Below, in pieces: positions 1 through 57,990 of a stretch of 57,990 bases of DNA (positions are counted from its first letter, which is position 1; each line of letters begins with the position of its first letter). Source of the stretch: Thiobacillus sp. Its GTDB lineage: Bacteria > Pseudomonadota > Gammaproteobacteria > Burkholderiales > Thiobacillaceae. The stretch spans positions 1-57,990 of the forward strand of contig JANJXF010000142.1 of the NCBI GenBank assembly GCA_024709165.1. Reading direction: 5' to 3'. The notes beneath the pieces are model-generated. The model ran no database searches and was not told the DNA's origin. It was given only the letters and a program-made list of their open reading frames with translations. A program made the translations under genes and the position numbers.

Positions 1-588
1 GAAGGTTTCGCCACGGATGGGGCTTTCGTGGTTGAAGAGGATGCCGTTGCAGGCATGCATGCCGTAGGCTTCGCGGTAGTTGACGGTGATCCAGTAGGCG
101 TAGAGCTTGGCCACCGCATAGGGGCTCCTGGGATAGAAGGGAGTGGTCTCCTTCTGCGGGGTTTCCTGGACGAGGCCGTAGAGTTCGCTGGTGGACGCCT
201 GGTAGAAGCGGGTTTTCTTTTCCAGGCCGAGGATGCGGATGGCTTCGAGGATGCGCAGGGCACCCAAGGCGTCGGAGTTGGCAGTGTATTCGGGTTCCTC
301 GAACGAGACGGCGACGTGGCTCTGCGCGGCGAGGTTGTAGATTTCGTCGGGCTTGACCTGCTGGATGATGCGGATGAGGCTGGAGCTGTCGGTGAGGTCG
401 CCGTGATGCAGGATGAAACGGCGGTTCTGCTCGTGCGGGTCCTGATAGAGATGGTCGATGCGGTCGGTGTTGAAGAGCGAGGTGCGGCGCTTGATGCCGT
501 GCACTTCGTAGCCGCGGCCGAGCAGAAATTCGGCGAGATAGGCGCCGTCCTGGCCGGTGACGCCGGTGATGAGGGCTTTTTTAGTCAT
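1..588 (-). CDS. gmd: GDP-mannose 4,6-dehydratase, C-terminus outside the window
   Basis: Reverse-strand translation [54 protein letters not shown]...[11 protein letters not shown]...[45 protein letters not shown] is typical GMD; the supplied + ORF at 28..699 is its antisense. Confidence 0.95.
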
Positions 589-931
589 GTTCTTGGATCG
601 ACGGAGCGGAAAGCAGGGATTGTCCTATTTTTTGCGCTCCAGTGCAGCTTGGACGCACCGCAACTCGAAGCACTCAGCTTCCTGAATCCGCGTTCGTAAA
701 AGTTGAAACCTTCCCTGCATCCGTCCGACAGTAATATAGGCTACAGACGGATGTTTGAAGAACGAGCGTACCAGCTTGCGATTGCTGCCTATTTCGGCAA
801 GCTGTGCGGCCACACGCTGTTCCAGATTTTCGCCCTTTTGCAGCGGACGGCGCGTATTGCCCGTACGCTTGGCATGGCTCCATACCATGAAAGAAACGAA
901 AGTGACGTATCTTGGTGCTTGTTTGTTGTTC

Positions 932-1007
932 TGGTGCCGCTTATCTGACTCGAACAGATGACCTACCGCTTACAAGGCGGTTGCTCTACCAACTGAGCTA
1001 AAGCGGC
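932..1007 (-). tRNA. tRNA-Thr (anticodon TGT), CCA encoded
   Basis: Reverse complement GCCGCTTTAGCTCAGTTGGTAGAGCAACCGCCTTGTAAGCGGTAGGTCATCTGTTCGAGTCAGATAAGCGGCACCA folds as a cloverleaf with 7-bp acceptor stem GCCGCTT/AAGCGGC. Confidence 0.97.
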
Positions 1008-1049
1008 GAAGGGCGACATTATAGCCATGCCATGCAGCGGAGGCGCACG

Positions 1050-1463
1050 TCACTTCACGACCTTGAGTGCGGGGCGGCCCTTGGGCGGCGTAGTGGGCCG
1101 TTCCGAGGCGTGAGGCGGTTCCTGGTCTGTCGGTTCAGGCGGCTCGGGCGCATCGACCGGCTCGAAGTGCAGGCCCTGGCCGTTCTCACGCGCAAAGATG
1201 GCGGCAACGCGATCGACCGGAATGGCGATCTCCTGCGACACGCCGCCGAAGCGCGCGGAGAACTGGATCCACTCGTTGTCGAGGGTAAGATCGCGTACCG
1301 CGGCAGCACCGATGTTGAGGAGAATTTGCCCATCGCGCACGTACCCCATGGGCACACGGGTCTGGGCATCGACAGCGACGAGGAGCTGAGGCGTGAAACC
1401 GGAGTCCACGCACCATTCGTACAGTGCGCGGATGAGGTACGGCTTGGTGGAAATCTCGGCCAT
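1050..1463 (-). CDS. sspB: ClpXP protease specificity-enhancing factor SspB
   Basis: MAEISTKPYLIRALYEWCVDSGFTPQLLVAVD...VPMGYVRDGQILLNIG; directly downstream of sspA. Confidence 0.92.
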   Translation of the reverse strand: MAEISTKPYLIRALYEWCVDSGFTPQLLVAVDAQTRVPMGYVRDGQILLNIGAAAVRDLTLDNEWIQFSARFGGVSQEIAIPVDRVAAIFARENGQGLHFEPVDAPEPPEPTDQEPPHASERPTTPPKGRPALKVVK

Positions 1464-1483
1464 GCCCCTGCCCGGTTCGTCGC

Positions 1484-2083
1484 TCACTTGCGCATCGATT
1501 TCTCGGTGGGCGTGAGCGCGTTGATGAAGGCCGGACGGCTGAACAGACGCTCGCGGTACTTGAGTACGGGCGCGGCCATCTTGGGCAGTTCGATGCCGTA
1601 ATGTTCGAGCCGCCACAGCAGCGGTGCGATGGCGACGTCGAGCATGGAGAACTCGTCGTTCATCAAGTATTTCTGCTTGGTGAGAATCGGCGAGAGCTGC
1701 GAGAGATTGTCGCGGATTTCCTGGCGCGCCTTGTCCGACGTCTTGCTGAGGCTGTGCTCAAGCGTGTCGACGTGGGCATAGAGGTCGCGCTCGAAGTTGA
1801 ACAGGACGAGACGCGCGCGTGCGCGCATGACCGGATCAGGCGGCATGAGTTGCGGGTGCGGGAAGCGTTCGTCGATGTATTCGTTGATGATGTTCGCTTC
1901 GGTCAGCACAAGGTCGCGTTCGACCAGAACGGGCATCTTGCCGGTAGGGCTGATGCTGGCAATTTCCTCGGGTTTCTTGTGCATGTCGACATCGATGACT
2001 TCGAAGTCCATGTCCTTTTCGAAAAGGACGATACGGCAGCGGTGGCTGTACGGGTCGGTACTGCCGGAATAGAGGGTCATCAT
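1484..2083 (-). CDS. sspA: Stringent starvation protein A / GST-fold protein
   Basis: MMTLYSGSTDPYSHRCRIVLFEKDMDFEVIDVDMHKKPEEIASISPTGKMPVLVERDLVLTEANIINEYIDERFPHPQLMPPDPVMRAR. Confidence 0.93.
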   Translation of the reverse strand: MMTLYSGSTDPYSHRCRIVLFEKDMDFEVIDVDMHKKPEEIASISPTGKMPVLVERDLVLTEANIINEYIDERFPHPQLMPPDPVMRARARLVLFNFERDLYAHVDTLEHSLSKTSDKARQEIRDNLSQLSPILTKQKYLMNDEFSMLDVAIAPLLWRLEHYGIELPKMAAPVLKYRERLFSRPAFINALTPTEKSMRK

Positions 2084-2129
2084 GACGGAGGCTCCCTGTG
2101 GCGTTGCGGAATGACGGGCAGAGCGGTTC

Positions 2130-2165
2130 AAAACGCCAACAGCCGGACCAAGGCCCGGCTGCTGG
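2130..2165 (-). terminator. Putative intrinsic terminator of petABC operon
   Basis: 11-bp near-perfect stem CCAGCAGCCGG/CCGGCTGTTGG on the minus strand just after petC, followed by CGTTTTG. Confidence 0.5.
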
Positions 2166-2183
2166 TGAGGGCTAGACGCGCCT

Positions 2184-2909
2184 TCAGTGAACGTCTTTCC
2201 AGTATTCCTTCTTCAGATAGTAGGCAGGAATGAAGAAGAGTGCGAGAAAGGCGAGCACGGCCAAGCCGGTGCGCTTGCGGGTGAGCTGCGCGGGCTCGCC
2301 CATCCAGACGAGGTAGTTGACGAGATCGCCGACCATTGCGTCGTACTCGGCCGGGGTCATGCTGCCGGGCTTGACGAGTTCGAGACGGTCGATGACCTCG
2401 TGGCCGCCGACGGTCTTGTAGCGCGGAACCTGTTCGCCTTGCAGGTTCCACAGGACATGCGGCATGCCGACCTTGTCGAACACCGTGTTGTTCCAGCCGG
2501 ACGGCCGCGTATCGTCGCGATAGAAGCCGCGCAGATAGGTATAGAGCCAGTCGGCGCTACGGGAGCGCGCGATCACCGACAGATCGGGCGGTGTGGCGCC
2601 GAACCAGGCCTTGACGTCGGCCGCCCGCATTCCGACCGGCATGGTCTCGCCCGGCTTTTCCGCGGCAAACAAGAGGTTGTCCTTGATCTGCTCTTCGGTA
2701 AGACCGATGTCCTGCAGACGCGCGTAGCGCATGGAGGCGGCTGCGTGGCAGTTCAGGCAGTTGTTGACGAACACGCGGGCACCGCGTTGCAGGGATTCCT
2801 GATCGGTCAGGTTGACAGGAGCCGGGTCCAGGTGGACCGTGGCTTCGGCCGCAAAGGCCACGACCGGGGCAGCCGCCAGCAGGAGGAAAAATTTCTTCAA
2901 GCGTTTCAT
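2184..2909 (-). CDS. petC: Cytochrome c1
   Basis: CLNCHAA heme-binding motif, signal peptide, C-terminal TM; next to cytochrome b. Confidence 0.95.
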   Translation of the reverse strand: MKRLKKFFLLLAAAPVVAFAAEATVHLDPAPVNLTDQESLQRGARVFVNNCLNCHAAASMRYARLQDIGLTEEQIKDNLLFAAEKPGETMPVGMRAADVKAWFGATPPDLSVIARSRSADWLYTYLRGFYRDDTRPSGWNNTVFDKVGMPHVLWNLQGEQVPRYKTVGGHEVIDRLELVKPGSMTPAEYDAMVGDLVNYLVWMGEPAQLTRKRTGLAVLAFLALFFIPAYYLKKEYWKDVH

Positions 2910-2910
2910 T

Positions 2911-4146
2911 TTAGCCAGTCACCCTTTCCGGTTCCGGTTTGGTCTTGTCAATCGAGGTATACCAGGGCATCAACAGGAAAAACAGGAAGTAGACCACGGA
3001 GAAGATCCGCGCGAACAGCGTCGCGATCGGCGTCGCCGGCAACAGGCCGAGGTAGCCGAGACCGACGAAGGACACGATGAACAGTGCGAGCATGATCTTG
3101 TAGATCGGGCCGCGATAGCGGATCGACTTCACTCTGGCGCGATCAAGCCACGGCAGGAAGAACAGCAGCACGATCGACAGCCCCATCGCCACGACACCGG
3201 GGAACTGCGAGCCGAACATCGGCGGCACCGCGCGCAGGATCGCGTAGAACGGCGTGAAGTACCACAGCGGAGCGATGTGCGGCGGGGTCTTCAGCGGATC
3301 GGCCGGGATGAAGTTGTTGGCTTCGAGGAAGTAGCCGCCCATCTCCGGCGCGAAGAACACGATCGCCGAGAACACCATGAGGAAGACGACGACGCCGACG
3401 ATGTCCTTCACCGTGTAATAGGGGTGGAAGGGGATGCCGTCGAGCGGAATGCCCGTGTTGGGATCTTTCTTTTTCTTGATCTCGATGCCGTCGGGGTTGT
3501 TAGAGCCGACTTCGTGCAGGGCAACCAGGTGCACCGCGACCAGCGCGATCAGCACCAGCGGCAGGGCGATAACGTGGAAGGCGAAGAAGCGGTTCAGCGT
3601 CGCATCGGAGATGACGTAGTCGCCACGGATCCAGATCGACAGGTCCTCGCCGATGAAGGGCACGGCGGCGAACAGGTTGACGATCACCTGGGCGCCCCAG
3701 AAGGACATCTGGCCCCACGGCAGCAGGTAGCCGAGGAAGGCCTCCGCCATCAGCGCAAGATAGATCAACACACCGAAGATCCAGATCAGCTCGCGTGGTT
3801 TGCGGTAGGACCCATACATGAGGCCGCGGAACATGTGCAGGTAGACCACCACGAAGAACATCGAGGCGCCGGTGGAGTGCATGTAGCGGATCAGCCAGCC
3901 CCACTCGACGTCGCGCATGATGTACTCGACGGAGACGAACGCAAGCGCCGCATCCGGCTTGTAGTTCATGGTGAGGAAAATGCCGGTGACGATCTGCAGA
4001 ACCAGCACCAGAAGCGCCAGCGAGCCGAAGAAGTACCAGAAATTGAAATTCTTCGGCGCGTAGTACTCGGACAGGTGAGCCTTGTAGGTCGCGGTGAGCG
4101 GGAAACGGTCGTCGATCCAACCCATCATCTTTTGCAGGGCAGACAT
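2911..4146 (-). CDS. petB: Cytochrome b of bc1 complex
   Basis: WNFWYFFGSLALLVLVLQIVTGIFLTMNYKPD, AFLGYLLPWGQMSFWGAQVI, PEWY-like LWYFTPFYAILR. Confidence 0.97.
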   Translation of the reverse strand: MSALQKMMGWIDDRFPLTATYKAHLSEYYAPKNFNFWYFFGSLALLVLVLQIVTGIFLTMNYKPDAALAFVSVEYIMRDVEWGWLIRYMHSTGASMFFVVVYLHMFRGLMYGSYRKPRELIWIFGVLIYLALMAEAFLGYLLPWGQMSFWGAQVIVNLFAAVPFIGEDLSIWIRGDYVISDATLNRFFAFHVIALPLVLIALVAVHLVALHEVGSNNPDGIEIKKKKDPNTGIPLDGIPFHPYYTVKDIVGVVVFLMVFSAIVFFAPEMGGYFLEANNFIPADPLKTPPHIAPLWYFTPFYAILRAVPPMFGSQFPGVVAMGLSIVLLFFLPWLDRARVKSIRYRGPIYKIMLALFIVSFVGLGYLGLLPATPIATLFARIFSVVYFLFFLLMPWYTSIDKTKPEPERVTG

Positions 4147-4150
4147 TTAC

Positions 4151-4756
4151 TCAGGCTCCTTTCGTGTCCACGCCGATCAGCAGCCTGGCGTCACTGAGGT
4201 ATTGATGGGGCGGAATCACCAGATTGGTCGGTGCCGGAACGCCCTTGTAGACGCGTCCCGCGATGTCGAACGTGGAGCCGTGGCAGGGACAGAAAAAACC
4301 GCCCGGCCAGTTGGCGCCGAGATCTGCGGCGCCAATTTCCTTGCGGTAGGTGGGCGAACAGCCCAGATGGGTGCAGATACCGACGGCGACCAGCAACTCG
4401 GGCTTGAGCGAACGGCCGTCGTTCTTGCAGTAGTCGGGCTGCTGCGGCATTTCGCTCTTGGGATCGGCGAGCTGATCGTCGTGCTTGACCATCAGATCGA
4501 GCATTTCCTTGGTGCGGTTGACGATCCATACCGGCTTGCCACGCCATTCGACGGTCAGCAACATGCCGGGTTCAACCTTGCTGATGTCGACCTCGACCGG
4601 CGCACCGGCGGCCTTCGCCCGTGCGCTCGGCAGCATGCTCATCACCAGCGGCACGGCCACACCGGCGGCCGCCACGCCACCGACAACGCTGGTCGCGGCG
4701 ACCAGGAATTTCCGCTTGCTGCTGTTTACTTCCTGTCCATCGGCTGCTCGACTCAT
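4151..4756 (-). CDS. petA: Ubiquinol-cytochrome c reductase Rieske Fe-S subunit
   Basis: CTHLGCSP ... FFCPCHGSTFD Rieske motifs. Confidence 0.97.
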   Translation of the reverse strand: MSRAADGQEVNSSKRKFLVAATSVVGGVAAAGVAVPLVMSMLPSARAKAAGAPVEVDISKVEPGMLLTVEWRGKPVWIVNRTKEMLDLMVKHDDQLADPKSEMPQQPDYCKNDGRSLKPELLVAVGICTHLGCSPTYRKEIGAADLGANWPGGFFCPCHGSTFDIAGRVYKGVPAPTNLVIPPHQYLSDARLLIGVDTKGA

Positions 4757-4912
4757 GTTTTTTCAACCTGAACGTTTTTCAACAAAACTGAAATTGTAAC
4801 AAAATGATGCCCGCAACTGGAAGGCCAGAGCGACCCTCGACAGTAGACAGAAACAAAATGAATCTATAATTATCCTGCCTCTCGTCCGATAAAGCCTTGA
4901 TTCAGGTCAATT

Positions 4913-6088
4913 ATGCGCAAGTTCTGGCTGCTCTTCGCCCAGGCCACCACAGTGGCCCTCGGCGTGTTGTTCGTCATCGCGCTCTTCAAGCCGGACCTGC
5001 TGCGCTGGCAGGCGCCGCAACCCCGCCCCGGCGTGACCATCCGTCAGGCGCCGGCAACGCCGGCGGCGCCGCTGCCCCTCACGGAATCGTTCGCGCCGGC
5101 GGCGCAGCGGGTGATCCCCGCGGTGGTCAACGTGTTCACGCAGCAGAAAGTGCGCGCCCCCGCGGTGCAGGACCCGATCTTTCGCTACTTCTTCGGCGAC
5201 CGCCTGGACGGACGACCGCGCCAGGCCTCCAACCTGGGCTCGGGGGTCATCGTCAGCGCGGAGGGCTACGTCCTCACCAACTACCACGTGGTCGAAGCCG
5301 CCGACGAGATCCAGGTGGCACTGGCCGACGGCCGCACCTTGCCCGCGCGCGTGGTCGGCGCCGATCCGGAAACCGACCTGGCGGTGCTGAAGATCGACGC
5401 CGGCAACCTGCCGGCAATCACCTTCGCCCAGGCCGACACGCTCAAGGTGGGCGACTGGGTGCTGGCAGTGGGCAATCCGTTCGGCGTCGGACAGACGGTT
5501 ACCGCGGGCATCGTCAGCGCGCTCGGGCGCACCCAGCTCGGCATCAACACCTTCGAGAACTTCATCCAGACCGACGCGGCGATCAACCCCGGCAACTCGG
5601 GTGGTGCGCTGGTCGATGCCGCCGGTAACCTGGTGGGCATCAATAGTGCCATCTATTCGCGCACTGGCGGCTCGCAGGGCATCGGCTTCGCCATTCCCGT
5701 GAGCATCGCGCGCCAGGTGATGGAGCAGATCATCCGCGAAGGCGGCGTGACGCGCGGCTGGGTCGGCATCGAAGTGCAGGATCTCACACCGGAGCTGGCC
5801 GAATCATTCAGCCTGAAGAACGCTCAGGGTGCACTGATCGCGGGCGTGTTGAAGGGCGGGCCGGCCGACAGCGGCGGCGTGCGCCCGGGCGACGTCCTGC
5901 TCGCGGTGAACGGCAGGCGAGTCGCGGATTCAGCGTCGCTGCTCAACCTGATCGCCGCGCTCAAGCCAGGCGAGACCGCGCACCTCACGGTGGCGCGCAA
6001 GCAGCAGTCGCTCGAGGTGACGGTACAGGCGGGCCGCCGCCCGGTACAGCGTTCGCCGTTGCCGCAAGCCGACCCCGAACTCAACTGA
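4913..6088 (+). CDS. Membrane-anchored HtrA/DegS/AlgW-type serine protease with one PDZ domain
   Basis: N-terminal TM, LTNYHVVEAADEIQVALADGR, TDLAVLKID, INPGNSGGALVDAAGNLVGIN catalytic motif, C-terminal PDZ. Confidence 0.93.
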   Translation: MRKFWLLFAQATTVALGVLFVIALFKPDLLRWQAPQPRPGVTIRQAPATPAAPLPLTESFAPAAQRVIPAVVNVFTQQKVRAPAVQDPIFRYFFGDRLDGRPRQASNLGSGVIVSAEGYVLTNYHVVEAADEIQVALADGRTLPARVVGADPETDLAVLKIDAGNLPAITFAQADTLKVGDWVLAVGNPFGVGQTVTAGIVSALGRTQLGINTFENFIQTDAAINPGNSGGALVDAAGNLVGINSAIYSRTGGSQGIGFAIPVSIARQVMEQIIREGGVTRGWVGIEVQDLTPELAESFSLKNAQGALIAGVLKGGPADSGGVRPGDVLLAVNGRRVADSASLLNLIAALKPGETAHLTVARKQQSLEVTVQAGRRPVQRSPLPQADPELN

Positions 6089-7883
6089 GCGCGTCCAGCA
6101 GGCGCACGCGGCTGGGCCAGACAAGCGGGTCGCGCGCCAGCTCCGGCAGCGTCCATGCTGCGGCTTCGCGTGCGAGTTTCCGCAGTCTCGCATCGCCCAG
6201 GCGCAGGCTGGACCGGATCAGCACATCGGCCGGCGAAGGCTGCGCACCGTCAGGCAGGCCCGCGGCCGGCGTACTGGTCGCGAGCAGCGGCGCCGCTTCG
6301 TGGCGCCAGCCCGTCTCGCGCCAGAATGTCTGCCAGGCAACGCGCGCCAGGCGCCGCGCTGCCGCACGTGATGCCCGGTTGCCGGTGGCATCGGCGTGGT
6401 CGAGCAGACCCGCCACGGCCCAGGCGTAATCCTCCAGTTCCGCTCCAGCGACCACTTTGCCGCCGGCTGCGGCCTTGACCAGTTCCCCGCCCGGCGCCAT
6501 GCGGCCAAGCAGGAAGCGCTGCAAGCGATCGGCGGCGCGCCGGTATGCGGGATCGAACGCCGCTGCCTGACTCAGTGCCGACAGAGCCAGGCCGTTGAGA
6601 CCCGCGTTCATCTTGGTATCGCGCGGCAGGTGCCGTGTCTGGCGCAACGGCAGCAGAACGACCGCAGCCTCCCTGAGGAGCGATCGCTCCCGCGCAGTCG
6701 GCACACGATATTCTGCCGGTAGGTAACCATGATCGAAGACGCGCGCGGCATCCAGTCGCCACACCCGTCGCGCAGCGGCGTAGGCCGGGGCCGACAGATG
6801 GCGTTGCAGTGCCGCGGGCTCCCACAGATAGAACGCGCCTTCGCGCCCCTGAGCATCGACAGCGGACGTGCTGGCGTAGAACCCGCCCCCCGGATCGGCC
6901 AGATCACGCAAGACGAAATCGAGTGTGGCGCGCGCCACGTCGCGATAACCGGGTTCGCGCAGCACCGCCGCCGCACGCAGGTAAAGCGAGGCCAGTTGCG
7001 CGTTGTCGGCAAGCATCTTTTCGAAATGCGGGGTGTCCCAATTAGGATCGACGGTGTAGCGGAAGAAGCCGCCGCCGATATGGTCGCGCAGGCCGCGCGC
7101 GGCCATCTGGTCGAGTGTGAGACGGAGGAATTCGGCCAGCGTGGCTTCAGGATTCCGCGCCTGGCGTTCGAGCAGGGCATCGAGCTGCGGCGCCATGGGA
7201 AACTTTGCGACCTGGCCGAAACCGCCGTGCATGAGATCGGCCTCACGCCACGCGGCGTCGAGAAACTGTCGCCACGCCTCTGCGCCACGTGCAGCGGTGA
7301 GCGGCGCGGCGCGCGGTGGGGCGGACGCCGGCGGGGTGGCGCGGCGCGCCAGCGCGCGGATCGCGTCGGGCTCCGCAGCCCAGCGCGCCGCGATGCGGTC
7401 GAGTACCGCGGCAAGGTCCTGCGGCGGGACGTATAAAATGACGGACACGGGATAGCCGTCGGGTGTCACGAACGCATTGAGCGGCCAGCCGGCCACGCCA
7501 ACGAGGCGGGCGGCGAACGCCTGCAAGGCGTCGTCCAGCCCACCGTGCAATTCGCGGTCGACCTTGACGGGTATGAAGGCGTCGTTGAGCCGCGCCGCGA
7601 TTCCGCTGTTGCGATAGCTCTCTCGCTGCATGACGTGGCACCAGTGGCAGGCGAAATAGCCGATGGAGACGAACAGCAATTTGTTCTCGCGTCGTGCGCG
7701 CGCGACCGTTTCGGCGTTCCACTCCTGCCACGCCACCGGATCGCCGGCGTGCAGGGCGAGATACGGTGACGCGTGGCCGGCAAGCCGGTTCGACATGGGC
7801 TGCGCCCCCGCGGCCGGCAGCAGGCAGACCAGCAGGAGAATACCGGCAAGCATGCGTGCGAATTCAGGCCGGTCGCTTTGCAT
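6081..7883 (-). CDS. Secreted thioredoxin-domain (DUF255 / YyaL / SPATA20-like) protein
   Basis: Signal peptide MLAGILLLVCLLPAAGAQP then NRLAGHASPYLALHAGDPVAWQEWNAE...LLFVSIGYFACHWCHVMQRESY...PVKVDRE; six-hairpin-like C-terminal region. Confidence 0.88.
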   Translation of the reverse strand: MQSDRPEFARMLAGILLLVCLLPAAGAQPMSNRLAGHASPYLALHAGDPVAWQEWNAETVARARRENKLLFVSIGYFACHWCHVMQRESYRNSGIAARLNDAFIPVKVDRELHGGLDDALQAFAARLVGVAGWPLNAFVTPDGYPVSVILYVPPQDLAAVLDRIAARWAAEPDAIRALARRATPPASAPPRAAPLTAARGAEAWRQFLDAAWREADLMHGGFGQVAKFPMAPQLDALLERQARNPEATLAEFLRLTLDQMAARGLRDHIGGGFFRYTVDPNWDTPHFEKMLADNAQLASLYLRAAAVLREPGYRDVARATLDFVLRDLADPGGGFYASTSAVDAQGREGAFYLWEPAALQRHLSAPAYAAARRVWRLDAARVFDHGYLPAEYRVPTARERSLLREAAVVLLPLRQTRHLPRDTKMNAGLNGLALSALSQAAAFDPAYRRAADRLQRFLLGRMAPGGELVKAAAGGKVVAGAELEDYAWAVAGLLDHADATGNRASRAAARRLARVAWQTFWRETGWRHEAAPLLATSTPAAGLPDGAQPSPADVLIRSSLRLGDARLRKLAREAAAWTLPELARDPLVWPSRVRLLDALS

Positions 7884-7927
7884 GAGACACCTCCCAGGCT
7901 CGAGCGCCCCACGCATCGGGTCGTGGG

Positions 7928-8626
7928 TCAGATCCGCACGTAAGTCCAGCCTTGCTGCAGGCGGTCGACGATCTCGCCGACGGCCGTGGGCGCGGTGCGG
8001 ACCGCGGGTAACAGAACGACACGCTCGCCCTCGTCGGCGAGCCGGGCGACCGTCTGGCCGCAAGCGACGAACTGCAGGCTAACGTGACGTGCGTGCAGTT
8101 GCGCGATACGCGCCGCGTGGGGGCTGACGCCGGCACGCAGCAGGCCGATACCCTGACTGTTCGCAACGATCTCAACCTGCATTTGCCGGCCCTGCCGTTC
8201 CGCCTCGTCGAGCAGCCGTTCGGCTGCGTCGAGCGCGGCCTCCATGCGTTGCGGTTCCGCGCTGTCGAGATGCAACAGCATCTTGCCCTGCCCTGCCGGC
8301 GCCACGATGCGGGCGAGATGAACTCCATCCGGTGCATCATCGAGGCCACGCAGCACCCAACCCGCCGTCAGACCGGTCGCAAGCATGACAGCTGCGGCGG
8401 CCAGGCCCGCCAGCCGCCTGCGCGACGCACGATCGGCCCGCCCGGCGGGCGGCGGAGGTTCGGCGTAGGCTGTACGCACCATGGACTGCAGGTTGCGCAG
8501 CTCGCACACGCGCGCAGCGAGCGACACATCCTCTTGCATGCGGGCGATGAGGCGTTCGCTTTCGTCGACGGCGAGTTCGCCATCGACGAAGGTATGCAGG
8601 GTTTCGTCAGAAATTTCGCGGGTCAT
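7928..8626 (-). CDS. Anti-sigma factor: cytoplasmic N-terminus, single TM, C-terminal periplasmic DsrE-like domain
   Basis: MTREISDETLHTFVDGELAVDESERLIARMQEDVSLAARVCELR, TM RLAGLAAAAVMLATGLTAGWVL, then KMLLHLDSAEP...VEIVANSQGIGLLRAG...VSLQFVACGQTVARL; overlaps the sigma factor stop (ATGA). Confidence 0.85.
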   Translation of the reverse strand: MTREISDETLHTFVDGELAVDESERLIARMQEDVSLAARVCELRNLQSMVRTAYAEPPPPAGRADRASRRRLAGLAAAAVMLATGLTAGWVLRGLDDAPDGVHLARIVAPAGQGKMLLHLDSAEPQRMEAALDAAERLLDEAERQGRQMQVEIVANSQGIGLLRAGVSPHAARIAQLHARHVSLQFVACGQTVARLADEGERVVLLPAVRTAPTAVGEIVDRLQQGWTYVRI

Positions 8627-9177
8627 TTCACGCGCCGGAGTACTGGATGCGCCGCGGTTCGCTGCGCGCCGTCGAGCAGGTGCTGCTTCAGTGCGGCCCG
8701 CCCGCGCGACAGCCGGCTCATCACGGTGCCGACTGGAATACCAAGGATACCGGCCACCTCCGCGTAGCCGAATTCCTCCAGGTCCACCAGCGTCAGCACT
8801 TCGCGCTGGGCCATTGGCAGCCGCGCCACGGCCGCGCGCACACACGCCACGATGCGTGTGCGGTCGCATTGCTGCTCGGGTGTCTCGGCTCCGGTTTCGT
8901 GACTGTCTTCCAGGGATTCCCAATCGTCGAACTCGCGCCTGCGGCGCAGATGATCGATCCAGCAATGATGCAGGATTTTCGTCGCCCACGCCCTGAGCGC
9001 CAGCGCATCGCGCAATTGGCCGCGTCGTGCCAGCACCCGCACGAGCGTTTCCTGCACCAGGTCGTCGGCCAGGGCCGTGTCGTGGCACCAGGCGTATCCA
9101 ATGCGATAAAGCGCGGGGCGCAGGGCCTCGACGTCACTGCGGAGTGGCCCAAGAAGAAAGCGTGCGATCAGGCTCAT
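8623..9177 (-). CDS. ECF-family RNA polymerase sigma factor
   Basis: ALADDLVQETLVRVLARRG, AWATKILHHCWIDHLRRRRE, LPMAQREVLTLVDLEEFGYAEVAGILGIPVGTVMSRLSRGRAALKQHL. Confidence 0.95.
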   Translation of the reverse strand: MSLIARFLLGPLRSDVEALRPALYRIGYAWCHDTALADDLVQETLVRVLARRGQLRDALALRAWATKILHHCWIDHLRRRREFDDWESLEDSHETGAETPEQQCDRTRIVACVRAAVARLPMAQREVLTLVDLEEFGYAEVAGILGIPVGTVMSRLSRGRAALKQHLLDGAQRTAAHPVLRRVK

Positions 9178-9184
9178 GTCTACA

Positions 9185-9211
9185 GGACGCGTGAGGTGGT
9201 CCTAATATTCC
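9185..9211 (-). promoter_or_regulatory. Putative ECF-sigma promoter for sigma/anti-sigma/thioredoxin operon
   Basis: Minus strand GGAAT-attaggaccacctcacg(17)-CGTCC directly upstream of the sigma gene. Confidence 0.6.
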
Positions 9212-9233
9212 ATGAAAAAAGCACCCCGCCCAT

Positions 9234-9260
9234 GGAATAAGCGTTTCATGAGAAACGTCC
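9234..9260 (+). promoter_or_regulatory. Putative ECF-sigma promoter for secreted DsrE gene
   Basis: Plus strand GGAAT-aagcgtttcatgagaaa(17)-CGTCC; same half-sites and spacing as the divergent element. Confidence 0.6.
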
Positions 9261-9302
9261 TTCAGAACAGGGCGCCCCGCCCAATGCCAACCGGAGAACA
9301 CC

Positions 9303-9779
9303 ATGAAATGCAACTTGCCCCATCCTGCCTCGTTTGCCGCCGCGCTGCTGCTCGCCGTGACTGCGCTCGCAAACACTGGCGCGACCGCCGATCCCACGCC
9401 GTCCCGCCCGGCCGAACTCGCCGCAGCGCAGGAAAAAGTCGTCTATCACGTCAACGACGCCACGCGCGCACGCATGGCCATGCGTAATGTGCAGAATCAC
9501 ATCACCGCCGATCCCGACGCGAAGATCATCGTGGTCACGCATGGCGCGGGCATCGACTTTCTGCTCAACGGCGCAAAGGACGACAAAGGCCAAACGTATG
9601 AGGCGCAGGTCGCGGGCCTGAAGGAGCGTGGCGTCGGGTTCCGCGTCTGCCGCAACACCCTCAGGGGACGTAACCTTGACGACGACGCCGTCCTGTTCGA
9701 TGCCGAGGTGGTTCCTTCCGGCGTCGCGGAGATCGGCCGGCTACAGGCCAGAGAGGGCTTCGTCTACCTCAAACCCTGA
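9303..9779 (+). CDS. Secreted DsrE-family protein
   Basis: Signal peptide; KVVYHVNDATRARMAMRNVQNHITADPDAKIIVVTHGAGIDFLLNG...YEAQVAGLKERGVGFRVCRNTL; FxxC cysteine typical of DsrE/TusD fold; RBS GGAG upstream. Confidence 0.85.
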   Translation: MKCNLPHPASFAAALLLAVTALANTGATADPTPSRPAELAAAQEKVVYHVNDATRARMAMRNVQNHITADPDAKIIVVTHGAGIDFLLNGAKDDKGQTYEAQVAGLKERGVGFRVCRNTLRGRNLDDDAVLFDAEVVPSGVAEIGRLQAREGFVYLKP

Positions 9780-9795
9780 CACAGCGAGGGGCGCA

Positions 9796-10344
9796 TCAGG
9801 CGCCACGGATGAAGTGCTCGCGGTAGTGCTTGAGCTCCTCGATCGATTCGTAGATATCGGCAAGGGCCTCGTGCTTGTTGGTCTTCTTGAAGGCCTCCGG
9901 CAAACTGGGATGCCAGCGCTTGGCGAGCTCCTTCAGCGTGCTGACGTCGAGGTTGCGATAGTGGAAAAAAGCTTCCAGCGCGGGCATGTAACGCGCCAGA
10001 AAGCGGCGGTCCTGACAGATCGAGTTGCCGCACATCGGCGACGTGCGTGCCGGCACATGCTGTTTCACGAAGGCCAGCATCTGCGCTTCGGCATCGGCCT
10101 CCGAGAGGCGCGACACCTTCACCCGCTCGATCAGGCCGGATTTTCCATGGGTACCCTTGTTCCAGCTGTCCATCGCGTCGAGCACGGCGTCCGGCTGGTG
10201 CACCACCAGCACCGGCCCCTCGGCGATGGTGTTGAGATCGGCATCGGTGACGACGATGGCCAGCTCGATGATGCGGTCGGTATCGGGCGCGAGCCCGGTC
10301 ATTTCCATGTCGAGCCAGAGCAGGTGGGTGGGATTTTGCGCCAT
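9796..10344 (-). CDS. orn: Oligoribonuclease
   Basis: [45 protein letters not shown]...[17 protein letters not shown]. Confidence 0.96.
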
Positions 10345-10460
10345 GTGGTTTTCCTGGATTGTGATGCCGGTATTTTCGCATAGACCCTGCGTACGGCGGG
10401 GTGGCAGCGAATGCGTCTTGCGTCCATAATAAAAGTGTTCGAGTTGACCGGAGCTCCACA

Positions 10461-10769
10461 ATGAAAGCTATCGTCCTGTTCCTCTCCGCTTTTGCCGTGG
10501 CTGCCAGCGTGCACGCCGCACCGTCTGCCAAGGGCGACGCCAAGGCCGGCAAGGTGCTGCACGACAAATCCTGCGTCAATTGCCACGTCGGCATGTTCGG
10601 CGGCGATGGCAGCGGGATCTACACGCGCGCCGACCGCAAGGTGCGCACGCCACAGCAGCTCGCGGGGCGCATTTCCGGCTGCAATGCCAACACGGGTGCG
10701 GGCTGGTTTCCCGAGGACGAGGCGCACGTCGCGGCGTACCTCAACCAGCAGTACTACAAATTCAAGTAG
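10461..10769 (+). CDS. Small secreted monoheme cytochrome c
   Basis: Signal peptide [24 protein letters not shown] heme site. Confidence 0.88.
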
Positions 10770-10778
10770 GAATGGGCC

Positions 10779-11120
10779 ATGAGCACCGTCACCGAAGAAC
10801 TCGTTCGCAAGAAATGCCTGCCCTGTGAAGGGGGCGTGGCACCGCTTACCGACGCGCAGATCACGCCATTTCTCAAGGGTCTTGTTGGTTGGCAGCGCGA
10901 CGGCATCAAGATCGCCAAGGATTACACGTTCAACGACCATTACCAGACGCAGGCCTTCGTCAACGCGGTGATGTGGGTCTCGCACCGCGAGGATCACCAT
11001 CCCTACCTCGTCGTCGGCTACAACACCGTGCGCGTCGAGTACTGGACCCATGCGATCAGCGGCCTGTCGGAGAACGACTTCATCTGTGCCGCCAAGATCG
11101 ACACCTTGTTCGACATCTGA
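10779..11120 (+). CDS. phhB: 4a-hydroxytetrahydrobiopterin dehydratase
   Basis: [15 protein letters not shown]...[61 protein letters not shown]. Confidence 0.93.
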
Positions 11121-11167
11121 GCGCTGTTGGACCGGTTCAAGCACCGCGTCATCGGCGAGTTGCCGCA

Positions 11168-12073
11168 GTGCATCGGCAACGGCGTGTCCTTACCCTGAAC
11201 CCGCTTTCGGGCGAGGTCGTCGCCGCCTTCAGCCGTCGCTTCATCGTCGCCACACCGGCTGGTGAACTCGCGTGCCAGGTGCGCGGCCGACGCCTGCAGG
11301 TGGTGTGCGGCGACCGCGTCGAAGTGCGCCGCGCCGGTGACGGCGGCGTCATTGAGCGCGTGCTCCCGCGCACCACCCTGCTGTACCGCTCGGACGCGTT
11401 CCGCAGCAAGGCCATCGCCGCCAACGCAAGCCAGATTGCCGTCGTGGTGGCGGCACGGCCCAGTTTCTCGCCGGAACTGGTGCAGCGCTGCCTGCTCGCC
11501 GCCGAGGACCAGGAGATGGCGAGCATCATCGTCCTCAACAAGGCCGACCTGCCGGAAACCGCCACGGCGCATGCGCGCCTCGAACCCATGGCACGCATCG
11601 GTTATCGCACGGTGCAACTGTCCGCACAGTCGGACGCCACCCCGCTGCGACCTTATCTGCAGGGCCACATCACCTTGCTGATCGGGCAATCCGGCATGGG
11701 TAAGTCAACTCTCGTCAACGCGCTGTGTCCGGGCGCTGGAGTCGCGACCGGCGAATACTCCGAAGCGCTCGACAGCGGTCGCCATACCACCACCCACACG
11801 CGCCTCTACCGCCTCGGCCCCGACACCGCGCTAATCGACTCTCCCGGTCTGCAGGAATTCGCCCTGCAACACCTCGACGACGCAGCGCTGGCCCGCGCCT
11901 TCATCGAATTCCGCCCGTTTCTCGGGCACTGCCGCTTTCGCGACTGCCGGCACATCAAGGAACCCGGCTGCCGGCTCGACGAAGCCGTTGCCGCAGGGGA
12001 CATCGACCCGGCGCGCCTGAAGCTCTACCAGATTCTGCGGCGGCGACATCTAGACGCTACGCAGCGACGTTAG
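11168..12073 (+). CDS. rsgA: Ribosome small subunit-dependent GTPase A (GTG start probable)
   Basis: VVVAARPSFSPELVQRCLLAAE, LLIGQSGMGKSTLVNALCP, HTTTHTRLYRL, DSPGLQEFAL; start inferred from the RsgA-like N-terminus. Confidence 0.93.
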   Translation: MHRQRRVLTLNPLSGEVVAAFSRRFIVATPAGELACQVRGRRLQVVCGDRVEVRRAGDGGVIERVLPRTTLLYRSDAFRSKAIAANASQIAVVVAARPSFSPELVQRCLLAAEDQEMASIIVLNKADLPETATAHARLEPMARIGYRTVQLSAQSDATPLRPYLQGHITLLIGQSGMGKSTLVNALCPGAGVATGEYSEALDSGRHTTTHTRLYRLGPDTALIDSPGLQEFALQHLDDAALARAFIEFRPFLGHCRFRDCRHIKEPGCRLDEAVAAGDIDPARLKLYQILRRRHLDATQRR

Positions 12074-12273
12074 CGCTATCATCCGGCGTGTGGCCACCGG
12101 TAACGGGCGACCCAGCATAAGCGGTCGAAACCGGCGCCAGACTGGCTGTCGGCCAAACCGGAATCAGCTATAGGGCATCGTAAGCCGGGGTTCAACCCGA
12201 CACGCCTGAATGAAGTCCGGCCCAGGGTTTGTTGGATGATCCGGACACATTGCCAACCCAAAGGAGACACGAC

Positions 12274-12783
12274 ATGAGACGCCTGTTCGCCGCATCACTT
12301 GCGCTGTGGCTCGGTTTCTTTCCGCCGGCGCAGGCCGGAGGGCGGTACGTCGCCCCGCCCTACGCACCGGCGAAGGCGGTATTCGATATTTATCTCGACG
12401 ACCCGGCCAAGCTCGGCAGCGCGCTCTTCTGGGTACGCGCCCTGCTCAATCCGCTGGTGGAAGCGCCCTACGGCTACGCACCTGAGGATCTCAACATCGT
12501 GGTAGTCATTCACGGCACCGAGATCGTCACGGTGGCGAAGAAGAACGAGGCGAAATACCGCGACGTCGTCGAGCGCATGCGCTATTACGCCAGCCTCGGC
12601 GTCGCATTCAAGGTGTGCGGCGAAGCCGCTGCCGACTACGGCTACGGCTTGAAGGATTTTCAGGATTTCGTCGAGGTGGTTCCCAACGCCATTACCGAAC
12701 TCGTCCACTGGCAACAGCAGGGCCATGCGCTCGTCTTGCCGCAGATCATGAGCAAGCGATTCAGCGTGGAGGAGATTCGGTAG
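12274..12783 (+). CDS. Secreted DsrE-family protein (second copy)
   Basis: Signal peptide MRRLFAASLALWLGFFPPAQA; NIVVVIHGTEIVTV...MRYYASLGVAFKVCGEA; RBS AAGGAG upstream. Confidence 0.8.
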   Translation: MRRLFAASLALWLGFFPPAQAGGRYVAPPYAPAKAVFDIYLDDPAKLGSALFWVRALLNPLVEAPYGYAPEDLNIVVVIHGTEIVTVAKKNEAKYRDVVERMRYYASLGVAFKVCGEAAADYGYGLKDFQDFVEVVPNAITELVHWQQQGHALVLPQIMSKRFSVEEIR

Positions 12784-12786
12784 CTG

Positions 12787-12821
12787 GGTGAGCGGTGAGC
12801 AGGAAGCGGGAAGCGGAGTGG
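12787..12821. repeat. Degenerate heptanucleotide repeat
   Basis: GGTGAGC GGTGAGC AGGAAGC GGGAAGC GGAGTGG. Confidence 0.65.
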
Positions 12822-12867
12822 CGGACAGTTCGTAGCTCAAATGCAGCGAGGCAGAATCCGGGTAGCC

Positions 12868-12888
12868 ACCCCTCACCCCTCACCGCAC
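12868..12888. repeat. Heptanucleotide repeat in opposite orientation
   Basis: ACCCCTC ACCCCTC ACCGCAC = minus-strand GTGAGGGGTGAGGGGT; overlaps the stop codon of the DJ-1 gene. Confidence 0.6.
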
Positions 12889-13422
12889 CAACCCCGCTTC
12901 CACCTCGCGCCGCGCGTCGCCGCCGACCAGCGCTTCGATGAGTTCGAGCGCAAAATCCATTGCGGTGCCCGGACCACGCGAAGTGACGACCTTGCCGTCG
13001 CGCACGACGGGGGCATTGCTCACGCTGACGCCGGACAGTCCGTCCAGCGTGCCGGGGTAGCCGGTGGCCTGCTTGCCCTGCAGCACGCCGGCTTCGGCGA
13101 GCACGCGCGGGGCGGCACAGATGGCCGCGGTGTAGCGGCCGGCAGCCGCCATGTTCTGCAGCAGGGCGATGATGCGGGAATCCTCGCGCAGATGCGTGGC
13201 GCCCGGGAGCCCACCGGGCAGCACGACCATGTCGTAATCGTCCTGCAGCGCGACGTCGAGGGTGGTGTCGGGAACGAGTTGAACGCCGCGGCTGGCCTTG
13301 ACGGTGCCGGGCTTGAGGCCGGCGACGGTCACCTCGACGCCGGCGCGGCGCAGCAGGTCGATGACGGTGACGGCTTCGAGCTCCTCGCAGCCGTCGGCGA
13401 GCGGAACCAATACTTTGGCCAT
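12880..13422 (-). CDS. DJ-1/PfpI family protein (YajL/ThiJ-like)
   Basis: MAKVLVPLADGCEELEAVTVIDLLRRAGVEVTVAGL...DMVVLPGGLPGATHLREDSRI...YTAAICAAPRVLAEAGVL. Confidence 0.94.
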   Translation of the reverse strand: MAKVLVPLADGCEELEAVTVIDLLRRAGVEVTVAGLKPGTVKASRGVQLVPDTTLDVALQDDYDMVVLPGGLPGATHLREDSRIIALLQNMAAAGRYTAAICAAPRVLAEAGVLQGKQATGYPGTLDGLSGVSVSNAPVVRDGKVVTSRGPGTAMDFALELIEALVGGDARREVEAGLVR

Positions 13423-13432
13423 GGCAGTCTCC

Positions 13433-13918
13433 TCAATCCCTGAAGTTCTGGTATTGCAGCGGGAAATCGCTGACACCCTTCTTCACCAGCGCGATGGTCT
13501 CCTGCAGCACGTCACGCTTGGCGCCGGACACGCGCACGCTGTCGCCCTGGATACTCGCCTGCACCTTGAGCTTGCTGTCCTTGACGAGCTTGACGATTTT
13601 CTTCGCCAGTTCGGTCTCGACACCGGTTCTTACCGTGACGCTGCGCTTGACCTTGTTGCCGGAGATTTTCTCCACCTTGCCGAGGTCGAGGCACTTGACG
13701 TCGATGCCGCGCTTTGAAAGCTTTTGCGACAGGATGTCGTGCACCTGGTCGAGCTGGAACTCGGTGTCGGCATAAACGGCAAGCACATGATCCACCTGCT
13801 CGACGCGGGCATCGGAACCCCTGAAGTCGAAGCGGGTGGAGACTTCCTTGTTGACCTGGTCGACCGCGTTGCGAACTTCCTGCTTGTCGACCTCTGAGAC
13901 GATGTCAAAACTCGGCAT
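13433..13918 (-). CDS. yajQ: YajQ family nucleotide-binding protein
   Basis: [41 protein letters not shown]...[26 protein letters not shown]. Confidence 0.96.
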
Positions 13919-14042
13919 CCTGTTCACTCCTCGTATTCTGCATGTTTCACATGGCCACGTCTCGCCGCGATTTCGGACGAGGCGGCAGCGCTCATCGGGC
14001 CGGGGCGTCCCTCCTGCAAGGGCGCCCGTGCACAGGAGGCTA

Positions 14043-14624
14043 TCAGGTGCCTGCCTGCAAATCCAGCACGCAGGATTGCACCGGCAGGCCGGATTCGTCG
14101 TGGAATTCCGCGGCGGCCATCACGCCCAGGCGCGCCACCGCTTCCGCATCGAGCGAGGGCGCACGATAGGCCGCGTACATGGCTCCGAGCGCGTACGGGC
14201 TGCCGCTGCCGTAGGCATAAAAGCGGGTGAACTCCTGCACGGTACGGTGCGCCGCCACGCCGAAGATGCCGTGCGGATTGGCGATCAGCACATCCATGCG
14301 CGAGGATTCGAGGTCGTCTTCCTTGTCCTCGCCGGTCTGCAGATAGTAGTGCTCCTTCAGCACGCCGTGCAGGGCATTCCATACGCCGAAGATATTGGCG
14401 ACGGAATCGAGCGGCGGCGGCGTTTCGAGCGAAGCGAAATAATCGGCAAGGATGAGCTTGAACGTCGCCGAACCGGTGACGGCGAGGTAGCTGTCGCCAA
14501 CGCGGAGGATTTTCTCGTGGTTCGCCACGTAGTCGGCGGATTCCTTGCCGTTGCCCCACTTCGTCAGCGTGTCCGCCGCGATGGCGACACGGCCTTCCTT
14601 TCTTGCGACGACGATCGTGGTCAT
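14043..14624 (-). CDS. Betaproteobacterial proteasome homologue (BPH)-type Ntn hydrolase, HslV-like
   Basis: [55 protein letters not shown]...[17 protein letters not shown]; Thr after Met as nucleophile, Asp17-equivalent, [11 protein letters not shown] resembles HslV GSGGPYAQAAA. Confidence 0.82.
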
Positions 14625-14640
14625 GGCGTAGCGCGCATGC

Positions 14641-14955
14641 TCAGCCGAAGTGGCAGACGTAATGGTACGGCTCGCCGTTCACTTCGATATCAAAGCTGGT
14701 GTTGCCCGGCACCCTGAACGACTCGCCCGCGGTGCAGGCCTTCCACTCCGTTTCTCCGGCGAGTCGGTAGCGGCAGCTGCCGGCAACGGTTTCCATGATC
14801 TCCGGTGCGCCGGTGTTGAAGGTGAGCGTCGACGGCAGGATGACGCCGACGCTCTTCTTCGTGCCGTCGGCAAGCTGCACGGTGTGGGAGACGCACTTGC
14901 CGTCGAAGTAGACGTTGGCTTTCTTGATGACAGCGACGTTGTCGAACTGGGACAT
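14641..14955 (-). CDS. ppnP: Pyrimidine/purine nucleoside phosphorylase (PpnP, DUF1255)
   Basis: [65 protein letters not shown]. Confidence 0.93.
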
Positions 14956-14957
14956 GT

Positions 14958-16187
<1,230 letters not shown>

Positions 16188-16197
16188 GATGGATGTG

Positions 16198-16437
16198 TCA
16201 GTTTGTTGAACCGGAAGTGTTCTTGTCGATGATCTCGACCTGGCCGGGGAAGCCGCCGATCTTGAGAATGTCGAGCAGGGTCGCCTGGCTCGCCTTCTCG
16301 ATCTCGATGCCGACAGGGCGGCCGTCGGCGGAAAGATTGATGACGATGCCCGGCTGCGCTTCCCAGGCGTGGTCGGGATTTTCCGGACTCAGCTCGATGT
16401 AGAGCGAATCCATGTCCTTGAAGTAGGCGATGTTCAT
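16198..16437 (-). CDS. DUF2283-like small protein
   Basis: [51 protein letters not shown]. Confidence 0.8.
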
Positions 16438-16467
16438 GTCCAGGTGCCAGGGTTCGGGGATGAACGG

Positions 16468-17385
16468 TCAGTTTTCGATCCTGCCGCGCAGCAGGTATTC
16501 CATCAGCGCTTTCTGCACGTGCAGGCGGTTTTCCGCCTCGTCCCACACTACCGACTGCGGGCCGTCGAGCACCTCGCCTGCGACCTCCTCGCCGCGGTGC
16601 GCCGGCAGGCAGTGCATGAAAAGCGCATCCGGATGCGCCATTTTCATCATGTCGGCGTCGACCTGCCAGTCGGCGAAGGCTTTCAGGCGTTTCTCGTTTT
16701 CCGCTTCCCAGCCCATGCTGGTCCACACGTCAGTGGTGACGAGATCGGCGCCGCGGCAGGCGTGCATGGGATCGGCAAAGTGCTCGAAATGGCCCGTGCC
16801 ATGAAGATTCGCGCGTTCCGGCTCGACTTCATAGCCGGGCGGTGTCGACACGTGCACATTGAAATCGAGCACTTCGGCCGCCTGCAGCCAGGTGTTGCAC
16901 ATGTTGTTCGAATCGCCGATCCACGCCACCGTCCTGCCCTGGATCGAGCCGCGATGCTCGATGAAGGTGAAGATGTCGGCGAGGATCTGGCACGGGTGGT
17001 ATTCGTTGGTGAGCCCGTTGATCACCGGCACGCGCGAGTGCGCGGCGAAGCGCTCGACGATGTCCTGCTCGAAGGTGCGGATCATGACGAGGTCGACCAT
17101 GCGCGAAATCACCTCACCGGCATCCTCCACCGGTTCGCCACGGCCGAGCTGGGTGTCGCGGGTGTTGAGGTAGATCGCCGCGCCGCCGAGTTGGTGCATG
17201 CCGGCCTCGAACGACAGGCGTGTGCGGGTGGAGCTTTTCTCGAAGATCATCGCCAGCGTGCGGTCGGCCAGCGGATGATAGGTTTCGTAGCGCTTGAAAC
17301 GCGCCTTGATCACGCGCGCACGCTCGAACAGATAATCATGTTCGGCGCGGGTGAAATCCCTGAATTGCAGGAAATGCTTCAGCAT
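16468..17385 (-). CDS. argF: Ornithine carbamoyltransferase
   Basis: FEKSSTRTRLSFEAGMHQLGG...FMHCLPAHRGEEV. Confidence 0.97.
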   Translation of the reverse strand: MLKHFLQFRDFTRAEHDYLFERARVIKARFKRYETYHPLADRTLAMIFEKSSTRTRLSFEAGMHQLGGAAIYLNTRDTQLGRGEPVEDAGEVISRMVDLVMIRTFEQDIVERFAAHSRVPVINGLTNEYHPCQILADIFTFIEHRGSIQGRTVAWIGDSNNMCNTWLQAAEVLDFNVHVSTPPGYEVEPERANLHGTGHFEHFADPMHACRGADLVTTDVWTSMGWEAENEKRLKAFADWQVDADMMKMAHPDALFMHCLPAHRGEEVAGEVLDGPQSVVWDEAENRLHVQKALMEYLLRGRIEN

Positions 17386-18566
17386 CAGGCCGCCTGTTGC
17401 AGGTAATTTCCGACCAGACCGGACACCGCGTCGACCAGCGCGTCGACCTCGGCCGCACCGTAGATCAGCGGCGGCACCAGCCGGATGACCTTGTCGGCGG
17501 TGACGTTGACGAGCACCCCCGCGTCGCGCGCGATCCCGACCAGTTCGCCGCAGGGACGGTCGAGTTCGACGCCGATCATCATGCCCTCGCCGCGGATGTC
17601 GACCACGCCCTGCACGCCGGCAAGAGCCGTGCGCAGCCCGGTGCGGATGGCCTCGCCGCGCACGCGCGCGTTCTCCAGCAGGCCATCGTCCTCGATCGCA
17701 TCCAGCGTCGCCAGGGCGGCGGCGCAGGCGAGCGGGTTGCCGCCGAAGGTGGAGCCATGGTTACCCGGCTGGAACACGTCAGCAGCGACACCGCTCGCCA
17801 GGCAGGCGCCGATTGGCACACCGGAGCCGAGCGCCTTGGCGAGCGTCATCACGTCGGGCTTGACGCCGGAATGCTGGAAACCGAACCAGGTACCGGTGCG
17901 GCCGATGCCGGTCTGCACCTCGTCCAGCATCAAGAGCCAGCCGTGCGTATCGCAGATCTTGCGCAGCTCGGCCATGAACTCCGGCGCCATGACGTTGACA
18001 CCGCCCTCGCCCTGCACCACTTCGGCCAGTACCGCGACCACGCTCTTGTTGTGTTCCGCCACCTGCCGGATCGCTTCGAGGTCGTTGAACGGCACCCGCG
18101 CAAATCCCGTCAGCAAGGGTTCGAAACCGGCCTGTATCTTGCGGCTGCCGGTTGCGGTCAGGGTCGCCATGGTGCGTCCGTGAAAGGATTTTTCCATGAC
18201 GATGATGGTGGGCAGCTCGATGCCCTTGTTGTGGCCATACAGGCGCGCCAGCTTGATCGCCGCCTCGTTGGCTTCGCAGCCGGAGTTGCAGAAGAACACG
18301 CGGTCCATGCCGGACAGCGCACACAGCCTGTCGGCGAGTGCCTCCTGGCGCAGCACGCGGTACAGGTTGGAGCTGTGAATCAGGGAAGCGGCCTGCTCGC
18401 CGATCGCCTTCACCAGTTTCGGATGCGCGTGTCCCAGGCCGTTCACCGCCACGCCGGCGACCGCATCGAGGTAACGCCGCCCGGTCTCGTCCCACAGGTA
18501 GGCGCCCTCACCGCGCACGAAGGCGACGGGCTGGCGGGCGTAGGTGTTCATCAGGTGCGTTGTCAT
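17385..18566 (-). CDS. argD: Acetylornithine transaminase
   Basis: YLDAVAGVAVNGLGHAHP...FCNSGCEANEAAIKLAR...LMLDEVQTGIGRTG...GSTFGGNPLACAAA. Confidence 0.95.
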   Translation of the reverse strand: MTTHLMNTYARQPVAFVRGEGAYLWDETGRRYLDAVAGVAVNGLGHAHPKLVKAIGEQAASLIHSSNLYRVLRQEALADRLCALSGMDRVFFCNSGCEANEAAIKLARLYGHNKGIELPTIIVMEKSFHGRTMATLTATGSRKIQAGFEPLLTGFARVPFNDLEAIRQVAEHNKSVVAVLAEVVQGEGGVNVMAPEFMAELRKICDTHGWLLMLDEVQTGIGRTGTWFGFQHSGVKPDVMTLAKALGSGVPIGACLASGVAADVFQPGNHGSTFGGNPLACAAALATLDAIEDDGLLENARVRGEAIRTGLRTALAGVQGVVDIRGEGMMIGVELDRPCGELVGIARDAGVLVNVTADKVIRLVPPLIYGAAEVDALVDAVSGLVGNYLQQAA

Positions 18567-18710
18567 GGCAGTTCTGGATCAGGCAGTCGTCGATACAATG
18601 CGCTGCACGCCGTGGCGGCAGAATGGAAAACGGCGGCCCCTGCCGCCGTGCTCGTCGTGCGAGAGGACATTATAGGCCGAAAAAAATCCCCTGCGCGCGA
18701 CGCCTCCCCA

Positions 18711-18737
18711 AACAAAAACGCCGCACGAGGCGGCGTT
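18711..18737 (-). terminator. Intrinsic terminator of rpsT
   Basis: Minus strand AACGCCGC-CTCGT-GCGGCGTT followed by TTTGTTT. Confidence 0.8.
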
Positions 18738-18759
18738 CGTTCGGGCGTGCGGCGAGCGT

Positions 18760-19023
18760 TCAGGCCATCGCCTTGATCGCGCCGGACAGGCGGCTCTTGT
18801 GGCGCGCGGCCTTGTTCTTGTGGACGATTTCCTTGTCGGCGATGCGGTCGATCACGCTCATCGAGGACTGGAAGACGCTCTGCGCGGCCGCCTTGTCGCC
18901 GGCAGCGATGGCCTTGCGCACTTTCTTGATCGCGGTGCGCAGTTCCGAGCGCTGGCTCATGTTGCGATTACGCTGCGCGGTGGCCTGACGGGCGCGTTTG
19001 CGGGCCTGGGCGGAGTTCGCCAT
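18760..19023 (-). CDS. rpsT: 30S ribosomal protein S20
   Basis: [39 protein letters not shown]...[18 protein letters not shown]. Confidence 0.98.
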
Positions 19024-19316
19024 GTGTTCTGCTCCTGTAAGCCCCACGCGACGCGCGGGGTAGAATTGTTCGCCAGTGTCCCGGCCAAGAATGGGCCCGG
19101 GTTCATCACAGCCGGCTATTCTAATGGAAAAACCCGCCAACCCGCAAGGGCAGCGCTGAACAAACCCGGAGCGGCCTTTCCGACATGCGCCGGAATCCAG
19201 TGAAACCGGGCGTCTGGCCCACGGCGTTCGCCGTGGCGACGATTTGTCCGGCACCGCCTCCACGCTTGCAGTCGGCCCGCCCGCCGCGCACAATGCGCGC
19301 AAAACCGCCGCCCGCC

Positions 19317-20855
19317 ATGAACCTTCTCAAAGCTCTCGCTGCGGTCAGCAGCATGACCCTGCTGTCACGCATCCTGGGATTCGCGCGCGATGCGATCATC
19401 GCCCGCGCCTTCGGCGCCGGCATGTTTACCGACGCCTTCTTCGTCGCGTTCAAGATCCCCAACCTGTTGCGCCGCCTGTTTGCCGAAGGCGCGTTCTCGC
19501 AGGCCTTCGTGCCGATTCTCGCGGAATACAGGAACCGCCAGGGGCACGACGCCACACAACGCCTGGTCAGCCAGGTCGGCAGCGCCCTGACGCTGGCGCT
19601 GGTCGCGGTGGCGCTGCTCGGCGTGATCGGCGCGCCGTGGGTGGCCTGGGTCAGCGCACCCGGCTTTCGCGCCGATCCACAGAAATTCGAACTGACGGTG
19701 ACGCTGCTGCGCATCACCTTCCCCTACATCGTGTTCATCTCGCTGGTGGCGCTGGCGGCGGGCATCCTCAACACCTGGAGCCGCTTCTCGGTGCCTGCCT
19801 TCGCACCGGTGCTGCTCAACGTCGCGATGATCGTCGCCGCGCTGTGGCTGGCGCCGTATTTCGATCCGCCGGTGCTGGCGCTGGGCTGGGGCGTGGCGCT
19901 GGGTGGCGTGCTGCAACTGGCGTGGATGCTGCCGCATCTGCTGCGGATCCGCATGCTGCCGCGCCCCACGCGGCATTTCGACGATCCTGGCGTGCGCCGC
20001 ATCCTCAAGCTGATGGCCCCGGCAACGCTGGGCGTGTCGGTTGCGCAGGTCAGTCTGCTGATCAACACCGTCTTCGCCTCGTTTCTCGCCACCGGCAGCG
20101 TGTCCTGGCTGTATTACGCCGACCGCCTGATGGAATTTCCCACCGGCATGCTCGGCGTCGCGCTCGGCACCATCCTGCTGCCCAGTCTCGCCAGGCATTA
20201 CGCCGACGATTCGCCCGCCGAGTATTCGCGTCTGCTCGACTGGGGCCTGCGTCTCACCCTGCTGCTCGCCCTGCCCGCCGCCGCCGCGCTGGCGGTGCTG
20301 GCGGTGCCGCTCATCACCACGCTGTTCCATTACGGCGCCTTCAGCGAGCACGACGTCGCGATGACCCAGCGCGCGCTCATCGCTTACAGCCTCGGCCTGC
20401 TCGGCCTGATCCTGGTGAAAGTGCTGGCGCCGGGCTTCTATGCACGGCAGAACATCCGCACGCCGGTGAAGGTCGCGATCTTCACCCTCCTCGCCACCCA
20501 GCTGATGAACCTCGCCTTCATCTTCCCGCTCGGCCATGCCGGCCTCGCGCTGGCGATCGGTCTGGGTGCCTGCCTCAACGCCACCCTGCTGCTGCATCTA
20601 CTGAAAAAGCAGCGCATCTACCAGCCGCAGCCGGGCTGGCCCGGCTATGCCCTGCGCGTCGCGATGGCCGTGGCGCTGATGGCGGCGGCACTCCACTTTG
20701 CCATGGGCGCTGCGCAATGGTGGCTGGATGCACGCGCATTGGAACGCGTCGGACGGCTCGCGCTGCTGGTCGGCGGCGGGGTGGCTGTGTATTTCGCAGC
20801 GCTCGCACTGATGGGTTTCCGCCCGCGCCAGTTCTCCCGGCGGGCCGCCGAATAA
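19317..20855 (+). CDS. murJ: Lipid II flippase MurJ
   Basis: [68 protein letters not shown]. Confidence 0.97.
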
Positions 20856-20909
20856 GCGCTCAGATCGGCTAGAATTAGGCCTTTTCGCGCCGCCCGTCCG
20901 CTTCACCCC

Positions 20910-21842
20910 ATGCGCATCACCCACGGCTTTCGCCCGCTTGGCACGCCTCACGCAGTCACCATCGGCAACTTCGACGGTCTGCACCTGGGGCACCAGGCCA
21001 TGCTCGCCCGCCTGCAGGCGGTTGCGCGGGCACGCGGCCTGCCGAGCTGCGTGCTGAGCTTCGAGCCGCACCCGCGTGAGTTCTTCGCCCCCGCGCAGGC
21101 ACCGGCACGCCTGTCGAGTCTGCGCGAAAAAACCGAATGCCTGCAACGGCAAGGCATCGATCGCCTGCATGTGTTGCGCTTCGACCGCGCGCTGTCCGCA
21201 CTGACCCCGCATGCCTTCATCGAGCAGGTGCTCGGCACGACGCTGCAGGCGAAGTACGTCCTCGTCGGCGACGATTTCCGCTACGGCGCCAGGCGCGCGG
21301 GCGATTTTGCGCTGCTGCAGCAGATGGGCGCGGCACTGGGGTTCGACGCCGAGTCCTTGCCCACGGTGGAAGTCGCCGGCGAGCGTTCCTCGTCGACCGC
21401 GGTGCGGCACGCGCTCGCCGCCGGCGAACTGGGGCACGCCACGCGCCTGCTCGGCCGCCCCTACAGCATTTCCGGGCGCGTCGTGCACGGCGACAAGCTC
21501 GGCCGCGGCATCGGCTTTCCGACCGCCAACATCCAGTTGAAGCACAACCGCCCGCCGCTGATGGGCATTTTCGCGGTCGAGCTCTACGGCCTGAACGGCG
21601 CGCCGCTGCCGGGCGTGGCGAGCCTGGGGCGGCGGCCCACGGTGAAGGGCGCCGACGCCGTGCCCGTGCTCGAAGTGCACCTGTTCGATTTCAACGCCGA
21701 CCTGTACGGTCGCCGCGTGCGCGTGGACTTTCTGCACAAGCTGCGCGACGAGGAAAAATACCCCGACCTCGACGCGCTCGTCGCGCAGATCCGCCGCGAC
21801 GTCGACAACGCCCGACAATTCCTGATGCAACGTCATGCCTGA
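20910..21842 (+). CDS. ribF: Bifunctional riboflavin kinase/FAD synthetase
   Basis: [17 protein letters not shown]...[20 protein letters not shown]...[12 protein letters not shown]. Confidence 0.97.
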
Positions 21843-24624
21843 CTACAAGCATACCCTCAACCTGCCCGACACCCCTTTTCCGATGCGTGGCGACCTCGCC
21901 AAGCGCGAACCCGGCTGGGTGAAAAGCTGGCAGGAGACGAAGCGCTACGAAGCGATCCGCAAGGCGGCCGCCGGCAGGCCGAAATTCATCCTGCACGACG
22001 GCCCGCCCTACGCCAACGGCGACATCCACATCGGCCACGCGGTCAACAAGATCCTCAAGGACATCATCGTCAAGGCGAAGACGCTGTCCGGTTTCGATGC
22101 GCCCTACGTGCCGGGCTGGGACTGCCACGGCCTGCCGATCGAGTTGCAGGTGGAAAAAACTCACGGCAAGAATATCCCCGCGGCGAAATTCCGCGAGCTG
22201 TGCCGCGCCTATGCGGCCACACAGATCGAGCGCCAGAAAGCCGATTTCATCCGTCTGGGTGTGCTGGGCGACTGGGATCATCCCTATCGCACCATGGATT
22301 TTTCGTTCGAGGCCGAACAGCTGCGCGTGCTCGGCCACATCCAGCAGGCCGGATATCTGTACCAGGGCGCAAAGCCCGTGCACTGGTGCGTCGACTGCGG
22401 GTCTGCGCTGGCCGAAGCGGAGGTCGAGTACGAGGACAAGAGCTCGCCGGCGATCGATGTGGGCTTCGCCGTCGCCGATCCCGCCGGCCTCGCGCGCCGC
22501 TTCGATATCGCGGCAATCGAGACGCCGGCCCGGTTCGTCGTCTGGACCACCACGCCGTGGACGCTGCCAGCCAACCAGGCGGTCGCGCTGCATCCTGATT
22601 TCCAGTATGCGCTGGTGCGCACCGCGCAGGGCATCCTGATCCTCGCCGACAGCCTGCGCGAGGCGGCGCTCGCGCGCTACGGGCTCGCCGACGGCGCCGT
22701 GGTGCTCGCCCGCACCACCGGCCAGGCACTCGAAGGCGTGCTGCTGTGGCACCCCTTCCAGGAACGCCAGGTACCGGTGATTCTCGGCGACCATGTGACC
22801 GCAGACGCTGGCACCGGCGCCGTGCACACCGCCCCCGGCCATGGTCTGGACGACTACGTGGCGGGCAGCCGCTACGGCCTGAAAGTCGACAACCCGGTGG
22901 GCGACGACGGCCGTTTCTACGCCAGCGTGCCGCTGGTCGGCGGTATGAGCATCTGGCAGGCCAATCCGCTGATCGTCGAGACGCTGCAAGGCAACGGCGC
23001 CCTCTTCGCGCACGAGAAATTGCTGCACAGCTATCCGCACTGCTGGCGCCACAAGACGCCGATCATCTTCCGCGCGACGCGGCAGTGGTTCATCGGGATG
23101 GATGCCAGAGGGCAGAGGACGGAGGACGGAGGACAGAAAACCCTGCGCGAGCAGGCGATGGCCGCGGTCGACGCGACGCAGTTCTTCCCGTCGTGGGGCC
23201 GCGCGCGGCTGGAAGCAATGATCCGCAATCGCCCCGACTGGTGCGTCTCGCGCCAGCGCAACTGGGGTGTGCCGATGCCCTTCTTCACCCACAAGGAGAC
23301 CGGCGAACTGCACCCGCAGACGCCCGAACTCCTGGAAACCGTCGCACAGCGCGTCGAACGGCAGGGCATCGAGGCGTGGTTCGCGCTCGACGCAGCCGAG
23401 CTTCTCGGCGAGGACGCCGCGCACTACGACAAGACCGGCCACACCCTCGACGTGTGGTTCGATTCCGGCGTCACCCACGCCTGCGTGCTGAAACGCCGCC
23501 CGGAACTGAAACACCCGGCCAACCTCTACCTCGAAGGTTCCGACCAGCATCGCGGCTGGTTCCAGTCGTCCTTGCTCACCGGCTGCGCCACCGACGGCCG
23601 CGCGCCCTACGACGCGCTCCTCACCCACGGCTTCGTGGTCGATGGCAAAGGCCACAAGATGAGCAAGTCGAAAGGCAACGTCGTCGCCCCGCAGAAGGTG
23701 ATGGATCAGTACGGTGCGGACATCCTGCGCCTGTGGGTGGCGACCACCGACTACTCAGGGGAGCTGTCGATCTCCGACGAGATTCTCAAGCGCGTGGTGG
23801 AAAGCTACCGCCGCATCCGCAACACGCTGAAATTCCTGCTGGCGAACCTTTCCGATTTCAACCCCTCGCTTCATGCCCTGCCCGTCGAGGACTGGCTGGA
23901 GATCGACCGCTACGCGCTGGCGCTGACGCGGCAGTTGCAGCGTGAACTGGTGGCACACTACGACGCCTACGAGTTCCATTTCATCGCACAAAAACTGGCG
24001 ACCTTCTGCTCGGAAGATCTCGGCGGCTTCTATCTCGACATTCTCAAGGACCGCCTCTACACCAGCGGCGCCGACAGCCGCGCACGGCGCGCCGCGCAAA
24101 ACACGCTCCATCACCTGACGCACGCACTGGCGCGCTGGATGGCGCCGATCCTGTCGTTCACCGGGGAGGAAGTGTGGAGCGAACTGTCGGGGAACGCGAA
24201 CGATTCGCTTTTTCTGCATACGTGGCATGACCTGCCGCCGCAATGCGACGAAGACGCCCTGCTCGACCGCTGGGCCCGCATCCGCACGGTGCGCGCGATG
24301 GTGTCGAAGGATCTCGAACTGGTGCGCGTTGCCGGCGGCATCGGCTCATCGCTGCAGGCCGAAGTCACGCTGCATGCGAGCCCCGGCACCCACGCCCTGC
24401 TCGCGCCGCTCGGCGACGACCTGCGCTTCGTGTTGATCGCCTCGCAGGCGCGGCTCGTCGCGGCCGACACCGACCGCGTCGAGGTCACGCCGAGCCTGTC
24501 GAAGAAATGCGACCGCTGCTGGCACTACCGTGCCGACGTCGATGCGCACACCGCGCATCCCGGTCTGTGCGGGCGCTGCGTCAGCAGTCTCTACGGTGCA
24601 GGCGAGGTACGCACCCATGCGTGA
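21835..24624 (+). CDS. ileS: Isoleucyl-tRNA synthetase
   Basis: [22 protein letters not shown] (HIGH), KMSKSKGN (KMSKS), C-terminal zinc cysteines. Confidence 0.98.
23104..23138 (+). repeat. Five consecutive degenerate heptanucleotides inside ileS
   Basis: GCCAGAG GGCAGAG GACGGAG GACGGAG GACAGAA, encoding roughly [12 protein letters not shown]. Confidence 0.7.
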
Positions 24625-25132
24625 GTGGTTCGCCCCCGCAATGCGCAAGTGGCTGTGGCTCGCGCTCGCCGTGATCGTCGCCGACCACCTCACCAAGTGG
24701 TGGGTCAGCGCCACGCTCGACTATCGCGAAGCGGTGCCGGTTCTCCCTTTCTTCTCGCTGGTCCTGGTACACAATACCGGCGCGGCATTCAGCTTCCTCG
24801 CCGACGCCGGCGGCTGGCAGCGCTGGTTCTTCACCGGTGTGGGCGCGGTCGCCACGGTGATCCTCCTGCACCTGTTGAAAAAGCACGCCCACGACACCCG
24901 CATGGCCCTCGCGTTCGCGCTGGTGCTGGGGGGTGCGCTCGGCAACGTCATTGATCGCGTGCGCTTCGGCTATGTGGTCGACTTCCTCCACGTCCATTAC
25001 CAGACGTTTTCCTGGCCGGCGTTCAATGTGGCGGACGCCGCAATCAGTGTGGGCGCGGCCCTGCTGGTGTGGGACACACTGCGCCGCCCGCCGGTCGAGG
25101 ACAAGCCTGCCGCGCCGAAACACGCCCCATGA
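24617..25132 (+). CDS. lspA: Lipoprotein signal peptidase
   Basis: [60 protein letters not shown]. Confidence 0.97.
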
Positions 25133-25584
25133 GCGCGCGCACCGTCGCTCGCGGCGACACCCTCCAGTTGCGCTACGCGCTGCGTCCACGCGGCGGCGAG
25201 GACATCGTCTCCAACTTCGACGACCCCGCGCCGCAGACCGCCACGCTCGGCGACGGCACGCTGGCGCCCGCGCTGGAACAGTGGCTGCTCGATCTGCCGG
25301 TGGGTGAGCGCCACGTCTTCCTGCTCGACCCGTGGCAGGCCTTCGGCGAAAGCCAGGCCGAGCTGATCCAGACCCTGCCCGGAAGCGACCTGCCCGCTGA
25401 TATGGAACTTGCAGCAGGACAACTGTTCGAATTTGCCATGCCCAACGGCCAGACGCTGGCGGGGCGCATTCTGGAAATCGGGGACGAAGGAGTGAAAGTC
25501 GACTTCAACCATCCGCTTGCCGACCTTTCCATCGAGTTCGAAGTCGAAATCATCCGTATCCTGCCCCGCGCCGACACGCCATGA
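25129..25584 (+). CDS. fkpB: FKBP-type peptidyl-prolyl cis-trans isomerase (SlpA/FkpB-like)
   Basis: Lies between lspA and isp[46 protein letters not shown]...[14 protein letters not shown]. Confidence 0.88.
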
Positions 25585-26507
25585 CATCCACTATCCTGCT
25601 TGCCAACCCGCGCGGTTTCTGTGCCGGCGTCGACCGCGCCATCGGCATCGTCGAGCGTGCCCTGGAAAAATTCGGTGCGCCGATCTACGTGCGTCACGAG
25701 GTCGTGCACAACACCTACGTCGTCAACGATCTCAAGGCCAAGGGTGCGATCTTCGTCGAGGAACTTTCCGAGGTGCCCGCCGGCGCCACCGTCATTTTCA
25801 GCGCGCACGGCGTGTCGCAGGCAGTTCGCGCCGAGGCCGACGCGCGCGGCCTGACCGTGTTCGACGCCACCTGCCCGCTGGTCACCAAGGTGCACGTCGA
25901 AGTCAGCAAGATGCGCGAAAAAGGCTACGAAATCGTCATGATCGGCCACCGGGGCCACCCCGAAGTCGAAGGCACCCTCGGGCAGTCCGATGGCGGCATG
26001 CACCTGGTCGAAACCGCGGAAGACGTCGCGCAGCTGAATGTGGCCGATCCCGACCGGCTCGCCTATGTCACCCAGACCACGCTGTCGGTCGACGACGCCG
26101 CGCGCGTCGTCGCGGCCCTGCGGGCGCGCTTTCCCGGCATCGTCGGACCGAAGAAGGACGACATCTGCTACGCCACGCAGAACCGCCAGGATGCCGTGAA
26201 GACGCTATCCGCGCAGTGCGACGTGGTGATCGTGGTCGGCTCGCCGACCAGTTCGAATTCCAACCGGCTGCGGGAAGTGGCGGAGAACCTGGGGGTACCG
26301 GCCTATATGGTCGACAAGGCGGAGGAGATCGACCCGGCCTGGATTGCCGGCAAACGCCGCGTGGGCCTCACGGCAGGTGCGTCGGCACCGGAAGTGCTGG
26401 TGCGTGAGGTTGTCGCACGGCTCAATGCGCTGGGCGTCACGACGGTCGAGACCCTGCTCGGCACCCATGAAAACGTGGCGTTCGGGCTGCCCAAGGGGCT
26501 CGGCTGA
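25581..26507 (+). CDS. ispH: 4-hydroxy-3-methylbut-2-enyl diphosphate reductase
   Basis: [23 protein letters not shown]...[12 protein letters not shown]...[14 protein letters not shown]. Confidence 0.98.
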
Positions 26508-26540
26508 ATCCCTTTTCCGGACGGACCGCTTGCGTCATGG

Positions 26541-26975
26541 CTACCTGCTCCAGCACTGGGCCAGATCGCCATCCGCACCGCGTACCCCGGTATTCGTCAA
26601 GGTCAGCGCGCCGCAGACATCGCCCGCCATCGTTCCTGTCGGTGTTGCCGAAAGGGTGAACGTTTGCGCAGCTGCCTCGACCTCAATGTCATATTTGGCA
26701 TCCCCGTCCGACGGTGACTGGATATGGGGCAGAGCTCCCGCCTCGTCGTAGCGATTGGCCATCGTGTAACTGCGTTCAAGGAATTGTGCATTTTCCAGCA
26801 AAGCCGCACGCGCATCGGCGCGATTGGCACGCTGCACGTATTGCGTATAGGACGGGTACGCAATGGCCGCGAGAATCCCGATGATGGCCACGACGATCAT
26901 CATTTCGACTAGGGTGAAGCCGCACTCCGAGTTCATCTCGTCCGCATGGCGCGCATCTGATCCAGGCATGTTCAT
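26541..26975 (-). CDS. pilE: Type IV pilin / minor pilin PilE
   Basis: CGFTLVEMMIVVAIIGILAAIAYPSYTQYVQRANRADA; C-terminal Cys pair. Confidence 0.93.
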   Translation of the reverse strand: MNMPGSDARHADEMNSECGFTLVEMMIVVAIIGILAAIAYPSYTQYVQRANRADARAALLENAQFLERSYTMANRYDEAGALPHIQSPSDGDAKYDIEVEAAAQTFTLSATPTGTMAGDVCGALTLTNTGVRGADGDLAQCWSR

Positions 26976-27000
26976 GTTGTGCTCCCGATTCCAGCTCACC

Positions 27001-30000
27001 CTACTGGATCTGTTTCCACGAGGTGCGCCCCATGGCCGATCCGGTTTTCTCGGTAACGATACCGATACCCCCACTGACGTTGGAGTCGTATTTGAATTCC
27101 TTGCTCCCTGCCGTCACCACGGTCGGTTGATTGAGTGACATCGAACCCGATTTTACTCCGGCTGCGGGTTTGCTCACGGAATCACCCATGGCGTCGATGT
27201 AGGCGACAACGTCCTTGCTGGTAAACTCTCCATCGCCGGTGATGTCGAGCGCCGGATAGGACAGGTTTGCGCCGGTGGCCGCATCCAGTTCCATCAGCCA
27301 GCTCACACCCTGCTGACACGGATCATCCGCACTCGGTTCAATCGTGTTGAAGATGACACGACCATAGCGCAGCAGCGGCGGAGCAATGACGCGCTCACCT
27401 CGCTTCACTTTGTCGGGTGGAACAAGATCCATCACCCAGCCACTCTTGGCGCTCCAGTCCGGCGGGTTGCTGCTTGCGACCCTGATCTCCTGGGTGCCTA
27501 CAACGCCCTCGAACACGATGCTTTGAGTCCACAGATCGCCTCGGACAAGAGTATCCGTATCCTCGTCATCCCGATCGAGAACGCCGTAGAACGACTGCAT
27601 ATCCAGATTCGTGGCGTCTCCCTTGACGAAATAGCGGCCGGTTCCGAAGAACACCATCGCTTTTCCGGGCACGCCCGAAGGCGGCAACGACACGCTGACC
27701 TGGCCTTGAATGGGCTGGCGCTTGCCGCCGCTGTCCTTTGCCACAAACACGGGCTTCGGTGACGACGATGATCCAAGCGAGATTGCCCAGTTTGCCTTGT
27801 CCGTGTCGGACACATCGAATTTCCAGAGATTGCCCTGGAGGTCGCCGGCATAGATGGCATCGATGATGCGATCATTGTTCAGATCGACGAGTTTCGCCGC
27901 CGAGAGGCCGTTTTCTGCGGCGGCCGACCCATATTTCGTGTCGATGTAGATATAGTTCGCCGGGTCGTCGACGCGTACCAGAAACAGGCCAGCCTGCTTG
28001 TCCGCGCTGTCGTAGCCGTTTGCGAACACGGCATAAAAATTGCCGTCATGGAAACGCGCCACAGCCGCCGGCCCAAAGATGTAGCCCATCTTGCCCGCAT
28101 GCGTGCCGCCGTCGAACTCCCACAACACCTTGCCAGTGTCCATCGCGGTGTCCGGATTCGTGACGTCGAGCGCAAAGACGGATTTTCCGCCAGCGCCGAG
28201 GGTGCCGACCAGCACGGTTCGCCAGTCCCCCCCCCAATAGGCGTCACCGAATGCCGGAGAACCATCGACGAAGTACTCGTGGTTCGCGTTGTAGCCCGTG
28301 CTGGTCAACGCGGCAAGCGAACCATGGATACCACGTGGCACGAACGCGAATTTCTCTTTTCCGGTTGTCGCCTCGAATGCGTGCAGCATGCCATCGTTCG
28401 CACCAACATAGATCATGCCGGTCGAGCTCTTGCCTTTTACGAATTCCGCATAGCTCGTGGCGTAGTCCGGGATAGCCGACAGATTGAAGTCGTCCTTGGC
28501 GATGAACAGCGGGTCGGAATTGACGATGTCGCCCAGAATCTTGCTGCGGTTGCGGAAGACAGCCGACGGATTTGTTATTTTATCATAGTTTTTTTCTTCA
28601 AGAGACTGGTCGCCCCGTACGTAATTGACCACGTCCGCGGTAAGACTCCCACCAAAGCTTCCGGTAAATAGCACGCCCACGTTCGAAGCGTCGACGGTCC
28701 AGATCGAACGGTCTCCGTGCGCAGGGAGGGCAGCGTTCGCGGACCATGCCTGCTCACCGATGAGGCCCGTCTCCCCGTTAAGCGGGAAAGCCTGCAGATC
28801 GCCCGACCAGTCGTTTGAATCGAAGCTCGCCAGATAGAGGTGCGTCGACCCCTCCAGCCGCTTCGAGTTTGCCGCAACCGACGCGGCCGACGAAACCCGT
28901 CCGGCGATATCGTTGACGATGCTGCTCAATGACGCGTTCAGCGTCTCGGGATCGTCGGCACTGAAAAATTTGCCACGGCTGTTGAGTGCGGCGTGCCAGA
29001 GATCGGCTACGTTTCCGGGCTTGTCGTCTCCAGTGACGGGCCAGGCGATCTTGCCGGATTTCAGGTCCGGATAGCTGCTGGTCAACCCATTGGCACTGTG
29101 CGTATCGCCGTCCCATTTCAGTTTCGGACTGGTTGTATCAAGCACACGGGTCAGGCCGAGGCCGACGGTATAGGTCACCATATGTTGCCACTTTGCCGGA
29201 TCGTTCTTCGGGTCCCAGTACGCGGCGCCAAGAATGTCCCCGGTGACGTTGTCGAGCGAACGCGGGAAGCGTGGAACATCATTCTTCAGGCTGGGATTGA
29301 GATCGGTTGCCCAGTAATGGAAGGCGATATCCGCGAGCGAACCCGTATTGGTGTCCTTGAACGGCGGAACGGGTGTATAGCCTGACGACTCCACACAGTC
29401 CGGTGTGCCAACGGCGCACGACGTGCCAAAAATGTTCGGCAGCGCCTTGCTTGCGCTGTCGCCCGTAATGGCAACGCTCGCACCGCTGCCGTTCCACATG
29501 CCATCGGTCATGAGCAAACTATAGTTGGCCCGGCAGGAATATCGTTTTGCCGCGGTGTCATCCACCTGCGGGTCGAAGGCGTACGGGCTGGCGGTACCCG
29601 TGGTGATCTTGTAATACTCCCCCGCACGCTGCAGAGCCAGCCGCAGAGGAGTGCCGCTGTTGGCGCGCAGTTTGAACAACCACTTGTAGAGACGCGCCTT
29701 GTGGGCTGCATCGTAGCGGCGGATGCGGTTCTCGACCGCCACATCGTCCCAGCCTTTGCATGTGGTTGTTCCAAAAGCGGTGCAGGTATTGAGAGCCTGC
29801 CACGCGATCCGCACATCCGCTGGAATGTCCTGGAACGCGCGCGACGCCGCGGTTATCGTAGCAAGATTGCGGGTACGATAAAACGAAAACCAGTTGGCGA
29901 AATTCTGTCGCTCATCCTTGTCGGCCGCATTGATCACGCTGTCGCCGTTGATGTCAATGTCGCCGGGCCCGGAGGTGCTGGAGACGGCCACGTATTTGTA

Positions 30001-30573
30001 ACAATAATCGTTGTTCGCCTTCCCGTCGCAACTGGGTTGCGAGGAATCGAAAACATAATAATAAGCTTTGGTATTCGATTTGTTCGTTAGAAATGGTTTC
30101 GAGCCGGTGCCCACATCCAGCGCGGCGTGATTGGCAAGGCTCTCTGAATAGGCAGTCGATCCTGTTCCGGTTGAAATGAAGGAGTTGTAGGGCCGGTAAC
30201 TTGTTTCCAGGTTCACCGAGCCGTGACCTGTATAAAAACCGTTGCGCCACGCCGCAGTGAAGCTTGTCGTCAACGGCGTGCCGTTGACATCCAGCGGCGG
30301 CACATAGCGGATTTTTGGGTTGTAATACTGGGCATTGTACGAAGCCGATTTGTAGCGGCGAAAAGCACTCTCGCTGCCAACCGTGTCCGGCACGTAGGAC
30401 CAGGCCATACTACCGGAATCGTCCAGAGTGATGACCATGTTGGGCGACACCCCGGTTGTGAGATAGAGGGGGACGTTGTGCGGGTCCAGTGCATGGCCGA
30501 CACCCGGAAATGCGATCGCAGCCACCGCGACAAGGTGCCACACGGCAGATGTAGTAATTCTGGGCATTTTCAT
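27001..30573 (-). CDS. pilY1: PilY1 family pilus tip/biogenesis protein
   Basis: Signal peptide; MIDAS-like ITLDDSGSMAWS; C-terminal propeller with DLNNDRIIDAIYAGDLQGNLWKFDV; located in minor pilin cluster. Confidence 0.95.
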   Translation of the reverse strand: MKMPRITTSAVWHLVAVAAIAFPGVGHALDPHNVPLYLTTGVSPNMVITLDDSGSMAWSYVPDTVGSESAFRRYKSASYNAQYYNPKIRYVPPLDVNGTPLTTSFTAAWRNGFYTGHGSVNLETSYRPYNSFISTGTGSTAYSESLANHAALDVGTGSKPFLTNKSNTKAYYYVFDSSQPSCDGKANNDYCYKYVAVSSTSGPGDIDINGDSVINAADKDERQNFANWFSFYRTRNLATITAASRAFQDIPADVRIAWQALNTCTAFGTTTCKGWDDVAVENRIRRYDAAHKARLYKWLFKLRANSGTPLRLALQRAGEYYKITTGTASPYAFDPQVDDTAAKRYSCRANYSLLMTDGMWNGSGASVAITGDSASKALPNIFGTSCAVGTPDCVESSGYTPVPPFKDTNTGSLADIAFHYWATDLNPSLKNDVPRFPRSLDNVTGDILGAAYWDPKNDPAKWQHMVTYTVGLGLTRVLDTTSPKLKWDGDTHSANGLTSSYPDLKSGKIAWPVTGDDKPGNVADLWHAALNSRGKFFSADDPETLNASLSSIVNDIAGRVSSAASVAANSKRLEGSTHLYLASFDSNDWSGDLQAFPLNGETGLIGEQAWSANAALPAHGDRSIWTVDASNVGVLFTGSFGGSLTADVVNYVRGDQSLEEKNYDKITNPSAVFRNRSKILGDIVNSDPLFIAKDDFNLSAIPDYATSYAEFVKGKSSTGMIYVGANDGMLHAFEATTGKEKFAFVPRGIHGSLAALTSTGYNANHEYFVDGSPAFGDAYWGGDWRTVLVGTLGAGGKSVFALDVTNPDTAMDTGKVLWEFDGGTHAGKMGYIFGPAAVARFHDGNFYAVFANGYDSADKQAGLFLVRVDDPANYIYIDTKYGSAAAENGLSAAKLVDLNNDRIIDAIYAGDLQGNLWKFDVSDTDKANWAISLGSSSSPKPVFVAKDSGGKRQPIQGQVSVSLPPSGVPGKAMVFFGTGRYFVKGDATNLDMQSFYGVLDRDDEDTDTLVRGDLWTQSIVFEGVVGTQEIRVASSNPPDWSAKSGWVMDLVPPDKVKRGERVIAPPLLRYGRVIFNTIEPSADDPCQQGVSWLMELDAATGANLSYPALDITGDGEFTSKDVVAYIDAMGDSVSKPAAGVKSGSMSLNQPTVVTAGSKEFKYDSNVSGGIGIVTEKTGSAMGRTSWKQIQ

Positions 30574-30581
30574 GATCCACC

Positions 30582-31112
30582 TCATTCCAAAACGATTCGA
30601 ACGACTGATTGCAAAACGACGGGGGCATTGCCGCCCGCGTCTGCACGGGCGGTGATCCGGTAGATACCATTGCGCGGGTTGGTGTTTTCCGAGCTATAGC
30701 CCACATCGTCATTGCCGCTCGCCCCAGGCAAGGCTGCGATCCGCTCGATGACGTAGCGAACGCCCTCGATTCCGGGATAAGCCAAACCGGGATTTGCCGC
30801 CGCATCCCAATCCGGATAGTCCTTCCAGTATTCCGTGGAGGAGGCCTCAGCCACCGGCGCGTCAAAATAGCCCGGGCCAGTCGACGGATCGACGGGCGAA
30901 TTGAGTGCCTGCTCTCCGGCACGCAAGCCCGCCTCCGCCGCCTGAAACGCCGCATTCTGGCTGCGGGCGTTACCGGCCATTTTTTCTTCCAGAATGCTGC
31001 TGCGCATCGCGGCAACGACAATCAGCGTGAGAACGACCATGAAAATCAACCCTGTCACCAGGGCGGCGCCTCGCTGGATCACCATCGATCGGGTTGCTTG
31101 ATGTGCGCTCAT
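30582..31112 (-). CDS. pilX: PilX-like minor pilin assembly protein
   Basis: GAALVTGLIFMVVLTLIVVAAMRSSILEEKMAGNARSQNAAFQAAEAGLRAGE. Confidence 0.9.
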   Translation of the reverse strand: MSAHQATRSMVIQRGAALVTGLIFMVVLTLIVVAAMRSSILEEKMAGNARSQNAAFQAAEAGLRAGEQALNSPVDPSTGPGYFDAPVAEASSTEYWKDYPDWDAAANPGLAYPGIEGVRYVIERIAALPGASGNDDVGYSSENTNPRNGIYRITARADAGGNAPVVLQSVVRIVLE

Positions 31113-31113
31113 G

Positions 31114-32076
31114 TCAGTTCAGTCGGTTGCGTATACCAACGGTAGTGGTAAAAACCTGATACAGACGGCGGTCCGCGGCCACAATGCTGTTGGGCGCCCC
31201 GTCGTCATCGGTGTCGAAACTATAGGTCTGCGGCGAAGGCACCACATTGTCATCCTGGCTCGCCATCAACAAGCTGATGCGTACACTGACGACACGGCGC
31301 CAGTCCGCAATCGCGGTGGCGTTCTGATAAACGTCTGGAGTGCCATCTGCCGTCGCATCCGTATCCACGCCATAGAGAATTTGCATATCCTGAATTCCGT
31401 CGATCAGTTCTGCTGTGCCCTCGTTCAGGCTGCTGCGCATCAGACCCGTACCCGAGATGAAGTAAGCGTACTGTTCAACCTTCATCACCATATCGGTGGC
31501 TGCGTAGGCGCCGAGCCGCGCCCCGAGATGCGTAATGGTGGTCGGGCCAGCGCCAGCCACTGCAGACGCCTTGACGAGATCGACGTTGTTGCAGCCGGTC
31601 AGCGCAAGGATGTCGTTTGGCTTGAATCCGAAAGGGTTCGAATGGATCTTCACCTCCGCAGTCGCCGCAGGCAGTGCAGCGGTCAGCTGCACGCCACCGC
31701 TCACCGCAGCCATCACCTGAATCGCGTCGCCCGTGGTGCCCGGCCCACTTCCCGAATCCCAGCCGCTGATTGCGTCTGCGGCCGTCATAGCTGGCGCAGG
31801 TGCGACAGCAACCGGCGTCACCGTGGAAAGATTGGCACAACCGACATACCCAGCCATGCGAATATCGCGAGACATGGTATCGAGGGCGTAACGCGCGTTT
31901 TCCTGCATTCTGGCCATGTTGTCGCTGGAACGGAACACCTGTCGGCTGCCCAGATACAGATAACCCACCGCCGCAACCACGATGAAACCCAACGTGATGG
32001 CCACCATCAGTTCCACCAGCCCGAATCCGCGCTGATGGCCCGCGACAGCAGTTCGCATTGCCTTGTCCGTCTTCAT
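31114..32076 (-). CDS. pilW: PilW-like minor pilin protein
   Basis: GFGLVELMVAITLGFIVVAAVGYLYLGSRQVFRSSDNMARMQENARYALD. Confidence 0.9.
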   Translation of the reverse strand: MKTDKAMRTAVAGHQRGFGLVELMVAITLGFIVVAAVGYLYLGSRQVFRSSDNMARMQENARYALDTMSRDIRMAGYVGCANLSTVTPVAVAPAPAMTAADAISGWDSGSGPGTTGDAIQVMAAVSGGVQLTAALPAATAEVKIHSNPFGFKPNDILALTGCNNVDLVKASAVAGAGPTTITHLGARLGAYAATDMVMKVEQYAYFISGTGLMRSSLNEGTAELIDGIQDMQILYGVDTDATADGTPDVYQNATAIADWRRVVSVRISLLMASQDDNVVPSPQTYSFDTDDDGAPNSIVAADRRLYQVFTTTVGIRNRLN

Positions 32077-32501
32077 AAGCGGCTCATCACAGTGAATGTC
32101 TTGGTGGATTCGTCATCCGGACTATTCGTCCCACGCGAGTCGTTCCACTGAATATCGATCGTGACCGTGCGAACGCCGCCAGCAGCGTTCACCAGTACCG
32201 CACCATCGCCTTCAGGCAATGTTGTTGCGATCATGGCTTTCCAGTTGGCAATGTCGACTGCCGCAACACCTTCTCCTGCGGCGTCAGCGCCCATTTCGAC
32301 GCCGTAGTCCGCCGCGTTCACCTGGTTGGCCCGCATACGGTCGATCACGTCATATGCCAGCCAGGTTGCCTGGGTGCGATAGTAGGCGCTGTGGTTATTG
32401 CGAAGGCCAGATGCCATCAATCCGGCCAGTCCCAGCAAGCCGATCGACAGTATCAGCATGGCAACCAGTACCTCCAGTAACGTAAATCCCTTCTGGCGCA
32501 T
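32073..32501 (-). CDS. pilV: PilV-like minor pilin
   Basis: MRQKGFTLLEVLVAMLILSIGLLGLAGLMASGLRNNHSAYYRTQATWLAYDVIDRMRAN. Confidence 0.9.
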   Translation of the reverse strand: MRQKGFTLLEVLVAMLILSIGLLGLAGLMASGLRNNHSAYYRTQATWLAYDVIDRMRANQVNAADYGVEMGADAAGEGVAAVDIANWKAMIATTLPEGDGAVLVNAAGGVRTVTIDIQWNDSRGTNSPDDESTKTFTVMSRL

Positions 32502-32511
32502 GAATTGATCC

Positions 32512-33078
32512 TCAGCTACAGTCATCTGCGGGTTCACCGATTCTCGCCCGGCCGGATGCCGCGATCGCCACGCCGCGTCCGGCAACCCCCGTGCCGGCTC
32601 CGCCTGGACATATCGAGAAAGTGGCTTCCGTGCCGGCAGACAGCGTAGTCTGACCGTTGGCCTGATAGGAAACGAAATCGGCCACGTCAGCAGACGCCGA
32701 GACGATGGTGCCGCCGGCCAGTGCGCCGAACGCCTGAATCGCGACATCCGTTCCATCCACTTTCCCCGCGGCACCCCCATCAACAAATACGATCCAACCC
32801 TGGGCCCACGTACCCCCTGCCGTACAATCTGGTGGATCACTCATGGGGTTGCTGCTCTTGCAGACAGTGACGCGTACTCCGCGCTTGACCGCTTCGCTAC
32901 GCGCCAGCTGCAGGGCGGCCAAAAGCTCGTTACTCTGGGAAGCCATGCGGTTATTGAGAATGAAGGTCCGGAAGTTCGGAATGGCAATACTCAACAGAAT
33001 GGCGGCAATTGCCATCACTACCAGCAATTCGATCAGGGTGAATCCCGACGCCCTGCGCAATGTGTCGTATGTACTCAT
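32512..33078 (-). CDS. fimU: GspH/FimU-type minor pseudopilin
   Basis: ASGFTLIELLVVMAIAAILLSIAIPNFRTFILNNRMASQSNELLAALQLARSEAVKRGVRVTVCKSSN; symbol from position next to pilV. Confidence 0.85.
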   Translation of the reverse strand: MSTYDTLRRASGFTLIELLVVMAIAAILLSIAIPNFRTFILNNRMASQSNELLAALQLARSEAVKRGVRVTVCKSSNPMSDPPDCTAGGTWAQGWIVFVDGGAAGKVDGTDVAIQAFGALAGGTIVSASADVADFVSYQANGQTTLSAGTEATFSICPGGAGTGVAGRGVAIAASGRARIGEPADDCS

Positions 33079-33243
33079 GCCTCAAACCTAATCGCGACAA
33101 TTTGAATAAGCCAGCTTCTTCCGACAGACGGCACTTTGCGGCGCCTGTCCGGTCGGCGCGTCTGGTGTGCCACCGCATGTCGATCAAATCGTTTACGGCG
33201 AAAAGGATTCGAGCTTGAGGGTGGGCACGACGCACCGGCTCGT

Positions 33244-33762
33244 TCAGCATACCGACGCCTCCATGCGCACGCGGCCGGCATTGTTGATGATGATCTTGCG
33301 CTTGTTTCCCGCCAGGCATACGTGAATCGTGTCGTTGGGCAGTCCCGACGAACCTTGGCTCCGGCCGTTCGGCAGGTAACTGCCATAGTTGCTGAAATTG
33401 ACGGCCGTTATGCTTGCATGCACCGAACCGGAAAACGCATGCAACAGGGTGTCTCCGGGATCCAATACGCCTTTGCTGCCCTCGTCCACGAACGTAATCC
33501 AGCCACTCTGCCATGGAGTCGCCGCATCGCAACTCGGGTGAGCTGTCATGGCGTTACTGCTCTTGCACACCGTGACGCGCTTGCCGCGTTTCACCGCCTC
33601 GGAGCGTGCCAACTGCAGCGAGAGCACCAGCTCGTTGGAAATCACAGCGAGCCGATGGGAATTCACCAGGGACGCGTAGCCAGGGACAGCCAAGGCCAAT
33701 AGAATTGCGCTTATTCCGAGCGACACCAGCAACTCGGTAAAGGTTGTGCCAGCTTGTTTCAT
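33244..33762 (-). CDS. fimT: GspH/FimT-type pseudopilin
   Basis: TTFTELLVSLGISAILLALAVPGYASLVNSHRLAVISNELVLSLQLARSEAVKRGKRVTVCKSSNAM; paralog of the adjacent gene. Confidence 0.82.
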   Translation of the reverse strand: MKQAGTTFTELLVSLGISAILLALAVPGYASLVNSHRLAVISNELVLSLQLARSEAVKRGKRVTVCKSSNAMTAHPSCDAATPWQSGWITFVDEGSKGVLDPGDTLLHAFSGSVHASITAVNFSNYGSYLPNGRSQGSSGLPNDTIHVCLAGNKRKIIINNAGRVRMEASVC

Positions 33763-33880
33763 ATCCCCCTCCATTTTTGTTGTTCGGGTCCGCCAACCTG
33801 CCACATGAGGGAAAGGATGGCTATACAACTTTAGATATTCTAACCATGGGAAGTGAAAGAATTTGATTTCAAATCGGATT

Positions 33881-34122
33881 TTGCATTTGATCGGAGGTGG
33901 CTTCACGGGACTGATCTGTGGCCTGCAACTGCTGCGCCGCAGATGCAGTGTCATCACCTGATCAGCACGGGGCATTTTCGCTACGCCATAACGCTGACGC
34001 CGGCGTCGGCCGAACTGCTCGTCGCCCTGATGGAAGGTGCGACTCCGCCGCTCGATCCTGCGCCGTATGGCTGGCAGGCGGCGCGGGATCGAGCATGGTC
34101 CGGATATTCCTGGCCTCGATAG
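33881..34122 (+). pseudogene. thiO: Remnant of FAD-dependent glycine oxidase ThiO / D-amino-acid oxidase
   Basis: N-terminal Rossmann fragment HLIGGGFTGLICGLQLLRRRCSVIT (stop at 33959-33961) followed in another frame by C-terminal-like LISTGHFRYAITLTPASAELLVALMEGATPPLDPAPY. Confidence 0.65.
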
Positions 34123-34290
34123 CCGTTGCGGACCGCGCGGCATTGCGGAGATGGCACCCTCCCAGCGAATGCAAGCACCATGCTTGCCTGAATGCGGCGC
34201 CAACGGTTTTATCGTTACGAAGCCGGCAAATTTCAATTCGCGCCGAATCAATAGGATAATCGTCTCGTCCACCCAATCTGGTCACTTGCC

Positions 34291-34866
34291 ATGTCACAAG
34301 CCCGCGTCCATTCGCCGATTGATGAAGCCGACTATCTGCATCGCGAGGAAGCCGCGACCAGTAAACATGAGCTGGTGGACGGCGAAGTTTTCGCGATGGC
34401 GGGAGCGAGCGAGCGGCACAACCGCATTGCGCTCAATATTGCTTTCCATCTGCGCAGCGCCACTCGCGGCGAAACCTGTCGCGCGTTCATGGCCGGCATG
34501 AAGCTGCGGCTTGCCAGCGGCGCGACGTATTACTACCCCGACGCGATGCTGGTGTGCGATCCGGCTGACGACCACCCGATCTACAAACAGTCGCCCTGCC
34601 TCATCGCAGAAGTACTGTCCCCCGCCACTGCCAGCATTGATGTGCGCGAAAAATTGGCGGCCTATCGCAGTTTGGCGAGCCTGCACTATTACCTGCTGGT
34701 CGATTCGGAGCGGCTGTGGGCCAAGGTATATTTTCGCGACGAACTCGGCGTCTGGTTCGAACAGGAGCTCTCGCCCGAAGACCGGCTGGATGTGGCGTGC
34801 GGCGACGCCCGCCTCGCCCTGTCGCTGGACGATCTGTACGAGGACACGGGGCTGCTCGTTGTCTGA
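34291..34866 (+). CDS. Uma2 family (DUF820) putative endonuclease
   Basis: DYLHREEAATSKHELVDGEVFAMAGASERHNRIALNIAFHLR...YYPDAMLVCDP...PCLIAEVLSPATASIDVREKLAAYRSLASLHYYLLVD. Confidence 0.92.
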   Translation: MSQARVHSPIDEADYLHREEAATSKHELVDGEVFAMAGASERHNRIALNIAFHLRSATRGETCRAFMAGMKLRLASGATYYYPDAMLVCDPADDHPIYKQSPCLIAEVLSPATASIDVREKLAAYRSLASLHYYLLVDSERLWAKVYFRDELGVWFEQELSPEDRLDVACGDARLALSLDDLYEDTGLLVV

Positions 34867-34876
34867 TACAGCCGAC

Positions 34877-35791
34877 GTGCGACCGCAGGTGGTCTGGGTC
34901 GTCAGCGACGGCAAGCCGGGCCACGTCAACCAATCGCTGGGGCTCGCGGAGGCGCTGGCGCGCAGCATCCCGACCGCCATCCATACCCTGCGCGTGCCAC
35001 CGGCCCTGCGCACCGTTCTTGCCTGGACATTGCGGCGCCCGCTCGCTCCCGGCCTGCCCGCTCCCGACCTCATTCTCGGCGCCGGACACGCCACGCACCT
35101 GGCGCTGCTCGCCGCGCGGCGCGCGCACGGCGGCCGCGCGGTGGTGCTGATGAAACCGAGCCTGCCGCGGCGCTGCTTCGACCTGTGCATCGTGCCGCGC
35201 CACGACGGCATCGAGGCGGATGCGCGCACGCTGGTCAGCGAGGGGGCGCTCAACCGCATCCGCCCCGCTCTCGATGCCGACCCGGCGCAGGGGCTCATCC
35301 TCGTCGGCGGTCCCTCGGCGCATTTCGACTGGGGCAGCACAGCCGTTTCCAGGCAGATCGATACGCTCGTCGAGCGCACACCGAGCATGCGCTGGACACT
35401 CACGACCTCGCGCCGCACGCCGACAGATTTTGCCGCGCAATTGCCGGTATCGCCCGCACTCGACATCGTGCCGCACACCGCCACCCCACCCGACTGGCTG
35501 CCCACGCAATTCGCTCGCTGCGGCACGGTCTGGGTCACCCCGGACAGCGCGTCGATGGTGTACGAGGCCCTCACCGCCGGCGCCGCGGTCGGCGTGTTCG
35601 ATCTTCCCACCAAACCGTACAGCCGGGTCGCCCGCGCCGTCGAGCAGCTGGCCGACGCCGGCCGCGTGACGCACTTGGCAAGCTGGCGCGCAACGGGCAC
35701 ACTGCCCCGCGTCACGCCGCCGCTCGCCGAGGCGGATCGCTGCGCGCACTGGATTCTCGAATGGCTCCGGAAAAACCAACACGAAGACTGA
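34877..35791 (+). CDS. ELM1 (mitochondrial fission ELM1 / DUF1022) family protein
   Basis: VWVVSDGKPGHVNQSLGLAEAL...PDLILGAGHATHLALLAARR...VTPDSASMVYEALTAGAAVGVFDL; start GTG 34877 or TTG 34859. Confidence 0.83.
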   Translation: MRPQVVWVVSDGKPGHVNQSLGLAEALARSIPTAIHTLRVPPALRTVLAWTLRRPLAPGLPAPDLILGAGHATHLALLAARRAHGGRAVVLMKPSLPRRCFDLCIVPRHDGIEADARTLVSEGALNRIRPALDADPAQGLILVGGPSAHFDWGSTAVSRQIDTLVERTPSMRWTLTTSRRTPTDFAAQLPVSPALDIVPHTATPPDWLPTQFARCGTVWVTPDSASMVYEALTAGAAVGVFDLPTKPYSRVARAVEQLADAGRVTHLASWRATGTLPRVTPPLAEADRCAHWILEWLRKNQHED

Positions 35792-36948
35792 CCGTGCTGC
35801 AACTGCTGCCGGCGCTGGAATCCGGCGGGGTCGAGCGCGGCACGCTGGAAGTCGCGCAGGCGCTGGTCGCGCGCGGCGACCGCGCGCTGGTTATGTCCGC
35901 CGGAGGACGCCTGGTCGCGCCGCTCGTCGCGCTCGGCGCCGAGCACGTCGCCTGGCCGATCGGCCAGAAATCACTGACCACCCTGCGCCTGGTCCGCCGC
36001 CTGCGGCAATTTCTCACCGAACAGCGCGTCGACATCGTCCACGCCCGCTCGCGCGTCCCCGCGTGGATCGCGTATCTCGCCTGGCGGCGCATGGACCCGG
36101 CAACGCGGCCACGCTTCGTCACCACGGTGCATGGCCTGTACGGCGTCAACCGCTACAGCCGCATCATGACGCGCGGCGAGATCGTGATCGCCGTATCGGA
36201 GACGGTCCGCGACTACATCCTTAAGAACTACCCCGACACGCCCCCCGAGCACATTCACGTCATCCATCGCGGCGTCGACGGCAGCGCCTATCCATACCAC
36301 TGGAAGCCCGACGTCATGTGGCAGCAGGCGTTCTTCGCGCAGTTCCCCAATGCCGCCGGCAGGACGCTCGTCACTCTGCCCGGCCGCATCACCCGCCTCA
36401 AGGGGCACGAGAATTTCATCGAGATCGTCGCAAGGCTGAAACGGCAAGGCCTGCCCGTGCATGGCATCATTGCCGGCGGTGCGTCCACGTCCAAGAAGCG
36501 CTACCTGCAAAAGCTGCGCTACCGCGTGCGCAGCATGGGGCTGGAAACCGACATCACGTTCACCGGCCAGCGCGACGACCTGAAAAACATCCTTGCCATT
36601 TCAAATCTGGTGCTGTCGCTTTCCACCCAGCCCGAGTCCTTCGGCCGCACCACGCTCGAGGCACTGCGGCTAGGCATTCCCACGGCGGGATACGATCATG
36701 GCGGCGTGGGGGAAATTCTGCGCGCCGTCTATCCGGCAGGGCTGCTGGCGCCCGGCGACCTCAATGTCGCCGTGCGCCGGCTCGCAGAGATGATTACGAA
36801 CGCCCCGACAGTGCCGGCAGGCGAGCATTTTCCGCTGCATACCATGCTCCATCGCACCGTCGAGCTTTACGCGATCATTGCGCGCGTGGCGCGGAACACC
36901 TTGCCGAGCGATCCACCCGATCCGGTTCCCGGTCCGAATATGCGATGA
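35761..36948 (+). CDS. Glycosyltransferase family 4
   Basis: LQLLPALESGGVERGTLEVAQAL...TLPGRITRLKGHENFIEIVARL...LSLSTQPESFGRTTLEALRLGIPTAGYDHGGVGEIL. Confidence 0.93.
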   Translation: MAPEKPTRRLTVLQLLPALESGGVERGTLEVAQALVARGDRALVMSAGGRLVAPLVALGAEHVAWPIGQKSLTTLRLVRRLRQFLTEQRVDIVHARSRVPAWIAYLAWRRMDPATRPRFVTTVHGLYGVNRYSRIMTRGEIVIAVSETVRDYILKNYPDTPPEHIHVIHRGVDGSAYPYHWKPDVMWQQAFFAQFPNAAGRTLVTLPGRITRLKGHENFIEIVARLKRQGLPVHGIIAGGASTSKKRYLQKLRYRVRSMGLETDITFTGQRDDLKNILAISNLVLSLSTQPESFGRTTLEALRLGIPTAGYDHGGVGEILRAVYPAGLLAPGDLNVAVRRLAEMITNAPTVPAGEHFPLHTMLHRTVELYAIIARVARNTLPSDPPDPVPGPNMR

Positions 36949-37031
36949 TATGCAGCGACGAACCGCCGCCCGATGCGGTCGGGTCGGCGCATACCGCCAT
37001 TCTCTGAGCCTCTCATTGTGCAGGACGACAC

Positions 37032-37439
37032 ATGACAAACCCGACAACACGCCCCCTGATGATCGAGGTTGGCGCCGGTGAACTCATCGACAAGATCACG
37101 ATCCTCAAGATCAAGGCAACCCGCATGACCGATTCCGCGAAGCTCCGCAACGTCCGTCATGAGCTTGACGCACTCAATCGCGTACGTTCCGGACACCTCG
37201 CACAATCGGATGCCCTCGATCATCTGGAGGGCGGATTGCGCGAGGTCAACGAGGCGCTGTGGGTCATCGAGGACGACATCCGCGCATGCGAGGCGGCCCG
37301 CGATTTCGGCCCCCGTTTCATCGAGCTCGCACGATCGGTCTATATCCAGAACGACAGGCGCGCAACGCTCAAGAAGTCGATCAACGAGCTATGCGGCTCC
37401 AGCATCATCGAGGAAAAATCCTACACGGAGTTTTCCTGA
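37032..37439 (+). CDS. DUF6165-like protein
   Basis: MIEVGAGELIDKITILKIKATRMTDSAKLRNVRHELDAL...LREVNEALWVIEDDIRACEAARDFGPRFIELARSVYIQNDRRATLKKSINELCGS. Confidence 0.8.
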   Translation: MTNPTTRPLMIEVGAGELIDKITILKIKATRMTDSAKLRNVRHELDALNRVRSGHLAQSDALDHLEGGLREVNEALWVIEDDIRACEAARDFGPRFIELARSVYIQNDRRATLKKSINELCGSSIIEEKSYTEFS

Positions 37440-38353
37440 ATGGGAGGCAGTCTGGTGCTGATTACATCCAGAACGGCCTCGACCGACAGTGCCGCAAGGT
37501 CCGCGACCTCGATAGCCTCGAACTGCCCACGGCGAATTCCAGTGCGTGCCGCCGAGGTATGGGGCCCGAAAAGTGCCACACCCGGTATGCCCAGACACGA
37601 TGCAACATGGCTTGGGCCAGTGTCGTTTCCGACGACGTAATAGGCACCCCTCAGAACCCCGGCCAGTTCAAACCAGTCAAGAAACCCGCGCGGTCCCAAC
37701 AGCGTGTGGCCAGGAATATCACGGGCGAGATCGATCTCGTCAGGTCCCGGTGCCGTGACCACATCATACCCGCGTTCCAGGAGCGCCGCGGCGAGTTTGT
37801 CGTAATAGGGCCACCGCTTGTGCGGATGGCGCGCAGAACAGCCAGGGATAAGCACGACATAGGGCGTGCGCACCTGCTCCCGCCCAAGAAACCCAGACAT
37901 ATCGTCCGCCATCCACGTCACGTCGGGCACCAGGCAATGATTGACAGGCACGCCTGAATTCTTCAACTGAAACGCCAGCCCCTCCAGACCAGATTGTGGG
38001 CGCTCGCCCTTTGTCTTTCCACTCCAGATTACATCGCGCAGTATCAACGCACGATAAAGCGCAGTACGATCCTGCCTCTGCAGATCATAGACATGGGTAA
38101 AGCGCTCTTTGCGGAGTGTTGCGGCCAGCTCGATCCAGACACCAATTTTCCATGGCGGGGCACGGCGATCGACAAGCACGCGATCGACATGCGGGCAGCG
38201 GCTCATTAGTTTGCGAAATGGTGAAGTCGTAAGAAGAATGATTTCCGCCTGCGGATGGAAAGCGCGAATATCGCGCAGCGCACCGTCCGCCTGAACGATA
38301 TCGCCAAAGGCGCCCAACTTGATGACGAGAACTTTCTCGATTGCATCGCGCAT
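37421..38353 (-). CDS. Glycosyltransferase family 9 (heptosyltransferase-like)
   Basis: VLVIKLGAFGDIVQADGALRDIRAFHPQAEIILLTTSPFRKLM...VVGNDTGPSHVASCLGIPGVALFGPHTS. Confidence 0.93.
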   Translation of the reverse strand: MRDAIEKVLVIKLGAFGDIVQADGALRDIRAFHPQAEIILLTTSPFRKLMSRCPHVDRVLVDRRAPPWKIGVWIELAATLRKERFTHVYDLQRQDRTALYRALILRDVIWSGKTKGERPQSGLEGLAFQLKNSGVPVNHCLVPDVTWMADDMSGFLGREQVRTPYVVLIPGCSARHPHKRWPYYDKLAAALLERGYDVVTAPGPDEIDLARDIPGHTLLGPRGFLDWFELAGVLRGAYYVVGNDTGPSHVASCLGIPGVALFGPHTSAARTGIRRGQFEAIEVADLAALSVEAVLDVISTRLPPIQENSV

Positions 38354-38367
38354 CGCTCATCCTGGAC

Positions 38368-39429
38368 TCAACTGACCCGCTTGCCGAAAAGTGAACGCAC
38401 GCGAACATACAGCTTTTCAATCCCATGCGCAAAGGCTCCAAACGCATGGCGCCTGCGCCATGCATGGCGCCCCAGGATCGATGCGCCCTCCCCGATGGAC
38501 GCCGGTTCCAGATCGCTGGCCGATATGATCCGGCAAGCCACAGCGAAAACATTCTGCTCTTCGAGCACACGACGGCGCGCCTCGTCGATTGCAGGTAGCC
38601 GTGCACTCCATTCGTCGTTGGCGATGGCCTCGCGAATTCGGGCCGCCGTGCCCACAGGGTCTCCGATATCGATGGGGACAAAGCTCTCCACCGGAAAATA
38701 ATCCGCAGCATTCGGTGCCCCGGCATAGAAAGGCAAACAACGTGCAAGGAACGCGTCGGTGAGCTTTTCGGTGATGTGATGCGGACCAACGTGGTTTTCG
38801 ACCGACAGATGATAGCGAAACGGCGTCAGCGCCTCGGCCTTGTCATCCACTGGCCGCTCGATCCGCCCGAAAACCACCATCTCGGGCAGTTCCCGGCGCA
38901 GGATCTCGATGAACCTGAAGCGCTGCGCATGCAGCGTGTGATGCTGACGTTTGGATGAGTGAACGACCGAAATGGCGTGCGCTTTATCCTGGGAGTGCGG
39001 CCCTCGGAGAAGGTCGCCGCGGCTCATCCAGGTGTCCGTCCCGCTGCCGAAGAACCAGTGGTTCGCCGTCTGCTGGAAATATCTTCGTGCGTGTGGCAAG
39101 GCCCAGGCAGGCTGGTTGGTGAGCACATGGCCGAACTGGGCGGCGAAGGCGCGCCCGTATGTCTTGATCGAAGCCGGCTCCGTCGTGATGAGAAGCGTCC
39201 TGTCACGGGGGCACGCGAGAAGTTCTGCCGCCGTGCCGCGCGTCTGTCCAGCCCCTGGCGCGATATCGTCGTATACGATTAGCCAATCGTAGTCGCGGTT
39301 GTTGCGGTCGAAGACGAATTCGCACCCCCCCCAGCTTCCGTTTTCATCCGGGAAGTAGCGAACCCACTCACGCGAGTCGAAGCGGCTGATGAACTTGACG
39401 CGCACGGCGTGTCGTGTTGAAGCTGTCAT
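38368..39429 (-). CDS. Glycosyltransferase family 10 (alpha-1,3-fucosyltransferase-like)
   Basis: YHLSVENHVGPHHITEKLTDAFLARCLPFYAGAPNAADYFPVESFVPIDI typical of the GT10 donor-binding region. Confidence 0.83.
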   Translation of the reverse strand: MTASTRHAVRVKFISRFDSREWVRYFPDENGSWGGCEFVFDRNNRDYDWLIVYDDIAPGAGQTRGTAAELLACPRDRTLLITTEPASIKTYGRAFAAQFGHVLTNQPAWALPHARRYFQQTANHWFFGSGTDTWMSRGDLLRGPHSQDKAHAISVVHSSKRQHHTLHAQRFRFIEILRRELPEMVVFGRIERPVDDKAEALTPFRYHLSVENHVGPHHITEKLTDAFLARCLPFYAGAPNAADYFPVESFVPIDIGDPVGTAARIREAIANDEWSARLPAIDEARRRVLEEQNVFAVACRIISASDLEPASIGEGASILGRHAWRRRHAFGAFAHGIEKLYVRVRSLFGKRVS

Positions 39430-39589
39430 GGCCCGTGCCGGCCACCGACCGGCAGTAATTTTTCCCTGAAATGTCCGCTGCAGAGTCTCGCTCACGCCGC
39501 ACGAAGGAATGGTATAAGGTTTGCTGCGTAAAATGTTTCCCGTTTTCCTTCTGGCACTGGGGTGACGCCGCACATCCGGCGACAGCCGC

Positions 39590-40756
39590 ATGATTTTCAT
39601 GATGGGTCACCCTCACATCCCTCGCGCTCGTCCCAGCCGGGGAGTGCAGCCTTGGGATTATGCACGACAGAAAGCTTTGCAGGTGGAGAGGATAGACGTG
39701 CCCGAAGTAATTTGGTGGGGTCGGTTCGATCCGGGTTATTCCCGGAACCGCATCGTTCTCAAGTCGTTTGCCGATCTCGGCTGGACGATCCGGCAATTTC
39801 GTCCCGCTGTTGCCGCAGTTGCAGACTGGGAAGCGCGCATACGCCGGCTTCCGCGTCCCAATCTGGTATGGGTTCCTTGTTTCAGGCAGCGCGATTTGCC
39901 GGCCGCCAGCCGCTGGGCACGTACACATGGTGTCCCGCTGATCTTCGATCCGCTCATATCGGCTTACGACAAGCAGGTCGATGAACGAAGAAAACTGTCC
40001 CCCTCCGACTTTCGGGCACGTCGTTTGAAGGCCTGGGAAAGCTCGCTGTTCCAGCGTGCGGATCGAATCATCGCCGACACGCCGGCGCACGCCAAATACT
40101 TCAGAGAAGTGCTTGGTGTTGCGGAGGAGAAAATACAGGTGATTTACGTAGGTGCCGAAGCGGCACTTTTCAATCCAGTCCCCCCGCTATCCGGCGATCG
40201 GCGCGTCGAAGTTCTGTTTTACGGAAGTTTCATTCCACTGCAAGGGCCCGAGGTTGTCGTTGAAGCCGCAAGACGTTACCAAGGGCCTCCCGCACGATGG
40301 GTCCTGCTCGGCCAGGGTCCCCTGCGTTCTACGTGCGAAGCGCAGGCCAAGGGTGTGGCCAATATCACATTCGAAGATTGGGTGCCGTATGCTCAACTAC
40401 CGGCCCGCATTCACCAAGCCGACATTCTTCTCGGCATTTTCGGCACCACACCGAAGGCAAACCGCGTCATCCCGAACAAGGTTTTTCAGTCCCTGGCCTG
40501 CGGACGGGTTGTCGTGACACGCTCGGCAGACGCGTATTCCGCGGCGCTCTGCGAAAAACGCGACAGCGGCCTGGTCTGGGTGCCGGCCGGTACTGCGCAA
40601 TCTCTTGCCGAAGCGGTCGCCGCACTGGCCAGCGACCGTGGCAAATTGAGCCAACTGAGTAAAGCCGCCACAACTACCAGCCAGCAGCATTTTTCTGAAA
40701 ACATCGTGCGCATGCAATTGCACGACACCCTGCGAGGATTAGTTGCACATGAATGA
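39590..40756 (+). CDS. Glycosyltransferase family 4; true start may be GTG at 39683 or 39698
   Basis: VEVLFYGSFIPLQGPEVVVEAARRY...WVLLGQGPLRS...ITFEDWVPYAQLPARIHQADILLGIFGTTPKANRVIPNKVFQSLACGRVVVT. Confidence 0.88.
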   Translation: MIFMMGHPHIPRARPSRGVQPWDYARQKALQVERIDVPEVIWWGRFDPGYSRNRIVLKSFADLGWTIRQFRPAVAAVADWEARIRRLPRPNLVWVPCFRQRDLPAASRWARTHGVPLIFDPLISAYDKQVDERRKLSPSDFRARRLKAWESSLFQRADRIIADTPAHAKYFREVLGVAEEKIQVIYVGAEAALFNPVPPLSGDRRVEVLFYGSFIPLQGPEVVVEAARRYQGPPARWVLLGQGPLRSTCEAQAKGVANITFEDWVPYAQLPARIHQADILLGIFGTTPKANRVIPNKVFQSLACGRVVVTRSADAYSAALCEKRDSGLVWVPAGTAQSLAEAVAALASDRGKLSQLSKAATTTSQQHFSENIVRMQLHDTLRGLVAHE

Positions 40757-40792
40757 CACTGTCATGTTCCCTGGCCACCTCGACCCGCAGCC

Positions 40793-42064
40793 ATGCGTTC
40801 TGTAACGATGGCCGTCAGTCCCACCCAGCCCGGCCTGACCTGGGTTCTATTTGCATGTTTCGTGCTATTCCCGTTCAAGCGATCCGCCGAACTGCCGTTA
40901 TTGATCATGGCCGTCGGAGGCGTCATTCTTATCTGGAAAAACCATCGCATATTGTGCCGCACATCATCGGCGAAGGTCTTCACCGCGCTGTTTGCCTGTA
41001 TCTGGCTGCCCATCGTGACATCTTTGCCTGACAGCTATGGCCCGAGCAAATCCATAGGAACGGCGCTTTCGTTCGTCCGGCTATATCTCGCAGGGATTTA
41101 CGTCATCTGGATCCTGAGTCAAGAACGTCAGGCCAATTTTTTTGCCAGGCTTCTCGCAATCCTTGCAGCAATCTGGGTGGCCGATGCACTCATCCAGGCG
41201 CTTACCGGGACGAACCTGCTCGGCTTTTCACCAGCAGGCACCCGAATCAACGGATTTTTTGGCGAAACCAATCCAAAATTGGGCAACGCCCTGCCGGTTA
41301 TCGCTCCATTCTTGATCCTGTCTCTTCGCGAACGGCCCGTTCTGATGCTTGTCGCTGCCATCATAACGGGAGCCGTTGTCATTCTGGCAGGAAGCCGCGG
41401 TGGTTGGGTGAGCTACGGGGTGGTCTGCATCTGGTTAATCTTTTCAGAGACACAAAGACGCTGCGTGCCACTTCGGAATACGGCCATGGTCGCCCTGCTC
41501 GCAGCACTCATCGGATCTCTTGCGGTACTTCAATTTCCCGCCGCTCAACAACGTCTGGATCAAACCTTGCTCCTCTTTTCCGGTGACGAAGAAAAAGTGG
41601 ATCAGGCGCTCTCCAATCGGTGGACCTTATGGAAAGGGGTTGCCACCATGGTCGAAGCTCATCCAGTCAATGGGGTAGGCGCACGCGCCTTCCGCTATGC
41701 CTATCCTCGATTTTCGCCGCCCGATGACCCGTTCATCTCGCACGAGCAGCAGTCCCAACGGAAAACGGGAGCATTCTATGCGCACCAGATTGCCGCCGAG
41801 GTCCTGACCGAAACCGGTGCAATCGGTTTGACCGGTCTCGGTCTGTTCTACTGGTTGCTCATCCGCAACTGGTGGCGCGCTGAAGCACAGATCAGAACCC
41901 GTACATTACCCTTCGCAATGGGTTTGCTAGCCTGGGTTTTTCCGTTCAACACTCACCCCTCATTCTATTCTGCCCAATGGTCCATCATGATTTGGCTGAT
42001 GATCGCAATGTGGTGTGCCATTCTATTTCCACTGACGGACAAACCACATCACGCCAGCGCCTGA
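40793..42064 (+). CDS. O-antigen ligase / polymerase family membrane protein
   Basis: Multiple TM segments; FGETNPKLGNALPVIAPFLIL, ILAGSRGGWVSY, NRWTLWKGVATMVEAHPVNGVGARAFRYAYP. Confidence 0.88.
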   Translation: MRSVTMAVSPTQPGLTWVLFACFVLFPFKRSAELPLLIMAVGGVILIWKNHRILCRTSSAKVFTALFACIWLPIVTSLPDSYGPSKSIGTALSFVRLYLAGIYVIWILSQERQANFFARLLAILAAIWVADALIQALTGTNLLGFSPAGTRINGFFGETNPKLGNALPVIAPFLILSLRERPVLMLVAAIITGAVVILAGSRGGWVSYGVVCIWLIFSETQRRCVPLRNTAMVALLAALIGSLAVLQFPAAQQRLDQTLLLFSGDEEKVDQALSNRWTLWKGVATMVEAHPVNGVGARAFRYAYPRFSPPDDPFISHEQQSQRKTGAFYAHQIAAEVLTETGAIGLTGLGLFYWLLIRNWWRAEAQIRTRTLPFAMGLLAWVFPFNTHPSFYSAQWSIMIWLMIAMWCAILFPLTDKPHHASA

Positions 42065-43920
42065 CCATAGCGTTCCTGCCGATGCTCAGGCACGTCGGGC
42101 ATATGAATATCGTATTCCGGCACCCACGCCTTCAACTGTTTCTTGACGGTGAACTCGTCATGGTGTTCCGCACTCGTCATCCATGCCATGCATTGGCCAT
42201 ACCATGCCACGTCTCCGGCGCGCGCCAAGGCCACTCGCAACTTGGGGTGGGGTGTCGGCTGCGTGGTTTCCTCGTCGGCGAGCAACTCCTCGTAAAGTTT
42301 CTCACCCGGCCGCAGGCCGGTATATTCGATGCGCATGCTGTTCTCGTCCATGCCAGACAGCTGGACCATCAGCCTTGCCAGCTCGGCGATTTTTACCGGT
42401 TCGCCCATGTCGAGCACGAAGATCTCCCCGCCCTTGCCCATGAGGCCCGCCTGCAGCACGAGCTGCGCGGCTTCCGACAGCGACATGAAGTAGCGGGTGA
42501 TGTCCGGATGGGTGACGGTCACAGGACCGCCCGCCTCGATCTGTTTCTGAAATTTTGGAATAACACTGCCGGACGAACCCAAAACATTGCCAAAGCGCAC
42601 TGAAATGAAGCGCGTGTCATCCGGTCGTTGCATCGCCTGGCAAATCATCTCCGCAAGTCGCTTGCTGGCGCCCATCACGCTGGTTGGATTCACCGCCTTG
42701 TCAGTGGAGATCATTACAAACTTATCCACTCCGTTGGCCTGAGCAGCCGCAGCGACGATCTGGGTGCCCAACACGTTATTGCGTACCGCCTCCCACGCAT
42801 TGCTTGTCTCCATCAGCGGCACATGCTTGTAGGCTGCAGCATGGAACACGACGGCAGGGCGCTCTCCCATCATGATCTCATTGACCCGCTCGGCGTCCTT
42901 GATGTCGCCAATCACCGGCTCCATGCCAAGGTCGGGAAAACGTTGCGCCAATTCCTGTTCCAGGGCGTACAAGGCCAGTTCGGACAGCTCGAAGAGCACC
43001 AACTTCTTCGGTGCAAAACGAGCAATCTGGCGACACAGCTCCGAACCAATCGAGCCTCCCGCTCCGGTCACCATCACGACCTGCCCCGTCAACAACCGAT
43101 GCAGGCCACTGTTGTCGAGCCTGACGGGATCGCGCCCCAGCAGATCATCGAGTTCAATCCGTCGCAGGCTCGACACGGACACCCTGCCTGCGACCAGATC
43201 TTCGAGGGAGGGGACGGTGAGAACATTGAGCCCCGCTCCAGTGCAAATATCGGTGACCATCTTCCGAACACCATGGTCTGCCGACGGCAGCGCCAGCACA
43301 ACGTCATCGACATTCATGCGGCGCGCGAAGCTGGCGATGTCCTCCAGCGTTCCCAGAACGGGGATGCCTTGCACGAGGCGCCCCTGCTTTTCGCGGCTGT
43401 CGTCCAGCAGCCCCACCACATGAAAGCCCGCCGGGTTGCGTGCCAATTCACGGAGCAGGAAATCCGCCGCAGATCCGGCGCCCGCAACCAGAACGGGCCG
43501 GCTGCCCGGATGCACGATGCTGGCAAGCTTGTGTTCCTTCCACGCCCGGTAGGCCAGTCTGCTGCCCCCCATCATCAGCAACAGCAATATGGGATCAAGT
43601 ATCAGTACGGAATGAGGAATCCGGCTGCCGTAACGGAGCAGCGCAAGGATGGCCGGCACCGACACCGCAGCGATGGCCACCGCCTTCATGATGCGCTTGA
43701 GGTCGGGCAGGCTGGCGAAACGCCAAATCCCCCGATAGAGGCCAAAATGCCAGAAAATGAGCGCCTGCACCGGAACCACCCAGATCAATGTCGAAAGAGC
43801 GCGGGACATCAGTTCCGAAGGAATCGCCAGATTGGAATGCAGCCAATACGCCCCCACCCAGGCCAATATGGCCATGAGAATGTCGTAGAGAATAATGGCA
43901 AGAGTACGGGAGCTGATCAT
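42049..43920 (-). CDS. Membrane-bound nucleoside-diphosphate-sugar 4,6-dehydratase (WbpM/CapD-like)
   Basis: N-terminal TM region; VMVTGAGGSIGSELCRQIARF...FHAAAYKHVPLME...ISTDKAVNPTSVMGASKRLAEM...RFGNVLGSSGSVIPKF. Confidence 0.94.
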   Translation of the reverse strand: MISSRTLAIILYDILMAILAWVGAYWLHSNLAIPSELMSRALSTLIWVVPVQALIFWHFGLYRGIWRFASLPDLKRIMKAVAIAAVSVPAILALLRYGSRIPHSVLILDPILLLLMMGGSRLAYRAWKEHKLASIVHPGSRPVLVAGAGSAADFLLRELARNPAGFHVVGLLDDSREKQGRLVQGIPVLGTLEDIASFARRMNVDDVVLALPSADHGVRKMVTDICTGAGLNVLTVPSLEDLVAGRVSVSSLRRIELDDLLGRDPVRLDNSGLHRLLTGQVVMVTGAGGSIGSELCRQIARFAPKKLVLFELSELALYALEQELAQRFPDLGMEPVIGDIKDAERVNEIMMGERPAVVFHAAAYKHVPLMETSNAWEAVRNNVLGTQIVAAAAQANGVDKFVMISTDKAVNPTSVMGASKRLAEMICQAMQRPDDTRFISVRFGNVLGSSGSVIPKFQKQIEAGGPVTVTHPDITRYFMSLSEAAQLVLQAGLMGKGGEIFVLDMGEPVKIAELARLMVQLSGMDENSMRIEYTGLRPGEKLYEELLADEETTQPTPHPKLRVALARAGDVAWYGQCMAWMTSAEHHDEFTVKKQLKAWVPEYDIHMPDVPEHRQERYGQALA

Positions 43921-44870
43921 CGTTGGAAATGCCGCCACCGGTAGTCGATGCCAAGAAAAATCGCGAGATGGAGCAATACCGCGGTCAGAATCGACCCATT
44001 CGAATACTCCGGACGGAGATGTTGCGCAAACGCCAGCGCAGCCATGGCGAGCATGAGTCCATACGCTGCCCACGCGAGCTGTCGATGCGTGGCGCCCATC
44101 ATCACGACGCGCTGATAGTAATGCGAACGATGCGCTTGGCCGATATTTTCGCGCTTGAGCGCACGTCTGACAAGCGTGACGCTGGCATCGGCGACGAAAG
44201 GCAGGAAGACGAGCAGCGGAAGCGGCCACGACCAGATCCCGCGTTGCACGCCCAGCATGCCGATTGCCGCAGCGAGGAATCCGAGGGGAATCGAGCCAAC
44301 GTCACCCATGAAAAGTCGTGCGGGTGGGAAATTGAAGCGCAGAAAAGCCAGTGAGGCGCCTGCTAGCGCGCCACAAAAGGCCGCCACCGCCTGCGCGCCC
44401 GCCATCCATGCGACGAATGCGAACGCGCCAAAGCCGATTGTCGCCATACCGCCTGCCAAACCATCTGCACCATCCATGAAATTATAAAGATTAGTCGCCC
44501 AAGCGGCCACCAACACCGTAAACACGAGCCACCCACCGGCAACACCCAGCGCGGTCATGCAAAGCGCGGCCGTGGCACAGTGTGCGAAAAGACGAACACG
44601 CACGGAAAGCCCCCGCATGTCGTCGATGAGCGACACCACGGCCAACGCGAGTGCCCCTCCGGTTATCACCAGGAGCGTGTCGTCAGCGAGCCATAAGGAA
44701 GCGACTGCCAGCGCCACCATGATTCCCAACCCCCCAACACGCGGGGTCGGCCGTTCATGCAGAGAACGTTCGTTCGGGCGATCCATCGGCAGGTGCGCAC
44801 GATTCCTCAGCAAGTACGCCAGCACACCCCAGCACACGGCAAATGCGACAACAGGCACTGCGCCGTTCAT
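43917..44870 (-). CDS. Undecaprenyl-phosphate glycosyl-1-phosphate transferase (WbpL/WecA-like)
   Basis: NERSLHERPTPRVGGLGIMVAL...NLYNFMDGADGLAGGMA...LFMGDVGSIPLGFL. Confidence 0.94.
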   Translation of the reverse strand: MNGAVPVVAFAVCWGVLAYLLRNRAHLPMDRPNERSLHERPTPRVGGLGIMVALAVASLWLADDTLLVITGGALALAVVSLIDDMRGLSVRVRLFAHCATAALCMTALGVAGGWLVFTVLVAAWATNLYNFMDGADGLAGGMATIGFGAFAFVAWMAGAQAVAAFCGALAGASLAFLRFNFPPARLFMGDVGSIPLGFLAAAIGMLGVQRGIWSWPLPLLVFLPFVADASVTLVRRALKRENIGQAHRSHYYQRVVMMGATHRQLAWAAYGLMLAMAALAFAQHLRPEYSNGSILTAVLLHLAIFLGIDYRWRHFQR

Positions 44871-45811
44871 GCCGATGCCGCCACGGTTGCAGCCAGCCCC
44901 ACGTTCATCGAGTAAGGCGGAAGCCACCCGAGCTGCGAACGGATGGCAGAGCTGTCCACGTAAAGGGAACCCATCAGGCGGTTGAGCTCTGCCGTCCTCC
45001 CGAGCAGCCGACCCATCGCCTGGAGCATCCACGGCGGCACCGAAAACAGGCGTGCCGGGCGGCCCATCGCCTGTGCCAGCGCGCGAATCAGTTGCGGCGT
45101 CGAAACCGCCCTGCCATCGTCGAGCAGAAAAGTCCGGCCGGCGGCGTCGGGATGCTCCAGGCACAGACGAAGCGCATCCGTAAGATTGCCAAGGTAGAGC
45201 AGACTGCGATGGTTGTGGATCGCGTCCAGGGGCAACGGCCACCCCCGTTCGATTGCGTGTATCAGTTGCAGGAAGTTTGCCCTGACTCCCGGCCCGTACA
45301 CCAGAGGCGGCCGAAGAACGACGATCTCCAGGCCGGTTTCCCTCGAGATCCGATGCAAGCCCTGTTCAGCCTCCCATTTGGACATGGCGTAAACGCCCAC
45401 CGGCGCCGGCACGTCCGTCTCGCGGTAGGGCTGAGAGCTTCCCTCGCCGTTGACCTTGACCGTGCTCACGAAGACGAAGCGTTTCACACCAGCTTGTGCA
45501 GCCTGCCTGGCAAGACTGAGCGTCGCTTCGGTATTGATCTGCCGATAGACCGGCAAATCTCCGGCATCGCGTGCCGACGTGTCGTGTACACGCGCGGCCA
45601 GATGAATGATGCCGTCGCAGCCCGACAAGATGGCGCGCCAGTCAGTAACGGACCCGATATCCCCGACCACCGCCTCATCCGGCAGACCCACGCTGTTTCG
45701 CACCACGGGCGTGACCCGATGGTGCGATTGCACCAGGCCCTCGCACAAGGCGCGACCGACAAATCCGGCCGCACCCGTGACCGCCACCTGCAAGCCCTGC
45801 AATGTGTTCAT
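44867..45811 (-). CDS. NAD-dependent sugar epimerase (WbpK/WbpV-like)
   Basis: VAVTGAAGFVGRALCEGL...IIHLAARVHDTSARD...FVFVSTVKVNGEGS...YAMSKWEAEQGL. Confidence 0.92.
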   Translation of the reverse strand: MNTLQGLQVAVTGAAGFVGRALCEGLVQSHHRVTPVVRNSVGLPDEAVVGDIGSVTDWRAILSGCDGIIHLAARVHDTSARDAGDLPVYRQINTEATLSLARQAAQAGVKRFVFVSTVKVNGEGSSQPYRETDVPAPVGVYAMSKWEAEQGLHRISRETGLEIVVLRPPLVYGPGVRANFLQLIHAIERGWPLPLDAIHNHRSLLYLGNLTDALRLCLEHPDAAGRTFLLDDGRAVSTPQLIRALAQAMGRPARLFSVPPWMLQAMGRLLGRTAELNRLMGSLYVDSSAIRSQLGWLPPYSMNVGLAATVAASA

Positions 45812-46560
45812 GAAGCACGTACCGCCCTGGGTGAACGCAACGCATATTTCCAGAAATAGCGCATCATGCTGCGCGCATGCCAGCGCATGAACTGCAAATT
45901 GTGTCGACTCGTGCGGCGCGCATTGTGAAACGCCTGCGTCTTGGGGCACGCGAGGACCTGTTGCCCAGCCAGCCCAAGCCGCATGCAGAGATCAACATCC
46001 TCGTAATACAGAAAGAAAGCTTCGTCGAAGCCTCCAACGCAGGCGAAGCTTTCAGAGCGAAGCAACATGAACATCCCACCCACCCAATCCGCGACGAATG
46101 TTTCATCATCCAGATGAAAGGAATAACGGCCATCACCCAGCCCTGCCATTTTCCCGGCCAACGAAGGCAGTGTCGGAAAATGACGGATGCTGTCCTCGAT
46201 CCTGCCGTCCATCGTCAGTACCGCGGGCGCGATTACCGCTCCGCCGAGCCGGGAAGCTTCCTTTATCAGCACTGGAAATGGGTTCTGTAAAATCCGGATA
46301 TCGGGGTTCATGACACAAAACCATTCACCCGTTGCCCGTTGAAAAGCAGCGTTATGGTTTGCGCCGAACCCTCTAGGCAGCGAATTCCGTATTATTGTCA
46401 ACGGGTATTCAAAATCCGCTGCGCTGAACGGCAGATCTTCGGAGACATTGAGCGTCAGAAAAACCTCGGCAGACGCGGATTCAAGCAAGAGCGAGAGATC
46501 CTGAAGAATCTGTCGAACCAGTTGTCCCTGGCCGTGGCTAACAATGGAAATGGAAATCAT
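45808..46560 (-). CDS. Glycosyltransferase family 2
   Basis: MISISIVSHGQGQLVRQIL...LPRGFGANHNAAFQRATGEWFCVMNPDIRI...DWVGGMFMLLRSESFACVGGFDEAFFLYYEDVDLCMR. Confidence 0.93.
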   Translation of the reverse strand: MISISIVSHGQGQLVRQILQDLSLLLESASAEVFLTLNVSEDLPFSAADFEYPLTIIRNSLPRGFGANHNAAFQRATGEWFCVMNPDIRILQNPFPVLIKEASRLGGAVIAPAVLTMDGRIEDSIRHFPTLPSLAGKMAGLGDGRYSFHLDDETFVADWVGGMFMLLRSESFACVGGFDEAFFLYYEDVDLCMRLGLAGQQVLACPKTQAFHNARRTSRHNLQFMRWHARSMMRYFWKYALRSPRAVRAS

Positions 46561-46749
46561 CAGAGGCAGAGGGATCGCTCTCCAATTGGGAGGGGGTTCC
46601 CGGTAAGCAGTTCGGGATCATGCGAACTGGCCGCCTCCCGCAGGGCCGACCATGCCTATGGCGCAGCCTGAAAAATCCCCGATACGGCTGGCACAGGAAA
46701 ATAACACCACCTCACGCGAATTGAATACATACCTTTCCGCTCCAGGAAA

Positions 46750-47415
46750 TCATGGGGTTAACGCCTCATTTCTCGTTGCGACCGCAAACGCATCCACTAC
46801 CGGCTGAATCGCCTCCCGTTTGAGTTTCAAAGCCGCCTGATTCACCACCAGCCTCGAGCTGATGTCGCCGATGTGCTCGACGGCGACCAAGCCGTTGGCC
46901 CTGAGCGTTCCGCCGGTGGAGACGAGGTCGACAATGACGTCGGACAGGCCGACCAAGGGAGCAAGTTCCATTGAGCCGTACAACTTGATGAGGTTGATGT
47001 GCACGCCCTTGGCGGCAAAGTGTTCGCGGGCGGCGTTGACGTATTTGGTGGCGACGCGAATGCGCGCACCCTGCTTCACCTGTCCGGCATAGTCGTAGCC
47101 CTCGCGCACCGCGACCATCATGCGGCATGTGGCGATCCTGAGGTCGAGCGGCTGATACAGGCCGTTTCCACCGTGCTCGTTCAACACATCCTTGCCGGCG
47201 ACACCAAGGTCCGCCGCGCCGTACTGCACATAGGTCGGCACATCACTCGCACGCACGATGATGAGGCGCACATCGTCGCGGTTGGTGCCGATGATGAGCT
47301 TGCGCGAGGACTCTGGATTCTCTGACGGCGCGATACCTGCCGCAGCCAGCAGGGGCAAGGTTTCTTCGAAGATGCGGCCTTTTGACAGGGCGACGGTGAT
47401 GCCGGTATGGGTCAT
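46750..47415 (-). CDS. hisG: ATP phosphoribosyltransferase (short form)
   Basis: [18 protein letters not shown]...[20 protein letters not shown]...[18 protein letters not shown]. Confidence 0.96.
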
Positions 47416-47425
47416 GTTCTCGCGC

Positions 47426-48679
<1,254 letters not shown>

Positions 48680-48916
48680 TCAGCGACTGGCCCAGTCCTC
48701 AGGCGTGTAGGTCTTCATCGACAATGCGTGGATCTGCGCGTGCATGCGCGTGCCGAGCGCATCGTAGACAAGGCGGTGCTGCTGCACCATGTTCTTCCCG
48801 GCAAAGGCGGGGCTGACGATAACCGCCTGGAAATGCTGGCCGTCACCGTCCAGTTCGATGTGATCGCAGGAGAGCTTTTCGGTGATCCAGCCCTTGATGT
48901 CGTCGGGAGTAACCAT
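48680..48916 (-). CDS. BolA/IbaG family protein
   Basis: HIELDGDGQHFQAVIVSPAFAGKNMVQQHRLVYDALGTRMHAQIHALSMKTYTPEDW. Confidence 0.95.
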   Translation of the reverse strand: MVTPDDIKGWITEKLSCDHIELDGDGQHFQAVIVSPAFAGKNMVQQHRLVYDALGTRMHAQIHALSMKTYTPEDWASR

Positions 48917-48958
48917 GCGCGTCGTGCCTCGCTTTGTTGCCGGCGCCCCCAGCGGGAG

Positions 48959-49714
48959 CTAGTGCCTGAGTTTGTAGCCGCTTCGCAGCAGCATGAGGGA
49001 AAACGCGGATATTGCCACAAAGCTGCCCCCGGCGACCAGCAGGCCGAACCAGGGATCGGCATCGGCCTGGCCGATGAAGGCGTAGCGAAAGCCATCGATC
49101 AGGTAGAACACGGGGTTGAAGCGCGACACCGCCTGCCAGAAGGACGGCAGCGAATGGATCGAGTAGAACACGCCCGACAGGAAGGTAAGCGGCAGAATCA
49201 GGAAGTTCTGGAACGCGGCGAGCTGATCGTATTTCTCCGCCCAGATGCCGGCGACGATGCCGACGGCGCCGAGGTTGGTGCAGGCGAGGAGCGCGAACGC
49301 CAGCAACCACCCCGGGTGTGGAACCTGCCACGGCGCAAACCACAGCGCCACCACCCACACGCCGGCGCCCACCACCAGACCGCGGACGACCGCGGCCCCC
49401 AGATAAGCGAGAAAGAATTCCAGATACGAAAGCGGCGGCAGCAGGACGAACACGATGTTGCCCTGCATTTTCGACTGGATGAGGCTGGACGAGCTGTTGG
49501 CAAAGGCGTTCTGCAGCATGCTCATCATCACCAGCCCCGGCACCAGGAAGCCGGAGTAGGCGACGCCCGGAAACGGCTGCACATGGTCTTCCAGAACGTG
49601 GGAAAAAATCAGGAGGTAGAGCAGCGCGGTGACCACGGGGGCAACGACGGTCTGCACCACGACCTTCCAGAAACGCAACAGTTCCTTGTGGAAGAGTGCA
49701 GGAAATCCGCCCAT
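48959..49714 (-). CDS. ABC-2 type transporter permease
   Basis: Six TM; FHKELLRFWKVVVQTVVAPVVTALLYLLIFSHVL...PFPGVAYSGFLVPGLVMMSMLQNAFANSSSSLIQSK. Confidence 0.94.
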   Translation of the reverse strand: MGGFPALFHKELLRFWKVVVQTVVAPVVTALLYLLIFSHVLEDHVQPFPGVAYSGFLVPGLVMMSMLQNAFANSSSSLIQSKMQGNIVFVLLPPLSYLEFFLAYLGAAVVRGLVVGAGVWVVALWFAPWQVPHPGWLLAFALLACTNLGAVGIVAGIWAEKYDQLAAFQNFLILPLTFLSGVFYSIHSLPSFWQAVSRFNPVFYLIDGFRYAFIGQADADPWFGLLVAGGSFVAISAFSLMLLRSGYKLRH

Positions 49715-49833
49715 TTACGCCTTGGCACCATAAAGATCCGCGGAAACGGTGCACTCGCCGCGACTGACTCCGCCGTGCAACTGCGCACCTTCGGACCGAG
49801 GGCAGCACCTCGTGCAACAGCGTGCGAGTTGTC

Positions 49834-50739
49834 TCATGTACGCCCCATGATGTCAGTGAAGACATCCTCCAGATCGGGCTCTTGCAAACGCAGTTCCTGC
49901 ACACGCAAGCCGGCCGCACGCAAATCTGCGAGCAGGCTTTCCAGCTCGACGTAGTCGCCGAAGTTGACACGCCAGACGCCGTCGTCGTCACGCTGCATGC
50001 GTTCCTGCCAGACGGTCGGCACCGTGTCGGCATTGAGGCGCAGTTGCGCACAATGTTCGTGCGTCCGGCGCAGCAGGTTGCGTGTGGTGTCGCAGGCGAC
50101 GATGCGGCCGCTTTTCAGCATGGCGATGCGGCCACACAGGGCCTGAGCCTCTTCCAGGTAGTGCGTGGTCAGCAGAATGGTGTGACCCTCGCGGTTGAGG
50201 CGGCTGATGAACGCCCACAACGAGCGGCGCAGGTCAACGTCGACACCGGCGGTCGGCTCGTCGAGCACGATCACGGGAGGCTTGTGCACCAGGGCCTGCG
50301 CCACCAGCAGGCGCCGCTTCATGCCACCGGAGAGATCCTGGGTACCTTTGTCCGCATGCGGCGTCAGCGCGAGATGATGCATGATTTCCTCGATCCAGTC
50401 GTCGTTGCGACGCAGACCAAAATATCCGGACTGGATACGCAAGGTTTCGCGCACGTTGAAGAAGGGATCGTAGACCAGTTCCTGCGGCACCACGCCAAGC
50501 GCGCGGCGTGCGGCACGGTAATCGCGCACGACGTCGTGGCCCATGACCGCGGCGATCCCCGCATCGGCGCGCGCGAGTCCCGCGAGGATGGAGATCAGCG
50601 TGGTCTTGCCCGCTCCATTGGGGCCCAGCAGGCCGAAGAACTCGCCAGGCTGGAGGTCGAGCGAGACACCGTCCAATGCCTGCGTGGTACGGAAGCGCTT
50701 GCGCAGGCCCTCGACACGGATCGCTGGCGGTGCGTTCAT
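49834..50739 (-). CDS. ABC transporter ATP-binding protein
   Basis: LGPNGAGKTTLISILAGL, LSGGMKRRLLVAQALVHKPPVIVLDEPTAGVD. Confidence 0.96.
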   Translation of the reverse strand: MNAPPAIRVEGLRKRFRTTQALDGVSLDLQPGEFFGLLGPNGAGKTTLISILAGLARADAGIAAVMGHDVVRDYRAARRALGVVPQELVYDPFFNVRETLRIQSGYFGLRRNDDWIEEIMHHLALTPHADKGTQDLSGGMKRRLLVAQALVHKPPVIVLDEPTAGVDVDLRRSLWAFISRLNREGHTILLTTHYLEEAQALCGRIAMLKSGRIVACDTTRNLLRRTHEHCAQLRLNADTVPTVWQERMQRDDDGVWRVNFGDYVELESLLADLRAAGLRVQELRLQEPDLEDVFTDIMGRT

Positions 50740-51005
50740 GCGGGCAGGAGGTCGGGCACTCCGTAGAGGTCGGCCAGCGTGGCGAAACTGGCAGGTAGCC
50801 CGCTACAGGTGAGTTTGCCGTGGTTCTGGCGCATGGCGCTGAACACCAGCGCGAGCGCGGCGGAATCTGCACGCTCGACGGCAGCGAAGTCCAGCACGTC
50901 GATCCCGGCGACGAGCTGTGGCCGCAATTCGCGCAACAGGCCGCCGACCGTATCGACAGTCACCGTGCCCTCGATGCGGCAACGCCCACCCTCGCAGCGA
51001 ATCAC
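50736..51005 (-). CDS. mlaB: STAS-domain protein MlaB
   Basis: VDTVGGLLRELRPQLVAGIDVLDFAAVERADSAALALVFSAMR; next to mlaC. Confidence 0.88.
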   Translation of the reverse strand: MIRCEGGRCRIEGTVTVDTVGGLLRELRPQLVAGIDVLDFAAVERADSAALALVFSAMRQNHGKLTCSGLPASFATLADLYGVPDLLPA

Positions 51006-51637
51006 GAGCCGGAAGGCGCCGCGGGTTTGCCCGATGCGGCGCGGGCGGACTGGGCGGAGAGGGTCTTGATGAGGCCGTCCATGCCCTGCTGGCGGATGGT
51101 GTTCGAGAACGACGCGCGGTAGTTGGTTACCAGGCTCACGCTGTCGATCGTGACATCGTAGACCTTCCAGCCAAAGTCCGTCTTGTACATGCTGTAGTCG
51201 ATGGGAATCGGCTGGCCACCGGGCTGGCGGATTTCCGAGCGCACGGTGACATCGGTGGCGTCGGGCTTCATCACCAGCGGCTTGAATTCGACGCTCTGGT
51301 TGGAAAACGCGGTCAGCGACGCCGAATAGGTGCGTACCAGCAGGTTGCGGAACTCGGCGACGAGCGCCTGTTTCTGCTGTGGCGTGGCGCGCGGCCAGTG
51401 CTTGCCGATCACCAGTTGGGTCATGCGGTTGAAGTCGAAATGCGGCAGCACCTTGGCTTCGACCAGTTGCAGCACCTTGGCAGAATTGCCGCTCTGGATG
51501 TCCTTGTCCTGCTTGAGAAGCGCCAGCACGTCCTGCGTCGTGGTGCGTGCCAGCACATCGGGCGGGGTGTTGTTGTCGGCCTGCGCCGCTGCGGCGCCGA
51601 AGATCAGCGCCAGCGCTAGAAGGAAAGAGCGCAACAT
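51002..51637 (-). CDS. mlaC: Phospholipid-binding protein MlaC
   Basis: Signal peptide; VEAKVLPHFDFNRMTQLVIGKHWPRATPQQKQALVAEFRNLLVRTYSASL. Confidence 0.95.
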   Translation of the reverse strand: MLRSFLLALALIFGAAAAQADNNTPPDVLARTTTQDVLALLKQDKDIQSGNSAKVLQLVEAKVLPHFDFNRMTQLVIGKHWPRATPQQKQALVAEFRNLLVRTYSASLTAFSNQSVEFKPLVMKPDATDVTVRSEIRQPGGQPIPIDYSMYKTDFGWKVYDVTIDSVSLVTNYRASFSNTIRQQGMDGLIKTLSAQSARAASGKPAAPSGS

Positions 51638-51687
51638 AATGATGGAAGTCCCTGTGTTCGGATTGTCGTCAGATAGACGCCCGCAAG

Positions 51688-53049
51688 TCAGCGGAGTTCA
51701 CCCGATAGTCGCGCCAGCTGGGCGACGTTCATGTTGTAGTCGTTGATCGTGCGCAAGTATTCGGTCTGCGTCAGAACGTAGCTCTTCATCGCATCGGCAA
51801 CCTTGTCCGCGCCTTCGAGGCCGGCGGAGAAGTCGGCCAGCGTGGCCACCATCCAGCGCCGCGCCGCGGCAGCGCCCTCGGCCAGGTCGCGCTGCGCCTC
51901 GTAGTTGGCCTGGGCGTTGGCATAGGCTTCGCTGACCTCATAGGGAATGCCGGCGAGCGCGAATGCTTTCTTGTGGTTGAGCGCTTCGAGCTCGGCCTGC
52001 GCCTGCTCGACGCGTGCACTGGCCGCGCCAAACACGCTGTCCCATTTCACCCCCACCACCGGCGTCAGGCCCGCGCTGTTGAAGGGATCGTAGAGATAGG
52101 GGTTGTCGAGCCGCTCGCGCCGCGAGGCGTAGTTGGCCTGGCCCACCACGCCGGCGTACACGTCGGGCATGCGGTCGGCCTTCTTCGCGTCGAGCAGCGC
52201 GCGGCGGGTACGCAGACCGGCCTCGAGCTGCTGCATTTCGGCACGTTCCTGCAGCGCGCGCGACTGGAATTCCGCTAGCTCGACCTGCGGGAAGGGCACG
52301 GGCTCGATGCGGGCATCGGCCACCGCAAACTGGGATTTGAGTCCCGCGCCGGTCAGCACCCTGAGGCCGTCGAGGCTGATCTTCTCGACCGCGCGCGCCT
52401 GGTAGGTGTACTTGGCGAGCAGACCGCGCGCTGTCTGCAGCGCATACAGGTCGGACTGGCGCGATTCGCCGGTTTCTTCCTTCAGGTTGCGTTCGACCGA
52501 GGCAATGGCATTGTTCAACCTCGCCTGCATGTCCTCCATGAACACACGGATGTCGCGCGCGGTAAGGTAGCCGAAATAGGCACGCTTGGTGTCGTAGACG
52601 ATATCGCTGCGGGTCTGCTTGAGTTCACCGCGCTTGAGATCGACATTGCCCTGCGCCGCCTCGCCATAGCGCTCCACCTTGCCAAAGGTATACAGCGGTT
52701 TGATGAGGGCAAAATCGAGGTGAGTCCAGTCGGAGACGCCATCGAGCTTATCGCCATCCGCGCGTGGTGTGGTTCCCGAAAAAGCGCCGCCCTGATAGAA
52801 GCCGCCCTCGGCCTCGGGTGCCAGGCCGATGAAGGCGTTGGCGCTGATGCGCCAGCCAGCGTTACCCTTGACTTCGTTCATGAGTCCGCGCGCCGCCTCG
52901 ACGACCTGTTCGCGCTCCTTGATGCGCGGATCGGCCGCAAGGCTCATCTCGACCGCCTGCGGCAGAGTGATCGTCTCCGCGTGCGTGGGCAGTGTCGCCA
53001 GCACGAGACCCGCTGCCATCAGTACCCGGGTAAGCGCGTGGGGTTTCAT
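51688..53049 (-). CDS. TolC family outer membrane protein
   Basis: Signal peptide; ETITLPQAVEMSLAADPRIKEREQVVEAARG...KPLYTFGKVE...KRAYFGYLTARDI. Confidence 0.88.
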   Translation of the reverse strand: MKPHALTRVLMAAGLVLATLPTHAETITLPQAVEMSLAADPRIKEREQVVEAARGLMNEVKGNAGWRISANAFIGLAPEAEGGFYQGGAFSGTTPRADGDKLDGVSDWTHLDFALIKPLYTFGKVERYGEAAQGNVDLKRGELKQTRSDIVYDTKRAYFGYLTARDIRVFMEDMQARLNNAIASVERNLKEETGESRQSDLYALQTARGLLAKYTYQARAVEKISLDGLRVLTGAGLKSQFAVADARIEPVPFPQVELAEFQSRALQERAEMQQLEAGLRTRRALLDAKKADRMPDVYAGVVGQANYASRRERLDNPYLYDPFNSAGLTPVVGVKWDSVFGAASARVEQAQAELEALNHKKAFALAGIPYEVSEAYANAQANYEAQRDLAEGAAAARRWMVATLADFSAGLEGADKVADAMKSYVLTQTEYLRTINDYNMNVAQLARLSGELR

Positions 53050-53513
53050 TGGGGTGTTCCTTCCTGAGCCTTGCCGTAAATGAACTGCCCGATCAGATTT
53101 TCCAGCACCACCGCTGACTGGGTGAGGGTGATGCGATCCTTGTCCTTCAGTTTCTGCTCGTCGCCGCCCGCTTCGAGGCCGATGTACTGTTCGCCGAGCA
53201 GGCCCGATGTCATGATCGCGGCGGAGGTGTCCATGGGGAAAGCATAGCGCTTGTCGATGCGCAGTGTTACCGCAGCCTCGTAGGTTTCGTTGTCGAAACG
53301 GATGTCGGCCACCCGCCCCACCACCACGCCAGCGCTCTTCACCGGGGCGCGCGGCTTCAACCCGCCGATATTGTCGAAGCGCGCGATGATTTCATAGCTG
53401 TCAGCCGTTTTTACGGTATTCATGCTGCCGACCTTGAGCGCCAGGAACAGCAGCGAGACGATACCGGCGATGACGAATAATCCCACCCAGAGGTCGAGTA
53501 CGGTTCTGTTCAT
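53046..53513 (-). CDS. mlaD: MCE-domain protein MlaD
   Basis: LDLWVGLFVIAGIVSLLFLALKVG...YEIIARFDNIGGLKPRAPVKSAGVVVGRV...MTSGLLGEQYIGLEAGG. Confidence 0.97.
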   Translation of the reverse strand: MNRTVLDLWVGLFVIAGIVSLLFLALKVGSMNTVKTADSYEIIARFDNIGGLKPRAPVKSAGVVVGRVADIRFDNETYEAAVTLRIDKRYAFPMDTSAAIMTSGLLGEQYIGLEAGGDEQKLKDKDRITLTQSAVVLENLIGQFIYGKAQEGTPQ

Positions 53514-53515
53514 TG

Positions 53516-54304
53516 TCAGTTGATTCCCCGGAACATGAATGCGGTCAGGGCGAAATCCAGCGCCAGCACGGCGAGGCTGGAGGTCACCACAGTGCGCGTG
53601 GTGGCGCCGGATACGCCTTCTGCGGTCGGCGGCGCGTCGTAGCCCTCGAACAGGGCGATGGTGGTGATGGCGATGCCGAACACCACACTCTTGATGACGC
53701 CGTTCAGGATGTCCTGCTCGAAATCGACCGCGCCCTGCATCTGCGACCAGAACGAGCCTTCGTCGACGCCGATCAGGTGCACGCCGACGAGATAACCGCC
53801 GAAAATGCCCATCGCAGAGAACAGCGCAGCCAGCACGGGCATCGAGATGACCCCCGCCCAGAAGCGCGGTGCGACCACGCGCGCGATCGGATCGACCGCC
53901 ATCATTTCCATCGCGGAGAGCTGCTCGGTCGCTTTCATCAGGCCGATCTCCGCGGTGATTGCCGAACCGGCCCGGCTGGCGAACAGGAGTCCCGCGAGAA
54001 CCGGCCCCAGTTCACGCACCAGCGACAGCGCCACCAGCGTACCCAGCGCCGATTCCGAGCCGTAGCGCTGCAGCGTCTCGTAGCCTTGCAGGCCGAGCAC
54101 CATGCCGACGAACAGGCCGGACACCAGGATGATGATGAGCGAGAGCACGCCGCTGAAATACATCTCGCGGATGGTCAAGCCGAAGCGCTGGAACGCCGTA
54201 CCCGAATGCAGCAGCATCACCCCGAAGAAGCGCGCGGCGAAACCGATGCGCCAGACGCCCTCGATGGTGCGCTGTCCCAGCCCCTCGATCGACCGCCTAA
54301 GCAC
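53516..54304 (-). CDS. mlaE: MlaE permease
   Basis: [71 protein letters not shown]. Confidence 0.97.
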
Positions 54305-55145
54305 CTTGCGCCTCCAATCCCAGATCCTCGGCGTACGTCGGCGCGGGGTAATGGAAAGGCATCGGGCCGTCGGCCTCGCCGTGCACGAACTGGTGCACGT
54401 AGGGCAGGGTCGAGGCGCGGATCTCGTCCGCCGTACCTTCAGCGACGATCACCCCTTCCGAGACAAAATACACGTAATCCACGATCTTCAGCGATTCCTG
54501 CACATCATGCGTCACGACAAGCGAAGTCAGGCCTAGGGTGTCGGTCAGGCGGCGGATCAGGTTTCCGGTCACCCCCAGCGAAATCGGGTCGAGTCCGGCG
54601 AAGGGCTCGTCGTACATCACCAGCATGGGGTCGAGCGCGATCGCACGCGCCAGCGCGACCCGGCGCGCCATGCCGCCCGACAGTTCAGAGGGCATGAGGT
54701 CCGCCGCGCCACGCAGCCCCACCGCGTGCAGCTTCATCAGCACCAGGTCGCGAATGGCATCCTCCGGCAGGTCGGTATGCTCGCGCAACTGGAACGCCAC
54801 GTTGTCGAACACCGAGATGTCGGTGAACAGCGCGCCGAACTGGAACAGCATGCCCATCTTGCGGCGCAGGCGATACAGGCCGGCACGATCAAGCTCGCCC
54901 ACCGATTCGCCCGCCACCCGTACCGTGCCCTGTCCCGCTCGCACCTGGCCGCCGATCAGCCGCAGCAGAGTGGTCTTGCCGCAGCCGCTGCTGCCCATGA
55001 TGGCGACCACCTGGCCGCGTCGGGCGGTCAAATTGATCCCCTTGAGAACCTGGCGGACACCGTAGCCGAAGGTTGCGTCCGTGATTTCGACCAGCGTGTC
55101 GTCTTGCAAGCTTTTGACCCGTAGGCAGTGCCCAAAGCCGCTCAT
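54297..55145 (-). CDS. mlaF: MlaF ATP-binding protein
   Basis: [18 protein letters not shown]...[40 protein letters not shown]. Confidence 0.97.
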
Positions 55146-55182
55146 TCTACCCGAGTGCGACGGGGTCCCGCACACCCTGGGC

Positions 55183-55638
55183 TCAGTAACCCATCACCCG
55201 GACCAGCTCCGCGGCCTGTTCCAGCAACGCAAGCCTGCCTTGGCGGCTGAACACGAAGAGGGGCTCCCCACTCGCGCCATGCATGGCGACGCGCTGCGCC
55301 AACGCGCGCAGATCGGGTGCCTCGTCGATCCACCACAGATGCGCCGCCGCCCATTCCGGCGTCGCCAGCACCACACGTGGCGATGCCAGCGGCTCGACCC
55401 CCACGGCCGCTTCGAGCACGAACACGAAGTCCTCGCGGGTGTCGTGCAGCCAGCGCATCCAGTCCGTCGCCGACGCGCCCACCCAGTTGTCCGCCGGCAG
55501 GAAAACCGCATGGAATTGAGTGTTGTAATAGGACAACAACCAGTCCGCCGGGAGATCGTCCGGATAAAAGCTCCCCCGCCATTCCGGGCGTTCCCAGCCG
55601 ACGCTGCCGATACTCACCAGATGGCCGGTCGTCACCAC
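55183..55638 (-). CDS. Small DUF72-like protein
   Basis: SIGSVGWERPEWRGSFYPDDLPADWLLSYYNTQFHAVFLPADNW resembles the DUF72 N-terminus (GTSGWsYpeWrGvFYPegLP..WLayYa..F..VE). Confidence 0.6.
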   Translation of the reverse strand: MVTTGHLVSIGSVGWERPEWRGSFYPDDLPADWLLSYYNTQFHAVFLPADNWVGASATDWMRWLHDTREDFVFVLEAAVGVEPLASPRVVLATPEWAAAHLWWIDEAPDLRALAQRVAMHGASGEPLFVFSRQGRLALLEQAAELVRVMGY

Positions 55639-55659
55639 CCATGTCCCCCGGAATTTTCG

Positions 55660-55672
55660 TACCAGACTGGTA
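55660..55672. promoter_or_regulatory. Operator-like palindrome upstream of Met/Trp-rich repeat protein
   Basis: TACCAG-A-CTGGTA perfect inverted repeat. Confidence 0.45.
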
Positions 55673-55681
55673 TATTAGTCA

Positions 55682-55710
55682 TTGACAATATGCTTATGCA
55701 AACAAATAAT
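55682..55710 (+). promoter_or_regulatory. Sigma70-like promoter
   Basis: TTGACA (55682-55687) - 17 nt - AATAAT (55705-55710). Confidence 0.65.
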
Positions 55711-55768
55711 TCACTCAGCCTCTGTACTTAACCGCGTTTTACATTTGTTCATTCCCATGGAGTCGATC

Positions 55769-56671
55769 ATGAAAGCGAAGTCCCTCGTAGTTGCTCTCGG
55801 CCTTGCCCTCGCCCCCGCTGCATTCGCCAATGGCACCGCGCCTGCCGGCGCACCGGCACCCGCCGCCAGCGCCGCCGCCAATGTTCCGCAAACCAGCCAG
55901 CAGTGGCTGGAGCGCATGACCGACTTCACCCGCAACGCGTCCGCCTACCGTGACCCGAAGATGTTCGTGCCCTGGGTCAACGCCGTCACCGAGCCTGGCT
56001 TCTACAGCCAGATGGGCATCAACATGATGGAGCCGGGCAACTGGTACCGCATGATGGGTTCGATGATGGATCCGCGCTCGCTGTCCAACTACATGCAGTT
56101 CGCCGACCCCAACATGTACATGAAGTGGATGGCCGCGTCGATGGACCCCAACTTCTACACCGCGCTGATGACCCAGCTGTTCGATCCGGGCAAGATGATG
56201 CGCTGGATGATGATGCCCATGGACCCGCAGATGTGGAACATGATGATGCAGTCCATGAACCCCGCCATGTACCTGAAGTGGATGATGGCGCCGATGGATC
56301 CGCGTCTGTGGCAGCTGATGATGCAGCCGATGAACCCCGCCATGTACACCGGCTGGATGAACGCATCGATGAACCCGGCTACCTACGGTTCGTGGGGCAC
56401 CTGGATGAACCCGGCGACCTACACGGCTCCCGTGGCTGGCGCGGCTGGCGCGGCACCCACCGGCACGTTCAACTTCTTCGACCCGACCAGCTGGATGGGT
56501 ATGACCGCGCCCGTCGCGGGTCAGCCGGCTGCTGCCGGAGCCGCGCCCGCTGCGGTCCCGGCCGGCACGTTTAACTTCTTCGATCCGAACGCCTGGCTGA
56601 ACATGATGAACCCGGCCAACATCTACGCGGCTCCGGCTGCCGCGCCGGCCCCGGCACCTGCTGCCAAGTAA
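55769..56671 (+). CDS. Secreted Met/Trp/Tyr-rich tandem-repeat protein of unknown function
   Basis: Signal peptide MKAKSLVVALGLALAPAAFA; GGAG RBS; repeated [DN]P-x-x-[WY]-x-x-x-M units; own promoter and terminator. Confidence 0.92.
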   Translation: MKAKSLVVALGLALAPAAFANGTAPAGAPAPAASAAANVPQTSQQWLERMTDFTRNASAYRDPKMFVPWVNAVTEPGFYSQMGINMMEPGNWYRMMGSMMDPRSLSNYMQFADPNMYMKWMAASMDPNFYTALMTQLFDPGKMMRWMMMPMDPQMWNMMMQSMNPAMYLKWMMAPMDPRLWQLMMQPMNPAMYTGWMNASMNPATYGSWGTWMNPATYTAPVAGAAGAAPTGTFNFFDPTSWMGMTAPVAGQPAAAGAAPAAVPAGTFNFFDPNAWLNMMNPANIYAAPAAAPAPAPAAK

Positions 56672-56693
56672 TTCCGGCACGCTTGCAGGCAAG

Positions 56694-56720
56694 AAAGGGA
56701 CGGTTCGCCGTCCCTTTTTC
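56694..56720 (+). terminator. Intrinsic terminator with UUCG tetraloop
   Basis: AAAGGGACGG-TTCG-CCGTCCCTTTTTC. Confidence 0.92.
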
Positions 56721-56745
56721 ATGTGCGGCAGGCGCCCGCCTCGTT

Positions 56746-57990
56746 TCAGCCACGCCGCCACGTGGTGCCTCCCGAGCCGTCCTCCACAACGATACCTGCG
56801 GCGGCCAGTTCGTCGCGGATGCGGTCCGACTCGGCGAAGTTCTTTGCCTTGCGCGCTGTCTGACGGGCGGCAATCAGATTTTCGATTGCGGCCTCTTCCA
56901 GACCGCCGGCCGGGGCGTCCCCCTTGAGAAAAATCTCGGCCTCGCGCTGCAACAGTCCGAGTGTGCCGCCCAGCGCGCGCAGCAGGCGCGCGGCCGCGGC
57001 GTCGCCGCGGTTGGCTTCTCCGGCAAGGTCGAACAGTACGGAAATCGCTTCCGGCGTATTGAAATCGTCGTCCATGGCAGCATGGAAGCGTGCCGCCGCC
57101 GAGCCCGCCCAGTCGACCGGGCCGATTTCGGGCGGCACCCCTTTCAGCGCCGTATACAGGCGAGTCAGCGCGCTGCGTGCGTCGTCGAGATGGGCATCCG
57201 AGTAGTTCAGCGGACTGCGGTAGTGCGCACGCAGGATGAAGAAGCGCACCACCTCGGCGTCGTATTTCTGCAGAATTTCGCGGATGGTGAAAAAGTTGCC
57301 GAGCGACTTCGACATCTTCTCGTTGTCGACGCGCACGAAACCATTGTGCATCCAGTAATTGACGAAAGTGCAGGCGTGCGCCCCCTCGGACTGGGCAATT
57401 TCGTTCTCGTGATGGGGAAACTGCAGGTCCTGGCCGCCGCCGTGGATGTCGAAGCGGCGACCCAGCAGCTCCGCGCTCATCGCCGAACATTCGATGTGCC
57501 AGCCCGGGCGCCCCGGTCCCCACGGCGACTCCCACGCCGGCTCGCCCGGCTTGGCGGCCTTCCACAGCACGAAATCCAGGGGATCGCGCTTGCTGGGGTC
57601 GACCTCGACTCGCTCACCGGCGCGCAGCTCGTCGAGACTCTTGCCGGAGAGCCGGCCGTAAGCGGAGAAACCCCGCACGCTGTAGTAAACGTCGCCATTG
57701 GGCGCAGCGTAGGCAAGTCCGTTTTTCTGTAACTGTTCGATCATCGCCAGCATCTGCGCCACGTAGCGGGTTGCGCGCGGTTCGTGGTCGGGTGGCAGCA
57801 CACCGAGTGCTCGCTCGTCCTCATGCATCGCGGCAATGAAGCGCTCGGTCAGTTCGGCCGGGGTCTCGCCGTTTTCCTGTGCACGCCTAATGATCTTGTC
57901 GTCAATGTCCGTTATGTTCCTGACGTACTCGACCTCGTACCCGCTCGCGCGCAGCCAGCGAACCACCATGTCGAACACCACGAACACCCG
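56746..57990 (-). CDS. cysS: Cysteinyl-tRNA synthetase, N-terminus outside window
   Basis: [30 protein letters not shown]...[13 protein letters not shown]...[19 protein letters not shown]...KMSKSLGNF. Confidence 0.97.

Follow-up and report, generated by a model that had tools for sequence, protein, structure and literature searches.

The interval between an ECF sigma factor gene and a divergent dsrE gene in a Thiobacillus genome carries two back-to-back promoter elements of the same kind, which are conserved in nearly all orthologous loci. We propose, with a probability of about 0.8, that the sigma factor drives both its own operon, as a leaderless mRNA, and dsrE through these paired promoters, and that its anti-sigma factor, which carries a periplasmic DsrE-fold domain, senses periplasmic sulfur within a feedback loop. 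At the level of sequence, this proposal draws on the conservation of the promoters, the gene layout, domain homology, an aligned invariant cysteine and the regulon sites across the genus. The features are listed in Table 1, and the window is the whole stretch of DNA analysed, 57,990 nucleotides. An earlier sequence-only reading had paired the promoter elements and predicted one regulon; the DsrE domain of the anti-sigma factor and the wider regulon go beyond it.

Table 1. Features of the sigma/dsrE locus in window coordinates
Feature	Position	Strand	Evidence
Secreted thioredoxin-fold DUF255 protein (Thioredox_DsbH)	6081..7883	-	Pfam PF03190; synteny
Membrane anti-sigma factor (predicted), 232 aa	7928..8626	-	ATGA overlap with sigma gene; position, topology
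Periplasmic DsrE-fold domain of the predicted anti-sigma factor, residues ~111-232, invariant Cys189	7931..8296	-	hhalign, AlphaFold2, Foldseek
ECF sigma factor, 184 aa	8623..9177	-	Pfam Sigma70_r2 and Sigma70_r4_2 above cut-off, no sigma3; TIGR02937
Predicted transcription start, first base of sigma ATG (leaderless mRNA)	9177	-	CGTC-to-ATG distance
-10 box CGTC, sigma-operon promoter, 17-nt spacer	9186..9189	-	Sequence; conserved
-35 box GGAAT, sigma-operon promoter	9207..9211	-	Sequence; element in 62/63 orthologous loci
-35 box GGAAT, dsrE promoter	9234..9238	+	Sequence; element in 60/63 loci
-10 box CGTC, dsrE promoter, 17-nt spacer	9256..9259	+	Sequence; conserved
Predicted 5' leader of dsrE mRNA	9268..9302	+	Start placed by 8-9 nt rule; GGAG ribosome-binding site 9293-9296
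Periplasmic DsrE-family protein, 158 aa, N-terminal signal-like segment, Cys116	9303..9779	+	Pfam PF02635; alignment

Paired promoter elements between the sigma operon and dsrE

Read directly from the sequence, the minus-strand element consists of GGAAT (9211-9207), 17 nt and CGTCC (9189-9185), and the plus-strand element of GGAAT (9234-9238), 17 nt and CGTCC (9256-9260). The positions, strands and 17-nt spacers previously claimed for this pair were all exact, as was the perfect 9-bp inverted repeat said to hold the -35 halves, TATTCCATG (9206-9214) and CATGGAATA (9231-9239). The loose pattern GGAAT-N16..18-CGTC was not rare in the window (4 matches, 2.34 expected); a back-to-back GGAAT-N17-CGTCC pair occurred in none of 300 simulated windows, generated by a first-order Markov model from the dinucleotide content of the real one.

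The sequence-only reading had made its regulon depend on conservation of the motif upstream of orthologous operons, and the motif was conserved. Among 63 orthologous loci (30 from the same genus and 33 from the genome collection, most of the latter with both promoters), 62 contained the sigma-directed element and 60 the dsrE-directed element, each with a 17-nt spacer. Because some loci represent one genome present in two collections, 44 distinct sequences on each side give a fairer figure; a locus was counted if it had GGAAT and CGTC, which fixes these letters in advance but leaves the fraction of loci free. The conserved core was TGGAATA(A)-N15-CGTC, and the freely varying positions extended it to TGGAATAA on either side. 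The claimed CGTCC half-site held in part: CGTC was conserved, but its last C was not, being T in 48-70% of orthologues. Named records of Thiobacillus and Hydrogenophilales, T. denitrificans among them, contained orthologues of the locus, with orn, cytochrome c, phhB-like and DegQ-like genes kept around the locus and spacers and leaders varying in large part. Both promoters were also present in another family of the order (L212), and the motif preceded the sigma gene, together with a DsrE-domain anti-sigma gene, at this locus and in Rhodocyclales and Ectothiorhodospiraceae. Chance, or shared ancestry without function, would fit the commonness of the loose pattern alone, but is refuted for practical purposes by the persistence of the boxes in 44 distinct sequences whose spacers vary, by their conservation in other families and by the enrichment of targets described below.

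The inverted repeat is no more than the two -35 boxes in head-to-head orientation, and its ATG/CAT extension was not conserved on the sigma side. We judged it very unlikely that TATTCCATG/CATGGAATA is instead an operator for a dimeric repressor or activator. The perfect 9-bp arms in the window, the near-constant gap between the boxes in Thiobacillus and the conserved spacer positions 12-14 would agree with an operator, but outside TGGAATA the arms are variable, each is followed by CGTC at a spacing of exactly 17 nt, single copies exist away from the locus, and four loci with ~72 extra bp between the boxes keep both promoters. From the geometry of two -35 boxes lying so close, two holoenzymes may hinder one another.

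Several minor features of the promoter region were also observed. The 17-nt spacers (9190-9206 and 9239-9255 in the window) were partly conserved in Thiobacillus, and CCA occupies positions 12-14, counted from the first G of GGAAT, in both of them but not in distal promoters. The distance separating the -35 boxes hardly varied in Thiobacillus. The four loci with the longer interval (L026, L031, L035, L036), ~72 bp more between two retained promoters, contained an additional and weaker copy directed towards sigma (GGAGT-N17-CGTC in some), which looks like a promoter duplication.

The sigma gene product contains sigma2 and sigma4 domains only, as expected of an ECF sigma factor. Its ATG (9177-9175) lies 8 nt after CGTC, in agreement with the gap of ~8 nt noted earlier, and the distance from CGTC to the in-frame ATG was exactly 8 nt in 31 of 45 distinct Thiobacillus loci and 7-10 nt in 39 of them. 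In S. meliloti ECF promoters with a marked start, transcription begins 8-9 nt behind the -10 box (PMC6180224). The constant distance of 8 nt strengthens the suggestion that the sigma mRNA is leaderless, and we predict from it a conserved start at the A of the ATG or at most one or two bases away from it. Since the CGTC-to-start distance seems longer in several loci elsewhere in the class, leaderlessness may be a Thiobacillus trait. The dsrE side would have room for a leader of ~34 nt, an asymmetry with the sigma side. The DUF255 gene, which starts 44 nt behind the anti-sigma gene and is not always adjacent in other loci, is probably part of the sigma/anti-sigma operon.

The predicted anti-sigma factor and its DsrE-fold domain

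The gene directly behind the sigma gene encodes a protein with one transmembrane segment, the arrangement of class I membrane anti-sigma factors, and the sigma and anti-sigma genes overlapped by ATGA (or GTGA) in the loci checked. The protein comprises an N-terminal domain, helical in the AlphaFold2 model, a single transmembrane segment (hydropathy peak at residues 72-93) and a C-terminal domain. Domain matches in its relatives were weak (zf-HC2 in 11 of 22, RseA_N in 2 of 22). Position, topology and these matches suggest that the 232-aa protein is an anti-sigma factor.

Pfam and NCBIfam returned no match for the window's anti-sigma factor, so that its DsrE domain went undetected, and profile and fold comparison were therefore used. 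The profile of the anti-sigma relatives matched that of the divergently encoded DsrE proteins (hhalign 96.7%, E 3e-10) and that of the DsrE-like protein MTH1491 (PDB 1l1s; E 4e-11). In the AlphaFold2 model, 10-residue blocks beyond residue 110 had pLDDT values of 79-96, for the most part 81-96, with residues 58-104 below 50, and Foldseek matched the model to 1l1s with a probability of 1.00 and a TM score of 0.88 (normalised by target length). Cys189, the only cysteine of the periplasmic part, was invariant and aligned with Cys116, which is likewise the sole cysteine of mature DsrE. The C-terminal domain belongs to the DsrE/DsrF fold by its sequence profile, its modelled structure and its conserved cysteine.

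The fold and the cysteine position of the DsrE protein and the anti-sigma domain are common to MTH1491 and ST0148 (2pd2). Known DsrE/DsrF members are free-standing, whereas this Thiobacillus copy follows a transmembrane segment in one protein with a predicted anti-sigma domain. Known membrane anti-sigma factors follow the same plan of cytoplasmic anti-sigma domain, membrane helix and sensor domain, with no mention of a DsrE sensor domain in the published text compared. DsrE3A of Metallosphaera cuprina, a DsrE-family protein, is reported to take thiosulfate on a cysteine; it is alike in accepting a sulfur group on cysteine, but is an archaeal carrier protein and no regulator (PMC4175335). The DsrE-domain anti-sigma factor is a probable sensor for which we found no description in the open-licence literature, where the papers that contain both DsrE and anti-sigma look unrelated, one of them matching through DsRed; as the search covered this literature only, the absence is not proof of novelty.

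Promoter class and regulon

The boxes GGAAT (-35) and CGTC (-10) were mapped for sulfite-responsive ECF sigma factors of S. meliloti and St. novella and used to build the ECF26 promoter profile (PMC6527743), and in S. meliloti the promoter of rpoE4 itself, GGAATAAGCGAGGCAGCTCGCTCGTC, agrees with the window elements in both boxes and in its 17-nt spacer (PMC6180224). The sequence-only reading was right to take the boxes as ECF-type, but the promoter class itself is already known, because published ECF26-type promoters have these boxes and this spacer. The window elements fit the ECF26 pattern (GGAATA / CGTC or GT). The window sigma factor was 36% identical to the ECF26 member RpoE6, a separate Thiobacillus paralogue was 46% identical to it, and the outgroup pSymB RpoE9 (ECF41) gave a weak 32% match. 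ECF26 systems have a COG5662-type anti-sigma factor with an RsiW-like C-terminal domain; since this domain has a DsrE fold here, we describe the sigma factor as ECF26-like in its promoter and do not file it as an ECF26 member.

RpoE4 and RpoE1 of Sinorhizobium meliloti and SigE of Starkeya novella share the GGAAT/CGTC consensus (PMC3511301, PMC6527743, PMC6180224), a membrane anti-sigma gene adjoining the sigma gene and a small sulfur-linked regulon, and RpoE4/RpoE1 also show the autoregulation proposed for the Thiobacillus system. The targets differ, being sulfite dehydrogenases in those systems and DsrE, SoxB-like and TPR proteins in Thiobacillus, and so does the anti-sigma C-terminal domain, reported as RsiW-like for ECF26-type systems.

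A genome-wide scan for the motif, as suggested earlier, found exactly two occurrences of GGAATA-N16-CGTC in the window's genome (2.65 Mb as searched, 87% complete), both at the sigma/dsrE locus. The regulon in this genome appears to be just the sigma operon and dsrE. In agreement with this count, a distal DsrE protein of another species, used as query, matched nothing in the genome beyond dsrE and the anti-sigma domain, and no distal dsrE relative was found.

Across 56 Thiobacillus genomes, GGAATAA-N15-CGTC had 152 matches, against 65 with the boxes one base further apart. Among the matches listed, 34 of 55 sites away from the sigma locus preceded dsrE (22), soxB-like (7) or TPR (5) genes, compared with 0 of 20 sites in the shifted-spacing control (Fisher p ~1e-6, a guide only, since sites taken from related species lack independence). 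Three reference proteins came from the sites themselves, and p was still ~1e-6 with those sites left out. One of the 22 distal dsrE genes was a distant relative (25% identity). The SoxB-related products scored far below the TIGR04486 cut-off and are thus SoxB-like only; at the seven loci they are secreted, metallophosphatase-like proteins, and the TPR-repeat proteins behind the motif at five loci are also secreted.

An ECF26-type paralogue is encoded in many Thiobacillus genomes, behind a small secreted-protein gene, and the paralogue operons that were read had GGAATAA-N15-TGTT upstream, with the same -35 box and a different -10 box. The paired elements of the window could be true ECF promoters read mainly by another sigma factor, for example such a paralogue, with the local sigma factor as one of several users. 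The paralogue's -35 box, GGAATAA, would allow it to share distal sites, and cross-activation between RpoE1 and RpoE4 is known from S. meliloti (PMC3511301). We consider this improbable: TGTT stands at the -10 of the paralogue's promoter, the motif accompanies the DsrE-anti-sigma locus throughout the class, and the paralogue was not found in the window's genome (87% complete), where the only other match was an rpoE-like factor (28%). Assignment of the distal sites to the paralogue was likewise rejected, given TGTT rather than CGTC at the -10 of its operon and its absence from the window's genome at 87% completeness.

DsrE-domain anti-sigma relatives were present in 63 of 274 genomes sampled across the class. 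GGAAT..CGTC preceded the sigma gene in 23 of 29 class-wide loci inspected, 19 of them with exactly 17 nt between the boxes, and many had a second element pointing the other way, towards a dsrE or soxB-like gene. A DsrE-like match on a Rhizobium plasmid had no sigma gene nearby.

A proposed sulfur-responsive circuit

Autoregulation within one regulon, as the sequence-only reading had predicted for the sigma and dsrE units, is the best reading, because the motif is conserved upstream of orthologues (62/63 and 60/63), with a wider spread, and matches the mapped ECF26-type consensus. From position and conservation, we infer that the local sigma factor recognises both back-to-back promoters. It would drive its own operon, encoding sigma factor, anti-sigma factor and DUF255 thioredoxin-like protein, as a leaderless mRNA, and the divergent periplasmic DsrE gene as a leadered mRNA. 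At rest, the anti-sigma factor would hold the sigma factor at the membrane. A periplasmic reactive sulfur species (sulfite, thiosulfate or sulfane sulfur) would bind, or be handed to, Cys189, and its presence on the DsrE domain would release the sigma factor. Once induced, the DsrE protein, whose cysteine occupies the equivalent position, would bind or remove the sulfur species and so close the feedback loop. Sigma factors that share this promoter consensus respond to sulfite (PMC6527743).

The anti-sigma DsrE domain might instead serve for protein interaction, the homologous secreted DsrE protein pairing with it and controlling sigma release. Their homology in the hhalign comparison favours such pairing, as does the formation of homo- and hetero-oligomers by DsrE-fold proteins (DsrEFH, PDB 2hy5). 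Both proteins keep one cysteine at the same place, however, which points to chemistry, and we regard pairing as somewhat unlikely; it would be compatible with sensing and is not exclusive of it.

Beyond Thiobacillus, we tentatively suggest a widespread, undescribed class of proteobacterial sigma/anti-sigma pairs, in which a periplasmic DsrE-fold domain might sense reactive sulfur through one cysteine and control free-standing relatives of itself, a carrier turned sensor in a feedback loop, possibly accompanied in Thiobacillus by the conserved leaderless sigma mRNA. How sulfur oxidisers such as Thiobacillus sense extracytoplasmic sulfur species is poorly known, and the anti-sigma factor with its DsrE domain and one cysteine offers a concrete candidate sensor. 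The promoter consensus is strict enough for reading regulons from genomes, and the resulting target list contains periplasmic DsrE and SoxB-like proteins of unknown function. As the architecture occurs in about a quarter of the sampled class genomes, a test in one strain would inform many.

Two further DsrE-related observations were made. A second DsrE-family gene in the window (12274-12783, plus strand) has no GGAAT/CGTC promoter upstream and is a conserved neighbour in most Thiobacillus loci. We take DUF1791, the type to which Snov_0966 of Starkeya novella belongs, to be a DsrE-like family. Snov_0966 was suggested as the membrane anchor of the Sox complex (PMC3797975), and is worth re-reading in light of DsrE-domain anti-sigma factors.
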